Positions 1 to 58,569 of a stretch of 58,569 nucleotides of DNA are shown piece after piece; the first letter of the stretch is position 1; each line of letters starts with the position of its first letter. The stretch covers positions 1 through 58,569 of the forward strand of contig JAABTL010000016.1 in assembly GCA_011389865.1 (NCBI GenBank). The letters are read 5' to 3'. The stretch is from Trueperaceae bacterium. GTDB taxonomy: Bacteria > Deinococcota > Deinococci > Deinococcales > Trueperaceae. The notes beneath the pieces are model-generated. The model did not search any database, was not told the DNA's origin, and saw nothing but the letters and a program-made list of their open reading frames with translations. Made by a program: the position numbers and the translations under genes.

Positions 1-1
1 C

Positions 2-466
2 GCGCTCGACGACGTCACCCAGGAGGTCGTCCTGCGCGACTACGTCAACCTCGGCATGGCGGTCGCCACCGACGCCGGCCTGGTGGTGCCGGTGGTCCGG
101 GACGTCGACCGCAAGCCGCTGATCGACGTCGCCGATGACCTGCAGGGGCTCGCGGCCAAGGCGCGCGACGGCAAGCTCTCTCCCGACGACGTCCGCGGCG
201 GCACCTTCACCGTCACCAACATCGGCAGCGTCGGCGGCCTGTTCAGCTTCCCGATCATCAACGTGCCGGAGGCCGCGATCCTCGGGGTGCACGCCATCCG
301 CAAGCGCCCGGTGGTGCTTCCCGACGACACGATCGCGGCCCGGCCGATGCTCTACCTCAGCCTCTCGTTCGACCACCGCTTGGTCGACGGCGCCGACGCC
401 GCGCGCTTCACCAACCAGCTCATCGACCTGCTGCAGGAGCCGGAGGCGATGCTGCTGGATGCGTGA
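2..466 (+). CDS. 2-oxoacid dehydrogenase E2 (dihydrolipoamide acyltransferase), C-terminal part
   Basis: The reading frame is open from the first bases, so only the last ~154 residues are present. It is the end of the catalytic acyltransferase domain of an E2 subunit, which moves the acyl group from lipoyl-lysine to CoA in pyruvate, 2-oxoglutarate or branched-chain dehydrogenase complexes in the cytoplasm. The E2 signature DHRLVDGADAARF near the C terminus holds the catalytic His and the Asp-Gly pair, and the TFTVTNIGSVGG segment is also typical. The ending LLQEPEAMLLDA is the usual E2 tail. The lipoyl and E1/E3-binding domains lie outside the window, so which complex it belongs to cannot be told. 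A very strong inverted repeat starts 3 nt after the stop codon, so this is probably the last gene of its operon. Confidence 0.93.
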   Translation, partial: ALDDVTQEVVLRDYVNLGMAVATDAGLVVPVVRDVDRKPLIDVADDLQGLAAKARDGKLSPDDVRGGTFTVTNIGSVGGLFSFPIINVPEAAILGVHAIRKRPVVLPDDTIAARPMLYLSLSFDHRLVDGADAARFTNQLIDLLQEPEAMLLDA

Positions 467-468
467 GC

Positions 469-543
469 GGGTGGGGCGGGGGCCGTGCCGGAGGCTGAGC
501 CACCTTCGGTGCCAACGCCTCCGGCACGGCCCCCGCCCCACCC
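469..543. repeat. Perfect 26-bp inverted repeat, probable terminator after E2
   Basis: Bases 469-494 and 518-543 are exact reverse complements (26 bp, almost all G/C). The 23-nt loop holds a smaller dyad (CACC-TTC-GGTG). There is no T tract, so it is not a canonical intrinsic terminator, but its place directly behind a stop codon suits transcription termination or mRNA 3' protection. It resembles the inverted repeat at 633-709 in sequence (GGGTGGGGCGGGG-type arm) and layout. Confidence 0.75.
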
Positions 544-632
544 ACATCGGAAGGCACCCCTTCGCTAGCGGGCGGCGACGTTCGCGGTCGAACTGACGCC
601 GGCCCCCGAGGCGGTGCCGCAACCCAGCAGAA

Positions 633-709
633 GGGTGGGGGCGGGGCGTGTGCTGGGGGCGTTTGCACCGCAGGTGCGACAGCCCCCGCCACACGCCCCG
701 CCCCCACCC
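633..709. repeat. Second long inverted repeat between E2 and uvrC
   Basis: Bases 633-652 and 690-709 are perfect 20-nt reverse complements. Inside lies a further pairing (GGGGG with CCCCC) and an inner hairpin GCACC-GCA-GGTGC. The arm sequence is close to that of 469-543, so the two look like copies of one palindromic element about 160 nt apart. It ends 5 nt before the -10-like hexamer of uvrC. Confidence 0.65.
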
Positions 710-714
710 CCGCT

Positions 715-720
715 TACGCT
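715..720 (+). promoter_or_regulatory. TACGCT -10-like box for leaderless uvrC
   Basis: TACGCT ends exactly 6 nt before the GTG start of uvrC, so transcription would start at or next to the start codon. There is no Shine-Dalgarno sequence. The same spacing recurs at many genes in this window. Confidence 0.5.
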
Positions 721-726
721 GTTGGG

Positions 727-2586
727 GTGAAGCCCGCCGACCTCCCCGTCCTCCCGCGGCAGCCCGGCTGCTACCTGTGGCACGCGCCGGTGCGCGACGG
801 GGTGGCGGCCGGCGAGGACGGCGCCCGCGGCGCGGTGATCTACGTCGGCAAGGCGATCGACCTGCGGTCGCGGGTGCGCTCGTACTTCGGGCGCCACGCG
901 GGTGCCAAGGCGCGGCTCATCACCCGCGACGCCGAGCGGCTCGAGTACATCGTGACCGAGAACGAGGTCGAGGCGCTGATCCTCGAGGCGAACCTGATCA
1001 AGCGCTACAAGCCGCACTACAACGTGCTGCTCAAAGACGACAAGTCGTACCCCTTCCTCAAGCTCACGAACGAGCCCTTCCCGCGCCTGGAGTTCACCCG
1101 GCGGGTGCTCAAGGACGGCGCGCAGTACTTCGGGCCGTACCCCAACCCCGGGGTGGTGCGGCGCGTGCAGGAGCTCGTCGGCGCGGTCTTCCCGCTGCGG
1201 CAGAACAGCGGCTCGCCGATGCAGGCGCGCAAGAAGCCCTGCCTGCGGCACCACATGGGGCGTTGCCCCGCGCCCTGCGTCGGCGCCGCCGACCCCGAGG
1301 CCTACGCGGCCGTGGTGCGGCAGGTGCGCACCTTCCTCGAGGGACGCGTGGAGGACACGGTCGCGATGCTCGAGAGCGAGATGCGGGCCGCGGCGGGCCG
1401 CATGGACTTCGAGCTGGCGCGCACCTACCGCGACCGGCTCGAGGCGCTCAAGCGACTCTCGGGCTACGAGTCGAGCGTGGTGTCGTCCGGCGGGGAGGAC
1501 CTCGACTTCCTCGGCGTCGCCCAGGCCGGGGACTTCGCCATGGTGCAGCTGTTCCAGATGCGCCGCGGGCGCGTGGTGGGGCGCGACAAGCGCTTCCTGA
1601 CCGGCGCTGCGGGCGCCAGCGTGGCCGAGCTGCTCGAGCCGTTCCTGTCGGAGTACTACGGCATGGCGACGCACGTGCCCCCGTTGCTGCTGTTGCCGGA
1701 GAGCGAGCTCGACGTGGGCATCTGGTCCGCCTTCCTGGCGGGCCGCGCGCGCCGCAAGGTCGAGCTGCGCACCCCGCGGCGGGGCGACAAGGTGGCCCTG
1801 ATCGGCATGGCCGAGCGCAACGCCCGCACCGGGCTCGAGGCGGAACTGGCGCTGTTGGAGAAGCGCGGCGAGGCGCCCGGGGTGCGCGAGCTGCAGACGG
1901 CGCTCGGCCTCGTCACGCCGCCGTGGCGGCTCGAGGGTTTCGACGTCTCCAACCTCATGGGCACCCACACCGTCGCGAGCCTGGTCGTGTTCGAGGGCGG
2001 CCGCGCCAAGAAGAGCGAGTACCGGCGGCTGCGCATCCGCGGCCTCGACCGGCCCGACGACTTCGCTTCGATGCATCAGGCCGTCCTGCGGCGCTTCACC
2101 GGGCGTCTCGCCGACAGCCTGCCGCCGCCGGACCTGCTGCTGATCGACGGCGGCAAGGGGCAGCTCTCCGCGGCCAAGCGCGCGCTGCGGGACGCGGGCG
2201 TCGACGTTCCCCTGGTGGGGTTGGCCAAGCGCGTCGAGACGATCGTCACCGAGGACGGCCGCGAGCTGCTGCTGCCCAACGCCCACCCGGCGCTGAGGCT
2301 GCTGATCCACGCGCGCGACGAGGCGCACCGGACCGCGGTGGGCTACAACCGCCAGCGCCGCGGCCAGGCGATGACGCGCTCGTTGCTCGACGACGTGCCG
2401 GGCGTCGGCCCCAAGCGGCGCGACGCGCTGCTCGCCCACTTCTCGTCCGTCGATCAACTGCGCGACGCGTCGGTGGAGGCGCTCGCGGCGGTGCCCGGTG
2501 TCGGCCGGGCGGCGGCGGCCGCCGTCAAGTCGTACTTCGATCCCGCGGCGCTCGACGTGCTCGAGGGCGAGGAGTCGGTCGCCTAG
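727..2586 (+). CDS. uvrC: UvrABC excinuclease subunit C
   Basis: 619 residues, the normal length for UvrC, the dual-incision nuclease of nucleotide excision repair, which cuts on both sides of a bulky DNA lesion after UvrAB recognition. The N-terminal GIY-YIG nuclease domain is clear (PGCYLW, then [14 protein letters not shown] at about residues 36-50). A UVR motif follows around residues 215-250 (the [19 protein letters not shown] region), then the RNase H-like C-terminal nuclease ([30 protein letters not shown]). The end carries two helix-hairpin-helix motifs ([14 protein letters not shown] and [17 protein letters not shown]). The GTG start is chosen because GIY-YIG begins directly behind it and a -10-like hexamer lies 6 nt upstream. 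The stop overlaps the stop of the convergent acetyltransferase gene in a single CTAG. Confidence 0.97.
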
Positions 2587-3215
2587 CCTCCCGCGTCGGC
2601 GCCGCCCGCGCTCGCCGAGGCCGGCGAGGCGTGACCCGGATCGGGCGCGATCGGCGCCCCGCGCCGTTCGAACCAGGCGGACCGCACGAGCGTCATGTGC
2701 ACGTCGACGCGGCCGCGCTGGCCCGTCTGCCGCTGCCGCTCGACGAAGCCCACCTTGCGGAACGCGGCCTGGGCGCGCTCGTTGTCGCCGAAGGTGTGCA
2801 GCCGAACGCGCTCCAGCCCCAACTGCTCGAAGGCATACGCGAGCAGCGCGCGCATCGCGTCGCCGCCGTAGCCGCGGCTCCAGTGGCTGCGTTCGCCGAT
2901 GATGATGCCGAGCGTCGCCTCGCTGCCGCGCAGGTCGTAGAGCTCGACCGTGCCGATGTAGGCGGCTTGCTCGTCGAAGATGCCGAAGGTGCGGCGGTCG
3001 TGGCGGGCGGCGTCGGCGCGCAGCATCCGGCGCAGCAGCCACAGGGGCAGGCGCGACGGCGGGGTGCCGTTGAGGTGCGCGATCTCGGGGTCGCGAAAGT
3101 GGGCGTGCAGGCGGCGCCACGCGTGGCGGTCGAGCGCGGTGAGCGGCCGCAGTTCGACGCGGCCCCAGGTGAGCCTGGGCGGCGGATGTGCGATCCCGAC
3201 CGACGTGGCCGTCAT
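2583..3215 (-). CDS. GNAT family acetyltransferase (RimJ/RimL-like)
   Basis: 210 residues. The segment after residue ~15 ([19 protein letters not shown]) is the typical first strand and helix of RimJ/RimL-type N-acetyltransferases. The acetyl-CoA loop region is [19 protein letters not shown], followed by [20 protein letters not shown] and AFRKVGFVE, the classic order of this family, so it should transfer an acetyl group from acetyl-CoA to an amine. The substrate is unknown: ribosomal protein N terminus, antibiotic or metabolite are all possible. The ATG at 3215 is preferred over earlier in-frame starts because those lie inside the divergent MoxR gene. The gene is divergent from MoxR across a ~50-nt shared promoter region and convergent with uvrC, sharing CTAG at the stops. 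The last ~20 residues are an Ala/Gly/Ser-rich tail. Confidence 0.88.
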
Positions 3216-3222
3216 GGCGACC

Positions 3223-3232
3223 AGTGTACGCT
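3223..3232. promoter_or_regulatory. Overlapping divergent -10-like boxes (acetyltransferase / MoxR)
   Basis: AGTGTACGCT contains TACACT on the minus strand (7 nt before the ATG of the acetyltransferase) and TACGCT on the plus strand (35 nt before the MoxR ATG). The two hexamers share 2 bp, so only one direction could be occupied at a time. No clear -35 was found. Confidence 0.35.
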
Positions 3233-3266
3233 GCCCTGCGGGTCCACCCTGGAGGTCATCGAACGC

Positions 3267-4235
<969 letters not shown>

Positions 4236-4287
4236 CGAGGTCGGTGGGCGCCATGGTGGACCTCGCCCCCGCCGCGGAGGCGCGGCC

Positions 4288-5223
4288 GTGATCAGCGCCG
4301 CCGGGCGCCGAGCCCTGGACCGCTACGCGCTCGCGGCGCGTGAGATGAGCGCGGCCAGTGGCGACCGCAGCGCCCGTGAGACCGGCAGTTCGGTCGAGTT
4401 CCAGGACTTCCGTTCGTACCAGCCGGGCGACGAGCTGCGCGCCGTCGATTGGCGCGCCTACGCGCGCAGCCGGCGACTGGTGACGCGCCTCTACCGGGCG
4501 GAGCGGACGATCGACGTCCACGTCGTGCTCGACGTCAGCCCCAGCATGGGCCTGGCGGGGAAGCTCGACTACGCGAGGATCGTCGCCGAGCTCGTCAGCT
4601 ACGTCGGGCAGCGCGACGCCATCACCCGCGTCCACACGACGGCCGGCGCCGCGAGCCCGGTCGCGCAGGGCAGGGTCGGCCTGGCGCGCGCGTGGGGGCT
4701 GCTGGAGGAGTCGCTGCCGGTGGCGGGGGGCCCCGGCCCCGTCGAGGGGGTGCGCAGCTTCGCGCTCGCCCTCCCCAAGGTGCGTGGCGCGGCGCTGGCC
4801 GTGGTGATCTCCGACCTGTTCGACCCCCAGCCGTGGCGACCGGCCCTCGTGGCCCTGCGGGCGCGTGGGCTCGACGCCGCGTTCCTGCAGGTCGTCTCCG
4901 AGGACGACCTCCACCCGCCGGAGGGGCGCTTCGAGGTCGTCGACGTCGAGAGCGACGAGCGGCGGACGGTCGGTCCCGAGGAGGTGCGTGCCTACCGCGC
5001 CGCGGTGCAGGCCTTCCTGCGCCGTACCCGCTCCGCCCTGGCGCAGGCAGGGTTCGGGCACGTGCTCCTGCGGGTCCCGGCGGGCGTCGACGCGGTGGCG
5101 CCGACCGCAGCCCGGCGGTCGCCGGCCAGTGGCCGCGCGGCGCGGACGGCCGCGCCCGCGCCCGACGCGGAGCGCACCGCGCTGGCGGCGCTGCGCCGCG
5201 CGCGGGTGCTGGTGCCGCGGTGA
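4288..5223 (+). CDS. DUF58 domain protein (vWA-like), MoxR partner
   Basis: 311 residues. The DUF58 core lies near residues 28-75 ([18 protein letters not shown] followed by [20 protein letters not shown]). Immediately after comes a von Willebrand A-type fold with DVSPSMGL, a MIDAS-like DxSxS motif, at about residues 85-92. No membrane segment is evident, so it should be cytoplasmic. The family works with MoxR ATPases, but its client protein here is not evident. The GTG start has GCGGAGG 7 nt upstream. Its stop codon overlaps the GTG start of the kinase gene (GTGA at 5220-5223), so the two are translationally coupled. The last ~45 residues are a low-complexity Ala/Arg/Pro region. Confidence 0.9.
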
Positions 5224-6158
5224 GCGCCCCGGCGGGGGCGGGGCCCCGCGTGATCGGCCACCGCCTGCCGAGCGGCGAGATGATCCTGCGCGAGGTGGGG
5301 CGCGGCGCGTCCGCCCGGGTCTACCTCGTGTCCGACGGCGACGCCGTCGGCGCGCTGAAGCTGCTCCCGCCGGGGAGTGAGCCACGGGCGGATCACGAGC
5401 TCCGCATCGCGGCGGGGTTCTGCCACCCGAACGTCGGGCGCGTCGACGCTCGCATCGACGTCGACGGGTGGCCCGGCGTGCGGATGCCGCTGGTCTGGGG
5501 TCGGCGGCTGCTGCTGCGCGATGCGGGGACCCCCGGCGATGCGGGGACCCCCGGCGTTGCGGGGACCCCCGGCGATGCGGGGAGCCCGCGCGTCGCGGGG
5601 AGCCCCGGCGTTGCGGGGGGCGCGGCGCGAGGGCGCTACCTCGCCGCCTTCGCCCAGCTGCTCGCGGCGCTCGCCTACCTGCACGACCTCGGCGTGGTCC
5701 ATCGCGACGTGAAGCCTGAGAACGTGCTGGTCGATCGCGCCGGGCACGTCACGCTGATCGACTTCGACCTCGCGGTCCGCATCGACGACCGGGCGACCGC
5801 CCCGCGGGCCGCCGGCACCCTGGCGTACCTCAGCCCCGAGCAGGTCCGAGGCGAGCCGGCGACGCCGGCGTCCGATCTCTACGCAGCCGGCGTCATGCTG
5901 TACGCGGCCCTGACGGGCGAGGTGCCCCATGCCGGCATGCTCGAGGCCATGCTTGCCGGTCGCCGTTCGCCGCCCGGAACGACCGTCGCCGTGGTCCGGC
6001 CCTCGAGCCTCGACCCGGCGCTGGCCGCTGCCGACGAGCTGGTGGCGCGCCTGCTGGCGCCGGATCCGGCGGGCCGCTTCGCGCACGCCGCCGGCGCCCT
6101 GCGCGCGGTGGGGGAGATCCGGCGCGAGTGGGGGGAGGACGACCGGGCGCCAATGTAG
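5220..6158 (+). CDS. Ser/Thr protein kinase with an 18-nt-repeat insertion
   Basis: 312 residues. Kinase landmarks are in order: glycine-rich loop [15 protein letters not shown] lysine, a HEL glutamate (helix C), [13 protein letters not shown] catalytic loop, IDFDLA in place of the usual DFG, and YLSPEQ in place of APE. Catalytic Lys, Glu, HRD Asp and metal-binding Asp are all present, so activity is likely despite DFD. Between the hinge region and the helix before HRD sits a ~33-residue repeat of the type [14 protein letters not shown], encoded by an 18-nt tandem repeat. There is no transmembrane segment or sensor domain. The GTG start overlaps the DUF58 stop; an operon MoxR-DUF58-kinase suggests that it phosphorylates or regulates that pair. 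The stop TAG is itself part of a -10-like hexamer for the next gene. Confidence 0.88.
5523..5620 (+). repeat. 18-nt tandem repeat (about 5.4 units) inside the kinase gene
   Basis: Units begin at 5523, 5541, 5559, 5577 and 5595, with a partial unit from 5613. The first three differ by one base (GCGGGGACCCCCGGCGAT type); later ones are more diverged. The period is six codons, so gain or loss of units keeps the kinase frame. Confidence 0.9.
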
Positions 6159-6161
6159 GAT
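6156..6161 (+). promoter_or_regulatory. TAGGAT -10-like box before the ABC permease gene
   Basis: TAGGAT ends exactly 6 nt before the ATG at 6168. Its first three bases are the stop codon of the kinase gene, so a leaderless transcript for the permeases could start within the operon. Confidence 0.45.
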
Positions 6162-6167
6162 GGCGCG

Positions 6168-8417
6168 ATGAGCGAACGCATCGCGGTCGCGGCCTTCGCC
6201 CTCGTGACCCTCGTCGCGTTGTGGGTCGCCCCGTGGGCGGCCTTCAGTCGCGAGACCGGTTCGCGGGCGGCCGTCATCCTGCTCCCCGACCGGGTGATCG
6301 ACTTCACCGGCCGGACGGAACCCCTCAGCGTGCCCGGCCAGGGCGCCGTGCTGTGGCTCTCGGTCGCGGGGCTCGTGGTCGTCGCGGGCGCGGCGGCCTT
6401 GCCCGGGCGCGCGCGCTACGGCGCGTGGCTCGCGGCCGGTGCGCTCCTGATCGGCACCGCCACTTGGGGCCTCGCCCAGTTCGACGCGGCCGTCGAGACG
6501 AGGCGGGCCCAGGCCTTCCAGGAGGCGATCGCGCCGAACATCGCCGATCCCCGCGCGAACCAGGACGCGGAGCGCCTCCGGCAGTTGTCCGAGGAGGCCC
6601 TGACGCGCCCGGTCACCGTCAGCGTCGAGCTGGCGCGCGAGGCCGGCGTGGTCGTCCGGCGGCTGCCCTACGGCGGTTCCGCCCCCGGCTTCGCCGCCTT
6701 CCTGACGCTGGCCGCCGGTGTGGCCGCGCTGCTGTTCGGGCTCCGCGTGTGGCCGCGCGCGGGCCGCGTGCTCGACCGCGTGCTCACCGCGGTCGCGATC
6801 CCCGCCGTGTCGATCGCGCTGGCGCTGCTCGCCGCGGCCGTCGTGATCCTGCTGCTGCAACCGACGCCCGTGGGCCGCGACGTCGTCATCGAGGGACCCT
6901 TCATGGCCCTGGCGGGCCGCCTCGACACCCTGTGGCACGCCTACTACATCCTCTTCTCGGGTTCGCTCGGCACGGCCAAGGGCTTCTTCGACGCACTGTC
7001 GTTCGCCACGCCGCTCATCTTCACCGGCCTGGCGGTGGGCTTCGGTTTCCGCGCCGGGCTGTTCAACATCGGCGCTCCCGGCCAGATGGTGCTGGGCGCG
7101 ATCGGCGCGATGTTCGTCGGCCTGTACATGCCGGGTCCCCGGTGGCTGGTGCTGCCCGTCGCGGTGCTCGCGGCGGCCGTGGGCGGCGGGTTGTGGGGCG
7201 CCATCCCGGGCTTCCTCAAGGCGCGCTTCGGCGCCAACGAGGTCATCAACACGATCCTCCTCAACTTCGTCGCGGCGTCGCTCATGCTGTTCATGCTGTC
7301 GTCCTCGCCCACCTTCGCGGCCTCCGCGGTGCGCGTGATCCAGCTGATCGCGGTGGTGGTGGCGGCGTCGGTCGTCGGCCTGCTCGTGCCGCCCGTGCGG
7401 CGGGTGATGCGCATCTCGCCGCGCCTGACGCTGGCCCTGGTGGCGGTGGTCGCGCTGGTGGGCGCCGTGGTCGTCGCGCAGCCGCGGCCGGGCGACCAGC
7501 CGGTGGTGCTGAACCTGCCCTTCAAGGCGCCCGGTTCCGAGCCGAAGTCGTACGAGATCTCGGAATCGGCCCGCATCCCGCGCCTGCCCGCGATGTTCGG
7601 CATCGACCTGTCCGTGACGCCGGGAACCAACGTCGTCCCCGTCGACGCCGCCGCCTGGGTCGCGGGCCTGCTGGCGGTGCTGGCCTTCGTCGCCGCCGGT
7701 GCGCTGGCGGCCGTGCGGCGGCGCGGGTTCCTGGCCAGGCTCCTGGCGGCGCTGGTGGTGGGGGCGGTCGCCTACGCCGCGCTCGCCGCCCTCGGCTGGC
7801 GGGCGCTACCGCTGGCGATCGACCCGACGAACCTCAATCCGTCGTTCCTCATCGCCATCGCGGCGGCGGTGTTCGTGTGGGTCTTCCTGTTCCGCACCCG
7901 CTACGGCTACGAGCTGCGGGCGACGGGCATGGCGCCGAAGGCGGCGGAGTACGGCGGCGCCAACATCCCGCGCAACACGGTGATGGCGCTGGCGATCTCC
8001 GGCGCCCTGGCCGGGCTCACGGCGACGCACTACGTGTTGGGCGGCGCGCTGGAGGACTACGGGCTGCGTCAGTCGCTCCCCACCGGCGACGGCTTCGACG
8101 GCATCGCGGTGGCGCTCCTGGGCGCCAACCACCCGGTCGGCACCGTGCTCGCTGCCTTCCTCTTCGGGGTGCTCAAGAACGGCGGCTCGGCGATGAACAT
8201 CGCTTTCACCGATCTGACGCGCGACGTCGTGTCGATGGTGCTCGCGCTGGTCGTGCTGTTCATCGCGGCCAAGGGCTTCCTGCCCGAGCGGCTCACCAAC
8301 CCGCTGCGGCGCGCACAGGCCCTCGGTGACCTGCCGGAGGAGCCTGCCGGCGGGACGCCGGGCGGCGACGTTCCGGTGGTCGCGCCGAAGGTCGCTGCGA
8401 CCGAGGGGGACCGCTGA
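6168..8417 (+). CDS. BMP/nucleoside-type ABC transporter permease, unusually long
   Basis: 749 residues, about twice the usual ~350 of this family (BPD_transp_2, YufP-like, partner of BmpA lipoproteins that import nucleosides). The family core is recognisable in two parts: SFATPLIFTGLAVGFGFRAG with FNIGAPGQM and GANEVINTILLNF near residues 280-370, and FLFRTRYGYELRATGMAPKAAEYGG to the end (about 575-735). Extra material consists of a ~230-residue N-terminal region with several membrane segments and a ~190-residue insertion in the middle, also with membrane helices and a polar loop. The C-terminal ~25 residues are polar and cytoplasmic. It overlaps the next permease by 1 nt. No ATPase or substrate-binding gene is nearby, so the rest of the transporter must be elsewhere. 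Confidence 0.88.
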   Translation: MSERIAVAAFALVTLVALWVAPWAAFSRETGSRAAVILLPDRVIDFTGRTEPLSVPGQGAVLWLSVAGLVVVAGAAALPGRARYGAWLAAGALLIGTATWGLAQFDAAVETRRAQAFQEAIAPNIADPRANQDAERLRQLSEEALTRPVTVSVELAREAGVVVRRLPYGGSAPGFAAFLTLAAGVAALLFGLRVWPRAGRVLDRVLTAVAIPAVSIALALLAAAVVILLLQPTPVGRDVVIEGPFMALAGRLDTLWHAYYILFSGSLGTAKGFFDALSFATPLIFTGLAVGFGFRAGLFNIGAPGQMVLGAIGAMFVGLYMPGPRWLVLPVAVLAAAVGGGLWGAIPGFLKARFGANEVINTILLNFVAASLMLFMLSSSPTFAASAVRVIQLIAVVVAASVVGLLVPPVRRVMRISPRLTLALVAVVALVGAVVVAQPRPGDQPVVLNLPFKAPGSEPKSYEISESARIPRLPAMFGIDLSVTPGTNVVPVDAAAWVAGLLAVLAFVAAGALAAVRRRGFLARLLAALVVGAVAYAALAALGWRALPLAIDPTNLNPSFLIAIAAAVFVWVFLFRTRYGYELRATGMAPKAAEYGGANIPRNTVMALAISGALAGLTATHYVLGGALEDYGLRQSLPTGDGFDGIAVALLGANHPVGTVLAAFLFGVLKNGGSAMNIAFTDLTRDVVSMVLALVVLFIAAKGFLPERLTNPLRRAQALGDLPEEPAGGTPGGDVPVVAPKVAATEGDR

Positions 8418-9349
8418 TGGACACCGTCGTCCTGCTGGCACTCCTCGGGTCGGCGCTGCGCGCCACCGCGCCGCTGCTCTTCGCCGCCCTGGGCGGCATG
8501 TTCTCCGAGCGGTCCGGGGTGGTGAACATCGCCCTCGAGGGGATCATCATCTTCGGCGCGCTCGCCGCGGCGCTGGTGACCTACTTCGTCGAACTGCCCG
8601 TGATCAGCCAGACGCCCGGCGCCTCGGTCTGGTACGCGCCCTGGATCGGGGTGCTGGCTGCGATGCTCGTCGGCGCCGGCGTCGGCTGGATCCACGCGGT
8701 GGTGTCGATCCGCTACAAGGCCGACCAGATCATCTCCGGCGTCGCGATCAACCTGATGGCGATCGGCGTGCCCGCGGTGATCCTCACCGGCCTGTTCGGC
8801 AACTCGGCGACCTCTGCGACGATCACCAACCGCCTGCCCCGCTGGGGCGAGGGCGCGTTCCAGTTCAGCCCGCTGGTCTACCTCGCGTTCCTGCTCGTGC
8901 CGATCACCTGGTACGTGCTGTTCCGCACGCCCTTCGGCCTGCGCCTGCGGGCGGTGGGCGAGCACCCCGAGGCCGCCGACAGCGTCGGCGTCTCGGTCAC
9001 CCGCATGCGCTACGCCGGGGTCATGCTCTCGGGCGTGCTCGCGGGCCTCGGCGGCGCCTACCTCTCCATCGGCGGCTTCAACCAGTTCATCACCGAGATG
9101 TCCGGCGGCCGCGGCTTCATCGCGCTGGCGGCGCTGATCTTCGGCAAGTGGCATCCGCTGGGGGTCCTGGGCGCGACGCTGCTGTTCGGGGCCTTCCAGG
9201 CGCTCGAGACACAGCTGGGCGGCGGGCAGCTGCTGCCGCCGACCGTCGTCCAGAGCCTGCCGTTCATCCTCACCATGCTGGTGCTGGCGGGTTTCGTCGG
9301 CCGTGCCATCCCGCCCAAGGCCATCGGCAAGCCGTTCGAGAAAGGTTGA
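8417..9349 (+). CDS. BMP/nucleoside-type ABC transporter permease, second subunit
   Basis: 310 residues, normal for YufQ-type permeases. The family signature FSERSGVVNIALEGIIIFGA occurs near residues 30-50, followed by IHAVVSIRYKADQIISGVAIN and LFRTPFGLRLRAVGEHPEAADSVG. Multiple hydrophobic helices are evident throughout. It would pair with the preceding long permease to form the membrane channel of a nucleoside or purine importer; the ATG overlaps the upstream stop by one base, which indicates translational coupling. The energy-coupling ATPase (with two nucleotide-binding domains in this family) and BmpA-type lipoprotein are absent from the window. Confidence 0.92.
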   Translation: MDTVVLLALLGSALRATAPLLFAALGGMFSERSGVVNIALEGIIIFGALAAALVTYFVELPVISQTPGASVWYAPWIGVLAAMLVGAGVGWIHAVVSIRYKADQIISGVAINLMAIGVPAVILTGLFGNSATSATITNRLPRWGEGAFQFSPLVYLAFLLVPITWYVLFRTPFGLRLRAVGEHPEAADSVGVSVTRMRYAGVMLSGVLAGLGGAYLSIGGFNQFITEMSGGRGFIALAALIFGKWHPLGVLGATLLFGAFQALETQLGGGQLLPPTVVQSLPFILTMLVLAGFVGRAIPPKAIGKPFEKG

Positions 9350-9362
9350 CCTGGAGGTCGCC

Positions 9363-10931
9363 ATGCCCGTCCCCCGCCGCTCTGGCGTCCTGCTCCATCC
9401 CACCTCCCTCCCGGGGCCGTACGGCCTCGGCGAGCTCGGCCCGCATGCCTTCCGCTGGTTGGATTGGCTAGCGGAGTCCGGTCAGCGCGTCTGGCAGGTG
9501 CTGCCGCTCGGCCCGACCGGCTACGGCGACAGCCCCTACCAGAGCTTCTCCTCGTTCGCCGGCAACCCCTTCCTCATCAGCCTCGAGCGTCTGCATGCCG
9601 AGGGCTGGCTGAAGGCGGAGGACCTCGTCGGCGGCGACTTCGGCGACGGCCGCGTCGACTTCGGTCCGGTCATCGAGTTCCGGCTGCAGGCGCTGCGTTC
9701 GGCTGCCGATGCGTGGCGCTCGTGGGCGGGCGAGGACGAGCGCGCCCAGTTCGCCGCCTTCCGCGAGCGCGCGGGCGCGTGGCTCGACGACTTCTCGCTG
9801 TTCATGGCCCTCAAGGAGGCGCACGGGGGCCGTTCGTGGGTCGAATGGGACGCCCCGCTGCGCCAACGCAAGAAGAAGGCGCTGGCGGCGGCGCGCGACA
9901 CGCACGCGGAGGCGATCGAGCGCCACATGCTGTGGCAGTGGTGGTTCGACCGCCAGTGGGGCGACGTGCGCGCGGGCGCCGCCGAACGCGGGATCGTCAT
10001 CCTCGGCGACGTGCCGATCTTCGTCGCCTTCGACTCGGCCGACACCTGGGCGGACCAGGACCTGTTCCACCTCGACGACGACGGCAACCCGACCGTCATC
10101 GCCGGCGTGCCGCCGGACTACTTCTCCGCGACCGGCCAGCGCTGGGGCAACCCGCTCTACCGCTGGAGCCGACACGCGAAGAACGACTTCGCCTGGTGGA
10201 TCGCCCGCGTGCGGCGGACGCTGGAGCTCGTCGACGAGCTGCGCATCGACCACTTCCGCGGCTTCGAGGCCTACTGGGAGATCCCGGCCGAGGAGCCCAC
10301 GGCGGTGAAGGGCCGCTGGGTCCAGGGCCCCGGGCAGCCGCTGTTCGACGCGCTGCGGGGCGCCCTGGGCGGCGAGGGCGGCGACCTGCCGATCGTCGCC
10401 GAGGACCTCGGCGTCATCACCGCCGGCGTCGAGAAGCTGCGCGACGACAACGCGCTCCCCGGCATGAAGGTGCTGCAGTTCGCCTTCGCGGCCGACGCCG
10501 CCGACCCGTACCTGCCGCACAACTACCAGGCCAACGCCGTGGTCTACACGGGCACGCACGACAACGACACCACCGTCGGCTGGTACGCGCAGGCGCCGGA
10601 GCGCGAGCGCGACTTCCTCCGCCGCTATCTCGCGCGCGACGCGGCCAACGTCGCCTGGGACCTGTGGCGGGCCGCCCAGAGCTCGGTGGCCGAGACGGCG
10701 ATCGCGCCGCTGCAGGACCTCTTGGGGCTCGGCTCCGAGGCGCGCATGAACACGCCCGGCGCGCCCTCGGGCAACTGGGGCTGGCGCTTCACGTGGGAGG
10801 CGCTGCCCTTCTGGCTGGCCCCGCAGCTGCGCGAGATGGCCGAACTCTACGGCCGGCTGCCGAGCGAGGGCGCCGTCGATACCCCCTACCGCCAGTCGAC
10901 GACGGGCGGCGAGTCGGGGGAGCGGGACTAG
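9363..10931 (+). CDS. malQ: 4-alpha-glucanotransferase (amylomaltase, GH77)
   Basis: 522 residues, typical of GH77. The enzyme transfers maltodextrin segments between alpha-1,4-glucans in the cytoplasm (maltodextrin/glycogen metabolism). The first residues RSGVLLHPTSLPGPYGLGEL are the standard N-terminal signature. Catalytic motifs are present: LRIDHFRGFEAYWEIP (nucleophile Asp), IVAEDLGVIT (acid/base Glu), and GTHDNDTTVGWY (transition-state Asp). GDVPIFVAFDSADTWAD is another conserved stretch. The ATG is chosen for GGAGGT at 9353-9358, 4 nt upstream of it; a longer frame from 9303 would overlap the permease. It follows the permease by 13 nt and may be co-transcribed, though no functional link to a nucleoside importer is evident. 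Confidence 0.97.
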   Translation: MPVPRRSGVLLHPTSLPGPYGLGELGPHAFRWLDWLAESGQRVWQVLPLGPTGYGDSPYQSFSSFAGNPFLISLERLHAEGWLKAEDLVGGDFGDGRVDFGPVIEFRLQALRSAADAWRSWAGEDERAQFAAFRERAGAWLDDFSLFMALKEAHGGRSWVEWDAPLRQRKKKALAAARDTHAEAIERHMLWQWWFDRQWGDVRAGAAERGIVILGDVPIFVAFDSADTWADQDLFHLDDDGNPTVIAGVPPDYFSATGQRWGNPLYRWSRHAKNDFAWWIARVRRTLELVDELRIDHFRGFEAYWEIPAEEPTAVKGRWVQGPGQPLFDALRGALGGEGGDLPIVAEDLGVITAGVEKLRDDNALPGMKVLQFAFAADAADPYLPHNYQANAVVYTGTHDNDTTVGWYAQAPERERDFLRRYLARDAANVAWDLWRAAQSSVAETAIAPLQDLLGLGSEARMNTPGAPSGNWGWRFTWEALPFWLAPQLREMAELYGRLPSEGAVDTPYRQSTTGGESGERD

Positions 10932-10968
10932 CCAGGCGCCGTGGCGCGCGCCGCGCCGGGGCGCGCGG

Positions 10969-12195
10969 TCACGTGCGGAACAGCACGTCCTCGCGCTTGA
11001 AGTTGAGGTACGCGAACGCCAGCAGCGCCGCGATCAGCGCCGCCATCACGCCCCAGGTGGTGAGGATCGGAGAGAGGCGCGCCGTGCCCTTGACGGCGTC
11101 GTCCATCAGGATCATGACGTTGTACACGGGGATCCAGTAGGCGAACGCACCGGTGCCGATCAGGTCCTTGAACTGCAGGGCGATCGCCGGCACGATCAGC
11201 AGGAACGACATCGGGGCGACGTACGTCTGGGCCTCCTTGAAGGAGCGCGCGAACAGCGTCACCGACATCAGCAGGGCGGCGACCACGGCGGCCATCAGCA
11301 CGCTCGAGATCACCAGCAGGGCGATCGTCGTGGGGGTGATCGTCAGGCTGCCGCCCATCATCGCCGCCATCTCGCCGCCCTGCTCGCCGATCAGCGGCAG
11401 GAACAGCCGTCGCAGCACCGTCCCGCCCAGCACGAACCCGACGATCGCCATGATGGCGGCGCTCAGCCCGAACGTCACCACCGCGAGGAACTTGCCGAAC
11501 ACGACCTCGCCGCGCCGCACCGGCGTCACCAGCAGCACCTCGAGCGTGCCGCGCTCCTTCTCGCCGGCGGTGGCGTCGATCGCGGTCATCTGGCCGCCGG
11601 TCAGCGTCCAGATGGCGATGAAGAACGGGATCAGCCACGCCAGCTGCCCGCTGGAGCGCTCCGCCTCGGTCGACGCGTCGCGGGTCACGACGGCCACCGG
11701 CTCGAGCACCGCGGGGTCGATGCCGGCGTCCACCAGCCGCTCGGCCACCACGCCGCGGCGGTACGCGTCGACGGCGGACCGCAGCTTGCCGGCGTTGAGC
11801 TCGGCGCGCAGGTTGGCCTCCTTGACGACGATGACGACCTCGGCGCTGCCGCCCGCGACGATCGCGTCCTCGAACCCCGGGGCGACGATCAACCCCGCGG
11901 GGTAGTCGTCGCCCCGCACCGCCGCCTCGGCGTCGTCGACGGCGACCAGCACGGCCGCCTGCGCCTCGATCGCCGCGGCCAGGTCGCTCGGCAGGTGCTC
12001 GACGCCCTGCACGGCGAGCTCCGTGACGGTGGTCGCCTCGCGCTGGAAGAGGCCGCCGAGCAGCAGCGGCAGCCCCAGCATGATCACCGGCAGCAGCAGC
12101 AGCGGGATGATCAGGTTCGACACGATCGCGCGGTGGTCGCGCAGCGTCGAGAGGATCTCCTTGGCGGCGATGCGCCTGACGAACGACCACCTCAT
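10969..12195 (-). CDS. ABC-2 type exporter permease (NatB-like)
   Basis: 408 residues. Layout is the standard ABC-2 fold: a first membrane helix at about residues 25-45, a large extracytoplasmic loop up to ~185 (DAEAAVRGDDYPAGLIVAPGF and neighbours), then five or six helices. AIDATAGEKERGTLEVLLVTP is the conserved cytoplasmic segment found in NatB/YhfP-type permeases. With the ATPase encoded just before it on the same strand, it should form an efflux system; NatAB exports sodium, but drug or lipid export is equally possible. Start ATG with GGAGG at suitable distance; the start overlaps the ATPase stop as ATGA. Convergent with malQ with a 37-nt gap. Confidence 0.9.
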   Translation of the reverse strand: MRWSFVRRIAAKEILSTLRDHRAIVSNLIIPLLLLPVIMLGLPLLLGGLFQREATTVTELAVQGVEHLPSDLAAAIEAQAAVLVAVDDAEAAVRGDDYPAGLIVAPGFEDAIVAGGSAEVVIVVKEANLRAELNAGKLRSAVDAYRRGVVAERLVDAGIDPAVLEPVAVVTRDASTEAERSSGQLAWLIPFFIAIWTLTGGQMTAIDATAGEKERGTLEVLLVTPVRRGEVVFGKFLAVVTFGLSAAIMAIVGFVLGGTVLRRLFLPLIGEQGGEMAAMMGGSLTITPTTIALLVISSVLMAAVVAALLMSVTLFARSFKEAQTYVAPMSFLLIVPAIALQFKDLIGTGAFAYWIPVYNVMILMDDAVKGTARLSPILTTWGVMAALIAALLAFAYLNFKREDVLFRT

Positions 12196-12941
12196 GCGGC
12201 CACCTCCTGCCCCTGGGCCAGCCCGCTGCGGCGCACCAGCGTGAAGAAGGCCTGCTCGAGGTCGGGCGCGTCCGCCGCCTCCTTCAGGCCCGCGACCGTG
12301 TCGTCGGCGACGACCCGGCCGCGGTACAGCACCGCGACGCGGTCGCACAGCTCCTCGACCTCGCTCATCACGTGCGTCGACCACACGACCGCCCGCGTCT
12401 CGCCCGGGTAGCGGCGGGAGAAGTCGAGCACCGCCCGCCGCGCCATCACGTCCAGGCCGCTGGTCGCCTCGTCGAAGAAGAGCACCTGAGGGTCGTGCAG
12501 CACGGCGCGCGCGACGACGATCTTCTGCTTCATCCCGGTGGAGAACGCGCCCGTGCGCTTGTCCAGCGTGCCGGCGAGGTCGAGCAGGCCGTCGAGCTCC
12601 TCGACGCGGCGCTCGATCGCGGCGCGACGCATGCCGTAGAGCTCGCCGAAGTAGTGCAGCACCTCGCGGCCCGTGAGGCGGTCGTAGAGTCCCATGCCGC
12701 CGTTGACCACGCCGATCGCGCGGCGCACGGCCTCCGGCTCGCGCTGGACGTCGTGACCGGCGATCGTCGCCCGCCCGTCGTCCGCCCGCAGCAGCGTCGC
12801 CAGCACCCGCAGGGTGGTCGTCTTACCGGCGCCGTTCGGCCCGAGCAGACCGAACACCTGGCCGGCGTCGACGCCGAAGGAGACGTCGTCGACCGCGACC
12901 AGTTCGTCGAAGCGCTTGGTGAGTCCTTGGACCTCGATCAT
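12192..12941 (-). CDS. ABC exporter ATPase (NatA-like)
   Basis: 249 residues. Walker A LLGPNGAGKTTTLR (about residues 32-45), a signature motif replaced by FSTGMKQK, Walker B VLFFDEATSGLD and the switch His in VVWSTHVMSEVE are all present. The relaxed signature FSTGMKQK is common in NatA/CcmA-like ATPases. It energises the ABC-2 permease encoded next to it (ATGA overlap). The start ATG lies exactly 6 nt downstream of a TAGGCT hexamer, so the message is probably leaderless. The substrate cannot be read from the sequence. Confidence 0.94.
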   Translation of the reverse strand: MIEVQGLTKRFDELVAVDDVSFGVDAGQVFGLLGPNGAGKTTTLRVLATLLRADDGRATIAGHDVQREPEAVRRAIGVVNGGMGLYDRLTGREVLHYFGELYGMRRAAIERRVEELDGLLDLAGTLDKRTGAFSTGMKQKIVVARAVLHDPQVLFFDEATSGLDVMARRAVLDFSRRYPGETRAVVWSTHVMSEVEELCDRVAVLYRGRVVADDTVAGLKEAADAPDLEQAFFTLVRRSGLAQGQEVAA

Positions 12942-12947
12942 CCCACC

Positions 12948-12953
12948 AGCCTA
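12948..12953 (-). promoter_or_regulatory. TAGGCT -10-like box for the NatAB-like operon
   Basis: On the minus strand TAGGCT ends 6 nt before the ATG at 12941. There is no Shine-Dalgarno sequence in between. Confidence 0.5.
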
Positions 12954-13071
12954 ACGCAGCTTAGGCGGGCGGCGCGGGACGGCAGGCCCGCGTTGGCGCC
13001 GGCCGCCTACCGGCAGGCGGGCCGCGCGCCATCCGGCGGCCCCCTCCCGTTCGGCCCCCCCGCGCGCCTGC

Positions 13072-13077
13072 TACGCT
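13072..13077 (+). promoter_or_regulatory. TACGCT extended -10-like box for truB
   Basis: TGC-TACGCT (TG one base upstream, an extended -10 pattern) ends exactly 6 nt before the truB ATG. Confidence 0.5.
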
Positions 13078-13083
13078 GCCGCG

Positions 13084-14025
13084 ATGCCCGCCTTCGCCAT
13101 CGACAAGCCGCTCGGCCTGACCTCGCACGACGTCGTGGCGCGCGGTCGACGCTTGCTCGGCACCCGCAGGGTCGGGCACGGCGGCACCCTCGATCCGCTC
13201 GCGACGGGCGTGCTGCTGCTGCTGGCGGACGAGGCGACCAAGCTGTCGCCCTACCTGACGGGCTCCGACAAGGCGTACCTCGCCTGGGTGGTGTTCGGCC
13301 TGGGGACCCCCACGCTCGACGCGGAGGGACCGGTCGTCGAGCGCGGCGACGCCGGCGCGCTGAGCGAGGCGGCCGTGGCGGCCGCGCTGATGCCGTTCCT
13401 GTCGCTGACGATGCAGCTGCCGCCGGCCTACGCGGCGATCAAGCAGGGCGGGATCAAGGGCTACGAGGCGGCCAGGCGAGGCGAGGCGCTCGACCTGCCG
13501 CCGCGACCGGCGGGCTACCGTCGCCTGCAGTTGCTCGCCTTCGGGCCGGGGGACACGGTGCCCCGGGGCTGGCGGCGGGACGGGGCCGGCTGGCTTCCCG
13601 ATCCGTCGATGCCGGCCCCGCTGCCGCCGCCGCTCGACCCCCACGCGCCGACGGCCGTGGTCGCGCTCGACGTGCGCTCCGGCACCTACGTGCGCGCCTT
13701 CGCCCGCGATCTCGGCGCCGCGCTGGGCGTGCCCGCGCACCTCGGCGGGCTGCGCCGCACGCGCGCAGGCACCGTCGGGATCGAGGCGGCGGTGCCGCTC
13801 GAGGCTCTGCCTGACGCCGCGCCGCTCGACCCCGTGGCTCTGCTCGGGCTTCCCACCGTCGCGCTCGACGCCGCGACCGCCGCGCGGCTCCGCGACGGCC
13901 AGCGCGTCGCGGCGACCTTCGAGGGCCGCGCCGCCGTCGTCGATCCCGACGGGCGGCTGGTGGCGGTGGCCGAGGCGGACGCGGGGCGCGCGCGGCCCCT
14001 ACGGGTATGGCGCGAGGGCGCCTGA
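13084..14025 (+). CDS. truB: tRNA pseudouridine(55) synthase
   Basis: 313 residues. TruB isomerises U55 in the T-loop of nearly all tRNAs. The N terminus FAIDKPLGLTSHDVV and the catalytic segment GHGGTLDPLATGVLLLL (Asp at about residue 38) are diagnostic. LPPAYAAIKQGGIKGYEAAR and LDVRSGTYVRAFARDLGAALG are further family motifs. A Pro-rich insertion lies around residues 165-190 (LPDPSMPAPLPPPLDPHAP). The last ~60 residues resemble the C-terminal domain that follows the catalytic core in TruB. The start is preceded by a -10-like hexamer at leaderless spacing. Unlike in many bacteria it is not next to rbfA or ribF. Confidence 0.95.
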   Translation: MPAFAIDKPLGLTSHDVVARGRRLLGTRRVGHGGTLDPLATGVLLLLADEATKLSPYLTGSDKAYLAWVVFGLGTPTLDAEGPVVERGDAGALSEAAVAAALMPFLSLTMQLPPAYAAIKQGGIKGYEAARRGEALDLPPRPAGYRRLQLLAFGPGDTVPRGWRRDGAGWLPDPSMPAPLPPPLDPHAPTAVVALDVRSGTYVRAFARDLGAALGVPAHLGGLRRTRAGTVGIEAAVPLEALPDAAPLDPVALLGLPTVALDAATAARLRDGQRVAATFEGRAAVVDPDGRLVAVAEADAGRARPLRVWREGA

Positions 14026-14182
14026 GGCGCACACGGGCCCGGTTGGCGTGCATACGACGCGTCGCGGTAGGGACAGGCGCCGCCTGACGAGCGGGTGGGG
14101 GTGGGCGGTAGACTCGGTGCACGGCATCATCGGGATCGACCGCCGTTCACGCATCGGCGCAGCGTCGCCGTAGGAGTCTGCC

Positions 14183-15295
14183 ATGACCATCGGCATCCCC
14201 AAGGAGACCAAGAGCCACGAGTACCGCGTCGCCGCGCCGCCGGTGGCCGTCCAGGCGCTGGTCCATGCCGGCCACACCGTCCGGGTCGAGACCGGCGCGG
14301 GTGCCGGCAGCGGCTTCGACGACGCGGCCTACCGCGCGGCCGGTGCCGAGATCGTGGCGTCCGCCGCCGAGGCCTGGGCGGCGCCGATGGTGCTCAAGGT
14401 CAAGGAGCCGACGCCGGCGGAGTACGGCTTCCTGCGCGACGACCTGGTCCTGTTCACGTACCTGCATCTGGCGGCCGACCGGCCGCTGACCGAGGCCCTC
14501 CTGGCCGCCGGCACGACCGCGGTGGCCTACGAGACGGTGCAGTTCGATCGCGGCGGCCTGCCGCTGCTGACGCCGATGAGCGAGGTAGCCGGGCGCATGG
14601 CGACGCAGGTGGGCGCCCACTACCTCAGCCGCTTCCTCGGCGGCCGCGGCGTGCTGCTCGGCGGGGTTCCGGGCGTGGCCGCCGGCCAGGTCGTCATCCT
14701 CGGCGGGGGAGCGGTCGGCACCAACGCGGCCAAGATGGCGATCGGCCTCGGCGCCCACGTCACGCTCCTCGACGTCGACCACGAGCGCCTGCAGTACCTC
14801 GACGACATCTTCGGCGGAAGCATCCAGACGCTGATGAGCCACCCGGGCACGATCGCCGAGGCGGTGGCGCAGGCCGACCTCGTGATCGGCGCCGTCTTGA
14901 TCGTCGGCGCCCGCGCGCCGCACCTCGTCACGCGCGCCATGCTCGGCAGCATGCGGCCCGGCAGCGTCATCGTCGACGTCGCGGTCGACCAGGGCGGTTG
15001 CGTCGAGACGATCCGCCCGACCACCCACGACGCGCCCACCTACATCGTCGACGGGATCGTGCACTACGGCGTCGCGAACATGCCGGGCGCCGTGCCCAAC
15101 ACCAGCACGCTGGCGCTGTCGAACCTGACGCTGCCGTACGCGCTGGAGCTGGCCGTCGATCCCCTGAACGCGATGCGCAACGATCGGGTGCTGGCGCGCG
15201 GGCTCAACACCTACCGAGGCCGCGTGACCCATCGCGGCGTCGGCGAGGCCTTCGGCCTACCCTGGGTGGCGCCCGAGGAGGCACTCAGCGCCTGA
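14183..15295 (+). CDS. ald: Alanine dehydrogenase
   Basis: 370 residues, exactly the family length. It interconverts L-alanine and pyruvate plus ammonia with NAD in the cytoplasm. [18 protein letters not shown] is the N-terminal signature (catalytic Arg region), [12 protein letters not shown] holds the substrate-binding Lys, and LFTYLHLA holds the catalytic His. The Rossmann motif is [20 protein letters not shown] near residues 173-192. [16 protein letters not shown] and [14 protein letters not shown] are conserved C-terminal stretches. A 157-nt upstream gap contains TAGACT at 14109-14114 with a weak CTGACG 19 nt upstream, and GGAG precedes the ATG, so this gene appears to have a true leader. 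It converges on ruvA, with 31-nt repeats between them. Confidence 0.96.
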
Positions 15296-15300
15296 GCGAA

Positions 15301-15381
15301 CTCACCTGAGGCGAGACAGCGCGGGCACTGTCTCACCTGAGGCGAGACAGCGCGGGCACTGTCTCACCTGAGGCGAGACAG
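15301..15381. repeat. 31-nt tandem repeat (2.6 units) at the ruvA 3' end
   Basis: Units start at 15301, 15332 and 15363; the first two are identical and the third continues for 19 nt into the last codons of ruvA. Each unit junction contains the dyad GAGACAG...CTGTCTC (7 bp), so two hairpins can form between the convergent ald and ruvA genes. It looks like duplication of the ruvA tail and may serve as a bidirectional terminator. Confidence 0.9.
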
Positions 15382-15951
15382 TGCCTTGCGGATCAGGGTC
15401 TCGGGGCTCGCGTCGGGGTCCTTCGACGAGAGGTCGGCGATCGCGGCGCGCACGGTCGACTCCCGGTAGCCCAGGGCGATCAGCGCCTCCACGGCGTCCT
15501 CGGCGGCCGGCGAGGCCTGGGCCGTGCGCGGCGCGCCGGTCCCCTCGAGCGCCTCGGGCAGCTTCCCCTTGAGCTCGACCACCAGGCGCTCGGCGGTGCG
15601 CTTGCCGACACCAGGCGCGGTCGCCAGCAGCGCCGCGTCGCCCGTGGCGACCGCCAACGCCACCTGCTGCGGCGTCAGCGCGGTCAGCAGGCCGAGCGCC
15701 AGCTTCGGCCCGACGCCGCCCACGCCGAGGAGTTGCTGGAACAGCGCGCGGCCGTCGGCATCCGCGAAGCCGTAGAGGGCCCAGCCGTCCTCGCGGACCA
15801 CCAGGTGGGTGGCGAGCCGGACGGTCGCGCCCGGGCGGCAGGCCGCCAGGGCCTTCGCCGTGGCCAGCACCTCGACGCCGAAGGCGCCCGCCTGCAGCAC
15901 CACGCGGTCGCTGCCCACCTCGGTCACGACGCCCTCGACGAAGGCGATCAT
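15364..15951 (-). CDS. ruvA: Holliday junction branch migration protein RuvA
   Basis: 195 residues, typical for RuvA, the tetrameric Holliday-junction binder that loads the RuvB motor. Domain I is the OB fold at residues 1-65 (MIAFVEGVVTEVGSDRVVL). Domain II has two helix-hairpin-helix motifs (LLGVGGVGPKLALGLL and TAPGVGKRTAERLVVELKGKL, around residues 70-125). Domain III, which contacts RuvB, follows a short linker: AAEDAVEALIALGYRESTVRAA. ruvB and ruvC are not in the window. The start overlaps the stop of the upstream FMN-enzyme-like gene (ATGA), so translation is coupled. The last codons lie inside a 31-nt tandem duplication. Confidence 0.96.
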   Translation of the reverse strand: MIAFVEGVVTEVGSDRVVLQAGAFGVEVLATAKALAACRPGATVRLATHLVVREDGWALYGFADADGRALFQQLLGVGGVGPKLALGLLTALTPQQVALAVATGDAALLATAPGVGKRTAERLVVELKGKLPEALEGTGAPRTAQASPAAEDAVEALIALGYRESTVRAAIADLSSKDPDASPETLIRKALSRLR

Positions 15952-16715
15952 GGCTCGTCGAACAGCGGCGCGAACACGATGTCGTAGCCGACGTCCGCGA
16001 GGCTCGCGCAGCCAGTGAGGCGCATCGCGTACCTGAGCTCCTCCTCGAGCGCCGCCGTCGGTCGCTCGCCGCCCACGACCACCGCGTCGGCGCCCAGGGC
16101 AAGGAGACGAAGAGCGTCGACGCCGCCGGCGATCCCGCCGCCGGCGAGCACACGCAGCATGCCGGCCACGGCGTCGACGACCTCCGGCAGCAACTCCGCC
16201 GTCGCCGGCCCGCCCAGGTGGCGGCCCAGGACGCCGTCGACGACGATCGCGTCGATGCCGGCGTCGGCGGCCACCGCGGCGTCGTCGGCGGACGCGATGC
16301 CGATGAGCCAGACGGGCCGGCCCGCGGCGGCCACCACCTCGGCGAGGTCGTCGCGCGAGCGCGGGTGCCAGGCCTGCGGACCGAACGGCGGGGTGTCGGC
16401 CAACGTCGTCAGGTCGAGGGCCAACGCGGGGGCGTCCCAGGCCGCCAGCCGGCGCACCTCGGGCATCAGCTCGCCCATGCGCCCGGCGGCGACGATCGGC
16501 ACCCGGGTCGGGTGGGGCCCCTGCAGCGAGGCCGCGTCGACGAGCGCCAGCGCACTGCCGAGGTCCGCCCCGGCGGCGGCGGCGCGACGCAGCACCGGCG
16601 ACGGCCACAGCCGTCCGAGGAGCTCGACGGTGAGGTCGGGCTCGCCGACGTCGTGCAGCGCGCGGGGGAGGAGGCCCAGGCGGGCGAGAGCGGCGGCGTC
16701 TTGGGGGTGGCCCAT
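15948..16715 (-). CDS. FMN-dependent alpha-hydroxy-acid dehydrogenase-like protein with a degenerate active site
   Basis: 255 residues, about 100 fewer than lactate/glycolate oxidases of the FMN_dh family. Similarity is clear in the second half: IDAIVVDGVLGRHLGGPAT aligns with the IVVSNHGGRQLDGAPAT motif, then VLAGGGIAGGVDALRLLALGADAVVVGG and the ending LRYAMRLTGCASLADV. In this alignment the catalytic His is replaced by Val, while the Arg of GGRQ and the FMN-phosphate glycine-rich segment remain. The shortened N-terminal half lacks the usual first strands. It may bind FMN without oxidising hydroxy acids, or may have decayed. It is translationally coupled to ruvA (ATGA), which is unusual. The ATG is the first residue of a plausible start ([14 protein letters not shown]). 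Confidence 0.75.
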   Translation of the reverse strand: MGHPQDAAALARLGLLPRALHDVGEPDLTVELLGRLWPSPVLRRAAAAGADLGSALALVDAASLQGPHPTRVPIVAAGRMGELMPEVRRLAAWDAPALALDLTTLADTPPFGPQAWHPRSRDDLAEVVAAAGRPVWLIGIASADDAAVAADAGIDAIVVDGVLGRHLGGPATAELLPEVVDAVAGMLRVLAGGGIAGGVDALRLLALGADAVVVGGERPTAALEEELRYAMRLTGCASLADVGYDIVFAPLFDEP

Positions 16716-16804
16716 GGTTCTCGACCACGCTACCAGAGCGCCGCTGGACGGACGCGCGGCTGGCCTCTGGCGCGGGGCTCACGGTGCCCGCGCGCCCGCC
16801 GCGC

Positions 16805-16810
16805 TAACCT
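16805..16810 (+). promoter_or_regulatory. TAACCT -10-like box before the glycosyltransferase gene
   Basis: TAACCT ends 5 nt before the proposed GTG start at 16816, close to the 6-nt leaderless spacing seen elsewhere; it supports this start over longer in-frame options. Confidence 0.4.
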
Positions 16811-16815
16811 TCGGC

Positions 16816-18126
16816 GTGGAAGCGTGGTGGATCGGCCTGGCGTGGCTCTCGTTGCTGGCCTGGGCCGTCCTGCCGCCGCTGTGGTGGTGGGGCATGCGTC
16901 GCGTGCCGTGGCTCGGGCCCGACGACGCGGACGACGCGACCGCGCCCGCGGGTGCGCCGGCGCCCGGTCGCGCCGACGGGCCCGTCGTCGCCTTGGTCGT
17001 CGCCGCCCGCGACGAGGCGGGGACGCCGGGGGCCGCGGCGGCGCTGGTGGCCGCCGCCCGCAGTTGGCGGTCGCTCGACCTGCGCCGCCTCGAGATCGTG
17101 GTGGTCGACGACCGCTCGTCGGACGCCACCGGCGACCTCCTGCGTGGGGCGCTGGCGGGCGACCCGCGAGCCCGGCTGCTGCGCGTCGATCGGCTCCCGG
17201 AGGGCTGGCTGGGCAAGGTTCATGCCCAGGACATGGGCGTCCGCGCCACGCGGGCGCCGTGGGTGGTGCTCACGGACGCCGACGTTCGGCTACACCCGCG
17301 GGCCGTGTCGGTCGCGCTGCGCGCCGCCGAGCGGTGGGGGGCGGACCACGTCGCGTTGCTGCCGCGTTTCCTCGCGGGAGGCTGGCTGCTGCGGGCCTTC
17401 GTGGTCGGCTTCGCGCTGCTGCTGACGGTCCTGGTACGGCCCTGGGAGGCGCCGGACCCGCGTTCGCCGCGGACGTTGGGCGTCGGCGCCTTCGGTCTGT
17501 ACCGGCGCGGCGCGCTGGAGCGCGCCGGTGGTCTCGAGGCCGTGCGGGCCCGCCCGGACGACGATCTCGCGCTGGCGCAGACCGTCAAGGCGGCGGGGGG
17601 TCGCTCGTGGGTGACGTTCGCCCCGGACCTGGTGGAGGTCGATTGGTACCCCTCGCTGCGCGCGGCGCTGCGCGGCCTCGAGAAGAACGCCTTCTCCGGC
17701 GTGGGTTACCGCCCGGGCCTGCTGGCGTTGGCCGTGATCGGGCTCCTGGCGACGCACGTGGCGCCGTTCGCCCTGGCGCTGGTCGGCCCCGAGGCCGCCC
17801 GCCTGCCCGCGTGGGGCGTCGTCGGCATCGTGTTGGGGGTGTACGCGGTGCACGGGCGCTGGGCGCGCCACTCGGGGTGGCTCGGCCTGGCGCATCCGTT
17901 GACCGTGACGCTGCTGGTGGTGGCGCTGCTGCGATCCGCCGGGCGGGCGCTCGTCACGGGGCACGTCGATTGGCGCGGCCGACGGTACCCGCTGGCGTGG
18001 CTGCGGGCGAGCGCGCGGGCGGATGCCGCCCGCGACCGGAAGGCCGCGCGCGAGAACGCGGCCGCGAACGACAGCGCGGCCGCGCGCCGCGCCAGGCATC
18101 ACAGGCAGGCGAGACCGCGCTTGTAG
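16816..18126 (+). CDS. Membrane glycosyltransferase, family 2
   Basis: 436 residues. An N-terminal membrane helix (WWIGLAWLSLLAWAVLPPLW) is followed by a GT-A domain: VALVVAARDEAG, then IVVVDDRSSDATGDLL (nucleotide-binding Asp), VVLTDADVRLHP (DxD) and RARPDDDLALAQTVKAAGG, where D-D-D is the catalytic-base region. Three or four membrane helices follow at about residues 195-215 and 300-385. The arrangement resembles polyprenyl-phosphate or hopanoid-type GT2 enzymes (for example HpnB-like), which add sugars to a membrane lipid, but the acceptor is not evident. The C-terminal tail is Ala/Arg-rich and overlaps the end of the convergent next gene by 28 nt. The frame is open upstream, but that part lies antisense to the FMN-enzyme gene and does not look coding. 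Confidence 0.85.
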   Translation: MEAWWIGLAWLSLLAWAVLPPLWWWGMRRVPWLGPDDADDATAPAGAPAPGRADGPVVALVVAARDEAGTPGAAAALVAAARSWRSLDLRRLEIVVVDDRSSDATGDLLRGALAGDPRARLLRVDRLPEGWLGKVHAQDMGVRATRAPWVVLTDADVRLHPRAVSVALRAAERWGADHVALLPRFLAGGWLLRAFVVGFALLLTVLVRPWEAPDPRSPRTLGVGAFGLYRRGALERAGGLEAVRARPDDDLALAQTVKAAGGRSWVTFAPDLVEVDWYPSLRAALRGLEKNAFSGVGYRPGLLALAVIGLLATHVAPFALALVGPEAARLPAWGVVGIVLGVYAVHGRWARHSGWLGLAHPLTVTLLVVALLRSAGRALVTGHVDWRGRRYPLAWLRASARADAARDRKAARENAAANDSAAARRARHHRQARPRL

Positions 18127-18485
18127 CTCGTCACCTCGGCCAAAAGGGCGGCCGCGAGTTCGCCGTGGAGCGGCGCGCTCACGGGCGGATCGAACGCGAT
18201 GCGGGCGGCGCCGGCGTCGAGCACCGCCCGCAGCCACTCCTCGCGTGCGCGCAGGTCGTCGGCGGCGAGCGTGAGCAGCGCCGGCGCCGGCCTGCGCGCC
18301 TGGCCGCCGCTTGCCGGCGGGGCGGCGCGCAGGACGCGGTCCAGGTGCCGCCGCGCCAAGGAAGCGTCGAGGAAGGCGAGCCCGACGAGTCCGAGGTCGT
18401 CGCGCCAGGTCAGCGGCGCGTAGCCGCGCCGGCCCACGTTGAGCACCCGGAGCGGTCGCGTGAGCCAGTCGGGCGGGGCGGCCAT
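18099..18485 (-). CDS. Hypothetical protein
   Basis: 128 residues, not recognised. It contains VLNVGRRGYAPLTWRDDLGLVGLAF at about residues 14-38, then a helical stretch and the ending HGELAAALLAEVTSYKRGLACL. There is no signal peptide or membrane helix. The codon pattern (G/C at third positions, good amino-acid mix) supports a real gene. It lies 7 nt downstream of the TPR/CPBP-like gene on the same strand and is probably co-transcribed with it. Its 3' end overlaps the glycosyltransferase gene by 28 nt in convergent orientation. Confidence 0.6.
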   Translation of the reverse strand: MAAPPDWLTRPLRVLNVGRRGYAPLTWRDDLGLVGLAFLDASLARRHLDRVLRAAPPASGGQARRPAPALLTLAADDLRAREEWLRAVLDAGAARIAFDPPVSAPLHGELAAALLAEVTSYKRGLACL

Positions 18486-18492
18486 GCGCGGC

Positions 18493-20154
18493 TCAGAGGA
18501 ACAGGCCGCGGACGTAGGGCGCGATCAACACCGTGACGCCCAGGCCGATCCAGGCGATCCACAGCGCGACCACGGCCGTGAGGCCGTTGGGGCGTCGGCG
18601 GTCGATCTCGGCGAGGGCGAGGCCGATCGGCACGAGCGCGGCCATCGGGGTGGCGAAGGCCAGGGCCCACACCAGCGCCATGATCGCGACGCTGAGGCCT
18701 GCGCCGTAGCGCTCCTCGATCGTGGGCCGCAGGAAGCCGCGGAAGTAGAACTCGGCGATCGGCACCACCGCCAACGCCGCGAAGCGCATCGGTGTCGGCC
18801 ATGCCAGGTCGAGGAAGAACGGCCCCGCCCAGCCACCGCGCGGGACGTAGATCAGGTAGCCGAGCATGACGGCGTAGACGAGGGCCCCGACCACGATGCC
18901 GGCGGCGATACCATCCGCGTTGCCGGCCAGGCGCTGCCCGGCGTTCCAACCCAGCGCCCGCGTCCGTTGCCACGCCAGCAGCGAGGCCACGACGGCGAAC
19001 ATGATCAGGTACACGGCCCGCGCCTCGTGCTGCTGGTGGGGCGTGAGCAGGGCGAGGAGGTTGCCGTAGACGACGACGCCGAAGATCACCGCGCTGGCCA
19101 GGCCCATGAGCGCCGCGGCGAAGAAGACGCCGTAGGCCGCGCCGACCGTCCAGCGCTTGGGGCCTTCCTCCTGTGGGGTGACCTCGTCGTTGCGCCGCGA
19201 CTCGCCGATCAGGTGCAGCGCCAGCAGCACGAACAGCGCCAGCATCCACAGCACGGTGTTGCCGCCGAACGCGGTGAGCAGGTTGCCGCGCAGGGTGGCC
19301 TCGCGCAGGGCCAGGCCGCCGCGCTGCAGGTCGCCCTGCCCGTAGTAGAGGATCGACAACACCTGGAGGTCCGCCGCTTGTCCCGAGCTGTCGCGCAGGT
19401 CGCGCAGCGCCAGCGCCGTCTCGATGTTGCCGACCGCGTCGTCGGCGCGGCCCTGAGCCCAGGCGATGCGACCGAGGAGCGCCTTGACCTCTGGGGAGCG
19501 GACGTCGCCGGTGACGATCTCGTAGTCGCGGAGTTGTCGGGCCGCACCTTCGAGGTCCCCGGTGCGCCAGCGCAGCGTGGCGTCGGCGAGCCGGTACTCG
19601 AGCTCGATGCCGTTGGCGTCGATCGCCCGCTGGTAGCCGGCCAGCGCCGCGTTCATCTCACCGTCCGCCTCGGCGATGCGTCCCTCGAGGAAGGCGAGGC
19701 GGGCCGTCAGTCGCAGGTCGGGGCGCTGCTGCAGCTTCGAGCGGGCCGAGCTCACGAAGCTCCGCGCCTCGTCGGCACGGTCGCCGGCCACGAGGATCTC
19801 GGCGAGCAGGACGTCGACCTCCGCGCCCTCGAGCTGCGGCCGCACGCGCATCAGGCGGCTCTCCGCCGAGCCGAGCTCGCCCAGCGCGAACTCGATGCGG
19901 CCGAGGGCCAGCTGCACGTCGGTCCTGCGGTCGTCGACCTCGAGCGCGGAGAGGCAGCTCTGGCGAGCGGTGGTGAGGTCGCCGCCGGCCTCGAAGCCGA
20001 GGCACTCCTGGTAGTAGCGCTCGGACGAGAACACCTGGGCCCACGCGATCGACGCCAGCAGCACGACGACCAGCGCGGCCGCCGACCTGCGGCCGAGCCG
20101 GCCGCGGCGTCGAGCGACGATGGGGGGCTCGTGGGGCGCGTTGGTATGCGTCAT
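18493..20154 (-). CDS. Tetratricopeptide protein fused to a CPBP-like membrane domain
   Basis: 553 residues. A single N-terminal membrane anchor (AAALVVVLLASIAWAQVF, about residues 24-41) leads into a ~220-residue helical repeat region of TPR type (for example TTARQSCLSALEVDDRRTDVQLALGRIEFALGELGSAE), probably outside the cytoplasm. From about residue 290 come eight or so membrane helices. Near the end, VPIAEFYFRGFLRPTIEERYG resembles motif 1 of CPBP (Rce1/Abi) intramembrane proteases (EExxxRG) but with only one Glu, and the expected FxxxH motif is replaced by WALAFATPM without His. It is therefore likely an inactive or divergent CPBP protein. The ATG at 20154 is preferred to one 12 nt earlier because that one overlaps the TAGGAT hexamer. 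Confidence 0.72.
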   Translation of the reverse strand: MTHTNAPHEPPIVARRRGRLGRRSAAALVVVLLASIAWAQVFSSERYYQECLGFEAGGDLTTARQSCLSALEVDDRRTDVQLALGRIEFALGELGSAESRLMRVRPQLEGAEVDVLLAEILVAGDRADEARSFVSSARSKLQQRPDLRLTARLAFLEGRIAEADGEMNAALAGYQRAIDANGIELEYRLADATLRWRTGDLEGAARQLRDYEIVTGDVRSPEVKALLGRIAWAQGRADDAVGNIETALALRDLRDSSGQAADLQVLSILYYGQGDLQRGGLALREATLRGNLLTAFGGNTVLWMLALFVLLALHLIGESRRNDEVTPQEEGPKRWTVGAAYGVFFAAALMGLASAVIFGVVVYGNLLALLTPHQQHEARAVYLIMFAVVASLLAWQRTRALGWNAGQRLAGNADGIAAGIVVGALVYAVMLGYLIYVPRGGWAGPFFLDLAWPTPMRFAALAVVPIAEFYFRGFLRPTIEERYGAGLSVAIMALVWALAFATPMAALVPIGLALAEIDRRRPNGLTAVVALWIAWIGLGVTVLIAPYVRGLFL

Positions 20155-20245
20155 GGTCGGAGCCATCCTACCCGGTTCTTCTGCGTCATGAAGAGATTGT
20201 GAACCTCTTCCCCCCAGGGGTCGGCTGGCTCGGGGGCGACGTTGG

Positions 20246-20251
20246 TAGCAT
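20246..20251 (+). promoter_or_regulatory. TAGCAT extended -10-like box
   Basis: TGG-TAGCAT ends exactly 6 nt before the ATG at 20258, a leaderless arrangement with an extended TG element. It would drive the small secreted-protein gene and the two-component genes behind it. Confidence 0.5.
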
Positions 20252-20257
20252 GACGGC

Positions 20258-20638
20258 ATGTCGGGCCTGCTGTTCTGGTTCCTGCTGGGCCAGGCGGCCT
20301 CGCTGCTTCCGGCCTTTCCGGTCGGCACGGAGTTGCGGTTGGTGTCGCCCGACCTCCTGACGGTCTACTCGAGTGGACGCGTCACCGACGACCGTCAGCT
20401 GATCGTCGACCTGCCGCTGGACGCCGGCACGGAACTGCGGCTGCTCGTCTTCCCACCGGACGCCAGCGCGGAGCAGGTGGCCGAGGCTCTCTCCCCGGCG
20501 AGGGCGCTGTTCGGCCGCGTGGCTGACGACCGCGCCGACGTGTGGGTGCGCTTCGCCGATCACGAGGAGCCCGTCTCGCTGCGGGGCTGGCTGGCCGAGG
20601 AGCGCGACATCGCCCTCTTGCTCGTCACGCGGAGGTGA
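20258..20638 (+). CDS. Small secreted or anchored protein of unknown function
   Basis: 126 residues, not recognised. The N terminus MSGLLFWFLLGQAASLLPAF is hydrophobic and reads as a signal peptide or membrane anchor without a long basic region. The rest is beta-rich with short repeats of charged residues (TELRLVSPDLLTVYSSGRV, TELRLLVFPPDASAEQ). The start is fixed by a -10-like box at leaderless spacing. Its stop is within GGAGGTGAGC, which also provides the ribosome binding site of the response regulator, so it is the first gene of a three-gene operon with a two-component system. It could be a periplasmic accessory of that system. Confidence 0.7.
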   Translation: MSGLLFWFLLGQAASLLPAFPVGTELRLVSPDLLTVYSSGRVTDDRQLIVDLPLDAGTELRLLVFPPDASAEQVAEALSPARALFGRVADDRADVWVRFADHEEPVSLRGWLAEERDIALLLVTRR

Positions 20639-20643
20639 GCGCC

Positions 20644-21309
20644 GTGCCCCAACGCATCGTCATCGTCGAGGACGACCTCGACATCGCCCGCCTGCTGACG
20701 CTCGAGCTGAGCGAGGCCGGCTACGAGGTGCACGCGTTCGACGGCGGCGTTCGCGGCCTGACCGCCATCCGCGAGCTGCAACCCGACCTCATCGTGCTCG
20801 ACCTGGGCCTTCCCGACCTCTCGGGCGCCGAGATCGCACGCCGCGTGCGCCGCCACGACGTGACGCCGATCCTCATCCTCACGGCCCGCGACGACGTCGC
20901 CTCCAAGGTCGAACTGCTCAACGCAGGCGCGGACGACTACCTGGTCAAGCCGTTCCACGTCGAGGAGCTGCTCGCCCGCGTGGGGGTGCAGCTGCGCAAG
21001 CAGCACGTGGGTGCCCCCAAGGAGATCGGCGACCTCACGATCGATCCCGTTCGGCGCCAGGTCTGGTGGACCGGCGTGGAGGTGCGCCTCTCGCCGCGCG
21101 AGTTCGCGCTGCTCGCGTTCATGGCGGCGCAGCCCGGGCGCGTGTACGGCCGCGCCGAGATCGAACGGAACGTGTGGGGCGAGGACCTGCCGCCAGCCTC
21201 GAACGTCGTCGACGTGCACGTCGCCAACATCCGCGGCAAGCTGCGCGATGCCGGTGGGTACGGGGTGATCCGCACCGTGCGCGGGGTCGGCTACGCGCTC
21301 AAGGGCTGA
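20644..21309 (+). CDS. OmpR-family response regulator
   Basis: 221 residues. The receiver domain has the acidic pair (IVEDDLD), the phospho-acceptor Asp in DLIVLDLGLPDLSG (about residue 52), the Thr in ILTARDD and the Lys in YLVKPF. A winged-helix DNA-binding domain follows (VEVRLSPREFALLAFMA, NVVDVHVANIRGKL, IRTVRGVGYAL). The GTG at 20644 is chosen over the overlapping GTG at 20635 because GGAGG at 20631-20635 is 8 nt from it. It should be phosphorylated by the histidine kinase encoded 4 nt downstream. Target genes are unknown. Confidence 0.95.
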   Translation: MPQRIVIVEDDLDIARLLTLELSEAGYEVHAFDGGVRGLTAIRELQPDLIVLDLGLPDLSGAEIARRVRRHDVTPILILTARDDVASKVELLNAGADDYLVKPFHVEELLARVGVQLRKQHVGAPKEIGDLTIDPVRRQVWWTGVEVRLSPREFALLAFMAAQPGRVYGRAEIERNVWGEDLPPASNVVDVHVANIRGKLRDAGGYGVIRTVRGVGYALKG

Positions 21310-21313
21310 CACC

Positions 21314-22714
21314 GTGGCGGGCGCCGGCCCCGTCCCCGCTCGCGAGCGCCGAGCGCACGCGCGCTCCCTGCGGGGCGCGGGCACGCGCCGCTCGTGGCCG
21401 CTCGCCTGGCGCGGCGCGGTGCTCGCCAGCCTCGCCATCGGCCTGCTCGCCGCCATCGCCTCGCTGACGGCCTTCGCGGTCGTGCGCGAGAGCCTGCGCG
21501 GCACGCTGCAGGGGGCGTTGGACACCGACGCCGCTCGGGTGGCCGACCTGTACCGTGCGGGCGCCGCCGGCAGCGCCCGCGACCAGCTCGCGGGGCCGAC
21601 CGGGGGCGTGATCGTCCAGCTCTACGACCCCCTGGGCGAACTGCTCGTCGCCAGCGAGCCGCGCTTCGCGGTGCCCGACGCGTCCGTGCCCCACGAGGCG
21701 CTGGTCGGCGCCCGCGACCTGCCGCGCGCGTGGCGCGGCCAGCTCGCCGGCCGCCCCGTCCAGGTGGCGCTGCGGCCCTTCGAGTTCGGCGTCGTCGCCG
21801 TGATCGGCGACACGGCCTTCATCGGCGAATCCCTCGCGCGGCTCGCCCAGGCGCTCGGTTGGGCGACGGCCGCGCTGGTCGTGCTCTCCGCGCTGGTGGG
21901 CTCGGCGGTCGCGCTCGAGATCGTGCGGCCGATCCGCCGGCTGGCGCGTGCGGCCCAGCGGCTGGGTCCCGACCACCTCGAGCCGATCCCCGACCTCGGG
22001 CCGCGCGACGAGGTCGGGCGCCTGACCGAGGTGCTCAACGGTCTCATCGGCCGCCTGCGCGACGCACTGGATGCCCAGCGCGCCTTCCTGGCCGAGACGT
22101 CGCACGAGCTGCGCACGCCGCTGACGTCGCTGCAGGGTTTTCTCGAGCGGGCCGCGCGCAAGGCCGATCCCGAGGTCCGCCGCGAGCTGGGCGACGCACA
22201 GCGCGTCGCCCGCGGGATGGGTCGGCTGGTGGGCGACCTGCTCCAGCTCTCGCGCGGCGACGCGGTGCCCGAGGTCGACCCCTTCCTCGTGGACCCCGTG
22301 AGCGACGTCCTGCGCCCGGTGGCGGAGGAGTTCCCCGGGGTGGCGGTGGAGGGCGAGCCCGGCGTGACCGTGCTGGGCGATCCCGAGCGGCTGCGGCAGC
22401 TGGTGCGCAACCTGGTGGCCAACGCGCTGCGCGCCGCGGGTCCGGGCGGCGTCACGCTGCGCGCGCGCGCCGTGGACGGCGCGGTGGTGGTCGAGGTCCA
22501 CGACGTCGGGCCCGGGGTGCCGCCCGAGCTGCAGGCGGCGGTGTTCGAGAAGTTCTGGACCACGGGGGGCGGCGGCGCGGGGCTGGGCCTGGCGATCGCA
22601 CGTCAGGTCGCGCGTGCCCACGGCTCCGACCTGACGCTCGAGAGCCGTCCGGGCGACACGACCTTCACCCTGCGGCTCCCCGCCCTTGAGGTCGAGGACG
22701 ACGACGGCGCCTGA
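21314..22714 (+). CDS. Sensor histidine kinase
   Basis: 466 residues. First membrane helix at about residues 30-55 (WRGAVLASLAIGLLAAIASL), a ~120-residue extracytoplasmic sensor region, and a second helix near 175-195 followed by HAMP (IVRPIRRLARAAQRLG). The H-box is ETSHELRTPLTSLQGF with the phospho-acceptor His near residue 272. N-box is NLVANALRAAGPGG and G-box is GGGGAGLGLAIARQVARAHG. The N-terminal ~25 residues are Arg-rich. It forms the two-component pair with the OmpR-type regulator upstream. The signal is unknown; the sensor region shows no known binding motif. The start is GTG, 4 nt after the regulator stop. Confidence 0.93.
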   Translation: MAGAGPVPARERRAHARSLRGAGTRRSWPLAWRGAVLASLAIGLLAAIASLTAFAVVRESLRGTLQGALDTDAARVADLYRAGAAGSARDQLAGPTGGVIVQLYDPLGELLVASEPRFAVPDASVPHEALVGARDLPRAWRGQLAGRPVQVALRPFEFGVVAVIGDTAFIGESLARLAQALGWATAALVVLSALVGSAVALEIVRPIRRLARAAQRLGPDHLEPIPDLGPRDEVGRLTEVLNGLIGRLRDALDAQRAFLAETSHELRTPLTSLQGFLERAARKADPEVRRELGDAQRVARGMGRLVGDLLQLSRGDAVPEVDPFLVDPVSDVLRPVAEEFPGVAVEGEPGVTVLGDPERLRQLVRNLVANALRAAGPGGVTLRARAVDGAVVVEVHDVGPGVPPELQAAVFEKFWTTGGGGAGLGLAIARQVARAHGSDLTLESRPGDTTFTLRLPALEVEDDDGA

Positions 22715-22790
22715 TCGTGGCCTCAGGGCCCGCGGCGGGTTCGCCGCCGCGGGCCCCAGGCGCGCGGACCGATGTCCCGCGTCACCCGTG

Positions 22791-22796
22791 TACGTT
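22791..22796 (+). promoter_or_regulatory. TACGTT -10-like box for the esterase gene
   Basis: TACGTT ends exactly 6 nt before the ATG at 22803; no Shine-Dalgarno sequence is present. Confidence 0.45.
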
Positions 22797-22802
22797 GGGA
22801 CC

Positions 22803-23459
22803 ATGACCCAGGTCGCGCACACCTTCGAGACCGAGCTCGTCACGCCCGTCCGGCTCCCCTACCTGCTGCATCTGCCGGAGGGCGTCGAGGCGCGCAGCGA
22901 CTGGCCGCTGATCGTCTTCCTGCACGGCTCGGGCGAGCGCGGCGACGACCTGGAGCGGGTGCGCCGCCAGGGGCTGCCGAAGCGGCTCGACGACGGGTTC
23001 GAGTTGCCGGCGGTGGTCTTGTCGCCGCAGTGCCCAGACGGGCAGGTGTGGGCGCAGCAGTACCCGGCGGTGATGGCGCTGGTCGACGACGTGATGGCGC
23101 GCGTCGGCATCGACGTCGACCGCGTGTCCCTCACCGGCCTGAGCCTGGGCGGCGCCGGCGTCGTCCACCTGGCGGCCAGCTACCCGGAGCGCTTCGCGGC
23201 GCTCGTGCCGATCTGCGGCCCGTGGACCTTCTACTACGTCACCCCTGGCATGGCGCGGCTGCCGCTGTGGGCGTTTCACGGCGAGGACGATCCGGTGGTG
23301 TCGGTCGAGGACTCGCACCGGCTGGTCGCCGCCGTCCAAGCCCTCGGTGGCGACGCCCGGCTGACGACCTACCCGGGCGTGGCGCACGACGCCTGGACGA
23401 ACGCGTACGCGACCGACGAGCTGTTCGACTGGCTGTTGGCCCAGCGGCGCGGCGGCTAG
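22803..23459 (+). CDS. Alpha/beta hydrolase, phospholipase/carboxylesterase type
   Basis: 218 residues. VFLHGSGERGDDLERV near residues 38-53 supplies the oxyanion hole, GLSLGGAGVV near residue 115 the nucleophile Ser, GEDDPVVS the acidic residue and GVAHDAWTNAY the catalytic His: a full triad in the correct order. The pattern fits the dienelactone hydrolase/PHB depolymerase-like esterases often annotated as phospholipase/carboxylesterase. No signal peptide, so it acts in the cytoplasm; the ester substrate is unknown. The ATG is supported by a -10-like box 6 nt upstream. The stop codon shares CTAG with the stop of the convergent secreted-protein gene. Confidence 0.9.
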   Translation: MTQVAHTFETELVTPVRLPYLLHLPEGVEARSDWPLIVFLHGSGERGDDLERVRRQGLPKRLDDGFELPAVVLSPQCPDGQVWAQQYPAVMALVDDVMARVGIDVDRVSLTGLSLGGAGVVHLAASYPERFAALVPICGPWTFYYVTPGMARLPLWAFHGEDDPVVSVEDSHRLVAAVQALGGDARLTTYPGVAHDAWTNAYATDELFDWLLAQRRGG

Positions 23460-24220
23460 AAGGTGCCGTCGGCGATCGGCTCGTTGACCCGCACCGTCTC
23501 GTAGCGGACGGTCATCGCGAGTTCGGGCCCGTCGGGGCGTAGCCAGTAGCCCGTCCACGAGGACCAGCCAAGGGTGGCGGTTTCGTCGGGGTCGTCGACC
23601 AACCCGAGCAGCTTGCCCTCAACGGTCTCGACCACGGTCGCGATCAGCCGCCCCTCGGCGTCGAAGAGGAGCGCCGCCTCCGTCTCCGGTCCGAATGCGG
23701 TGATGCTCGCATCGAAGCCCGCGGGCAGCAGCGCCGCGCCGCGTACCGTGACCTGCTCACCCTCGACCAGGTCGCCGTAGGCGCGCATCCCGTCGTAACG
23801 AGCGTCGCTCGCCGCCGGGTCGAGGTCCGTGGCAGGTGCATCGAAGACGGCGTCGTACAGCGCGGCCATGCCCGGCGGCAGCGCGATCTCCTCGCCGGCG
23901 ACGCTCATGCTGACCTGGCCGTCCACCACGCGCACCACGGTCACCGTGCCGTCCCCGAGGTCGCTCACGATCAAGGCGCGGCGCCCGACGTAGTCGACCA
24001 CGGTGCGCGTGCGGGACTCGAACGCCGGCGCGCCGTGGGACACCATCACCATCACCATCTCGATCGTCTCGATCGTCTCGCCGGCCCATGGATCGGCGCG
24101 CTGCATCCCCTCGAGCAGGTGCAGGGCCCGGTCGTCCGCCTGAGCGCTGACGAAGGTGGTGAGCAGCAACGCCACCACGGCCGAGGCGACGATCACGGTG
24201 CCATGCAGGGTCCGAACCAT
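23456..24220 (-). CDS. Secreted protein of unknown function, outer-membrane lipoprotein-sorting-like
   Basis: 254 residues. A signal peptide is evident (TVIVASAVVALLLTTFVSAQA, cleavage near residue 28). The mature part begins ALHLLEGMQRADPWAGETIETIEMVMVMV and consists of alternating beta-strand-like segments (RTRTVVDYVGRRALIVSDLGDGTV), like the LolA/MucB-type folds that bind lipids, but similarity is too weak to assign. The ending YWLRPDGPELAMTVRYETVRVN is also strand-rich. A TAGGCT box sits 6 nt before the ATG. The stop overlaps the esterase stop in CTAG. Confidence 0.7.
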   Translation of the reverse strand: MVRTLHGTVIVASAVVALLLTTFVSAQADDRALHLLEGMQRADPWAGETIETIEMVMVMVSHGAPAFESRTRTVVDYVGRRALIVSDLGDGTVTVVRVVDGQVSMSVAGEEIALPPGMAALYDAVFDAPATDLDPAASDARYDGMRAYGDLVEGEQVTVRGAALLPAGFDASITAFGPETEAALLFDAEGRLIATVVETVEGKLLGLVDDPDETATLGWSSWTGYWLRPDGPELAMTVRYETVRVNEPIADGTF

Positions 24221-24226
24221 GCATTC

Positions 24227-24232
24227 AGCCTA
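24227..24232 (-). promoter_or_regulatory. TAGGCT -10-like box, minus strand
   Basis: On the minus strand TAGGCT ends 6 nt before the ATG at 24220, identical in sequence and spacing to the box at 12948-12953. Confidence 0.5.
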
Positions 24233-24277
24233 GCAGCGAAGAAGTTGCTCGCGCCGTGGCGCCAGCGGGCCGGCGCG

Positions 24278-24745
24278 TCAGAAGTACCAGTTGAAGCCGA
24301 GCGCCGCGCCGAAGGTCGGGATGCGGGCCGTGCCCCCCGACAAACTGATCGATCCGCCGACGCTCCCCTCGAGGAAGACCCCGAGCGGCGCGAGGCCGAC
24401 CTGGGCGAAGCGGAACTGGCCGCCCACCAGGCCCTGGACGCCGAGCTCGGCGCGGTTGGAGCCGAACTCGAGCGACGGTCCGCCGCCGACGTAGGCCGTG
24501 ACCGGCCCGTCCGCGAACACGTTCAGCATGGCGTCGGCGCCGACGCCGAAGGAGACGTTCCCGCCACTCGAGACGAGGCGGCCCGAGATGCGCAGGTCGG
24601 CGCCGCGGGAGAGCGCGTTGCTCACGCCGTAGTGGAGCGTGGCGCCGAGCGGGTAGCCGCTGCGGACGCCGAACCAGTTCTGGGCGCTGGCGGCGCCGAT
24701 CAGCAGGAGGGCGGAGAGGACGAGGGCGAGACGGGTGTGGCGCAT
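24278..24745 (-). CDS. Small beta-barrel-like outer membrane protein
   Basis: 155 residues. Signal peptide MRHTRLALVLSALLLIGAASA, then alternating Gly-rich amphipathic strands (YPLGATLHYGVSNALSRG, VTAYVGGGPSLEFGSNRAELG, LAPLGVFLEGSVGGSISLSGG). The chain ends FGAALGFNWYF: a C-terminal aromatic residue after a strand is the usual outer-membrane beta-barrel assembly signal. Length fits an 8-stranded barrel. It implies a diderm cell. A GAAGGAGC ribosome binding site lies 8 nt before the ATG. No specific family was recognised. The 252 nt upstream show no other gene; a 19-codon frame at 24852 was rejected. Confidence 0.72.
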   Translation of the reverse strand: MRHTRLALVLSALLLIGAASAQNWFGVRSGYPLGATLHYGVSNALSRGADLRISGRLVSSGGNVSFGVGADAMLNVFADGPVTAYVGGGPSLEFGSNRAELGVQGLVGGQFRFAQVGLAPLGVFLEGSVGGSISLSGGTARIPTFGAALGFNWYF

Positions 24746-24997
24746 GCGGGGCTCCTTCGTTGGTGAGGCGCGAGGTTCACACGAGGCGCCGGCGGACGCT
24801 CGAGCTGAGCGTGTCGACGACGATGCTCCGGGAGGCTAGCACCCCTGAATCATGAGCAAGGCGAAGGTGACCACGATGAGGGTCTCGATGGGAAGGTCAC
24901 GGGATCGCTAGCGAGCGCCCGTCGAAGTGCCGGGCCGCTGGACTCGGCGGTTCACCGACCGCCATCGACCGCACCCCATGGGGAAGGCGACGGGCCC

Positions 24998-26194
24998 TCA
25001 GCGGAGGTAGCGCCCGACGTCGCGCAGGTGTTCGTCGAAGTCCAGGTTCGGGCGGAAGACGGGGGCGTCGCCGTCGAAGCCGTGGAGGAAGAAGAGCCAA
25101 GGACGTCCGGCGTCGTCGTTGCGCGTCGGCGTCAGGACGGCGGCGAGGGCGGCCGCGCCCGGGTTGCCGATCGGCGTCACCGGCAGCCCGGGCCGGGTGT
25201 AGGTGTTCCATGGATGGTCGGTCTCGAAATCGCCGGCGGGGCGGTCGAGTTCGGGCAGGTCCTTGCCCAGACCGTAGGCGACGGTGGGGTCGGACTGCAG
25301 CGGCATGCCCAGATCGAGCCGGTTGAGGAACACCCCGGCGATGATGCCCATCTCACCGTCGTTGGCGGCCTCGGCCTGCACCATGCTGGCGAGCGTCACC
25401 CAGGCGTGCAGGTCGAGGTCGAGGCGCTCGAGCTCCGCGAGCACGACGCCGCTGACCTCCTTCTGGAAGCGCGCGAGCATCGCGGACACGATCTCGCCGG
25501 CGCCGAACCGCAGTGGCAGCTCGTACGTGGCCGGGAAGAGGTAGCCCTCGAGCCCGACGCCGTCTGGGAGGCCCGCGGGGCGCCACTCGGGCGGCGGGTC
25601 GGCGAGGATCCCGGCCACGTCGTCGACCACCTCGCGCCCCCAGCCCGCGGCCTCGATTCGCCCCAGCACGGCGTCCGCTCGGATGCCCTCGGGCAGCACG
25701 AAGCGGGCGGTGCGAGGGCGGCCGCCGCGCACCAGCGCGTCGGCGATCTGCGGCACCGTCATGTCGCGGCGCAGGTCGTAGAGGCCCTCGCCGACGCGCC
25801 CCTGGTCGCCGCGGTAGCGCAGCACGGCCACCAGGGCGCGGCGGTCGCGCAGCAGTCCGGCGGCCTCCAGGTCGGTGGCGACGCGCCCGGCGCTCGCGCC
25901 GGGCGCGACCTCGAACGCCACGGGGCGCGGATCGCCCGCGTCGACCGGCCCGAGGCTCCACAGCGCCCAGGCGCTCGCGGCCGCCAGCAGCGCAAGCGCC
26001 ACGAGCGCGACGAGGCTGAAGGCCGCCCGGGGGCCGCGGCGGCGGGGTGGGGCGGGCGTGGGCGGGGTCGCCACCCGGTCGGGGTCGGCGGCGACGGGGC
26101 GGCCGATGGTCGGTGGCTCGCCCGCGGGCCGGTCGGGCGCGACCTCGTCGCTGGCGGGCCGGTCGGGCGCCGGCCGGTCGGGTTCGGAGGTCAT
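24998..26194 (-). CDS. mltG: Endolytic murein transglycosylase MltG
   Basis: 398 residues. A ~70-residue Pro/Asp/Arg-rich cytoplasmic head (with the repeated theme PDRPA) precedes one membrane helix (FSLVALVALALLAAASAWAL). Then comes a LysM-like region (FEVAPGASAGRVATDLEAAG, GLYDLRRDMTVPQIADALVRGG) and the YceG/MltG catalytic domain: LEGYLFPATYEL, LASMVQAEAAND (catalytic Glu region), IAGVFLNRLDLGMPLQSDPTV and NTYTRPGLPVTPIGNPG. MltG cuts nascent glycan strands in the periplasm and sets their length. The start ATG overlaps the ruvX stop (ATGA) and has GAGGAGGGGG upstream. Gene order alaS-ruvX-mltG matches many bacteria. Confidence 0.95.
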   Translation of the reverse strand: MTSEPDRPAPDRPASDEVAPDRPAGEPPTIGRPVAADPDRVATPPTPAPPRRRGPRAAFSLVALVALALLAAASAWALWSLGPVDAGDPRPVAFEVAPGASAGRVATDLEAAGLLRDRRALVAVLRYRGDQGRVGEGLYDLRRDMTVPQIADALVRGGRPRTARFVLPEGIRADAVLGRIEAAGWGREVVDDVAGILADPPPEWRPAGLPDGVGLEGYLFPATYELPLRFGAGEIVSAMLARFQKEVSGVVLAELERLDLDLHAWVTLASMVQAEAANDGEMGIIAGVFLNRLDLGMPLQSDPTVAYGLGKDLPELDRPAGDFETDHPWNTYTRPGLPVTPIGNPGAAALAAVLTPTRNDDAGRPWLFFLHGFDGDAPVFRPNLDFDEHLRDVGRYLR

Positions 26195-26631
26195 GGCGCT
26201 GCCCCCTCCTCGCGCGCGTCGGCGGTCGCCCGCCGCTCCAGATAGGTCTCGAGGATGGCCACGGCCGCGCCCTCGTCGAGCCGGCCCTTCTCCTGGCGCC
26301 GGCCCCGCGACAGCCCCGAGGCGGCGATCTGGCGCTGGGCCAGCGCGGTGGTGAAGCGCTCGTCGAGCAGTTCGACGCGCAGCCCGGCGGCCCGCAGTGC
26401 CTGGGCGAACGAGCGCACGCGCTGGGTCTGCAGCGAGTCGCCGCCCTGGGCCCGCAGGGGGAGGCCGACGACCACCAGCGACGCCCCCTCGGCCTCGGCC
26501 GCGGCCACGACCGCGGCGACGTCGTCGGCCTGGCGCCCGCTGCGCCGCAGGGCACCGCGGCCGAAGGCGAAGCGCGCACCGACCTCGCCGCGGGCGAGGC
26601 CGATGCGCGCCTCGCCGACGTCGAGCGCCAA
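26191..26631 (-). CDS. ruvX: Putative pre-16S rRNA nuclease RuvX/YqgF
   Basis: 146 residues with the TTG start at 26631. The first motif ALDVGEARIGLA (catalytic Asp in an RNase H fold) follows directly. Further motifs are LVVVGLPLRAQGG, LLDERFTTALAQ (catalytic Glu) and RLDEGAAVAILETYLE (catalytic Asp). RuvX trims the 5' end of 16S rRNA and was earlier considered a Holliday junction resolvase. No ATG or GTG exists between the alaS stop and the first motif. Possible starts are TTG at 26631 or a CTG at 26697 that overlaps the alaS stop as CTGA; the latter would add 22 residues and couple translation to alaS. It overlaps mltG by 4 nt. Confidence 0.88.
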   Translation of the reverse strand: MALDVGEARIGLARGEVGARFAFGRGALRRSGRQADDVAAVVAAAEAEGASLVVVGLPLRAQGGDSLQTQRVRSFAQALRAAGLRVELLDERFTTALAQRQIAASGLSRGRRQEKGRLDEGAAVAILETYLERRATADAREEGAAP

Positions 26632-26693
26632 CGCGACCGAGCGGCCCGACGCGTCGCGGGCGCCGTCCGGAGGCGTCGGGCGGGCCGCGTCGC

Positions 26694-29366
26694 TCAGGCC
26701 TGCACCGCCTGGGTGACGACCTCGGGGACGGCCGCGAACGCTTCCTGCAGGCCGGCGGCATCCCTGACGCCCGCCTGGGCCATGTCGGGCCGGCCGCCGC
26801 CGCCTCCGCCGCCGCGCTGGGCCAACGCCTTGACGACCTTGCCGGCCTGGGCGCCGCGCGCGCGGGCGGACTCCGCGGCCTTGACCACGAGCAAGGTGCC
26901 GCTGCCGACGACGACCAGCTCGGCGCCGCTGCGCTGCATCAGGGTATCGGCCGCGTTGCGCAGCGCGGCGGCATCGAGCCCGTCGAGCGCGAGGCTGGCG
27001 ACCTGCAGCCCGGCGATGTCGGCCACCTCCTGGGCGTCCTGGGCCTGGGCGGCCGCGAGCTTGTCGCGCAGGCCGGCGACCTCGCGCTGCGCCGCCTTGA
27101 GCTCGCCCTGCAGCTTGTTGACGCGGCCCTCGAGCTCGTCGGGCTTGGCCCCGAGCGCGCGGGCGGTGGCGCCGATCGCGTCGCGCAGTTGCCGGACGTG
27201 CGCCAGCGCGGCGCGGCCGGCGAGCGCCTCGATGCGCCGCACGCCAGCGGAGGCGGCCTCCTCGGCGGTGATCAGGACGGGTCCGATCTCCCCGGTGCGG
27301 CTCACGTGGGTGCCGCCGCACAGCTCGATGGACGGGCTGGCGACCGGCTCACCGATGGTGATCATGCGGACCTCGGCGCCGTACTTCTCGCCGAACAGCA
27401 TCATGGCGCCAGCCGCACGGGCCTCGTCGATGGGCACCACGCGGGCAGCGACCGGCAGGTCGGCCTGGACCCAGCCGTTGACCATCGTCTCGACCTCGTG
27501 CAGCTGCTCGATGGTGATCGGGGCGCCGTGGCTGACGTCGAAGCGCAGCCGCTCGGGCGCCACCAGGGAGCCCGCCTGGGCGACGTGGTCGCCGACCACG
27601 CGGCGCAGGGCCGCGTGCAGCAGGTGGGTGGCGGTGTGGTGCTTGCGGGTCTCGCGGCGGGCGGGATCGACGGCGACCCGCACCCGCTGGCCCACGCGCA
27701 GCGTGCCGCGCGCCACCTGGGCGCGGTGGACGATGAGGCCCTGGGGGCCCTTGACGGTCTGCTGCACGACGGCGGCGCCGCCGTCCCACGCGACCTTGGC
27801 GGCGTCGCCCACCTGGCCGCCGCCCTCCGCGTAGCAGGGGGTGACGTCGAGCACGAGCTGCACGACGTCGCCCTCGCCGGCGGCCTCGGCGGCGCCCGCC
27901 TCGGTCACCAGGGCGACGACCGTCGCGTCGGCCGAGTCGGCCACGTAGCCGACGAAGCGGCTCGGGGCGTGGGCGGCGGCGGCGTCGGCGAGCACGTCGA
28001 CGGCGGCGAACATCGTCGCCTTGCCGCCGCCGGCGCGCGACACGGTGCGCGCCTGCTCGCGCGCTCGGGCGTAGCCCTCGCGGTCGACCACCACGCCCCG
28101 CTCGGCGGCCATCTCGACCGTCAGGTCGAGCGGGAAGCCGTAGGTCTGCCACAGGTCGAAGGCGACCTCGCCCGGCAGCACCTCGTCACCGAGGCCGTCC
28201 AGCACGTCCTTGACGCGCTCGATCCCGGCCCCGAGGGTCTCGAGGAACTGGCTCTCCTCGGCCTTGACGATCGCGGCGATGCGCGCGGCCTGGTCGCGCA
28301 CGTTGGGGTACGCACCACCCATGCTCTCCGCGACCCCCGCGACCAGCTCGAACAGCACCGGACGCCGCACGCCCATCTGCCAGGACTGCCGCGCGGCGCG
28401 CCGGATGAGCATCTTGATGACGTAGCCGGCGCCGTCGTTGGCGGGCAGGATGCCGTCGGCGATGCACATCGTCACCGAGCGCACGTGGTCGGCGACGATG
28501 CGGTGCGGGACGCTGTCGAGGTCGCGGTAAGGCGCGCCCGAGGCCTCGACCAGCCGGCGGATCGTCGGCTGGAACAGCTCGGTCGCATAGGCGTCGGTCG
28601 CGCCGGTCACGACCGACGCGAGGCGCTCGAAGCCCATGCCCGTGTCGATGTTCTTCATCGGCAGCGGGCGCAGCTCGCCGTCTTCGAGGTCGAACTGGGT
28701 GAACACCAGGTTCCAGATCTCCATGAAGCGGTCGCCGCGGCCGGTGTTCGGCCCCGTCTCGTCCGGGCTGCCGTACTCGGGGCCGCGGTCGTAGAAGATC
28801 TCGGAGCAGGGTCCGCAGGGGCCGGAGCGCCCGTCCTTCACGGCGTTGGCGGGCCAGAAGTTCTGATCCTCGCCCCAGCGCGACATGCGAGAGGCGGGCA
28901 CGCCGACCTGCTTCGTCCAGATCTCCCAGGCCTCGTCGTCGTCCTCGAAGACCGTGACCCACAGGCGATCGGGGTCGAGCCCCAGCCACGCCGGGTCGGT
29001 GAGGAACTCCCAGGCCCAGGCGGCGGCCTCCGCCTTGAAGTAGTCGCCGAAGGAGAAGTTGCCGAGCATCTCGAAGAAGGTGTGGTGACGGCGCGTGCGA
29101 CCGACGTTCTCGATGTCGGAGTCCTTGCCGCCCGCGCGCATGCACTTCTGCGCGGTCGCGACGCGCGGCCACTCGCCCTCGAAGCCCTCGAAGCGGGCGG
29201 GCGCCCCCTGGAACTGGGGCTTGAACTGCTGCATGCCGGCGACGTTGAACATCAGCGTCGGGTCGTCGCTCTTCAGCGAGGCGGACGGATGGACGAGGTG
29301 GTTCTTGGACGCGAAGAACCGCAGGAAGGTGGCCCGCAGCTCGTCGAGGTCGTGGATGGTTGCCAT
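26694..29366 (-). CDS. alaS: Alanyl-tRNA synthetase
   Basis: 890 residues, normal for AlaS, which charges tRNA-Ala and edits mischarged Ser/Gly. The aminoacylation core begins IHDLDELRATFLRFFASKNH, with HPSASLKSDDPTLMFNVAGM and RKHHTFFEMLGNFSFGDY. The editing domain has HHTATHLLHAAL and CGGTHVSRTGEIG (zinc-binding His/Cys). The Gly-rich GGGGGGRPDMAQAG near the end belongs to the C-Ala domain. The ATG at 29366 has GGAGGC 6 nt upstream and fits the family N terminus. A second in-frame ATG at 29408 sits exactly 6 nt after a TATGAT hexamer, so a leaderless 904-residue form is possible. Confidence 0.97.
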   Translation of the reverse strand: MATIHDLDELRATFLRFFASKNHLVHPSASLKSDDPTLMFNVAGMQQFKPQFQGAPARFEGFEGEWPRVATAQKCMRAGGKDSDIENVGRTRRHHTFFEMLGNFSFGDYFKAEAAAWAWEFLTDPAWLGLDPDRLWVTVFEDDDEAWEIWTKQVGVPASRMSRWGEDQNFWPANAVKDGRSGPCGPCSEIFYDRGPEYGSPDETGPNTGRGDRFMEIWNLVFTQFDLEDGELRPLPMKNIDTGMGFERLASVVTGATDAYATELFQPTIRRLVEASGAPYRDLDSVPHRIVADHVRSVTMCIADGILPANDGAGYVIKMLIRRAARQSWQMGVRRPVLFELVAGVAESMGGAYPNVRDQAARIAAIVKAEESQFLETLGAGIERVKDVLDGLGDEVLPGEVAFDLWQTYGFPLDLTVEMAAERGVVVDREGYARAREQARTVSRAGGGKATMFAAVDVLADAAAAHAPSRFVGYVADSADATVVALVTEAGAAEAAGEGDVVQLVLDVTPCYAEGGGQVGDAAKVAWDGGAAVVQQTVKGPQGLIVHRAQVARGTLRVGQRVRVAVDPARRETRKHHTATHLLHAALRRVVGDHVAQAGSLVAPERLRFDVSHGAPITIEQLHEVETMVNGWVQADLPVAARVVPIDEARAAGAMMLFGEKYGAEVRMITIGEPVASPSIELCGGTHVSRTGEIGPVLITAEEAASAGVRRIEALAGRAALAHVRQLRDAIGATARALGAKPDELEGRVNKLQGELKAAQREVAGLRDKLAAAQAQDAQEVADIAGLQVASLALDGLDAAALRNAADTLMQRSGAELVVVGSGTLLVVKAAESARARGAQAGKVVKALAQRGGGGGGGRPDMAQAGVRDAAGLQEAFAAVPEVVTQAVQA

Positions 29367-29414
29367 GAGGGTGCCTCCGGGCCCACGGCGGGTGCCGAGG
29401 GCCGTCATCGGGCC

Positions 29415-29420
29415 ATCATA
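29415..29420 (-). promoter_or_regulatory. TATGAT -10-like box for alaS
   Basis: On the minus strand TATGAT ends 6 nt before an in-frame ATG at 29408. From there a 42-nt stretch leads to the Shine-Dalgarno-served ATG at 29366. Confidence 0.5.
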
Positions 29421-29482
29421 ACGACGCGTCCATGGCGACGTCCGTCACGCGCCGCCGAGCGCCGGCGCGGGCCCGGCGGCCG

Positions 29483-29488
29483 TACGAT
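29483..29488 (+). promoter_or_regulatory. TACGAT -10-like box for the MFS gene
   Basis: TACGAT ends exactly 6 nt before the ATG at 29495; this fixes the start against a longer in-frame option at 29432. Confidence 0.5.
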
Positions 29489-29494
29489 GCGGGG

Positions 29495-30751
29495 ATGCCC
29501 ACCGCGACGCCGCCCCCCGGCCCCCGAACCGGTCCCCCCGCCGAGGCGGCGGGCGCGCCGCCCGGCGGCAAGCGCGCGCTGATGGCGCTCGGCCTGCTGG
29601 TCTTCCTGCAACTGGGGTTGCTGCTGGCGGCCTACGGGCCGTCGTTCGCGGCGCTGCAGGTGCGCCACGGGGTCGGCGTCGCCGAGGTCGGCACGTCGGT
29701 CAGCGCCCACTTCGCCGGCGGCTTCGTCGGCGTGCTCGTGGCCGGCTTGCTGATCGCGCGCCTCGGCTACCGGCGCTCGATGGTGCTCTCGGCGCTGCTG
29801 CTGGCGCTGGGCGGCGCCGGCGTCGGCTTCTCCGGCAGCTGGTCGCTGGTGCTGGTCGGCGCGGCCCTCGTCGGGCTCGGCTACGGCATCGCGGTCGTGC
29901 TGTACAACTTCCTGTTCGCGCGCGCCTTCGCGCCCGCCGGGGCGGCGGCCGTCAACCTCGTCAACGGCGCCTACGGGGTGGGAGCGATCGCCATGCCCGC
30001 CCTCATCGGGCTGGTCACGGGGGCGGCGATCGCGCGCGACCCCGCCGGCATCGCGCAGGTGCCGCCAGTGGTCTTCGGGTTCACCACCGCGTTGGCGCTC
30101 GCCGTCGTGGCCATGGCGCTGTGGGTGCCGTGGCTGCCGCCGACGCGGTCGGGTGCCTCCGGTCGGGGATCGGCCTCTCCCGCGGGCTCGCGGCTGGCCG
30201 GCGGCGTCGTGCTGTTCTCCGCGCTCATGTTCCTCTACGTCGCCGTCGAGGTCGCGACCGCCGCGTGGGCGCCCACCCACCTAGCCGAGGCCCTGGGCGT
30301 CGCCCGCTCGGCGCTCGCGGTGTCGGTGTTCTGGGGCGCCCTGACGGCGGGCCGCTTCCTCGCCGCCGCCTTCGCCGCGCGGCTGCGGCCCGCCAACCTG
30401 ATCCTGGGGGGGATGGCCCTCACGCTGGTCGGCGTCGGGCTGGCGCACGTGCCCGCGGTCGCCCTCGGCGGCTACGCGCTCGTCGGCCTGGGGCTGGCGC
30501 CGGTGTTCCCGACGACGGTCGTGTGGATCGACCGCCACTTCGGCGAGCGGGCCGACCGCGTCGCGCCGTGGATCCTCGCCGCCGGCAACCTCGGCCCGGT
30601 CGTCGGCGCGCCCGCGGTGGGGCTGGCGGTGGCCCTCGCCGGGCCGGCCGTCGTGCCGAGCGCGCTGGCCCTGCTGCTGGTGGCGCTGGGTGGCGTGGTC
30701 TTGGCGATCCGGCGCCGCGGCACGCCTTCGACCGGCTCGCCGACGAGTTGA
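29495..30751 (+). CDS. Major facilitator superfamily transporter
   Basis: 418 residues with about 12 hydrophobic helices from residue ~28 (LMALGLLVFLQLGLLLAAYG). The loop between helices 2 and 3 reads LIARLGYRRSMVL, a version of the MFS motif GxLaDrxGrr. WAPTHLAEALG near residue 267 and GLGLAPVFPTTVVWIDRHFGERADR in the second half resemble FucP/sugar-type MFS carriers, but the substrate cannot be assigned. The first ~27 residues are a Pro/Gly-rich cytoplasmic tail. It is divergent from alaS and stands 23 nt before the DinB-like gene. Confidence 0.88.
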   Translation: MPTATPPPGPRTGPPAEAAGAPPGGKRALMALGLLVFLQLGLLLAAYGPSFAALQVRHGVGVAEVGTSVSAHFAGGFVGVLVAGLLIARLGYRRSMVLSALLLALGGAGVGFSGSWSLVLVGAALVGLGYGIAVVLYNFLFARAFAPAGAAAVNLVNGAYGVGAIAMPALIGLVTGAAIARDPAGIAQVPPVVFGFTTALALAVVAMALWVPWLPPTRSGASGRGSASPAGSRLAGGVVLFSALMFLYVAVEVATAAWAPTHLAEALGVARSALAVSVFWGALTAGRFLAAAFAARLRPANLILGGMALTLVGVGLAHVPAVALGGYALVGLGLAPVFPTTVVWIDRHFGERADRVAPWILAAGNLGPVVGAPAVGLAVALAGPAVVPSALALLLVALGGVVLAIRRRGTPSTGSPTS

Positions 30752-30762
30752 CCTGCGCCGCG

Positions 30763-30768
30763 TAGGCT
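30763..30768 (+). promoter_or_regulatory. TAGGCT -10-like box for the DinB-like gene
   Basis: TAGGCT ends exactly 6 nt before the ATG at 30775; the same hexamer and spacing occur at 12948 and 24227 on the other strand. Confidence 0.5.
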
Positions 30769-30774
30769 GTGCCC

Positions 30775-31290
30775 ATGGCCACCGTGACGAGCGAACAGGA
30801 CGCGCTGCTGCTGCAGGAGATCCAGGAAGCCTTCCGGCGCCAGAAGGCACAGGTCGAGCGCGCGCTCGCGCAGCTGCCGCCGGAGCGCTGGTCGACCCGC
30901 CTCGACGACGGCGACGGCAACTCCGTCTCGGTGCTGCTGCGCCACGTGGCGGGCAACCTGCGGTCGCGCTGGTCCGACGTCTTCACCACGGACGGGGAGA
31001 AGCCCGACCGCGACCGTGACGGCGAGTTCGAGGACGCCGACGCCACGCCCGACGACATCATGGCCGCCTGGGAGGCCGGCTGGGCGGTCGCGCTCGCCAC
31101 GATCGATGGCCTGCGCCCCGAGGACCTGGCGCGCGTCATCACGATCCGTGGCGAGCCGCACAGCGTCGCGCGGGCCCTGGTACGCGCCCTCGACCACACC
31201 GGTCACCACGCGGGGCAGATCGTCATGCTGGCGAAGCACCTGTGCGGGCCCGCGTGGGCGACGCTGTCGCTGCCGCGGCGGCGAGGGTGA
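30775..31290 (+). CDS. DinB-like/DUF1572 metal-binding protein
   Basis: 171 residues. It is a four-helix bundle of the DinB/YfiT type, in which three His bind a metal. The His positions expected are visible: SVLLRHVAGNLRSRW (first helix) and LDHTGHHAGQIVMLAKHL (last helix). DGEFEDADATPDDIMAAWEAGW is the typical connecting segment of DUF1572. The family includes bacillithiol- or mycothiol-dependent transferases, but here the thiol partner and substrate are unknown. The ATG at 30775 follows a -10-like box by 6 nt. Confidence 0.85.
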   Translation: MATVTSEQDALLLQEIQEAFRRQKAQVERALAQLPPERWSTRLDDGDGNSVSVLLRHVAGNLRSRWSDVFTTDGEKPDRDRDGEFEDADATPDDIMAAWEAGWAVALATIDGLRPEDLARVITIRGEPHSVARALVRALDHTGHHAGQIVMLAKHLCGPAWATLSLPRRRG

Positions 31291-31343
31291 GGGCGGGGGG
31301 GCGGTTGGTGGGCTCGACCGGGCGGAGCGGATCGGGCACCGGG

Positions 31344-31349
31344 TAGGAT
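31344..31349 (+). promoter_or_regulatory. TAGGAT -10-like box
   Basis: TAGGAT ends 5 nt before the ATG at 31355, one base shorter than the common 6-nt spacing. Confidence 0.4.
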
Positions 31350-31354
31350 GAGGC

Positions 31355-31546
31355 ATGCCGATCGTCGAGAACTACGGCAAGCTGGGTCGCGACGCGGACT
31401 TCAGCCTGACGTTCTGGCGGTCACAGTCGCCGGAGGTCGTGTTCGAGGCCGCCTACGCGCTGATCAAGGACTACCTGCTCTTGAAGGAGGGCCATGCTGA
31501 CGAGCCCAGACTTCAGAGAACTGTTGAAGCTTTTCGACGAGCATGA
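31355..31546 (+). CDS. Small protein, probable partner gene of a nucleotidyltransferase module
   Basis: 63 residues: starts MPIVENYGKLGRDADFSLTF and ends RLQRTVEAFRRA. It is helical, soluble, without known motif. The following gene starts inside it at 31494 in another frame (53-nt overlap) and is a truncated nucleotidyltransferase of the AbiEii/MNT type, so the pair looks like the remains of a two-gene module of toxin-antitoxin or defence type. Base composition in 31360-31600 is less GC-rich than its surroundings, consistent with acquisition by transfer. This gene itself looks intact in length, but this cannot be verified without homologues. Confidence 0.6.
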   Translation: MPIVENYGKLGRDADFSLTFWRSQSPEVVFEAAYALIKDYLLLKEGHADEPRLQRTVEAFRRA

Positions 31547-31617
31547 GGTCCGCTATCTGATCGTCGGCGGCTACGCCGGATCTACTCGACCTGGGGGCGC
31601 TGGAGGAGGATCTGTAG
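31494..31617 (+). pseudogene. Nucleotidyltransferase (AbiEii/MNT-like) remnant with internal deletion
   Basis: The frame begins MLTSPDFRELLKLFDEHEVR followed by YLIVGGYA, the usual start of minimal nucleotidyltransferases of toxin or defence modules (substrate-binding GG included). Directly after GGYA the sequence jumps: in the +1 frame it reads PDLLDLGALEEDL and a TAG at 31615-31617, which looks like the normal C terminus of the same protein family. The middle of the gene, including the catalytic DxD, is thus missing and the two ends are out of frame. The open frame of the N-terminal part runs on to 31880 but is antisense to the RIO kinase gene. Composition is more AT-rich than neighbours. 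Confidence 0.7.
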
Positions 31618-31693
31618 CGACCGATATCGCATCCGATCCGAGCCCTTGCGGCCCCTCGAGACGGCACCCGCCGGTCAGGCCGCGGAGTGCCCG

Positions 31694-32386
31694 TCAATCC
31701 TCCTCGGTCACCCGACGCAGCAGCTCCTCGGGCTCGATGGCGACGCCCAGCCGCCGGAAGCTGAAGGCGAGCGACTTGGCGTCCTGCGCCAGCAGCTCCT
31801 GCGCGCCGGGCTGCTCGCGGTCCATCGCCTGCGGGAAGTCGATCAGGACCACCCGGCCCTCCCACCACAGCAGGTTGTAGGCCGAGAGGTCGCCGTGGAC
31901 GACGCCGAGCCGCCAGCAGGCGCGCATCAGGCCGACGCTCTGCTCGCAGGCGGAGGCCGCCTCGTCGGCGTCGAGCACCGCGTCCGACAGGCGCGGGGCC
32001 GGCGCCTCGGGCGTGCCGACGAAGCGCATGAGCACCACCTCGCCGGCCTCGGCGATGTCGAAGGCCTCGGGTCCGACGAGCGGCTCGGGGACGGAGACGC
32101 CGGCCTGCCACAGGCGCCACAGGATCAGGTACTCGTGCGCCGCCCACAGCGCCTTCAGCGCCCTGCGGCCGCGTCCGGAGCGGTGGCGGATCGCCTTCGC
32201 CAGGCGGGCGTCGCCGATCCAGCGGCCGTCCTGGTAGCGCTGATCGTTCTTGAAGCTGCGCACCTCGACGTCGCGGAAGATCTTCACCGCCACGTCGCCG
32301 AGCGGCGAGCGCCCCAGGTAGACGGTGGCCTCCTTGCCGCTCTTGAGTTCGCCGACGATCTCGTGGACGAAGCCGCGCTCCTGCAT
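31694..32386 (-). CDS. RIO1-family Ser/Thr kinase/ATPase
   Basis: 230 residues from the first conventional ATG. The ATP-binding start is IVGELKSGKEATVYLGRS, the VAVKIF lysine follows, and WGAH-like RIO signature elements appear as FKNDQRYQDGRWIGDAR. Catalytic loop: VVHGDLSAYNLLW; metal-binding: LIDFPQAMD. These are RIO hallmarks, proteins that in bacteria have unknown targets. Upstream of the ATG the frame stays open to a stop near 32583 and reads protein-like (RQNVTQLIDDDGRAAPGTA), but it has no ATG, GTG or TTG. GGAGG followed by 6 nt and ATC at 32536 is the best candidate for a longer 280-residue form. Confidence 0.88.
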   Translation of the reverse strand: MQERGFVHEIVGELKSGKEATVYLGRSPLGDVAVKIFRDVEVRSFKNDQRYQDGRWIGDARLAKAIRHRSGRGRRALKALWAAHEYLILWRLWQAGVSVPEPLVGPEAFDIAEAGEVVLMRFVGTPEAPAPRLSDAVLDADEAASACEQSVGLMRACWRLGVVHGDLSAYNLLWWEGRVVLIDFPQAMDREQPGAQELLAQDAKSLAFSFRRLGVAIEPEELLRRVTEED

Positions 32387-32615
32387 GCGCAGCAGCGCGG
32401 TGCCGGGTGCGGCCCGGCCGTCGTCGTCGATCAGCTGGGTGACGTTCTGCCGGCCCTTGGGGGCGCGGCGCGAGCGGCGCTTGCGCGGGCCCTCGTAGGC
32501 GTCGTGGTGGGCGTCGGGATCGATCCTGCGGGCGATGGTGGGCCTCCGATGGTGGGTGGAGGCGAGCCAACGCAGCCGCCCTCACGGTCGTTCCAGCATG
32601 CCACGGGCGCGCGGA

Positions 32616-34913
32616 TCAACGAGGCGGATGGAGCACCGCGGCGATCAGGTAGAGCGCGACCGCGACGCCGCCGATCGCCGGGGTCCCGAGCGCGTGACCC
32701 AGCCAGGCGGCGCCGGCGCCGACGGTGACCGCGGCGATGCCGCTCGCGGCCCAGGCGGCGGCCACGCCTGGGTGACCCGCGCCGCGCGGGTTCGTGGCGG
32801 GGTCGCGTGGGTCGTCGGCCATGGCCCCCAGGGCATGTCCATTCGCGGCGCCGCCCGCGTTGCCCCACGCGGCCAGCAGCCGCGGGAACGGCATCCCCAT
32901 CGGCACGCCGAGCGCCACCAGCGCCGCGGCGAGGACCGCCCCGGCCGCCAGCGGCGGCCACGGGTCCAGCGCGGCGGCCAGCACCGGCGCCAGCAGCAGC
33001 CACAGGAGCACGCCACCGGCGGCGACCGTCGCCGGGGCGGAGACGCCGGCGGTCCCCGCGGGCGACGTCGCCCGTAGCGGCCGCCGGCCGGCCCACCCGG
33101 CGCCGATCGCGCCGCCCACCAGGAGTGCGCCGAGCGTCAGCGACAGGCTCCAGGCCGGGTGGCCCGCCGCCCGCTGCAGCACCTGGAGGGCGTGCAGTTC
33201 GGTCGCCAGGAAGGCCGCGCCGAGCGCGGCCGCGCTCAGCCAGCGCCGGGCCGCGCCGGCCCGCCCGGCCGACGCGGGCGCACCGGCCCGGGCCGAGGCG
33301 CCCGGCGCGCCGCCCGGGTTGCCGAGCGTGTGCCCGACCCAGGGCGCCGCCAACAGCAGCGCGGCCGCCACCGCCAGCGCCAGCACGCCGGCGCGGCGCA
33401 CGTCCCGCGGCAGGCCGGGTTCGAACGCGAAGAAGTACGGGCGGTCGTCGGTCGTCGGGCGCAGGTCCAGGTCGGGGCTGCCGGCGATCAGCCCGGCGAG
33501 GGTCAGCGCGCCGGTGGCGAGCTCGCCGAGCGCTGCCGGCGCGAGCAGGTCGGGCACCAGCAGCAGCGACCAGCCGCGCGCCTCGGCGACGCGGGCGGCC
33601 GCGATCGCCTCGTCGCGCCCGAAGGGCGCCGGGCGCACCAGCAGGAGCGGCACCGGCGGCGCGGCGCGCACGTCCATCACCGCGAAGACGTGTCGCATCG
33701 CGGCCGCGTGGTCGGCGGCCCAACCACCCCGTACCAGCGCCTCGAGCGCGGTGGTGAGCGCGCGCGTCAGCGTGCCCTCGTCGTAGAGGGTCAACGACAG
33801 CCTGCCGGTCGGGGTCAGCCGCTCCAGGTAGGCACCGAACGCCTCGAGCGTGTAGACGCGGTTCTCCGTCAGGGCCGCACCGCGCAGCTCGGCGGCGCCG
33901 GTGACGACGTTCGCCAGCGTGATCACGTCGAAGCGCCCGGGGGCGCGGGCGAGCTCGCGGCGCCCGTCGCCGATGCGCACCTCGGTGGGCGGGTCGTACA
34001 CGCCACCGGCCGCCGCGCCGAGGTCGCGCACGAGGTCGACGCTCGCGCGGTTGACCTCGACGGCGATCACCTCGCCGGCCCCGTGCGCGCGTGCCTGGGC
34101 GACGTCGAGCCCGCCACCGCTACCGATGAGGAAGGCGCGCGCGACGGGCGCGACGGCGAAGGGGAAGGCGCCGACGTCGTTCCACCAGCGCTGTGGGTCG
34201 GGGTCGGGCACGATCGAGCCGGCGCCGCCGTCCATGAACAGGTAGCGCGCCCCGCCAGGGGCCCGCACGAGGTCGGTGCGGGCGACCGCGTCCCAGCGGG
34301 TCTCCTCGATGACCGCGCCGCGCGCGAGCTGGCTTCGGATCGGCTTGGCCGTGCCCATCGAACCGGGGTCGAAGCGCAGCAGGCCGGTGGCGGCGGCCAG
34401 CGCAACGGCGGCGACGGTGGCGCTGCCGAGCACCAGCGCGAGCGGACGGCCGGGGCGGCGCAGCGCCCAGGCGGCGAGGAGGAGCAGCGCGGCGGCGGCG
34501 AGGCTGCCGGTGAGGCCGCCGAGGATGCCGAGCGCGAGCGGCGTCAGTGCTGCCGCGACCGCGGCGGATGCCAGGTCGACGCGGTAGAGCCGCGCCGCGT
34601 CGCCCGCGTGGCGGGCGAAGAGCGCGGCCAGGGTCAACCCGATGGCGGCGTAGGCGACGACCAGTGGCGCGAGCCCCCACAGCGGCGAACCCAGGCTGCC
34701 GGCCGCCAGCAGCGCCAGGACGCTGGCGACGGCCGCGACCGGCGCGAGCGCGGCGGCGCGGGCGACCGTGGCCGGCGAGCGCCACGACGGGCGGGCGGCG
34801 GCCACCGCGGCCCCGAGCCCGAGGCCGAGCAGGGCGACGGCCAGCAGCGGCCCGACCCAGTCGCTGACGAACAGCGTCGAGAGCAGCCGCGTCAGACCGA
34901 TCTCGAGCGCCAT
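32616..34913 (-). CDS. Spermidine-synthase-like multi-pass membrane protein
   Basis: 765 residues. Membrane helices fill residues 1-180, a Rossmann-fold methyltransferase/spermidine-synthase-like domain lies at about 200-400 (YLFMDGGAGSIV, FLIGSGGGLDVAQARAHGA, VIAVEVNRASVDLVRD, DVITLANVV), and a further membrane block follows from ~500. DDRPYFFAFEPGLPRD at about 480 is a motif seen in such fused proteins. It may transfer an aminopropyl or methyl group to a membrane-near substrate, but the catalytic residues of SpeE are not obvious. The N terminus MALEIGLTRLLSTLF corresponds to the middle of the first helix in relatives (LvyEvvWtRll); the frame continues upstream (AAIAALAAGG) without a normal start, so the true start is uncertain. 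Confidence 0.75.
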   Translation of the reverse strand: MALEIGLTRLLSTLFVSDWVGPLLAVALLGLGLGAAVAAARPSWRSPATVARAAALAPVAAVASVLALLAAGSLGSPLWGLAPLVVAYAAIGLTLAALFARHAGDAARLYRVDLASAAVAAALTPLALGILGGLTGSLAAAALLLLAAWALRRPGRPLALVLGSATVAAVALAAATGLLRFDPGSMGTAKPIRSQLARGAVIEETRWDAVARTDLVRAPGGARYLFMDGGAGSIVPDPDPQRWWNDVGAFPFAVAPVARAFLIGSGGGLDVAQARAHGAGEVIAVEVNRASVDLVRDLGAAAGGVYDPPTEVRIGDGRRELARAPGRFDVITLANVVTGAAELRGAALTENRVYTLEAFGAYLERLTPTGRLSLTLYDEGTLTRALTTALEALVRGGWAADHAAAMRHVFAVMDVRAAPPVPLLLVRPAPFGRDEAIAAARVAEARGWSLLLVPDLLAPAALGELATGALTLAGLIAGSPDLDLRPTTDDRPYFFAFEPGLPRDVRRAGVLALAVAAALLLAAPWVGHTLGNPGGAPGASARAGAPASAGRAGAARRWLSAAALGAAFLATELHALQVLQRAAGHPAWSLSLTLGALLVGGAIGAGWAGRRPLRATSPAGTAGVSAPATVAAGGVLLWLLLAPVLAAALDPWPPLAAGAVLAAALVALGVPMGMPFPRLLAAWGNAGGAANGHALGAMADDPRDPATNPRGAGHPGVAAAWAASGIAAVTVGAGAAWLGHALGTPAIGGVAVALYLIAAVLHPPR

Positions 34914-34947
34914 GCCGCCGGCCGCGAGGGCGGCGATCGCAGCGACC

Positions 34948-34983
34948 GCGCCGCGGCCACCGGCCGCGCCGCGGCCACCGGCG
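34948..34983. repeat. 18-nt direct repeat (2 units)
   Basis: Bases 34948-34965 and 34966-34983 differ only in the last base (GCGCCGCGGCCACCGGC). It lies between the dppC-like gene and the annotated start of the membrane protein gene, possibly in its unrecognised N-terminal extension. Confidence 0.85.
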
Positions 34984-35039
34984 CGCGGCGTCGGGCGGCA
35001 TCGAGGGCGGCGCGCCGGGGGGAGGCGGGTCGGGCGGCG

Positions 35040-35921
35040 TCAGTGGCGTCCCCGGAAGCGCGGGTCGAGCACGTCGCGCAGGCCGTCGCCCAGGGTGTTG
35101 AAGCCGAGCACCGAGACCATGATCGCGAGGCCCGGGAAGATCCCCATCCAGGGCGCCTGCTGCAGGAAACCGCGCCCCTCGGAGAGCATGCGTCCCCAGC
35201 TGGGGTCGGGCGGCTGGGTGCCGAGCCCGAAGAACGACAGCGCGGCCTCTGCGAGGATCGCGAAGGCGAGGCTCAGCGAGGTCTGCACGATGATCGGGCC
35301 GAGCGCGTTGGGCAGCACGTGGCGCAGCATGATGCGCAACTGGCTCTGACCCAGGGCACGGGCCGCGGTGACGAACTCGCGGTCGCGCACCGAGATGACG
35401 GCGCCGCGGGTGACCCGCGCGAAGATCGGCGCGTAGACGATCGCGATGGCGATCATCGCGTTCTCGACGCCGCGCCCCAGGATCGCCATGACCGTGATCG
35501 CCAGCAGGACCGCGGGGAAGGCGAACAGGACGTCCATCACGCGCATGATCACTTCGTCGATCCAGCCGCCGCGGTAGCCGGCCGTCAGGCCGAGGGCGAC
35601 GCCGGCGAGGCCGGAGATGCCGACCGCGATGAAGGCGACCTGGAAGCTGACCGCGGCACCGTACAGGACGCGCGAGAAGACGTCGCGGCCGAAGTCGTCG
35701 GTGCCGAACGGGTGCGCCCACGAGGGCGGGGCGAAGCGGGCGGTGAAGTCCATCGCCATGGGGTCGTAGGGGGCCAACGAGGCGCCGAAGAGCGCGACCA
35801 GCGCCAGGGCGAGGATGAGCCCGCCGCCGAAGAGCACCGAGCCGTGGCGCAGCGCCTTGCGCAGCAGGTCGAGCCCGGGTCGGCTGCGGGGCACCTCGGC
35901 ATGGGACGCCGTCGCGGCCAT
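35040..35921 (-). CDS. Dipeptide/oligopeptide ABC transporter permease (DppC/OppC type)
   Basis: 293 residues. N-terminal cytoplasmic segment and first helix (GGLILALALVALFGASLAPYDP), then the family marker HPFGTDDFGRDVFSRVLYG, four to five helices and the EAA loop EFVTAARALGQSQLRIMLRHVLPN, which docks the ATPase. LSFFGLGTQPPDPSWGRML is the conserved DppC ending region. It forms the channel with the DppB-type subunit encoded before it (1-nt overlap). The dppD/dppF ATPases are not in the window: the gene downstream is unrelated. Confidence 0.94.
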   Translation of the reverse strand: MAATASHAEVPRSRPGLDLLRKALRHGSVLFGGGLILALALVALFGASLAPYDPMAMDFTARFAPPSWAHPFGTDDFGRDVFSRVLYGAAVSFQVAFIAVGISGLAGVALGLTAGYRGGWIDEVIMRVMDVLFAFPAVLLAITVMAILGRGVENAMIAIAIVYAPIFARVTRGAVISVRDREFVTAARALGQSQLRIMLRHVLPNALGPIIVQTSLSLAFAILAEAALSFFGLGTQPPDPSWGRMLSEGRGFLQQAPWMGIFPGLAIMVSVLGFNTLGDGLRDVLDPRFRGRH

Positions 35922-36871
35922 CAGGTGTACGACACCCTCGGGTCGAGGAACGTGTAGGAGAGGTCGGTCAGCAGGTTGATGACGGTGAACGCCACCGCGG
36001 AGAGCAGCACGGCCGCCTGCAGCGCCGGGTAGTCGCGCTGCAGCGTCGCGGTCAACGCCAGCTGCCCGAGGCCCGGCCAGGCGAAGATGATCTCCACCAC
36101 CACGACCGCCGACAGCAGCGTCGCCATCTGCAGGCCCACGATGGTGACGATCGAGATCGAGGCGTTGCGCAGGACGTGCTTGCGCATCACCTTGCGGCGC
36201 GGCAGCCCCTTGGCGTGGGCGGTGCGGACGTAGTCCTGGTTCAGCACCTCGAGCAGCGCCGAGCGGACGAAGCGGGTCATGATCGCGCCGCTGATGATCC
36301 CGGCGGTCAGCGCCGGCAGCGTGATGTGCTGCAGGAAGGGCGCCAGGCCGTCGGAGAGCGGCCGGTACCCCGAGGAGGGGAGCCAGCCGAGCGTCTCGCT
36401 GAAGAGCAGGATGAGCAGGATGCCCATCCAGAAGTCGGGGACCGACACGCCGAGCTGGCTGAACAGCGATACGCCCAGGTCGCGCGGGCTGCCGGGTTTG
36501 AGGGCCGCCAGGATGCCGGCCGGCAGGGCGATCGCGAGGCCCACCAGCAGCGCGGCGAGGGCGAGCGTCAGCGTGGCGGGCACGCGCCGCGTGACCTCAC
36601 CGGCGATCGGCTGGCGACTGATCAGGCTGGTCCCGAAGTCGCCGCGGGTGAGGATGCCGCCCACCCAGGAGACGTACTGCACCGGCAGGGGGCGGTCGAG
36701 CCCCATCTGCCGCTCGAGCGTCGCGACCGCCGCGGGCGTGGCCTGCACGCCGAGCGTCACGCGGGCGGGGCTGCCCGGCAGCAGCGGGATGATGGCGAAG
36801 GTGACGAGCGAGACGCCGAACAGCACCAGGAGGACGGAGCCGAGGCGACGGAGGAGATAGCTGAGGCTCAA
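35921..36871 (-). CDS. Dipeptide/oligopeptide ABC transporter permease (DppB/OppB type)
   Basis: 316 residues. LSYLLRRLGSVLLVLFGVSLVTF is the standard first helix; LGLDRPLPVQYVSWVGGILTRGDFG (as MGLDRPLPVQY...) is the family periplasmic loop, and DYVRTAHAKGLPRRKVMRKHVLRN is the EAA loop. The ending DLSYTFLDPRVSYT matches DppB proteins. The start is TTG, which has GGAGGCC at 8 nt upstream; no ATG is close. It follows the substrate-binding protein gene after a 192-nt gap with a strong hairpin, a usual way to make less permease than binding protein. Confidence 0.93.
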   Translation of the reverse strand: MSLSYLLRRLGSVLLVLFGVSLVTFAIIPLLPGSPARVTLGVQATPAAVATLERQMGLDRPLPVQYVSWVGGILTRGDFGTSLISRQPIAGEVTRRVPATLTLALAALLVGLAIALPAGILAALKPGSPRDLGVSLFSQLGVSVPDFWMGILLILLFSETLGWLPSSGYRPLSDGLAPFLQHITLPALTAGIISGAIMTRFVRSALLEVLNQDYVRTAHAKGLPRRKVMRKHVLRNASISIVTIVGLQMATLLSAVVVVEIIFAWPGLGQLALTATLQRDYPALQAAVLLSAVAFTVINLLTDLSYTFLDPRVSYT

Positions 36872-37023
36872 GCGGGGCCTCCGGCGGATCGCGCGGGGTC
36901 GCCGCGCGCGGGATCGCAGGCCGGCGCGGCCGGCGCGCGGGCTAGGTCGTGCTTCTCAAGATAGCGCTTGGGGACGCGTGGCGTCGGGGAGTCCGGGGGT
37001 GACGTCGGGTGGGACGGGGGCGG

Positions 37024-37059
37024 AAGAGAGGGGGGCCGCTAGGCGCCCCCCCTCCTCTT
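37024..37059 (-). terminator. Hairpin between binding-protein and permease genes
   Basis: Arms 37024-37038 (AAGAGAGGGGGGCCG) and 37044-37059 (CGCCCCCCCTCCTCTT) pair with one or two mismatches around a short loop. It starts 4 nt past the binding-protein stop, read on the minus strand. It could cause partial termination or stabilise the upstream mRNA 3' end. Confidence 0.6.
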
Positions 37060-37063
37060 GGCT

Positions 37064-38566
37064 TCAGCGGTCGAGCCAGGTGCGCACGAAGCGCACGGCC
37101 TGGTCGGCGCGGGTCTCGAAGCCCTGCACGTCGGGCCGGTACGCGTGGATCACCAGCGGGTTGTACAGGTAGATGTAGGGCGCCTCGTCGACGATCGCGC
37201 GGTTCACCTGCTCGTAGAGGTCGCGGCGGGCGTCGGGGTCCGGCAGGACGCGCGCCTCGTCGAGCAGTTCGTCGACGGTGGGGTTGCTGTAGCCCGTGAA
37301 GTTGAACACCTCGCCGGTGCGGTGCTGCGCGTAGAAGAACTCGTCCGGGTCGACCATGCCGTTCCAGGAGCAGACGTAGGTGTCGTAGTTGCCGTCACCC
37401 TGCTCCTGCAGCCACTCGGCCCACTCCAGCGCGCGGATGCTGGCGTCGATGCCCACCGCGGCGAGGTCGGATTGGATCACCTGAGCGGCGCGGACGGTGT
37501 TCGCCATGACCGAGTTGGGCATGATCTCCATCTCGAAGCCATCGGGGTAGCCGGCTTCGGCCAGGAGCTGCCGCGCGCGCTCCGGGTCGTAGTCGTAGGG
37601 CGCGTACGAGAAGTCCCAGGAGGAGGTCGACGGGATCGGGTCCTGGGTGACCATGGCGCTGCCGAACTCGGCGGCCGCGGCGGCGTTGTCGCGGTTGATG
37701 GCGTAGGAGATCGCCTGGCGGACGCGCACGTCGGCGAGCGGTCCGTCCATCATGTTGACGCCGATGTAGTAGTACGCGCCGGCGGCCGCGGCGTCGATGA
37801 CGACGTCGTCGCGGGCATCGAGCTCCTCGACCGACTGCGGGGGAACGGAGAACACCCAGTCGATGTCGCCCGTGATGAGCGCGGTGCGGCGGACGGTCTC
37901 GTCGCCGATGATGCGGATGTCGACGGCGTCGAGGTAGGGGAGGCCCTCCTCCCAGTAGTTCGGGTTGCGTTCGAGCAGCACCCGGGTGCCGGGCTGGTAG
38001 TCGGCGATCATGAAGGGGCCGGTGCCGATCGGCCGGGTGTTGATGCTGCCGTCGGCGACGCCGGCCGGGTCGAAGATGCCCAGGGCCTTGTCGAGGGCCA
38101 GCTTGCCCAACAGCGACGGGTTGGGGGCGGCCAGCTCGAACACCACCGTCGCCGCGTCGGGCGCCGTGACCGACTCGACGCCCGCGAGCCGCCAGGCGTT
38201 GCCGGAGCCGGTCTCGGGGTCGAGGATGCGCTCGAACACCGCGACCACGTGCTCGGCCGACAGCTCCTTGCCGTTGCTGAAGCGGACGCCCTCGCGCAGG
38301 TGGAAGGTGACGCTCAGGCCGTCGTCGGCGACGACCCAGTCGTGCGCCAGCGAGGGGACGACGTTCTGCTCGGCATCGAGCGTGACCAGCGTGTCGAGGA
38401 CGTTCTCGAGGACCTGGTAGCTGGACTGCGCGCTGACGATGTGCGGGTCGAGGCCGACGGGCTCCTGCGCCCAGGCGGCCGTCAGCGTGCCGCCGCGGGT
38501 CTGGGCGGCCGCCAGGCCCGCCAGGGCCAGCAGCAGGATCGGGACGAGGGCGAGGGTTCGCTTCAT
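37064..38566 (-). CDS. Peptide ABC transporter substrate-binding protein (SBP_bac_5)
   Basis: 500 residues, typical for DppA/OppA. Signal peptide MKRTLALVPILLLALAGLAAAQ without a lipobox Cys. The mature protein begins GGTLTAAWAQEPVGLDPHIV, then VTFHLREGVRFSNGKELSAEHV, PIGTGPFMIADYQPGTRVLLERNPNYW (shortened here) and VRQAISYAINRDN, all standard family stretches. It captures peptides, or possibly other ligands of the family such as nickel or heme, in the periplasm for the DppBC pair. AAGGAGGACCCC precedes the ATG as a strong ribosome binding site, and the start overlaps the stop of the Lrp-type regulator gene (ATGA). Cluster partners suggest amino-acid or peptide use. Confidence 0.94.
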   Translation of the reverse strand: MKRTLALVPILLLALAGLAAAQTRGGTLTAAWAQEPVGLDPHIVSAQSSYQVLENVLDTLVTLDAEQNVVPSLAHDWVVADDGLSVTFHLREGVRFSNGKELSAEHVVAVFERILDPETGSGNAWRLAGVESVTAPDAATVVFELAAPNPSLLGKLALDKALGIFDPAGVADGSINTRPIGTGPFMIADYQPGTRVLLERNPNYWEEGLPYLDAVDIRIIGDETVRRTALITGDIDWVFSVPPQSVEELDARDDVVIDAAAAGAYYYIGVNMMDGPLADVRVRQAISYAINRDNAAAAAEFGSAMVTQDPIPSTSSWDFSYAPYDYDPERARQLLAEAGYPDGFEMEIMPNSVMANTVRAAQVIQSDLAAVGIDASIRALEWAEWLQEQGDGNYDTYVCSWNGMVDPDEFFYAQHRTGEVFNFTGYSNPTVDELLDEARVLPDPDARRDLYEQVNRAIVDEAPYIYLYNPLVIHAYRPDVQGFETRADQAVRFVRTWLDR

Positions 38567-39123
38567 GGGGTCCTCCTTCGGTCGTGCGTCGGGTTCCGGG
38601 GGCGGCGTCGGGGGGCGGCGGGCGGATCGGAGGACGGGGCAGGGGCGGGCGAGCCGTCGTCGCCGAGTTCCCAGTCCCACACGCTCTTGGTGATGCGCAC
38701 GACCTGCATGGTCTCGTAGCCGACGATGGCGTCGCTGCCGAGCTCCTCCTGCAGGAAGGCGTGGAGTTCCGCGTTGGAGCCGTGGAGCGACTCGACGACC
38801 AGGTTGTGCGCGCCCACGCAGGTGGCGAGGTAGCGCACCGATTCGTAGCGGGCGAGCGACTCGACGACGTCGTCGAGGGACGCGGGCCGCACCTTGGCGT
38901 AGGTGGTGGCCACGACCGGCACCCCCAGGGCGAGTGGGTCGCTGATCGCGATGATGCGCATCCAGCCCTCGTCGAGGAGGCGGTGGGCCCGCTTGCGCAC
39001 CATCGACTCCGACACGCCGAGCTCGCGGGCGATCTCGCGGAAAGGGCGGCGGCCATCGCGGCGGAGCGCGATGACGATGCTTTGGTCGACCGGGTCGAGG
39101 CGGTCGTACAGGCTGTCGGCCAC
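38563..39123 (-). CDS. Lrp/AsnC-family transcriptional regulator
   Basis: 186 residues. The winged helix-turn-helix lies at residues 8-60 (LDPVDQSIVIALRRDGRRPF, IARELGVSESMVRKRAHRLL). The ligand-binding RAM-like domain follows, with VRYLATCVGAHNLVVESLHG, and the conserved Gly-His position is occupied by GAHN. A ~35-residue Pro/Arg-rich tail is added beyond the usual ~150 residues. Lrp-type proteins sense amino acids; here the gene is first in an operon with the peptide-binding protein (4-nt overlap), so it likely controls that importer. The start is GTG with GGGAGGCGCC directly upstream. The 201 nt upstream to 39324 show no other gene. Confidence 0.93.
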   Translation of the reverse strand: MADSLYDRLDPVDQSIVIALRRDGRRPFREIARELGVSESMVRKRAHRLLDEGWMRIIAISDPLALGVPVVATTYAKVRPASLDDVVESLARYESVRYLATCVGAHNLVVESLHGSNAELHAFLQEELGSDAIVGYETMQVVRITKSVWDWELGDDGSPAPAPSSDPPAAPRRRPRNPTHDRRRTP

Positions 39124-39324
39124 GGCGCCTCCCGATTGGGGGTCGTGCCAGCGTGTGCGCGTCCGTCAGGGGGCACGCGTCTCTAGGCGAGCGTCTTCGC
39201 CGTGAGAATAGGCGAATCGCGTCCCATGAGTCAAGCCAGGAGACGCAATGCGTCCGATCGTCGCGTCAGTGCGTCCTCGTCGGCGCCGCGACCACGGCGG
39301 CGACCCCCGCCCGCGGGCCCGTCC

Positions 39325-40077
39325 TCAGCCCTCTCCGGTCGCCTCCGCCAGCGTCCGCCGCACCAGCTCGTCGGTCGAGCTGACGAAGGGCAGCACGCCA
39401 CCGTCGTGGCGCACGTCGCCCTCGGCCATCAGCAGCGGGACCTCGGTGCAGGCCGCGACGATCGCCTCGGCGCCGGCCGCCGCCAACCGCTCGGCGACCA
39501 GGCGCAGGCGCGCGCGCACCGCGTCGTCCGCCGCCCCGCGATTCGCGGGCCCGCGCATCGCGGACCCGCGCTTCACCGCGTAGATCGCGTCCATCACCGT
39601 GCGCTGGTCGTCACCGAGCGGCACCAGCGCACGCACGCCGGCGGCCTCGAAGGCGTCCTGGTAGAGCCGCGCGGCCAGCGCGCCGTCGGTCGCGAGCAGG
39701 CCGACGGCGGCGACCGCGGGCAACCGCTCGCGGGTGGCGACCACCGTCGTCTCGATGAGGTCGAGGAAGGGCACCGGCCCGGCGGCCTCGCGGACGGCCT
39801 CGGCGAAGGCGTGGGCGCTGTTGCAGGGCATCACGAGGAGCTCGGCCCCCTGGGCCACCAGTCCGCGAGCCATCGCCGCCAGCCGCGGCGCCGGGCTCTC
39901 GCCGCGCCCCTCGATCGCGGCGGTGCGGTCGGGCACGCCGGGATCGTTGTCGATGACGATGCGCAGGTGCTCCTGGTCACTACCCGCGCGGGTGGCGGCC
40001 ACCAGCTTGGCGAAGAAGTCGACCGTCGCGTCGGGACCCATGCCGCCGATCACGCCGACGACCCGGCGGGCGCTCAT
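39325..40077 (-). CDS. Aspartate/glutamate racemase family protein
   Basis: 250 residues. VGVIGGMGPDATVDFFAKLV is the N-terminal family signature. The two catalytic cysteines are in VMPCNSAHAF (about residue 85) and VAACTEVPLLM (about 205), so a cofactor-independent racemase of Asp, Glu or a related acid is expected. Between them lies a short Gly/Arg insertion (GSAMRGPANRGAADD) coded by an imperfect 15-nt repeat near 39536-39565. The start overlaps the stop of the PLP-enzyme gene as ATGA, so both are one operon. With the D-cysteine desulfhydrase/ACC deaminase and the peptide importer this suggests use of D-amino acids. Confidence 0.93.
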   Translation of the reverse strand: MSARRVVGVIGGMGPDATVDFFAKLVAATRAGSDQEHLRIVIDNDPGVPDRTAAIEGRGESPAPRLAAMARGLVAQGAELLVMPCNSAHAFAEAVREAAGPVPFLDLIETTVVATRERLPAVAAVGLLATDGALAARLYQDAFEAAGVRALVPLGDDQRTVMDAIYAVKRGSAMRGPANRGAADDAVRARLRLVAERLAAAGAEAIVAACTEVPLLMAEGDVRHDGGVLPFVSSTDELVRRTLAEATGEG

Positions 40078-41084
40078 GCCGGCGTGCGGCCCAGGATGAC
40101 GTCCTCGTAGGCGTACAGGGCCGGCGAGCCGCCGGTGTGCAGGAAGAGCACGCGTTCGCCCGGCGCGAAGCGCCCCGCGCGCACCATGCCGATCAGACCG
40201 GCCGCGGTCTTGCCGGTGTACACCGGGTCGAGCAGGATCCCCTCGTGGCGCGCGAACAGCTGCACCGCCTCCACCATCGACGCGGTGGGCAGCGAGTAGC
40301 CGGGGCCGACGTAGTCGTCGACCACCTCGACCAGCTCGCGCGGCACCGGTGAACGAACGCCGAGCAGGTTGGCCGCGGCCTGTGCCAGACCGTGGATCTT
40401 CTCCTCCTGTGGCGCCCGGGCCGCGCGCACGCTGACGCCCGTCAACGGCAGGTTGGCGTTGACGCCGTGCAGGCCAGCCAGCAGGCCGGCATGGGTGCCG
40501 CCCGACCCGCTCGACGCCACCATGTGGTCGAAGGCCACGCCCAGTTCGAACGACTGGTCCATGATCTCCTCGGCGCAGGCGACGTAGCCCAGGGCGCCGA
40601 GCGGGGTCGACCCGCCGCCGGGGATGACGTACGCCTTGCGGCCCTGCGCCGCCAGTTCGTCGGCCAGGCCCTGCATCGCGGCCGCCAGGTCGGTGCCCGC
40701 GTCGACCACCTGGACGCGCTCCACGCCGAGCAGCTGGTAGAGGAAGTTGTTGCCGCTGGCGTCCTCGCGGTAGCTGCCGGGGACGCGCTGCTCCAGCACC
40801 AGCTGGCACTTCAGGCCCTCCTTGACGGCCGCGGCGAGCGTCAGGCGGCAGTGGTTCGACTGCACCGCGCCGACGGTGATCAGCGTGTCGGCGCCCTGCG
40901 CCAGGGCGTCGGCGACGAGGAACTCCAGCTTGCGCGTCTTGTTCCCGCCGGCGGCGAGGCCGAGGAGGTCGTCGCGCTTGACCCACAGTTCGGGGCCCCC
41001 GAGCGCGGCCGAGAGGGCCGGCAGCGGCTCCAGCGGCGTGGGGTTCGGCGTGTAGCGGCGGCGGGGGAAGCGGGCGAGGTGCAT
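40074..41084 (-). CDS. D-cysteine desulfhydrase / ACC deaminase family PLP enzyme
   Basis: 336 residues. WVKRDDLLGLAAGGNKTRKLEF contains the PLP-binding Lys (GGNKTRK, about residue 50), here quoted in part. VGAVQSNHCRLTLAAA has the QSNH motif of this fold-II subfamily, and VIPGGGSTPLGALGYV and ASSGSGGTHAGLLAG bind the phosphate. The subfamily includes D-cysteine desulfhydrase (releasing pyruvate, H2S and ammonia), ACC deaminase and L-cysteate lyase; the residues that separate them cannot be judged by eye with confidence. The ATG is preceded by AGGAGGCGATCC. A TATCCT hexamer on the minus strand (41112-41117) may be its -10. It is coupled to the racemase gene. Confidence 0.9.
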   Translation of the reverse strand: MHLARFPRRRYTPNPTPLEPLPALSAALGGPELWVKRDDLLGLAAGGNKTRKLEFLVADALAQGADTLITVGAVQSNHCRLTLAAAVKEGLKCQLVLEQRVPGSYREDASGNNFLYQLLGVERVQVVDAGTDLAAAMQGLADELAAQGRKAYVIPGGGSTPLGALGYVACAEEIMDQSFELGVAFDHMVASSGSGGTHAGLLAGLHGVNANLPLTGVSVRAARAPQEEKIHGLAQAAANLLGVRSPVPRELVEVVDDYVGPGYSLPTASMVEAVQLFARHEGILLDPVYTGKTAAGLIGMVRAGRFAPGERVLFLHTGGSPALYAYEDVILGRTPA

Positions 41085-41201
41085 GGATCGCCTCCTGCAT
41101 TGGATTGCCCCAGGATACGCCCGGGTCGGTGGGACCGGCCGCCATCGCCCCGCCAGGTGCCGAGACGTTCTAGACTGCGCTTCCCGGAGGTCCCCGCCGC
41201 C

Positions 41202-42203
41202 ATGACCCCAGCGCCCGCCACCGTCGCCCCCCACCCGGTCGTGCCCGCCGGCCCGCTGCCGCGCAACCCCGGCATGCCGCTCGATCTCGACTGGGTCGCC
41301 GCGGTGCGGGTCGACCGCTCGGCGGCCGAGCGGCGCGCCGCCACGCTCACGACCCGCCGCAGCGTCAAGGCCGACGCGCAGGCCGGCTGGCTGCTCAAGG
41401 CGATCACGCTGATCGACCTCACCACCCTGTCCGGCGACGACACCCCGAACCGGGTCCGGCGGCTCTGCGCCAAGGCGCGCTCCCCCGTGCGCCCCGACCT
41501 GCTGGCCGCGCTCGGGATGGCGGGCGTGCCGCTCACGACCGGCGCCGTGTGCGTTTACCACGCGCTGGTGCCGGCGGCGGTCGCCGCCCTCGAGGGCAGC
41601 GGGGTGCCGGTGGCGGCGGTCTCGACCGGCTTCCCGGCGGGCCTGACGCCGGTCGAGACGCGGATCGCCGAGATCCGCGCGTCGGTGGCCGCCGGCGCCG
41701 AGGAGATCGACGTCGTCATCCACCGCGCGCAGGCGCTCGCCGGCGACTGGCCGGCGCTGTACGACGAGCTCCGCGCCTTCCGCGAGGCGTGCGGGCCCGC
41801 GCACCTCAAGGTGATCCTCGGGACCGGCGAGCTCGGCACGCTGCGCACGGTGGCGCGTGCGTCGCTGGTCGCGATGATGGCCGGCGCAGACTTCGTCAAG
41901 ACGTCGACCGGCAAGGAGCCCGTCAACGCCACCCTTCCCGTGTCGCTGACGATGGCCCGCGCCGTGCGCGCGTACGCCGAGCGGACGGGTCACGCGGTCG
42001 GGTTCAAGCCCGCCGGCGGCATCCGCACCGCCAAGGACGCGCTCGCCTGGATGATCCTCATGCGCGAGGAGCTCGGCCGTCGCTGGCTGGAACCCGACCT
42101 GTTCCGCTTCGGCGCCAGCGGCCTGCTGGGCGACATCGAGCGGCAGCTCGAGCACCACGTCACCGGCCGCTACGCGGCGCTGCACCGGCAGCCGCTGGCA
42201 TGA
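41202..42203 (+). CDS. deoC: Deoxyribose-phosphate aldolase
   Basis: 333 residues; DeoC proteins of ~220 and ~330 residues both exist and this belongs to the long type. The enzyme splits 2-deoxyribose-5-phosphate into glyceraldehyde-3-phosphate and acetaldehyde. The Schiff-base Lys is in DFVKTSTGK (about residue 235) and the second Lys in VGFKPAGGIRT. ITLIDLTTLSGDDTPNRV corresponds to the usual IDhTlL motif near the start. VCVYHALVPAAV and VAAVSTGFPAGL complete the barrel. The ATG has GGAGG 9 nt upstream and a TAGACT hexamer at 41171-41176. DeoC completes nucleoside breakdown; the nucleoside-type permeases at 6168-9349 are a possible functional partner. The stop overlaps the start of the next gene (ATGA). 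Confidence 0.95.
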   Translation: MTPAPATVAPHPVVPAGPLPRNPGMPLDLDWVAAVRVDRSAAERRAATLTTRRSVKADAQAGWLLKAITLIDLTTLSGDDTPNRVRRLCAKARSPVRPDLLAALGMAGVPLTTGAVCVYHALVPAAVAALEGSGVPVAAVSTGFPAGLTPVETRIAEIRASVAAGAEEIDVVIHRAQALAGDWPALYDELRAFREACGPAHLKVILGTGELGTLRTVARASLVAMMAGADFVKTSTGKEPVNATLPVSLTMARAVRAYAERTGHAVGFKPAGGIRTAKDALAWMILMREELGRRWLEPDLFRFGASGLLGDIERQLEHHVTGRYAALHRQPLA

Positions 42204-43438
42204 GCGGGCGCCACGGCGGGCGCGATCGCCCGCGCACCGGCGCCGAGGACCCGGGCCCGGCCTGGGCGGGCGATCCTGCGCCCCCGCACGCGTTCGCGCT
42301 GCGGCTCGACGACGAGCTGGCGCTGCGCCTGCGCGAGCGGCACCACGCGCGCGAGCTGTACGCGCGCATCGACGCCGAGCGCGACCACCTCGTCGCCGGG
42401 ACGCTGACCTGGGCCCGCGATCTGACGCCCGAGGACGCCGAGCGCATGGTGGTGACCGGCCTCGACCAGTTCCGCCGCGGCGACGGCTGGCAGGCCGACC
42501 TCTGCTGGCGCGGCCGCGCCGTCGGCTCGCTGGGCCTGCACTTCCTCGATGGCCCCGGCGGTAGCACCGAGGTCGGCTACTGGCTACAGCGCGACGTCGA
42601 GGGCCGGGGCCTCGTCACCCGCGCGATGCGCGGGCTCCATCGACACTTCTTCGAGGGCCGGGGTCTCGAGCACGTGGCGATCGGCACCGTGCGCGGCAAC
42701 GACCGCTCCGAGGCGGTGGTGCGGCGCCTGGGGTACCGGCCCGAGGCCGTCCTGCGGCACGCGCTGCTGGTGGGCGACGACCCCGGCGACCTGGCGTTCT
42801 ACGGGCTGCTGCGCTCGGAGTGGGCGGCCGACGGCGGGGGCGGCCGGGACCCGCTGCCGCTGCCGCGCTTCGCGCTGCGGGTCGACGACGAGCTGCGACT
42901 CGGGCTGCTGGAGCGTGGCGACGCGGACGCGCTGCACGCGCTGATCGAACGCGACCGCGAGCGCCTGGCTCGATGGCTCCCGTGGGCCGGGTCCCAGACG
43001 CTGGAGGGCACGCGCGGCTTCATCGAGGGTCGCGCGCTGGCGGCGATCGCCCAGGCCGACGGCTTCGAGATCGGCGTGTGGTGGCGCGGGCGGCTCGTCG
43101 GCATGGTCGGCATCCACGCCGTCCGACACCACCCCAGGCGCGGCTCGATCGGCTACTGGCTGGCGGCCGACGCCGAGGGGCACGGGCTGATGACCCGCGC
43201 GGTGCGGGCCGTGCTGGCCAAGGGCTTCGCCGACCTCGGCTTCGAGCGACTCGACATCCGCGCCGACGTCGACAACGCCCGCAGCCGCGCGCTGCCGGAG
43301 CGTCTCGGCCTGCGCCTCGAGGGCGTGCTACGGCGAGCGTTCTTCGACGGGCGGCGTTATGCCGACCAGGCGGTCTACGGTCTGTTGCGCGAGGAGTGGA
43401 CGTCGAGCGTCACGCTTCGAGGCGAACACATCACGTAA
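42200..43438 (+). CDS. Tandem GNAT acetyltransferase (two RimJ/RimL-like domains)
   Basis: 412 residues made of two similar halves. Domain 1 (~30-205) begins HAFALRLDDELALRLRERHH and has GYWLQRDVEGRGLVTRAM and RRLGYRPEAVLRHALLV. Domain 2 (~212-405) begins RFALRVDDELRLGLLERGD and has GYWLAADAEGHGLMTRAV and ERLGLRLEGVLRRAFF. The halves share most landmarks, so the gene arose by internal duplication. Both keep the acetyl-CoA loop (D-x-E-G-x-G-L-x-T-R-A). The substrate is unknown; protein N-terminal acetylation is possible. Translation is coupled to deoC (ATGA). Confidence 0.88.
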   Translation: MSGRHGGRDRPRTGAEDPGPAWAGDPAPPHAFALRLDDELALRLRERHHARELYARIDAERDHLVAGTLTWARDLTPEDAERMVVTGLDQFRRGDGWQADLCWRGRAVGSLGLHFLDGPGGSTEVGYWLQRDVEGRGLVTRAMRGLHRHFFEGRGLEHVAIGTVRGNDRSEAVVRRLGYRPEAVLRHALLVGDDPGDLAFYGLLRSEWAADGGGGRDPLPLPRFALRVDDELRLGLLERGDADALHALIERDRERLARWLPWAGSQTLEGTRGFIEGRALAAIAQADGFEIGVWWRGRLVGMVGIHAVRHHPRRGSIGYWLAADAEGHGLMTRAVRAVLAKGFADLGFERLDIRADVDNARSRALPERLGLRLEGVLRRAFFDGRRYADQAVYGLLREEWTSSVTLRGEHIT

Positions 43439-43489
43439 CATGCGCCCAAGAACGCGCCCTGCACGGGGGCGCGCCGGAGGAGGAGCGTC

Positions 43490-44557
43490 ATGACGAGGTT
43501 CTACGCACGTGCGGTCACCGCGCTGGTGGTGGCCCTGGGGGCATCCGCCTGCGCGCCGCTGTTCGGTGGGTCGGGCGCCGGTGAGGTGACCGGCCTCGTG
43601 ACGCTGCCCAACGGCGAGGTGTGCGGCTACGCCGGCGAGGGGGCGACGCTGGCGTTCGACGGGCTCCGGCTCTCGTGGACCTGCGAGGTGGCGCCATCGG
43701 GCCCGCGCGGGCTGTTCGGTGAGCCCATCGTTCTCGGCGACACGAACGTCTCGTGGCGACTGGGTTCGACGACGCGGCGCGTCGACGGGGGCGGCTTCGA
43801 ACTCGCACGGCTCGAGAGCATCGACGCCCGCGTCGTGCGCTTCACGACGGTCGCGGGCAGCAGCTGCTCGTTCGCCGGCGAGGGCGCGACGCTGGCCTTC
43901 GGCGGCGACCGGGTGAACTACACCTGCGACGGCGACGACGTCGCGGTCGGCCCGCTGACGGGCGACGCCCGCGGCTTGAGCGCCACGATCGGGACGCTCG
44001 AGCAAACGGGCGACACCTTCGCGCTGCGGCGCCCGCGCAGCGTCCGGATCCGCACCGTCGAGCTGCAGGATGCCGATACGGCGTGGGTGCCGGAGGCGAC
44101 GACCGTCGGGGCCGAGTCGCCCGCGGACGAGACGGAGGAGGCGACCGAGGAGGCGACCGAGCAGGCGACCGAGGAGGCGACCGAGGAGACCGCCTCCGAC
44201 GAGGCCGCCCACGCGGCCCTGCTGGGCACCACCTGGGCGCTCGAGCGCATCCTGTTCATGGACGACAGCGAGGTGCTGCCCGTCGACCCCGCCGACTACA
44301 CGCTGACGCTCGGCGCCGATGGCAGCGTGGCGTTGCAGGTGGACTGCAACCGCGGCATCGGGCGCTTCGAGCTCGACGGCCCCAGCCTGAGCTTCTCGCC
44401 GTTCGCCACGACGCGGGCGTTCTGCGGTCCCGGCTCGCTCGAGGAGCGCTACCTGGAGCAGATGGCGATCGTCGTGTCGTACGGCTTCGACGACGGCGCG
44501 CTGGTGTTGGCCACGTCGATGGACTCCTCGCTGCTCTACTTCCGCCCGCTGGACTGA
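43490..44557 (+). CDS. META-domain lipoprotein with two beta-repeats
   Basis: 355 residues. The signal ends with lipobox LGASAC, making Cys21 the lipidated residue. Two homologous segments follow: CGYAGEGATLAFDGLRLSWTC near residue 45 and CSFAGEGATLAFGGDRVNYTC near residue 125, each with two Cys that could form a disulfide. A Thr/Glu/Ala linker of 12-nt repeats (EEATEEATEQATEEATEE) leads to a META domain (LLGTTWALERILF to the end, including VDCNRGIGRFELDG). META/HslJ domains are linked to motility and heat or novobiocin resistance but have no defined reaction. GGAGGAGGAGCG precedes the ATG. It is probably attached to a membrane facing the periplasm. Confidence 0.85.
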   Translation: MTRFYARAVTALVVALGASACAPLFGGSGAGEVTGLVTLPNGEVCGYAGEGATLAFDGLRLSWTCEVAPSGPRGLFGEPIVLGDTNVSWRLGSTTRRVDGGGFELARLESIDARVVRFTTVAGSSCSFAGEGATLAFGGDRVNYTCDGDDVAVGPLTGDARGLSATIGTLEQTGDTFALRRPRSVRIRTVELQDADTAWVPEATTVGAESPADETEEATEEATEQATEEATEETASDEAAHAALLGTTWALERILFMDDSEVLPVDPADYTLTLGADGSVALQVDCNRGIGRFELDGPSLSFSPFATTRAFCGPGSLEERYLEQMAIVVSYGFDDGALVLATSMDSSLLYFRPLD

Positions 44558-44739
44558 ACGGGCGCTGCGACCACCCGCGCGTCGCCGCAGCGGTGCTCCG
44601 GGACCGAGCCGCGGGCGTCCCCGCGACCGCCCGTTGCCCTGACCCTGGAATGGCCGATGCCCCATTGGCTATCGTGTCGAGGTCGTCGTGCCGCTCCCGC
44701 TCGGACGGGGCCACGGCGCGGTTGCCGGGAGGTACGCAC

Positions 44740-46032
44740 ATGTTCACCCGTCGGTCCGCCCACCTGCGTGGGCTGCTCGTCTCGTTGCTCGTCGCGGTCG
44801 CTGCCTTCGCCGCCGCTTCTCCCCAGGTGCGGGTGGCCCCCGACCTCGACGACGTCTTCGTCGCGCTGGCGGACGCCTACCCCGGCGCACGGCCTGAGGC
44901 CGTCGATGCCGGCGCGCAGTTGCAGCTGCAGCGCGGGGAGGTCGCGCTCCGCGACCTCGACAGCGTGGTCGTCGTGCCCGGCGTCACCCTGTCGCTGCTC
45001 GCCGACGACGCCGACGCGCGCGCCTTCCAGCGGTTCGCCACCTCGCCCGCCGGCCAGCGGGCGTTGATCGCGGCCGGGCTCCTCCCCGACCGCGTCACCC
45101 TCGTCGACCAGGGCGGGCGCGAGCTGACGATCGCTCAGCCCGTCGAGCGGCTGGCCAGCCCCTACTCGTTGGCCACCTACCTGGCGTACGGCGTGGGCGC
45201 GGGCGACCGGGTGGTCGCCGCCGGCTTCCTCGGCGCGCGCGATCCCGACGGCATCGCCGCGATGACCCGCATCGATCCGCGCTTCCCCGACCTCGTCGCG
45301 TTCGCCTCGCAGGAGACGACCAACGTCGAGGCGATCGCCGCGCTCGCACCCGACGTCGTCTTCGCGTCGGCCCGCTCCGAGTGGATCGAGTCGGTCGAGA
45401 CGATCGGCGTCCCCGTCGTCGTCTTCGACGGAGAGTCGCAGGAGCAGTTGATCGGCGCCATGCGCCTGGTGGGCGCGCTGTTCGGCCCGGACGCCGCGGC
45501 CCGCGCCGAGGCGTGGGTGACCTACTACGAGGAGGTCGTGGCCCAGGTGGTGGCCTACACGTCGGTCCTCGACGAGCTGCCGAAGGTGCTCTTCACCGGC
45601 ACCGAGCGCACGCGTGTCGCCTCCGGCGAGATGTACCAGTCGTTCCTGGTCATGGCCGCCGGCGGCACCAGCGTCACGGCCGGCCTCGGCGGCTTCTGGA
45701 ACGACGTCGGCGTGGAGCAGGTGATCGGCTGGTCGCCCGAGGTCGTGCTGGTGCCGCCGTACGGCCGCGCCTCGGTCGCGGCGGTGCTCGAGGACGCGAC
45801 CTGGCGGACCGTCCCCGCGGTCCGCGACGGGGCCGTCTACCGCGTGCCGAAGCTCGTGGCGCCGTGGGACACGCCCGTGCCCGACTCGGTGCTGGCGCTG
45901 GTATGGCTCACGGAGGTGCTGCACCCCGGGCTCGTCGGGCTCTCCTGCGTCGACGAGACGACGTTCTTCTACCGGCGCTTCTACGCGTACGACATCAGCC
46001 TCGAGGAGGCCACCGGCCTGTGCAGCCGCTGA
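44740..46032 (+). CDS. Periplasmic binding protein of a FecCD-type importer with an extra N-terminal ModA-like segment
   Basis: 430 residues, about 100 more than BtuF/FhuD-type proteins. Signal peptide MFTRRSAHLRGLLVSLLVAVAAFA. Residues ~28-118 (VRVAPDLDDVFVALADAYPG ... RFATSPAGQRALIAAGLLP) resemble the start and end of ModA-like binding proteins, as if shortened. From ~125 the type III binding fold starts: ERLASPYSLATYLAYGVGAGDRVVA, then NVEAIAALAPDVVFASA and a helix-rich link, VIGWSPEVVLVPPYG. Ligand candidates are iron chelates, cobalamin, nickel or oxoanions; the family also includes molybdate/tungstate binders (MolA). Two Cys close to the C terminus (SCVDE, LCSR) could pair. GGGAGG lies 7 nt before the ATG. 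It heads an operon with the permease and ATPase. Confidence 0.82.
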   Translation: MFTRRSAHLRGLLVSLLVAVAAFAAASPQVRVAPDLDDVFVALADAYPGARPEAVDAGAQLQLQRGEVALRDLDSVVVVPGVTLSLLADDADARAFQRFATSPAGQRALIAAGLLPDRVTLVDQGGRELTIAQPVERLASPYSLATYLAYGVGAGDRVVAAGFLGARDPDGIAAMTRIDPRFPDLVAFASQETTNVEAIAALAPDVVFASARSEWIESVETIGVPVVVFDGESQEQLIGAMRLVGALFGPDAAARAEAWVTYYEEVVAQVVAYTSVLDELPKVLFTGTERTRVASGEMYQSFLVMAAGGTSVTAGLGGFWNDVGVEQVIGWSPEVVLVPPYGRASVAAVLEDATWRTVPAVRDGAVYRVPKLVAPWDTPVPDSVLALVWLTEVLHPGLVGLSCVDETTFFYRRFYAYDISLEEATGLCSR

Positions 46033-46053
46033 GCCTGCGGGCGGGCCCCGGGG

Positions 46054-47121
46054 GTGCGCTTGGCCCCTGAACCCGCCCAGGTGGCCCCCGGCCTCGGCCG
46101 GACGCCGGCGGGACCGCGTTGGGCGCGGCTGGCGCTCGCCGCGGGCCTGGCGTCGCCGTTCCTCGTCGCGCTGCTGGCGCTCGGCCTCGGTTACTACCCG
46201 ATCCCCGTCGTCGACGTCGCCCGTTCGCTGCTCTCCGCCGCGGTCCCCGCCGCCGCCGACGGCGTGCCCGAGGTCGCGCGGCTGCTGGTGCTCGAGGTCC
46301 GGCTCCCGCGGGTACTCGCCGCCCTGTTGATCGGTGCCGCGCTGGCGGTGACCGGCGTCGTCTTCCAGGGCATCTTCACCAACCCGCTGGTCGATTCCAA
46401 CCTGCTGGGCGTGACCTCCGGGGCGGGCTTCGGCGCCGCCCTGGCGCTGCTGCTCGGCGGCGGCACGGTCTGGGTCCAGGCCGCCGCCTTCGGCTTCGGG
46501 CTGCTGGCGGTCACCCTCGCCTTCCTCGGTTCGCGCCTCTACCGCACGGCGCCGATGATCGTGCTCACGCTGATGGGCATCCTGGTCGGGTCGCTGTTCG
46601 GCTCGCTGACCTCGCTGCTGAAGTACGTCGCCGACCCGCTCGACGCCCTGCCCGCGATCACCTTCTGGCTGCTCGGCGGCCTGACGGGCGTCGGCTGGGG
46701 CGACGTGCCGGCGCTGCTGACGCTCACCGGCGTCGGCGCGGCCTTCTTCTTCCTCGTGCGCTGGCGCCTCAACGTGCTGTCGCTCGGTGACGCCGAGGCG
46801 ACCGCCCTCGGCATGCGGCCGCTGCACATGAAGTTCGGCCTGATCGTCGTCGCCACGCTGATGACCGCCATCGCCGTCTCGGTGGGGGGCGTGATCGGCT
46901 GGGTCGGGCTGGTGGTGCCCCACGCCGCGCGCATCGTCGTCGGCCCGGACCACCGCCGGCTGGTGCCGATGTCGCTGGCGCTCGGCGCCACCTTCCTGCT
47001 GCTGATCGACACCGTCTCCCGGACGCTGCTGCCGTCCGAGGTCCCGCTCGGGGTGCTGACCGGCCTGATCGGCGTGCCCATCCTGGTCGTGCTGCTGCGC
47101 CGCAACCGGACGGGGTGGTGA
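46054..47121 (+). CDS. FecCD-family ABC transporter permease
   Basis: 355 residues with about ten helices. LRLPRVLAALLIGAALAVTGVVFQG (as VRLPRVLAALLIG...) is the family hallmark after helix 2, followed by NPLVDSNLLGVTSGAGFGAAL, and the cytoplasmic coupling segment LGDAEATALGMRPLHMKFG. VGGVIGWVGLVVPHAARIVVGPDHR near residues 270-295 is the other conserved stretch. The usual ligand is an iron chelate, heme or cobalamin, or molybdate in MolB. The start is GTG, 21 nt after the binding-protein stop; the gene is followed by the ATPase after 1 nt. Confidence 0.93.
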   Translation: MRLAPEPAQVAPGLGRTPAGPRWARLALAAGLASPFLVALLALGLGYYPIPVVDVARSLLSAAVPAAADGVPEVARLLVLEVRLPRVLAALLIGAALAVTGVVFQGIFTNPLVDSNLLGVTSGAGFGAALALLLGGGTVWVQAAAFGFGLLAVTLAFLGSRLYRTAPMIVLTLMGILVGSLFGSLTSLLKYVADPLDALPAITFWLLGGLTGVGWGDVPALLTLTGVGAAFFFLVRWRLNVLSLGDAEATALGMRPLHMKFGLIVVATLMTAIAVSVGGVIGWVGLVVPHAARIVVGPDHRRLVPMSLALGATFLLLIDTVSRTLLPSEVPLGVLTGLIGVPILVVLLRRNRTGW

Positions 47122-47122
47122 C

Positions 47123-48499
47123 GTGGCGCGGCTGACCGCCTCGGGCATCGAGTTCGCCTACGTCGCCGGCAAACCGGTGGTGCAGGACGTGTCGGTGGCG
47201 GTCGACGCCGGCGAGGTCGTGTTCCTGCTCGGCCACAACGGGAGCGGCAAGAGCAGCCTCCTCGGCTGCCTCGCGGGCGTGCACCGGCCGTCGTCCGGCC
47301 AGGTGCTGCTCGACGGCGAGGACGTGCACGCCATGAGCGCCCCCGCCCGCGCGCGGCGCCTCGGCATGATCCCGCAGCTGCACGTCGCGGCCTTCGCCTA
47401 CGACGTGCTCGAGGTGGTGCTGATGGGCCGCGCGCCGCACCTGGGCACCTTCGAGGCACCGGGTCCCGAGGACGAGGCGATCGCGCTCGACGCGCTCGCC
47501 CTGGTCGGCCTGACGGACTTCCGGAACCGCCGCTACACCGAGCTCAGCGGCGGCGAGCGCCAGCTGGTGATGGTCGCCCGCGGCCTCGCGCAGCGCTGCG
47601 ACGTCCTGCTGATGGACGAGCCCGACGCCCACCTCGACCCGCGCAACCAGTTCCGTGTGCTCGAGGTCGTCTCCGATCTCGCCCGCCAGCGGGGCCTGGC
47701 GGTGGTCATCGCCTCCCACGCGCCCAACAGCGCCCTGATGTTCGCCGACCGGGTCCTGCTGCTGCGCCACGGCCGCACGCTGGCCATGGGCGGCGTGAAC
47801 CAGACGCTCGACGAGGAGCGCCTGACCGCCGCCTACGGCATGCCGACCGAGGTCGTCACCAAGGTCGTCGCCGGCCGCCGCGTGCCGCGCGCCATCCTCC
47901 CCCGGCGCATCGACCGCGTCGCGGACGAGGTCGACACGATCGCGGTGCACCGCGCCGACGTCGAGCGGCCCGGCACCCTGCTGGACCGCGTCTTCGCCGC
48001 CGGCGCGCGGCGACCACAGCGGCTGATCGTCACCGGCGCGCGCGGCACCGGCAAGAGCCTGTGGTGCGCCGCGGTCGCCGAGACGGCCCGCGCGCGCGGC
48101 CTGCGGGTCGCGGGCGTGTCGTCGCCGGCCGTGATCGAGGGCGGCCGCAAGACCGCCATCGACCTCGTCGACCTGGGCACGGGGCAGCGGCGGCGACTGG
48201 CCGAGGTGCGTCGCGCCGACGAGCCGGGGACCGCCACCCAGCGCTGGCGCTTCGCGGAGAACGCGCTCGCATGGGGCAACGAGGTCCTGCGGGCCGCCGC
48301 GGAGGCACCCGGCGTCGACCTGCTGCTGGTCGACGAGCTCGGCCCGCTCGAGTTCGTTCGTGGCGAGGGGTTCACCGAGGGCCTGGCAGCGGTCGACGCG
48401 CGGCACTACGCCGTCGCGCTCGCCGTGGTGCGCCCGGCCCTGGTCGACGAGGCGCTGCGGCGGTGGCCGGACGCGGTGGTGGTGGACGTCGAGGACTAG
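47123..48499 (+). CDS. ABC importer ATPase fused to a THEP1-like P-loop NTPase
   Basis: 458 residues. Residues 1-~250 are a FecE/BtuD-type ATPase: Walker A LLGHNGSGKSSLLG, signature YTELSGGERQLVMVARGLAQ, Walker B VLLMDEPDAHLDP and switch His in VIASHAPN. After a ~45-residue link a second P-loop domain begins: LIVTGARGTGKS (about 301-312), then VSSPAVIEGGRKTAIDLVDL and Walker B LLLVDELGPLEF (about 400-411). This second part resembles nucleoside-triphosphatases of the THEP1/NTPase_1 or DUF2478 type. Such a fusion is not something I know from standard importers. It may gate the transporter or process its cargo. The start GTG is 1 nt after the permease stop. Two perfect hairpins follow the stop. 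Confidence 0.88.
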   Translation: MARLTASGIEFAYVAGKPVVQDVSVAVDAGEVVFLLGHNGSGKSSLLGCLAGVHRPSSGQVLLDGEDVHAMSAPARARRLGMIPQLHVAAFAYDVLEVVLMGRAPHLGTFEAPGPEDEAIALDALALVGLTDFRNRRYTELSGGERQLVMVARGLAQRCDVLLMDEPDAHLDPRNQFRVLEVVSDLARQRGLAVVIASHAPNSALMFADRVLLLRHGRTLAMGGVNQTLDEERLTAAYGMPTEVVTKVVAGRRVPRAILPRRIDRVADEVDTIAVHRADVERPGTLLDRVFAAGARRPQRLIVTGARGTGKSLWCAAVAETARARGLRVAGVSSPAVIEGGRKTAIDLVDLGTGQRRRLAEVRRADEPGTATQRWRFAENALAWGNEVLRAAAEAPGVDLLLVDELGPLEFVRGEGFTEGLAAVDARHYAVALAVVRPALVDEALRRWPDAVVVDVED

Positions 48500-48500
48500 T

Positions 48501-48559
48501 GTCTTTGGGCGCCCTGCGGGCGCCCAAAGACCATGGCTTCCGGCCTCCGGCCGGAAGCC
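48501..48559. terminator. Two adjacent perfect hairpins after the ABC operon
   Basis: Bases 48501-48531 form a 14-bp stem with a 3-nt loop (GTCTTTGGGCGCCC-TGC-...). Bases 48535-48559 form an 11-bp stem with a 3-nt loop (GGCTTCCGGCC-TCC-...). There is no T tract. They lie 1 nt after the stop codon and probably end the importer transcript before the regulator gene. Confidence 0.75.
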
Positions 48560-48615
48560 CATCCGGCCGTCGCATCCACCTACGCCAATCTCGCCTTGGA
48601 ACGGGTCTCGCGGCG

Positions 48616-48645
48616 TTGACAGCGGCGGCGGCGGCCGCCTAGACT
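48616..48645 (+). promoter_or_regulatory. Promoter of the Rrf2-type regulator gene
   Basis: TTGACA (48616-48621), an 18-nt spacer and TAGACT (48640-48645) form the best sigma-70-like promoter in the window. TAGACT recurs upstream of ald (14109) and deoC (41171). Transcription would start near 48652, just before a 28-codon frame. Confidence 0.65.
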
Positions 48646-48654
48646 CGGCGGAAC

Positions 48655-48741
48655 ATGACCAACGCATCGTCTATTCCCCAATTCGGCGATGGCGACGGTC
48701 GGGCCCCGCTCGGCGAGGGGCCGAGAGGGGTCGGCGGATGA
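48655..48741 (+). CDS. Possible 28-residue leader peptide overlapping the regulator start
   Basis: A frame from ATG at 48655 reads MTNASSIPQFGDGDGRAPLG and eight further residues and stops with TGA at 48739-48741. That TGA overlaps the ATG of the Rrf2-type gene (ATGA), so ribosomes finishing the leader could restart on the regulator. It begins 9 nt after the -10 hexamer. No homologue is known to me and it lacks a Shine-Dalgarno sequence; it may simply be part of a leader RNA. Confidence 0.35.
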   Translation: MTNASSIPQFGDGDGRAPLGEGPRGVGG

Positions 48742-49160
48742 CGCAATCGACCGGGTACGCGATCACGGCGTTGGGCCACGTGGCGGCCATGGGCGACCAG
48801 CCGCTGCTGATCAAGGACATCGCGGAGGCCACCGGCCTGCCGCACCCCTACCTCGCGAAGATCATCCACACGCTGGCGCGGCGCGGCCTGGTGGTCACCC
48901 GACGCGGCGTCGGCGGAGGCGTGACGCTCGCCAAGCCGGCGGCGCTGATCACCCTCTTCGACATCGCCGAGGCGCTCGACGACCCCCTGTTGGACGAGCG
49001 CTGCATGCTCGGCGCCGCCGAGTGCAGCGACGAGCGCGCGTGCCCCGCCCACGAGTTCTGGACGGAGCACCGGCGGGCACAGATCGACTTCCTGCGCGAC
49101 CGTTCGCTCGCCGACGTCGCCGCCTTCGAGCGGCGGCAGCTCGAGCGGAGCGCGGCGTGA
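48738..49160 (+). CDS. Rrf2-family regulator with a CX6CX5C motif
   Basis: 140 residues. Winged helix at the N terminus (GYAITALGHVAAMGDQPLLI, IAEATGLPHPYLAKIIHTLA, GLVVTRRGVGGGVTLAK) is that of Rrf2/IscR/NsrR regulators. Three cysteines at residues 89, 96 and 102 match the Fe-S cluster position of IscR and NsrR (there CX5CX5C-like), so it likely senses NO, O2 or Fe-S status through a [2Fe-2S] or [4Fe-4S] cluster. It stands between a metal-type importer and a [NiFe] hydrogenase operon, both on the same strand, and is a natural candidate to control either or both. It has its own promoter at 48616-48645. Confidence 0.9.
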   Translation: MTQSTGYAITALGHVAAMGDQPLLIKDIAEATGLPHPYLAKIIHTLARRGLVVTRRGVGGGVTLAKPAALITLFDIAEALDDPLLDERCMLGAAECSDERACPAHEFWTEHRRAQIDFLRDRSLADVAAFERRQLERSAA

Positions 49161-49262
49161 CGCCGCGGCGCAGCGTGACGCCGCGGCACCGAAGGACGCC
49201 GCGGCACCGAAGGACGCCACGGCACGGCAGGACGCCACGGCGCGGAGCCATGCGCCGGCACG
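49155..49262. repeat. 18-nt tandem repeat (6 units) after the regulator gene
   Basis: Units of 18 nt begin at 49155, 49173, 49191, 49209, 49227 and 49245, with cores such as GACGCCGCGGCACCGAAG. The first bases overlap the stop codon region of the Rrf2-type gene. The period matches the repeat in the kinase gene (5523-5620), though the sequence differs. Confidence 0.9.
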
Positions 49263-49548
49263 GCGCGAGCGGAGACGCTTCGATGCCCATCGATACGCCA
49301 AAGGGGGGCCGTCGCCGCGTCTCGCTACATCTTTCACGAGCACAGGACCGATGCCCCGACGCCGCGGCCGGCGAGGCTGCTACCTTGACGCCATCACGTC
49401 CGCGCGGGCGCCGGGGGCTCCCCCTCGCTATCGGGCCACCTCGATTGAGGATTAGACCATCCGCAGGTCGTGAGCCACCCCCCAGGATCGGGATCCCGCC
49501 GATCCGCCCGCGCGCCCGAACGCGCGCGACCCGCACGAGGAGGACCGC
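49263..49548 (+). other. Non-coding region upstream of the hydrogenase operon
   Basis: With the repeat before it, this makes 388 nt without a convincing gene. It should hold the hydrogenase promoter and operator. Visible items are a TTGACG at 49385-49390 without a matching -10, an imperfect dyad CCTCGATTGAGG at 49439-49450 directly before ATTAGACC, and GGAGGA 5 nt before the small-subunit ATG. The dyad is a possible site for the Rrf2-type regulator, but this is a guess. Confidence 0.4.
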
Positions 49549-50808
49549 ATGAGCCGAGCCCGCACGCAAGCCGATCCCGAGGCGATCGATCGGACGCTGG
49601 ACGAAGCGTCGATCGAGCATTACGAGCGCCTCGCGGCGGAGGCCGACCAGCACCTGGACAAGCTGGCGGCGCAGGCCCCGCTGAAGGACACGACGCTCGA
49701 GTACCAACTGCGCAAGCGCGGCGTCACGCGGCGCGAGTTCCTCAAGATGACGGCGGTCATGACCGCCACGATGGCGCTGCCGTCGATGTTCGACCTGCGC
49801 GTCGCACGCGCGGCCGAGCTCGCGACCCGCCTGCCCGTCATCTGGCAGGAGCTGCAGTCGTGCACGGGCAACAGCATGGCTCTCATCCGCAACAGCAATC
49901 CAGGCGTCGACGAGTTGATCCTCGACCTCATCAGCCTCGAATACGCCGAGGTGCTGATGGCGCCCTCCGGCCAGGCCGCCGAGGACGTTCTCGAGGCCTC
50001 CATCGAGCGGTACCGCGGCGAGTACATCGCCGTCTTCGAGGGTTCGGTCCCCATGGCCGACGACGGCAACTTCCTGACGATCGGCCCCGCCGGCCACACC
50101 GGCATCGAGGTCGTCAAGCACGTCGCCGAGAACTCCGCCGCCATCATCGCGGCCGGCACCTGCGCGGCCTACGGCGGCATCCCCGCCGCCCGCCCGAACC
50201 CGACGGCCGCCCTCGGCATCGCCGACTTCCTCAACACCCAGCGGATCAACAAGCCGGTCGTCAACCTGCCGGCCTGTCCCGTGTCGAGCACCAACGTCGT
50301 CGGCACCATCCTCGAGTACGCCCTGTTCGGGCGGCTCCCCTCGCTCGACGCCTTCGGCCGCCCGCTGTGGGCCTACGGCGACCGCATCCACGACAAGTGC
50401 GAGCGGCGCGGCCACTTCGACGCCGGCCAGTTCGTTGAGGGCTGGAGCGACACCGAAGGCCTGAAGGCGGGCCTGTGCCTCTACAAGGTCGGCTGCAAGG
50501 GCCCGATGGCCTACAACAACTGCGGCGTCGTGCGCTACAACGACGGCACCTCCTGGCCGATCATGGCCGGCCACGGCTGCATCGGCTGCAGCGAGCCGGG
50601 CTTCTGGGACACCCTCACCCCGTTCGAAGTGCCCCTCGCCGGCCGTCGCTACCCCGTCTTCGGGATCGACGCCGACGCCGACACCATCGGTGCGGTCGCC
50701 CTGGGCGCCGCGGCCGTCGGCATCGTCGCCCACGCGGGCGCGACCATGGTCAAGAGCGCGACCGAGCAGCGCGCCGCCAAGAAGCCCGAAGCCAAGAAGG
50801 AGCAGTGA
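49549..50808 (+). CDS. [NiFe] hydrogenase small subunit, Tat-exported, membrane-anchored
   Basis: 419 residues. A ~55-residue charged helical N-terminal extension precedes the Tat signal (GVTRREFLKMTAVMTATMAL; twin Arg 61-62). The Fe-S protein then begins LPVIWQELQSCTGNSMALIR. Compared with the standard ECTGCSES, Cys105 is kept but the second proximal-cluster Cys is Asn108. Remaining proximal ligands are Cys205 (AGTCAAYGG) and Cys243 (LPACPVSS). Medial and distal ligands are present in DKCERRGHFDAGQF, LCLYKVGCKGPMAYNNCG and GHGCIGCSEPGFWD. One membrane helix near the C terminus (TIGAVALGAAAVGIVAHAGA) anchors it facing the periplasm. Group 1 (uptake) type: it passes electrons from H2 to the cytochrome b encoded behind the large subunit. 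GAGGAGGA precedes the ATG. Confidence 0.95.
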   Translation: MSRARTQADPEAIDRTLDEASIEHYERLAAEADQHLDKLAAQAPLKDTTLEYQLRKRGVTRREFLKMTAVMTATMALPSMFDLRVARAAELATRLPVIWQELQSCTGNSMALIRNSNPGVDELILDLISLEYAEVLMAPSGQAAEDVLEASIERYRGEYIAVFEGSVPMADDGNFLTIGPAGHTGIEVVKHVAENSAAIIAAGTCAAYGGIPAARPNPTAALGIADFLNTQRINKPVVNLPACPVSSTNVVGTILEYALFGRLPSLDAFGRPLWAYGDRIHDKCERRGHFDAGQFVEGWSDTEGLKAGLCLYKVGCKGPMAYNNCGVVRYNDGTSWPIMAGHGCIGCSEPGFWDTLTPFEVPLAGRRYPVFGIDADADTIGAVALGAAAVGIVAHAGATMVKSATEQRAAKKPEAKKEQ

Positions 50809-50811
50809 GTC

Positions 50812-52500
50812 GTGGCCAAACATGTGATTGACCCCATCACGCGCATCGAGGGGCACCTGCGCATCGAGATCGAGGTCGACGACGCCGGCAACGTGTTCGA
50901 GGCGAACTCGAGCAGCACCGCGTTCCGCGGCTTCGAGACGATCATGAAGGGCCGCGACCCGCGCGACGTCGGCATGTTCGCCCAGCGCATCTGCGGCGTC
51001 TGCACCTTCCACCACTACGAGCGCGGCGTCGAGGCGACCGAGAGCGTCTTCGGCGCGACCATCCCGCCGAACGCGCGCTCGCTGCGCAGCCTGATCTGGG
51101 CCGCGCAGACGATCAACGACCACAGCACGCACTTCTACCAGCTGCACGCGATGGACTGGTTCGACGTCGTCAGCGCCCTCGGCGCCGACCCCGAGGCCGC
51201 CACCGAAGAGGCGCTGCGCTACCACTCGAGCCCGTTCAACGCGTCGGTCAGCCACTACCGCGCGGTCGCGGCCAAGCTGCTGGCCTTCGTCGAGAGCGGC
51301 CAACTCGGGCCCTTCGCCGGCGGCTACTGGGGCCACCCCAAGTACCTGCTCACCCCCGAGCAGAACCTGATCCTGGCGTCGCACTACCTCGACAACCTGT
51401 CGATCCAGCGCCTCAGTGCCCAGGCCTCCGCCGTCTTCGGCGGCAAGAACCCGCACCCGCAGAGCCTGATCGTCGGCGGCATCACCTCCGCTCGTGACGG
51501 CCTCGACGCCCACCGCATCGCGCAGTACCAGTTCCTCATGCAGAAGTCGATGGACTTCGTCGAGCGCGCCTACCTGCCCGACATGGAGATGATCGGCAAC
51601 GCGTACCGCGCCGAGGCCCTGGCCGGTCACGGCGCCGGCGTGCCGAACTACATGAGCTTCGGTGGACTGTCGCTCAGCGAGGGGGCGTGGGACGACCGCA
51701 CGTACCTGCTGCCACGCGGCATCGTCAGGGACCGCGACCTCTCCAGCGTCGAACCCGTCGACGCCATGAAGATCGGCGAGGAGGTCGCGCACTCCTGGTA
51801 CACCTACAGCGGCGGCGAGACCTCGCTGCACCCGCTGCGCGGCCAGACCAACCCGGCCTACGAGGGCTTCGAGTCCGACGGCACGCTCAAGACCACCGGC
51901 GGCTACAGCTGGATCAAGTCGCCGCGCTACGACGGCATGCCCGTCGAGGTCGGCCCGCTGGCGCGCATGATCGTCGGTTACGCGTCCGGCCAGCCCGAGG
52001 TGCGCGCGGTCATGGACGACTACGCCGCCAAGCTCGGCGTCCCCTTCGAGTTCTTCTACTCGACCGTCGGTCGCACGGTGGCCCGCGCGCTCGAGACCAA
52101 GGTGATCGGTGACTACCTCCCGACGCTTCTCGGTGGGCTCATCAACAACGTCAAGGGCGGCGACGACCGCTTCTTCAACCGCTACGACGCCAAGGACGGC
52201 GAGGGCTACGGCATGGGCGAGGCGCCCCGCGGCAGCCTCAGCCACTGGCTCGTCGTCAAGGACGGCGCGGTCGAGAACTACCAGGCGGTCGTGCCGTCGA
52301 CCTGGAACGCGGGTCCGCGGGACAGCCAGGGCCAGCGCGGCGCGTACGAGGCGGCGTTGGTCGGCCAGCCGATGGCGGATCCCGAGAGCCCGCTCGAGGT
52401 CGTCCGGACGATCCACTCCTTCGATCCCTGCCTCGCCTGCGCGGTGCACGTGCTCAACCGCAAGGGTGAGGAGATCGCGTACTACGAAGTGGAGGTGTGA
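50812..52500 (+). CDS. [NiFe] hydrogenase large subunit
   Basis: 562 residues. The N terminus IDPITRIEGHLRIEIEVDD has the RIEGH segment with the proton-transfer Glu. The Ni ligands are in RICGVCTFHH (Cys61, Cys64) and DPCLACAVH (Cys540, Cys543). After His546 a 16-residue tail (VLNRKGEEIAYYEVEV) is expected to be removed by the maturation protease encoded two genes downstream. The chain oxidises H2 at a NiFe(CN)2CO centre. It is exported with the small subunit by Tat after folding. The start is GTG with AAGGAG 9 nt upstream, 3 nt after the small-subunit stop. Confidence 0.97.
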   Translation: MAKHVIDPITRIEGHLRIEIEVDDAGNVFEANSSSTAFRGFETIMKGRDPRDVGMFAQRICGVCTFHHYERGVEATESVFGATIPPNARSLRSLIWAAQTINDHSTHFYQLHAMDWFDVVSALGADPEAATEEALRYHSSPFNASVSHYRAVAAKLLAFVESGQLGPFAGGYWGHPKYLLTPEQNLILASHYLDNLSIQRLSAQASAVFGGKNPHPQSLIVGGITSARDGLDAHRIAQYQFLMQKSMDFVERAYLPDMEMIGNAYRAEALAGHGAGVPNYMSFGGLSLSEGAWDDRTYLLPRGIVRDRDLSSVEPVDAMKIGEEVAHSWYTYSGGETSLHPLRGQTNPAYEGFESDGTLKTTGGYSWIKSPRYDGMPVEVGPLARMIVGYASGQPEVRAVMDDYAAKLGVPFEFFYSTVGRTVARALETKVIGDYLPTLLGGLINNVKGGDDRFFNRYDAKDGEGYGMGEAPRGSLSHWLVVKDGAVENYQAVVPSTWNAGPRDSQGQRGAYEAALVGQPMADPESPLEVVRTIHSFDPCLACAVHVLNRKGEEIAYYEVEV

Positions 52501-52502
52501 AC

Positions 52503-53294
52503 GTGGCGACCCGCGCGGTTGGAGCCAAGCGCAGCGCGGTCGTGGTCGAGCGGCCGGGCCGGCCGGCGCTCGTGGTGTACGTCTTCGGACGCTACATCCG
52601 CGCCGCGCACTGGATCCGCAACGCCCTGCTGATCTGGCTGGTGCTCAGCGGCATCTACATCGGCAACCCGTTCCTGGCCCGCGTGCTGTACCCGGAGACG
52701 GCCGAGGGCTTCGTCATGGCCCAGATCCGCGGCTGGCACGTCGCCGCCGGCTGGATCCTGCTCGCCTTCACCCTGGCGCGCATCTACCAGTTCCTGTTCG
52801 TCAACAGGGAGGGCAAGCTCGGCATCGGCGCGGAACTGCGGATGGCGCCCATCATGTTCAGCTGGAAGGCCTGGCGCGACCAGCTCGCCTTCTACCTGCT
52901 CATGCGCCGCGATCACCCGCACTTCACCTACAGCAACTACGGCCCGCTGCAGTTCCTCGTGTACACGATGCTGTACGCCTCGCTGCTGGTCATCAGCATC
53001 ACGGGCATCATCCTCGCGTCGCCGTACGTGTCGGGCGGCCTCGCCAGCTTCGGGGCCGACCTGCTGCGGCCGATCGAGGTGTGGATGGGCGGCCTGTCGA
53101 ACGTCCGGGCGGTGCACCGCTTCGTGATGTGGTTCTTCGTCCTGTTCACCGTCGCCCACATCTACATGGCCGTGTGGAACAGCATCCGGACCGGCGGCCT
53201 GATCATCGAGGGCATCGTCTCCGGCTTCAAGGCCGACGACGTCGAGACCACGCACGTCAGCAAGGAAGAGCTCGACAAGGGCAAGGCCCAGTGA
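52503..53294 (+). CDS. Hydrogenase cytochrome b subunit (HyaC-like)
   Basis: 263 residues with four membrane helices (about 35-55, 75-100, 150-175 and 200-225). His residues expected to bind two b hemes are in RAAHWIRNALLIW, IRGWHVAAGW, VRAVHRFVMWFF and VAHIYMAVWN. It takes electrons from the small subunit and passes them to the quinone pool, making the enzyme a respiratory uptake hydrogenase. GGAGG at 52491-52495 is 7 nt before the GTG at 52503; a GTG at 52497 overlapping the large-subunit stop is the alternative. It ends 1 nt inside the protease gene. Confidence 0.93.
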   Translation: MATRAVGAKRSAVVVERPGRPALVVYVFGRYIRAAHWIRNALLIWLVLSGIYIGNPFLARVLYPETAEGFVMAQIRGWHVAAGWILLAFTLARIYQFLFVNREGKLGIGAELRMAPIMFSWKAWRDQLAFYLLMRRDHPHFTYSNYGPLQFLVYTMLYASLLVISITGIILASPYVSGGLASFGADLLRPIEVWMGGLSNVRAVHRFVMWFFVLFTVAHIYMAVWNSIRTGGLIIEGIVSGFKADDVETTHVSKEELDKGKAQ

Positions 53295-53848
53295 TGAACG
53301 CGCGCCCGCTCCTGGTGCTCGGCGTCGGCAACGTCTACTACGGCGACGAAGGCGCGGGTGTGCACCTGGTGCACTACCTCCGCACCAAGTACGCCTTCCC
53401 CCCGAACGTGGCGGTCGTCGACGGCGGCACGCTCGGCTGGCAGCTGCTCAACCTGATCGCCGAGTACGAGCACGTGGTCCTGATCGACGCGGTGGCCGCG
53501 CCCCCGGGCAAGGTCTACCGCTTCGGCAAGGGCGACGTGCCCGACGAGGTCGGCTACGGTAAGCTCTCCTCGCACGAGTGGGAGGTGCCCGACCTGCTGA
53601 CCGCCATGGACCTCTACGGCGACCTGCCCGACGTCACCATCGTGGCGATCGGCGTCGACCCGCTCGAGTTCGGGAAGGGCGAGGTGGGCGTCGCGCTCAG
53701 CCCGCTCATCCGCGAGCGGCTCGAGGCGCTCGCCACCGTCACGCTGCGCGAGCTCGAACGCCTGGGCGTCGAACCCACCGTGGTCCGGCCCGAACTGACG
53801 GCCAGCCAGCCGTTCACCGCAGAGGAGATCGTCCTGGCGCATGCATGA
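53294..53848 (+). CDS. Hydrogenase maturation protease (HyaD/HybD family)
   Basis: 184 residues. LLVLGVGNVYYGDEGAGVHLV carries the first Ni-binding Glu (about residue 17), VVLIDAVAAPPGK the Asp and LSSHEWEVPDLL the His, i.e. the three residues that read nickel in the folded large-subunit precursor. It cuts after the last His of DPCLACAVH. The length exceeds HyaD by little; the final ~20 residues (RPELTASQPFTAEEIVLAHA) are extra. The ATG overlaps the cytochrome b stop by 1 nt and the end overlaps hypA by 8 nt. Confidence 0.94.
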   Translation: MNARPLLVLGVGNVYYGDEGAGVHLVHYLRTKYAFPPNVAVVDGGTLGWQLLNLIAEYEHVVLIDAVAAPPGKVYRFGKGDVPDEVGYGKLSSHEWEVPDLLTAMDLYGDLPDVTIVAIGVDPLEFGKGEVGVALSPLIRERLEALATVTLRELERLGVEPTVVRPELTASQPFTAEEIVLAHA

Positions 53849-54191
53849 GTTCAGCCTGGTCATGAGCATGCTCGACCTGGCAGAGAAGGCGGCGCGCGCC
53901 GACGGTGCGCGCCGCATCTCTGCGATCCACCTCGAGATCGGCGCGCTGGCCGGCGTCGTCCCGGAGGCGCTGGAGTTCGCCTTCGAGGGCGCCCGCGTGG
54001 GAACGATGGCGGAGAATGCTCGCCTGGAGGTGACGTACCTCCCCGCCATCGCGTACTGTGCGACATGCCAGTCCGAGTTCGAACTCGACAACCGCTTCGG
54101 GATCGCCGTGTGCCCGTCCTGTGACACCCCGTCCGCCGACCTGCGCCAGGGCCGCGAGCTCCAGCTCGCCCACCTCGAGGTAGAGGAATGA
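53841..54191 (+). CDS. hypA: Hydrogenase nickel-incorporation protein HypA
   Basis: 116 residues. The N terminus MHEFSLVMSMLDLAEKAA has the Ni-binding Met-His, here followed by Glu as is typical. A zinc site is formed by CATCQSEFEL and CPSCDTP. HypA works with HypB to insert nickel into the large subunit. It overlaps the maturation protease gene by 8 nt and hypB by 4 nt (ATGA), so the three are tightly coupled. Confidence 0.96.
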   Translation: MHEFSLVMSMLDLAEKAARADGARRISAIHLEIGALAGVVPEALEFAFEGARVGTMAENARLEVTYLPAIAYCATCQSEFELDNRFGIAVCPSCDTPSADLRQGRELQLAHLEVEE

Positions 54192-55003
54192 GCGGACGCC
54201 CCGACGCCACCGAGCGCGGTTCGGCGCCAGCCGAACCGCAACCTGTGCCGGCGGCCGGCACGACCGCCAGCACACGCGATGTGAGGGTCAGCCCCCACGG
54301 CACCGCGGCGATCCCCGGGGCCCGCGTGGTGCAGGTGCAGAAGTCGCTGATGGTGCACAACGACGGCGTCGCCGCGGCCAACCGCGAGGCCTTCCGCGGC
54401 AGCCTGGTGCTCAACGTCGTCTCCAGCCCCGGGTCGGGGAAGACCGCGCTGCTCGAACGCACCGTCCGCGACCTGGATGGCGACCTCTCCGTCGCCATCG
54501 TGGTCGGCGACCTCGAGACCGACAACGACGCCGAGCGGCTGCACGCCGCAGGCGCGCCGTCCGTGCAGATCGTCACCGGCACCGTCTGCCACCTGGAGGC
54601 GGAGATGGTCGCCCGCGCGGTCGATCAGCTCGACCTGGGCGGCCTCGACGTGCTCGTCATCGAGAACGTCGGCAACCTGGTGTGTCCTGCCGCGTGGGAT
54701 CTCGGGGAAGACCTGCGCGTCACCATGCTCTCGGTGACCGAGGGTGAGGACAAGCCGCTGAAGTACCCGCGCATCTTCAAGGACGCCGACGCGGTGTTGA
54801 TCAACAAGATCGACATCGCCGAGGTCGTCGGCTTCGACCGCGTTCGCGCGCTCGACGCCGTCCGCAAGGTGGCGCCCGGCGCCCGCGTGTTCGAGCTCTC
54901 GGCGCGCACCGGCGAGGGCGTCGGCGACTGGCTCGACTACCTGCGTGAGCGGCGGCGGCTCAAGGCATCCGCGATCGCGGCGGCCGCGACCGACGCGAGC
55001 TGA
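54188..55003 (+). CDS. hypB: Hydrogenase accessory GTPase HypB
   Basis: 271 residues. G1 is VVSSPGSGKTALLERTV, switch regions include GDLETDNDAERL, and the specificity motif is LINKID. VTGTVCHLEAEMV provides the Cys-His of the metal site between protomers. The N-terminal ~45 residues are Pro/Thr/Ala-rich; the poly-His nickel store of some HypB proteins and the CxxC metal motif at the N terminus are absent. It supplies GTP energy for nickel delivery with HypA. hypF follows after 4 nt. Confidence 0.95.
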   Translation: MSGRPDATERGSAPAEPQPVPAAGTTASTRDVRVSPHGTAAIPGARVVQVQKSLMVHNDGVAAANREAFRGSLVLNVVSSPGSGKTALLERTVRDLDGDLSVAIVVGDLETDNDAERLHAAGAPSVQIVTGTVCHLEAEMVARAVDQLDLGGLDVLVIENVGNLVCPAAWDLGEDLRVTMLSVTEGEDKPLKYPRIFKDADAVLINKIDIAEVVGFDRVRALDAVRKVAPGARVFELSARTGEGVGDWLDYLRERRRLKASAIAAAATDAS

Positions 55004-55007
55004 CGGC

Positions 55008-57459
55008 GTGGCCGCCGAACGGCGGCGCCTGCGCGTCACCGGCACCGTGCAGGGCGTCGGCTTCCGACCCTTCATCTACCGCCTGGCCCGCGAGCACGCG
55101 CTCGTGGGCTGGGTGCGCAACGACGTGCACGGCGTGACGATCGAGGTGGCCGGCGACGCCGACGTGCTCGACGGGTTCGCCGCCGCCATCGCCGCCGAGG
55201 CGCCGCCCGCGGCGCGCGTCGAGGCGGTCGCCGAGCTCGAGCGCGTTGCGGCGTCGCCGGAAGGCGCGGCGTCGACCGATGCCTCGCACGGCTTCGTCAT
55301 CGTCCCGAGCGAGGACGCCAGCGACGTCACGACCGCGATCTCGCCCGACCTGCCGGTGTGCGACGACTGCCTGCGCGAGATGCGTGACCCGGCCGACCGC
55401 CGGCACGGCTATCCGTTCATCAACTGCACCAACTGCGGGCCGCGCTACTCGATCATCGAGGCGCTCCCCTACGACCGCCCGCTCACCACCATGCGCGGCT
55501 TCGCCATGTGCGAGGACTGCGCCCGCGAGTACCACGACCCGCTCGACCGCCGCTTCCACGCCCAGCCGACCGCTTGCCCACGCTGTGGGCCGCGGCTCCG
55601 CTACCTGGCGTCCCCGGCCGCCGACATGGCGATCGGCCCCGGCCGTGAGGCCGGCCCCGGGGCCGGACCGGATCCCGAGGCCCGACTCGCGTCCCGCGAG
55701 GGCGTGTGGGACGACGCGGCGCTCGCCGCCACCGTCGCCGCCCTGCGGGCCGGCAGCATCGTCGCGGTCAAGGGCCTCGGCGGCTACCACCTCGCCTGTG
55801 ACGCGCGCGACGCCGGCGCGGTGCGCGCCTTGCGCGAGCGCAAGTACCGCAAGGAGAAGCCGTTCGCGGTCATGGCCCGCGACCTGGCCGCGCTGGACGG
55901 CGTCGTGGACCTCGACGACGAGGAGCGGGCGCTGCTGGCGTCGAGCGCGCGGCCGATCGTGCTGGCGCCCAAGGGGGCCCTCGCCCTTGCGGCGCCCCGC
56001 CCTTGCGCGCGCACCCGCCCTTGCGCGCGCGCGCGCGTTGACCGCCGACGCGCCCCTACCCGACGAGCTCGCGCCCGACAACGCCTACCTCGGCGTCATG
56101 CTGCCCTACACCCCCGTGCAGCACCTGCTGTTCGACGGCGGCGCCCCCGACCTGCTGGTGATGACCAGCGCCAACCGCTCCTCCGAGCCGATCGCCTACC
56201 GCGACGAGGAGGCGCTCGAGCGCCTCGCGGGCATGGCCGACGCCTTCCTGATCGGCGAGCGGCCGATCGCCCGACGCGTCGACGACAGCGTCGCGCAGGT
56301 GGTCGCGGGGGGCGCCGCCGTCGGTCGCCGGGCCCGCGGCTACGCCCCCGCGCCGGTGCTGCGCAGCGAGCGCTTCGAGCGGCCGCTGCTGGCCCTGGGC
56401 GCCGAGCTCAAGAGCAGCGTCGCGCTCGCGGTCGGCGAGACGGCCTACGTCAGCCAGCACCTGGGCGACCTCGGCGATCTCGAGTCGTTCACGGCCTTCC
56501 AGGAGACGGTCTACGACCTGTGCGCCATGTACCGCGTCGACCCGCGACGCGTGCGCCTGGTCCACGACCTCCACCCCGCCTACCCCAGCAGCCGCTTCGC
56601 GGAGCAGCTCGGCGGCGAGCGCGTCGCCGTGCAGCACCACGCCGCCCACGTCGCCAGCGTCCTCGCCGAACACGCCGCGTGGGACGCCCAGGTGCTCGGC
56701 TTCGCGTTCGACGGCGCCGGCCTCGGCGACGACGGCACGGTGTGGGGCGGTGAGGTCTTCCACGGCAGCCTCGACGGTGGCCTGCGGCGCGTCGCCCACC
56801 TGCGGCCCGCCTCGCTGCCCGGCGGTGACGCCGCCGCCCGCACGCCCGTGCAGGCCGCGGTCGGCTGGTTGGCCGCCCTCGGCGACGAGGCCCTCGACCG
56901 GCTGCTCGAGCCGCCGTTCGCGTTCCCACCCGCCCGCGTGGCGGTCGCGCGGCGGCTGGTCGCGACGGGCGTGAACGCGCCCGCCACCACCAGCGTCGGC
57001 CGCCTGTTCGACACCGTCGCCGCGCTCCTCGGCTTCCACCACACGATGAGCTTCGAGGGCCAGGCGGCGATCGGCCTCGAGACGCTCGCGTGGCGGGCGC
57101 CCGAGGCCGAGCCCTACCCGTGGCCCTTCGACGGGACCACCTGGGACCACGCGCCGCTGCTGGCGGCCGTCATGGCCGACGTCGAGGCCGGCGCGCCGCC
57201 CGCCGTCGTCGCCCGCCGCTTCCACGAGGCGCTGGCGCAGGGCGTGCTGGAGGCGGCCGTCGCGCTGCGCGCCCACCACCCCTTCGAGCGCGTCGCCCTC
57301 TCGGGCGGCGTCTTCCAGAACCGCCTGCTCCTCGAACGCGTCGTGGCGAGGCTCGACGCACAGGACATCGGGCACTGGCGCAACGCCGCCGTGCCGACGA
57401 ACGATGGTGGCATCTCGCTCGGCCAGCTCGCCATGGCCGTGACCCTGCCGGGAGGATGA
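55008..57459 (+). CDS. hypF: Carbamoyltransferase HypF, frameshifted in this sequence
   Basis: HypF makes the cyanide precursor for the NiFe site from carbamoyl phosphate. The first part (55008 to about 55980) encodes an acylphosphatase domain (VTGTVQGVGFRPFIYRLARE), zinc fingers (CDDCLREM, CTNCGPRYS, CEDCAREYH, CPRCGPRL) and the start of the YrdC domain up to ARPIVLAPKG. The second part (about 56041 to 57459), in the +1 frame, continues with DELAPDNAYLGVMLPYTPVQ and the Kae1-like domain (VQHHAAHVASVLAEH, FAFDGAGLGDDGTVWGGEVF, ALSGGVFQNRLLLERVV). The break lies inside a repeat at 55982-56037, and adding 2 nt there would restore one ~816-residue chain. It is either a real mutation, a slippage-controlled gene, or a sequence error. 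The start is GTG. Confidence 0.85.
55982..56037 (+). repeat. Tandem repeat and GC-dinucleotide run at the hypF frameshift
   Basis: CGCCCTTGCG occurs at 55982, 55998 and 56016, that is with spacings of 16 and 18 nt. The third unit runs into (GC)7G at 56023-56037. The first unit lacks two bases (CG) compared with the second, which is exactly the shift between the two hypF parts. Confidence 0.88.
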
Positions 57460-57463
57460 GATC

Positions 57464-57691
57464 ATGTGTCTAGGAATTCCCCACGAAGTGGTCGACGTGC
57501 TCGACCAGGACCGCTGCCTGATTCGCTTGGGCGGCGCCACGCAGCACTGCTTCATCGGCCTGATCGACGACCTGAAGGCCGGCGACTGGGTCGTGGTGCA
57601 CGCGGGCTTCGCCATCGACAAGATCGCGCCCGAGGACGCTCGCGCGAACCTCGAGCTGATCGAGAAGTACCTGGAACCCATCCGTGACTGA
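57464..57691 (+). CDS. hypC: Hydrogenase assembly chaperone HypC
   Basis: 75 residues, the usual size. MCLGIPHEVVDVLDQD has the essential Cys2. It binds HypD to carry Fe(CN)2CO to the large subunit precursor. DLKAGDWVVVHAGFAIDKI is the conserved OB-fold ending. GGAGG ends 9 nt before the ATG. It overlaps hypD by 8 nt. Confidence 0.97.
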   Translation: MCLGIPHEVVDVLDQDRCLIRLGGATQHCFIGLIDDLKAGDWVVVHAGFAIDKIAPEDARANLELIEKYLEPIRD

Positions 57692-58569
57692 GGGCGGCGG
57701 CGCGCCGGGCGCCTTCCGCCCGGACACCTACAAGGATCCCGAACTCGTCGCCCAACTCAGCGAACGCATCGCCGAGGTGGCGGCCGAGATCGATCGGCCC
57801 GTCAAGCTGATGCACATCTGCGGCACCCACGAGCACGAGATCGGCCGCTTCGCCCTGCGCGACCTGTTGCCTGAGAGCGTGACCGTGCTCGCCGGCCCCG
57901 GCTGCCCCGTGTGCGTCTGCGACAACGAGTACATCAACATGGCGATCCAACTCTCGCTGACGCCGGGCGTGATCCTCTGCTCCTTCGGCGACATGCTGGC
58001 GGTCCCCGGCAGCATCCCGCTCGAGGGCGAGCGCCGCGGCGACGTGCGCATGAGCCTGCTCGACGCCCGCGCCCGCGGCGGCGACGTGCGCGCCGTGTAC
58101 AGCGTGTTCGAGTGCAAGCGCATCGCCGAGGCGAACCCCGACAAGCAGGTCGTGTTCTTCTCCGTCGGCTTCGAGACCACCGTCGTCGCCGTCGCCGCCA
58201 TGCTCAAGCGCGGCGCGCCCGACAACCTGACCGTCATCGAGGCCAACTACTACACGCCCCCGGCCACCAGCCTGCTGCCCGAGCTCGACGGTTTCGACAT
58301 CGAGGGCTTCATGCTGCCCGGCCACGCGGTCACGATCACCGGCCTGCGCGTCTACGAGCACCTCGCCGAGCGCGGCATCGCCTGCGCCTCCGGCGGCTTC
58401 GAGCCGGTCGACGTCATGGCGTCGGTCGTCTCGCTGCTCGAGCAGATCCGCGACGGCGCGCCGACGATCGCCAACCCCTACAACCGCCTCGTCAAGTACG
58501 ACGGCAACGAGAAGGCGAAGCAGGAGCTCGACGAGGTCTTCGAGCTCGCGCCGATCCGCTGGCGCGGCA
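57684..58569 (+). CDS. hypD: Hydrogenase formation protein HypD, N-terminal part
   Basis: 295 residues before the window ends. KLMHICGTHEHEIGRFALRD contains the catalytic Cys, and VLAGPGCPVCVCDNEYIN the redox-active CPVC. FSVGFETTVVAVAAML and FMLPGHAVTITGLRVYE are further conserved parts; the C-terminal Fe-S motif lies outside. HypD builds the Fe(CN)2CO group with HypC and HypE. The start is GTG inside the hypC end (8-nt overlap), and ACCTACAAGGATPE-like residues (RPDTYKDPEL) match HypD N termini. hypE is expected next. Confidence 0.96.
   Translation, partial: MTEGGGAPGAFRPDTYKDPELVAQLSERIAEVAAEIDRPVKLMHICGTHEHEIGRFALRDLLPESVTVLAGPGCPVCVCDNEYINMAIQLSLTPGVILCSFGDMLAVPGSIPLEGERRGDVRMSLLDARARGGDVRAVYSVFECKRIAEANPDKQVVFFSVGFETTVVAVAAMLKRGAPDNLTVIEANYYTPPATSLLPELDGFDIEGFMLPGHAVTITGLRVYEHLAERGIACASGGFEPVDVMASVVSLLEQIRDGAPTIANPYNRLVKYDGNEKAKQELDEVFELAPIRWRG

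Follow-up and report, generated by a model that had tools for sequence, protein, structure and literature searches.

What does a FecCD-type ABC importer carry when it is encoded close to a [NiFe] hydrogenase, and why are two of its three proteins fused to additional domains? The operon in question was found in the genome of a Trueperaceae bacterium, in a 58,569-nucleotide stretch of DNA (contig JAABTL010000016.1 of assembly GCA_011389865.1) that we refer to as the window. We analysed its domains, its counterparts in other bacteria and the molybdenum gene content of the genomes that harbour it.

An importer operon with two fusions

The operon comprises three closely spaced genes on the + strand (44740-48499), and their reading frames and coordinates, given in a preliminary description of the sequence, proved correct. 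The first gene (44740..46032) codes for a binding protein of 430 residues composed of a signal peptide, a shortened ModA segment and a PF01497 (Peripla_BP_2) domain (residues 149-371, 45184..45852; Pfam, 63.2 bits). The second (46054..47121) codes for a FecCD permease of 355 residues (PF01032, 262.6 bits), and the third (47123-48499) for an ATPase of 458 residues in which an ABC domain precedes an NTPase domain. Based on the Pfam assignments, a FecCD permease, a PF01497 protein and a FecE/BtuD-type ATPase are thus encoded in one operon, as in FecCD-type (type II) ABC importers.

Directly 3' of the ATPase stop codon lies a perfect inverted repeat, TCTTTGGGCGCCC-TGC-GGGCGCCCAAAGA (48502..48530, + strand), a putative terminator that possibly closes the operon. 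As to the wider context, an Rrf2-family regulator gene (48738..49160, + strand; PF02082, with TIGR00738 above its cut-off) separates the importer from genes for the small and large subunits of a [NiFe] hydrogenase, a cytochrome b, a maturation protease, HypA and HypB (49549..55003, + strand). The hydrogenase genes probably form a separate transcription unit.

The ABC domain of the ATPase covers about residues 1-250 (47123..47872), with an ABC_tran match at residues 21-168 (111 bits), and harbours Walker A, LSGGERQ signature, Walker B and H-loop motifs. Its closest PDB chain is HI1470 (MolC; E=1.1e-44). The structures predicted from shallow alignments were poor, with mean pLDDT values of 49 for the binding protein and 64.5 for the ATPase. 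The former model was set aside; a fold search with the latter, which supports the ABC half only, also returned MolC as the top match.

The preliminary description had proposed that the C-terminal part of the ATPase is a THEP1/DUF2478-like NTPase with its own Walker A and DELGPLE motifs, and both family models indeed score above their cut-offs. NTPase_1 (PF03266; THEP1-type) matches residues 300-455 (48020..48487) with 58.1 bits (cut-off 23.9). DUF2478 (PF10649) covers the same region with 29.3 bits (cut-off 22.3) and was rejected as the better family on account of this weaker score; a literature search on DUF2478 yielded nothing informative. The Walker A motif GARGTGKS (305-312) and the Walker B motif DELGPLE (404-410), including the catalytic Glu, are conserved in relatives. 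Cys315 after Walker A, Gly416 and a VVRP motif at 435-438 are conserved across 80 loci. The fusion is not a frameshift or an assembly artefact, since an uninterrupted frame is shared by eight loci that stem from several independent assemblies, of Trueperaceae and of a single MAG labelled Spirochaetaceae.

THEP1 proteins (COG1618), such as Aquifex aq_1292 (1ye8), share with this domain the PF03266 signature, the Walker A motif and a DELGPLE-type Walker B motif, and have been regarded as RNA/DNA-related enzymes (PMC1079890). The NTPases described here differ from them by the conserved Cys, Gly416 and VVRP and by their ties to ABC importers.

The binding protein carries a remnant of ModA

The N-terminal extension of the binding protein (residues 28-116, 44821..45087) gives a PF13531 match (E=4.7e-4, 20.4 bits) below the 25-bit cut-off when the window protein is taken alone. 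The identity of this ModA-like segment of ~90 residues, suspected from the outset, was settled by a relative from Anaerolineae with the same operon type (L085). There, a full-length ModA (PF13531, 191.9 bits) is fused ahead of PF01497 with an identical junction, and we therefore assign the extension to a shortened ModA. It aligns to ModA only in the first strand-helix and the last helix; the middle of ModA is missing, and the window protein has no complete two-lobed ModA.

Orthologues of the binding protein in five relatives are 59-93% identical, and the shortened ModA is conserved in Trueperaceae and in four further cases (G102, L033, L064 and L074). These proteins outline a stepwise domain history, from a full ModA with PF01497, as in L085, to a shortened ModA with PF01497, as in the window. 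The stump would have descended from a two-headed ModA-MolA protein like that of L085 and lost its pocket, and it may persist as a structural relic or a docking aid.

The PDB relatives of the PF01497 protein include 4hn9, 4ovk and 3psa (MolA). The nearest are 4hn9 and 4ovk, not MolA, and the names of these two entries describe an iron-type or simply a periplasmic binding protein. In the same chain comparison, the protein is closer to MolA (2e-17) than to BtuF (1e-6).

The NTPase is a frequent partner of ABC importers

Both fusions recur in relatives. The preliminary description had called for a database search for the ATPase-NTPase fusion and its neighbourhoods; this search retrieved the fusion in the eight loci mentioned above, and the NTPase elsewhere usually as a separate gene beside this importer type. 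Wherever a fusion locus offers sufficient sequence, a permease orthologue is present. Outside Trueperaceae, the separate NTPase gene lies directly 3' of the ABC gene, mostly overlapping it, in 44/80 retrieved loci, which argues for a joint function. In several phyla, this NTPase subfamily accompanies an importer, either by fusion or by translational coupling. The association provides a functional context, molybdenum-linked ABC import, for a subfamily of the P-loop NTPase family THEP1/NTPase_1.

The same NTPase also precedes ECF importers beside molybdenum genes (L056 and L104). One S component among the ECF-linked loci matches PF09819, barely above the cut-off, and for this reason thiamine was entertained as a possible link of the ECF-associated NTPases. 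A search of a plasmid collection gave a single weak archaeal match (28.5% identical).

Molybdenum genes in the neighbourhoods and genomes

Analyses of the genetic environments in relatives revealed recurrent molybdenum genes. In four loci (L021, L023, L024 and L129), the importer operon has as neighbours genes for mobA-like, moaB (TIGR02667 above cut-off), molybdo-oxidoreductase, TorD-like, FeS and NrfD proteins, and in the genus g4 the importer sits among molybdenum genes. In other phyla, the same cassette, here with a separate NTPase gene, is found among modB, modC, modA and modD in Tepidimonas (L042), and near mobA, nifQ and genes for a ModE-like protein and a TonB-dependent receptor in Thiobacillus (L038). 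Heme or B12 genes beside the operon, which had been put forward as evidence that would speak against the initial proposal, are absent from the neighbours read, as are siderophore genes. No Rfam match to a Moco riboswitch was detected in the window, L021, L038, L042 or L074.

Among 39 genomes of the family, modA was found above cut-off in 16, but in only one of the nine with the fusion. At 97% completeness, the window's genome encodes at least three molybdo-oxidoreductases and contains a MoeA-like gene but no modA. Furthermore, the fusion-bearing genomes of the family have no MoaA, MoaC or MoaE matches, except G085, in which the fusion and moa genes are found together. Molybdoenzymes are thus present in a group of Trueperaceae in which both ModA and the moa pathway are missing. 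Within the family genomes with molybdo-oxidoreductases, the importer is present in 7/8 without moa genes and in 1/20 with them (Fisher p=5e-5, for two genera only and uncorrected for descent). We initially considered that carriage of the ModA-stump importer always goes along with a missing moa pathway, but this was dropped, as the genome of L033 carries MoaA-like and MoaC-like genes along with the fusion. Outside the family, MoaA is above cut-off in 27/40 genomes with the NTPase, and the L100 and L104 genomes have no MoaA match.

Nature of the substrate

Based on these analyses, the system is probably a type II (FecCD-fold), MolBCA-like importer of a molybdenum or tungsten species (molybdate or tungstate, or else a chelate of them) that has a dedicated NTPase where the cargo enters the cytoplasm. 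A Mo/W substrate, which figured among the candidates of the preliminary description, appears fairly well supported by the molybdenum genes around the importers of relatives, the ModA head of L085, MolC as the closest relative of the ATPase and the absence of modA from most carriers. The PF01497 domain would bind the ligand and dock onto a homodimeric permease, with import powered by the ABC domains. The C-terminal NTPase would be permanently tethered at the cytoplasmic exit and spend ATP or GTP there; its most likely task would be to take over or process the incoming Mo/W species for cofactor assembly, and gating of import appears less likely. Several observations nevertheless count against a Mo/W importer. 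These are the nearest PDB relatives of the binding protein (4hn9 and 4ovk rather than MolA), the lack of a Moco riboswitch match in the five loci searched, the Hyp genes near the NTPase in L074, L096 and L108, and the 19 NTPase loci with no adjoining importer. Finally, G102 retains the importer with the ModA-stump binding protein but without the NTPase, and its genome has no MoeA match and PF00384 matches that are only NuoG-like.

The hydrogenase next door had initially suggested nickel as the cargo. In the genus of the window (g1), the importer has hydrogenase and hyp genes next to it, HypA/HypB are encoded near L074 and HypABCDF near L096, and no NicO was found in the window's genome. However, the adjacency is confined to that genus, and there is no conserved linkage or co-occurrence of importer and hydrogenase: five relatives have the hydrogenase without the fusion (G088, G101, G104, G106 and G107), and three have the fusion without a full hydrogenase match (G077, G079 and G080). 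In view of this distribution and of the likely operon border formed by the inverted repeat and the Rrf2 gene, we reject nickel import for the neighbouring hydrogenase as very unlikely. The molybdenum setting of the g4 importer and an Opp/Dpp/Nik-like importer in the same window also argue against it. Another chelate, namely iron-siderophore, heme or a corrinoid, appears just as unlikely. The proteins do match general FecCD-type profiles (BtuC, FhuB, FecC and heme ATPases), all below their cut-offs, and the names given to 4hn9 and 4ovk point to iron or to no particular cargo, but the neighbours read comprise recurrent molybdenum genes in place of heme, siderophore or B12 genes. A BtuCDF vitamin B12 importer in particular was discarded, with the BtuF, BtuC and BtuD equivalog models all below cut-off and a separate BtuF-like system (L130) in the window's genome.

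Import of preformed molybdopterin or a near precursor, which the tethered NTPase would phosphorylate or otherwise activate ahead of the MoeA and MobA steps, is unlikely as well, if somewhat less so. It would fit the missing moa genes of the fusion-bearing family genomes other than G085, the molybdo-oxidoreductases and MoeA-like gene of the window's genome, the skewed distribution of the importer between moa-less and moa-bearing genomes, the adjoining mobA-like genes, and the NTPase genes preceding ECF importers by molybdenum genes, together with the lack of MoaA matches in the L100 and L104 genomes. If true, such salvage would explain how bacteria with orphan molybdoproteins live without moaA, moaC and moaE. 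On the other hand, L033 and G085 combine the fusion with moa-type genes, MoaA is above cut-off in most of the NTPase-bearing genomes from elsewhere, and L085 bears a ModA head. MoeA-like genes suggest that the metal is inserted inside the cell, and molybdate would then still be required. The literature searched yielded no molybdopterin importer from bacteria.

Relationship to known systems

For the Mo/W importer that we favour, the closest characterized counterpart is MolBCA (HI1470-HI1472), a low-affinity molybdate/tungstate importer of Haemophilus influenzae (PMC4031551). Both have a FecCD-fold permease, a PF01497 binding protein and an ABC ATPase, and MolC is the nearest solved relative of the window ATPase. 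In contrast, MolBCA has no ModA part on its binding protein and no NTPase on its ATPase, and it works beside ModABC, whereas most fusion-bearing Trueperaceae are devoid of modA. In the profile search, the window proteins matched no MolBCA equivalog model. The relationship to ModABC is limited to the N-terminal extension, which descends from ModA but has lost most of it; ModABC itself has a type I permease (BPD_transp_1, as in modB of L042).

With respect to modA and the moa genes, most fusion-bearing Trueperaceae resemble organisms with orphan molybdoproteins, which have molybdoenzymes without a complete cofactor pathway or a known molybdenum importer. Yet-unknown biosynthetic components or molybdenum-independent forms of the enzymes have been proposed for those organisms (PMC6147048). 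The fusion-bearing Trueperaceae differ from them in having a candidate importer, and the orphan-molybdoprotein question thereby becomes testable through a single operon.

Organization of the importer operon

The three tightly spaced importer genes lie on the forward strand (window 44740-48499), where the preliminary description had placed them. According to Pfam, the 430-residue binding protein has a PF01497 domain that begins no earlier than residue 149, and the permease is of the FecCD type. The 458-residue ATPase carries, after a complete ABC domain, a PF03266 NTPase_1 domain (58 bits for a cut-off of 24), the only PF03266 match in the entire genome. The fused frame is unbroken in the related genomes G085, G086, G087, G075 (two copies), G080 and G081, and in locus L033 of a MAG labelled Spirochaetaceae; fragments were found in G077 and G079. 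Thus, the C-terminal THEP1-like NTPase proposed from the sequence is a real and conserved fusion.

Origin of the N-terminal extension

The N-terminal extension of the binding protein (residues 28-116) had been likened to a shortened ModA. Taken alone, the extensions of all six members scanned match the ModA family PF13531 weakly (E values of 1.7e-4 to 0.011), the match falling in every case at the C-terminal end of the profile. When a profile was built from nine extensions, it matched FbpA-kind periplasmic binding proteins in the PDB (best E value 0.0015), ModA not being singled out. The likeness was borne out by an Anaerolineae locus (L085:312-2228), in which a 638-residue protein encoded ahead of FecCD, ABC and NTPase genes joins a full-length ModA (residues 63-294, PF13531 at 192 bits; 48% identity with G085 ModA) to PF01497 (80 bits). 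This locus has the same operon, with the junction at the same place as in the window protein, and so shows that the extension is a reduced ModA. It corresponds to the first strand-helix and the last helix of ModA in Trueperaceae (including G102) and in loci L033, L064 and L074. Its first-loop serine motif is changed and the middle portion of ModA is gone, so that it should no longer bind molybdate.

Molybdenum context and proposed function

The operon recurs next to molybdenum-related genes. In G085 (L021), the order is mobA-like, importer, moaB, molybdo-oxidoreductase, FeS protein and NrfD; in G081 (L023) and G075 (L024), it is mobA-like, importer, ArsR, TorD-like, molybdo-oxidoreductase and FeS protein. 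A mobA-like gene also accompanies the binding protein gene at a contig end in G078 (L129). Tepidimonas (L042) has modB, modC, modA, binding protein, modD, permease, ABC and NTPase genes, and Thiobacillus (L038) has mobA, ModE-like, TonB-dependent receptor, nifQ, binding protein, permease, ABC and NTPase genes. An Rfam search of the window, L021, L038, L042 and L074 found no Moco riboswitch. The nearest solved relative of the ATPase, by both sequence and fold, is Haemophilus MolC, and the binding protein resembles MolA more closely than BtuF. The MolBCA system imports molybdate with low affinity, and its MolA component also binds tungstate (PMC4031551).

The importer is probably a modified form of the known MolBCA kind. 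Alongside the observed parts, order, conservation and molybdenum context of the operon, we consider that it probably imports molybdenum or tungsten with a dedicated NTPase; an importer for another chelate is improbable. The PF01497 domain would bind the Mo/W species and hand it over to a FecCD homodimer, with import powered by the ABC domains. More tentatively, the NTPase tethered at the exit would spend NTP on the incoming cargo or on its transfer to cofactor assembly, a task less firmly supported than the Mo/W substrate. In the open-licence papers searched, we found no description of an NTPase partner of the importer, fused or coupled, of the ModA-to-stump history, or of a link between the importer and molybdoenzyme users devoid of the moa pathway.

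Distribution of the NTPase

Conservation across homologues in the retrieved loci defines the C-terminal domain as one NTPase_1 subfamily, with a Cys after Walker A (93%), VDELGPLE, Gly416 and VVRP; two family members from Thermus-like relatives lack the Cys, Gly416 and VVRP. The family member with a solved structure, Aquifex THEP1 (1ye8), is an enzyme of unknown function that hydrolyses ATP and GTP slowly (PMC1079890). Between TrpG-like and TrpD-like genes, three relatives from another family of the same order encode a THEP1-type NTPase of the other subfamily (L025:4154-4693, L026:13633-14079 and L027:12924-13445).

Species genomes were scanned for the NTPase domain, and the best 80 loci were retained, mainly from Anaerolineae and other Chloroflexi, with Thiobacillus, Tepidimonas, Acidobacteriota, Acidimicrobiia, Bipolaricaulota, Armatimonadetes and others. 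In 44 of them, a stand-alone NTPase gene comes immediately 3' of the ABC gene in a binding protein/FecCD/ABC cassette, typically overlapping the ABC gene by 1, 4 or 10 bases. The NTPase is fused to the ABC protein in eight, sits elsewhere in such a cassette in two and precedes a double-ABC (ECF) importer operon in four; no importer adjoins it in 19, some of which are at contig ends. The database search suggested in the preliminary description thus shows that the fusion recurs, the NTPase usually being separate. Fusion thus amounts to a single local change starting from two translationally coupled genes.

One ECF operon (L056:7980-13061) encodes the same NTPase, a double ECF ATPase, a methyltransferase, an S component, a small lipoprotein with a sulfite-oxidase-type PF00174 domain, EcfT and FmdE; L050:5121-8959 has a similar gene set. 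In Thiobacillus (L037:3-9702), three PF01497-type binding protein genes are in a row with two O-methyltransferase-like, ExbB/ExbD-like, NTPase and another methyltransferase genes. In two Chloroflexi loci (L091:3587-5784, L107:771-2951), the NTPase gene follows those of a PiT-type phosphate permease and a DUF47-like protein.

Molybdenum economy and alternative substrates

Of the 39 Trueperaceae genomes, 16 have a ModA scoring above the cut-off, but only one of the nine fusion genomes, G085, is among them. The window genome encodes a MoeA-like protein and no fewer than three molybdo-oxidoreductases; a modA search of it found none. Surprisingly, MoaC, MoaA and MoaE searches gave no match in this genome or in the other Trueperaceae fusion genomes except G085, whose moa contig may be foreign given its 6% contamination and 79% completeness; MoaA and MoaE are present in 19 to 20 Trueperaceae genomes. 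Among genomes with DMSO-reductase-family enzymes (NuoG-like matches excluded by hand), the importer is found in 7/8 moa-less and 1/20 moa-bearing genomes (Fisher p=5e-5), a count that covers two genera, ignores descent and includes G078 among the carriers on account of its permease and binding protein. PhsA/PsrA-like and Fdh-like molybdo-oxidoreductases occur in the Trueperaceae genomes G000 (contigs C16, C53 and C43; loci L132, L131 and L127), G086, G087, G075, G080 and G081, most with a MoeA-like gene and all without MoaA, MoaC or MoaE matches.

Such 'orphan molybdoproteins' are a recognized puzzle (PMC6147048). Both the metal and the pterin must then come from somewhere, and either could be what the importer brings in. 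Pterin import would fit the joint lack of moa genes in carriers and the presence of the same NTPase in ECF operons, either beside Mo genes (L056, L104) or where the genome gave no MoaA match (L100, L104). ECF importers transport vitamins and divalent metals. Nevertheless, we regard pterin import as unlikely: MoaA- and MoaC-like genes are present in the L033 genome, MoaA is above the cut-off in 27 of 40 NTPase-bearing genomes outside Trueperaceae, the L085 binding protein has a ModA head, and G102 retains the importer without the NTPase while its sole PF00384 matches are NuoG-like. The G102 orthologue (L128, contig C96) is close, with a 76% identical permease, the ModA stump and an ATPase devoid of the NTPase domain; MoeA, MoaA, MoaC and MoaE searches of that genome gave no match.

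A nickel importer had been thought plausible because a hydrogenase adjoins the operon, as it does in the window's genus, the sole further support being hyp (hydrogenase maturation) genes a few kb from the NTPase in two further lineages (L074:10799-11838, L096:9000-13767, L108:9000-9938). Nickel import is not supported and now improbable, as importer and hydrogenase are separated by an Rrf2 gene and an inverted repeat and the two systems part company across relatives: in G088, G101, G104, G106 and G107 the hydrogenase is present but not the fusion, and the incomplete genomes G077, G079 and G080 have the fusion without a full hydrogenase match.

On the reverse strand (window 35040-38680), an Opp/Dpp/Nik-type importer comprises a binding protein and two permeases; its best models are NikB/NikC-like (Opp2B, Opp2C), all under the cut-off, with peptide or nickel as candidate cargo. 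Lastly, some 58 residues (window 49549-49725) precede the twin-arginine signal of the hydrogenase small subunit (TAT model at 59-78), an extension kept in G086 and G087.

Follow-up and report, generated by a model that had tools for sequence, protein, structure and literature searches.

A conserved asparagine replaces a proximal-cluster cysteine in a putative respiratory [NiFe]-hydrogenase of Trueperaceae and other Deinococcota

The DNA analyzed here (the window; 58,569 nucleotides of contig JAABTL010000016.1 from a Trueperaceae bacterium) encodes a [NiFe]-hydrogenase small subunit in which an asparagine, Asn108, occupies the position of the second proximal cysteine. Sequence comparisons show that this substitution is real, conserved, and widespread among related small subunits; changes of this ligand were known before. 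Considering the sequence, its conservation, a covarying pocket, and the surrounding operon, we think it likely (probability roughly 0.8) that the enzyme is a Tat-exported, membrane-anchored respiratory uptake hydrogenase of group 1, of the Asn/Asp proximal-ligand type and most like group 1f, in which the non-thiolate site would raise the potential of the cluster. Trueperaceae and other Deinococcota can thereby be assigned a conserved, putative respiratory hydrogenase with an Asn ligand. The covarying pocket is the addition of this analysis and a modest new lead.

The small subunit retains all cluster ligands except one

The window makes up a single contig of a draft genome totalling 3.05 Mb, and named records with 80–81% identical proteins belong to Trueperaceae, phylum Deinococcota. 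As described in the initial annotation, the small subunit contains the motif SCTGNSMA with Asn in place of the second proximal Cys, and the reading frame, coordinates, and codon all agree with that description (Table 1). In alignments, Asn108 lines up with the second proximal Cys of HoxK, HyaA, and HybO; the same column holds the Asp of C. necator HofK, and the likeness previously drawn to the actinobacterial-type Ralstonia enzyme is therefore apt. Every other ligand is kept, also as annotated: C105, C205, and C243 at the proximal cluster, C325, C344, and C347 with P337 at the medial cluster, and H281, C284, C310, and C316 at the distal cluster. By sequence, HoxK and the E. coli Hyd-1 small subunit are the nearest solved relatives, and the match to HoxK reaches the anchor region at the C-terminus of that protein. 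A 31-row alignment yielded a poor AlphaFold model of the mature small subunit: the mean pLDDT was 65, and values fell under 50 across most of its distal and medial parts.

The Tat twin arginines correspond to R61 and R62 and are invariant in the alignment of relatives; the Pfam TAT_signal match at residues 59–78 (E = 0.00073) lies just under the gathering cut-off. The 60-residue extension that precedes them is likewise real, but it is no mark of a new subtype, as had been proposed, because a long leader ahead of the Tat signal recurs in Sulfobacillus and in Asn-type Campylobacterota.

Table 1. Features of the hydrogenase locus, with positions in the window.
Feature	Position	Strand	Basis
Rrf2-family regulator, three cysteines, directly upstream of the operon in Trueperaceae	48738..49160	+	PF02082, TIGR00738
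[NiFe]-hydrogenase small subunit, Tat-type precursor, 419 aa	49549..50808	+	TIGR00391, 421.9 bits (cut-off 179.5); Pfam NiFe_hyd_SSU_C and Oxidored_q6
Extension before Tat twin arginines (residues 1–60)	49549..49728	+	Alignment with relatives
Tat signal, GVTRREFLKM... to ARAAEL (residues 58–91)	49720..49821	+	Pfam TAT_signal and alignment
Proximal-pocket residues 101–111 (E101, Q103, S104, C105, N108, A111)	49849..49881	+	Covariation with residue 108
Asn108 codon AAC, second proximal cysteine position	49870..49872	+	Codon readout and alignments
Proximal ligand C205 and pocket residue P212	50161..50184	+	Alignment, covariation
Proximal ligand C243 and pocket residue V245 (CPV; CPP in most Cys types)	50275..50283	+	Alignment, covariation
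Hydrogenase large subunit, GTG start, L1 RICGVCTFHH, L2 SFDPCLACAVH	50812..52500	+	PF00374, 642 bits; motifs
b-type cytochrome subunit (quinone-reducing membrane anchor)	52497..53294	+	TIGR02125, 157.6 bits (cut-off 121.5); PF01292
HyaD-type hydrogenase maturation protease	53294..53848	+	Reading frame and synteny; resembles annotated Sulfobacillus maturation protease
hypA	53841..54191	+	TIGR00100, 102.8 bits (cut-off 88.1)
hypB	54188..55003	+	TIGR00073, 261 bits (cut-off 121.2)
hypF in two reading frames, break between 56003 and 56047	54945..57459	+	tblastn of L102 ORF
hypC	57464..57688	+	Reading frame and synteny
hypD, cut by contig end	57723..58569	+	

The operon is consistent with a membrane-anchored H2:quinone oxidoreductase

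The gene order (small subunit, large subunit, cytochrome b, protease, hypA, hypB, hypF where present, hypC, hypD) is conserved in Deinococcota, and the end of hypE lies at the start of contig C27 of the same genome. This order, together with the Tat motif and the match to HoxK reaching the anchor region, fits a periplasmic, membrane-anchored H2:quinone oxidoreductase. Such an enzyme would oxidize H2 outside the cytoplasmic membrane. Electrons leaving the NiFe center are predicted to travel by way of the proximal cluster, the medial [3Fe-4S] cluster, and the distal (Cys3His) cluster to the b-type cytochrome, which would hand them on to the quinone pool. An earlier report described a genome of Trueperaceae that carries a hybC-type hydrogenase gene together with the CBB cycle and sqr (PMC8470020).

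Because hypF is divided between two frames, the activity of the hydrogenase encoded in this single assembly is uncertain. The break, either an assembly error or real, falls in a GC-rich, repeat-like stretch, and the reading frame is intact in the nearest relative (L102). The cysteines of the Rrf2-family regulator (CMLGAAECSDERAC) are conserved in five Trueperaceae sequences and, given the position of its gene just upstream, suggest redox or Fe-S control of the operon. The product of positions 47123–48499 combines an ABC transporter ATPase and a P-loop NTPase domain (PF03266/DUF2478 matches) in one fused protein, and a FecCD-type permease is encoded next to it; the fusion is kept beside the operon in L102 and is divergently present in L110.

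The enzyme most resembles group 1f

The locus has the features of group 1 membrane-bound uptake hydrogenases: small and large subunits of the hydA and NiFeSe_Hases families, an RR motif with a TAT_signal match just below the cut-off, and a cytochrome b subunit above the TIGR02125 cut-off. Its small subunit also has Asn for a proximal Cys, in line with the Asn or Asp replacement given for group 1f (PMC5364354). In common with the group 1f enzymes of Roseiflexus, Geobacter, and Frankia, and with HyoSLE of Deferribacter, it combines Asn or Asp at this position with Tat export, a b-type cytochrome partner, and the motifs RxCGVCT and SFDPCLAC; however, the Deinococcota clade is not clearly joined to the Asp type of Desulfuromonadia and Myxococcota on the large-subunit tree. 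The Asn-type enzymes of Campylobacterota and Aquificota (LQDCAGNSEA) share the Asn at the same place, the pocket signature, and the long extension before the Tat signal, but are approximately 50% identical to the window enzyme and differ in having D104 rather than S104 and an L1 motif of RICGVCTGTH rather than RICGVCTFHH.

Three other groups resemble the window enzyme in part. The group 1h (actinobacterial-type) enzyme HofK/HofG (5AA5) has a non-Cys residue, Asp, in the same column, but is 28% identical, lacks a Tat signal, and has other L1 and L2 motifs; whereas group 1h is defined by L1 TSRICGICGDNH, L2 SFDPCLPCGVH, and no Tat signal (PMC5364354), the window contains MFAQRICGVCTFHH and IHSFDPCLACAVH and has a Tat signal. 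A plasmid record lists C. necator HofK (L014:3963-5018) under the name 'hydrogenase expression protein HypE'; from end to end, its sequence is the same as that of the 5AA5 small subunit. HupS of group 2a likewise has Asn at proximal position 2, but group 2a enzymes (HupS, HucS) are located on the cytoplasmic side and use different electron acceptors, and the Tat signal of the window separates it from a group defined by having no export signal (PMC6616624). The O2-tolerant group 1d enzymes HoxK and HyaA are the closest solved structures by sequence, are periplasmic, and have a cytochrome b partner; in contrast to the window, they have a six-Cys [4Fe-3S] proximal site, and their two extra proximal cysteines are replaced in the window by G107 and G210.

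Substitution of this ligand has several precedents. Some verrucomicrobial hydrogenases and those of group 2a have Asn instead of one of the four proximal cysteines, and in the group 1f enzymes of Roseiflexus, Geobacter, and Frankia the substitute is either Asn or Asp (PMC5364354). At proximal position 2, Cys-to-Asn and Cys-to-Asp changes are listed for N. punctiforme and G. metalloreducens, respectively (PMC4070099, Table 1), and engineered C81N and C81D variants remain active (PMC4070099). The Asn had been put forward as a possible different ligand solution; that it is a new one is not supported, as it has already been published for groups 1f and 2a (PMC5364354, PMC4070099, PMC6616624) and is what most relatives in this sample carry. 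Of the poorly described group 1 subtype that the initial annotation envisaged, the assignment to group 1 stands, as does the description as poorly studied if the enzyme belongs to group 1f, a group reported to be polyphyletic, with roles that extend from defence against oxidative stress to the uptake of H2 at sub-atmospheric levels (PMC6896113); a new ligand solution and the extension as subtype mark are not supported.

The non-thiolate site would raise the potential of the proximal cluster

The proximal cluster would be held by three cysteines together with Asn108, which may either bind weakly to a [4Fe-4S] cluster as its fourth ligand or lie beside a [3Fe-4S] cluster without ligating it. The potential of an iron-sulfur cluster is raised when a thiolate is exchanged for a neutral amide or when the fourth iron is lost. 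Either way, the missing thiolate would probably raise the potential of the proximal cluster and could favor H2 oxidation under oxic or low-H2 conditions.

Precedents from group 2a conflict on the type of cluster to be expected, and so also on the labile or 3Fe site raised as an alternative in the initial annotation. In Huc, all three clusters are [3Fe-4S] and the onset potential is raised (PMC10017518), and by this likeness in cluster type we tentatively entertain an enzyme in which Asn108 does not ligate, the proximal cluster is [3Fe-4S], and catalysis is tuned to trace-H2 scavenging. Group 2-type small subunits encoded beside the Campylobacterota loci, which also mostly carry Asn here, are in keeping with this possibility. 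However, a proximal [4Fe-4S] cluster coordinated by one Asn along with three Cys has been described for cyanobacterial HupS (PMC6616624), and the equivalent Asp of HofK is reported as the fourth ligand (PMC5364354). In the comparison of neighboring loci, the ligand type of the group 1 enzyme did not match that of the adjacent group 2-type small subunit, which is mostly Asn either way; the automatic motif calls in this comparison were unclean for L039 and L056, where another motif was caught, and for L037, where a group 1 paralogue was involved. In L037 (Arcobacter sp. LC1), a second small-subunit-like reading frame adjoins the Asn-type one; it has no twin arginines, and its motif, DCAGE, puts Glu in the place of the second proximal ligand.

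It is improbable that Asn108, in an Asn-Ser context prone to deamidation, is converted post-translationally to Asp to give an Asp-ligated [4Fe-4S] cluster as in HofK. Asn and Asp do alternate within one clade with the same pocket signature, as in Geobacteraceae, where L084 (Asn) lies beside the Asp-type L078, and the Asp of HofK occupies the same column. Yet Asn has been retained in genomes over long times, and in many relatives the residue that follows it is Thr.

Asparagine is conserved in Deinococcota and frequent among relatives

Each of the 14 Deinococcota genomes that extend across position 108 carries Asn there; three of them, at 61–66% identity, represent other families of the order. 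A fifteenth genome (G001), whose sequence stops before this residue, was left out of the count. The substitution is thus conserved in the clade, dispelling the concern voiced with the initial annotation that close homologues might have Cys or that the codon might be a base error. Since all other ligands are also kept, such conservation argues for selection rather than decay. These genomes rule out both an error in base calling and the decay of this one gene as the source of the Asn; nothing at the site itself speaks for either, the nearby hypF split is the only hint, and the probability is negligible. In the Deinococcota relative L114 (G084:C478), a second, group 1h-like small subunit reads SCDGC, with Cys where HofK has Asp.

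Residue 108 is Asn in 59, Asp in 8, and Cys in 35 of 102 aligned small subunits, a sample that unites a scan of a one-genome-per-species collection, a phylum search, and reference loci, and that is biased to relatives of the query and is no census. With Asn or Asp in 67 of the 102 sequences of this sample, the proximal Cys motif is not near-invariant here, contrary to what had been stated. The sampled Asn types come from Deinococcota, Campylobacterota, Aquificota, Bacillota (Sulfobacillus), Actinomycetota, Thermodesulfobacteriota, and Gammaproteobacteria, and the Asp types from Desulfuromonadia and Myxococcota, plus HofK.

Six further positions covary with residue 108

Six more positions of the small subunit part the Asn/Asp types from the Cys types almost completely: E/N versus H/S/G at 101, Q/S versus A/L at 103 (with Q kept in one Cys type), D/S versus E at 104, A versus S at 111, P versus Q at 212, and A/V/L/M versus P at 245. 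As these positions were picked by the Asn/Asp-versus-Cys contrast itself, the separation values are descriptive and no test. We offer as a speculative proposal that residues 101, 103, 104, 108, 111, 212, and 245 form a distinct seven-residue pocket, switched with the Cys type on more than one occasion within group 1, which in Deinococcota might hold a high-potential proximal cluster suiting oxic or trace-H2 respiration. The named residues can be swapped as a set to probe the role of a non-thiolate proximal ligand, which bears on O2 tolerance and catalytic bias.

A tree made without the pocket columns required four changes between the Asn/Asp and Cys states. The large-subunit tree rejected a single Asn/Asp clade (AU p = 0.0037), and the pocket type has therefore probably been gained or lost more than once, a conclusion weakened by long branches, separate subunit transfer, and the post hoc choice of groups. 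L047 and L049, in which the large subunit lies 6 kb away, were left out of the later covariation and AU tests. Joining the window clade to the Geobacter-type Asp enzymes of Desulfuromonadia and Myxococcota was marginal (AU p = 0.059) and gives no firm join, and a single clade uniting the window clade with the Asn types of Campylobacterota and Aquificota was compatible with the tree (AU p = 0.57).
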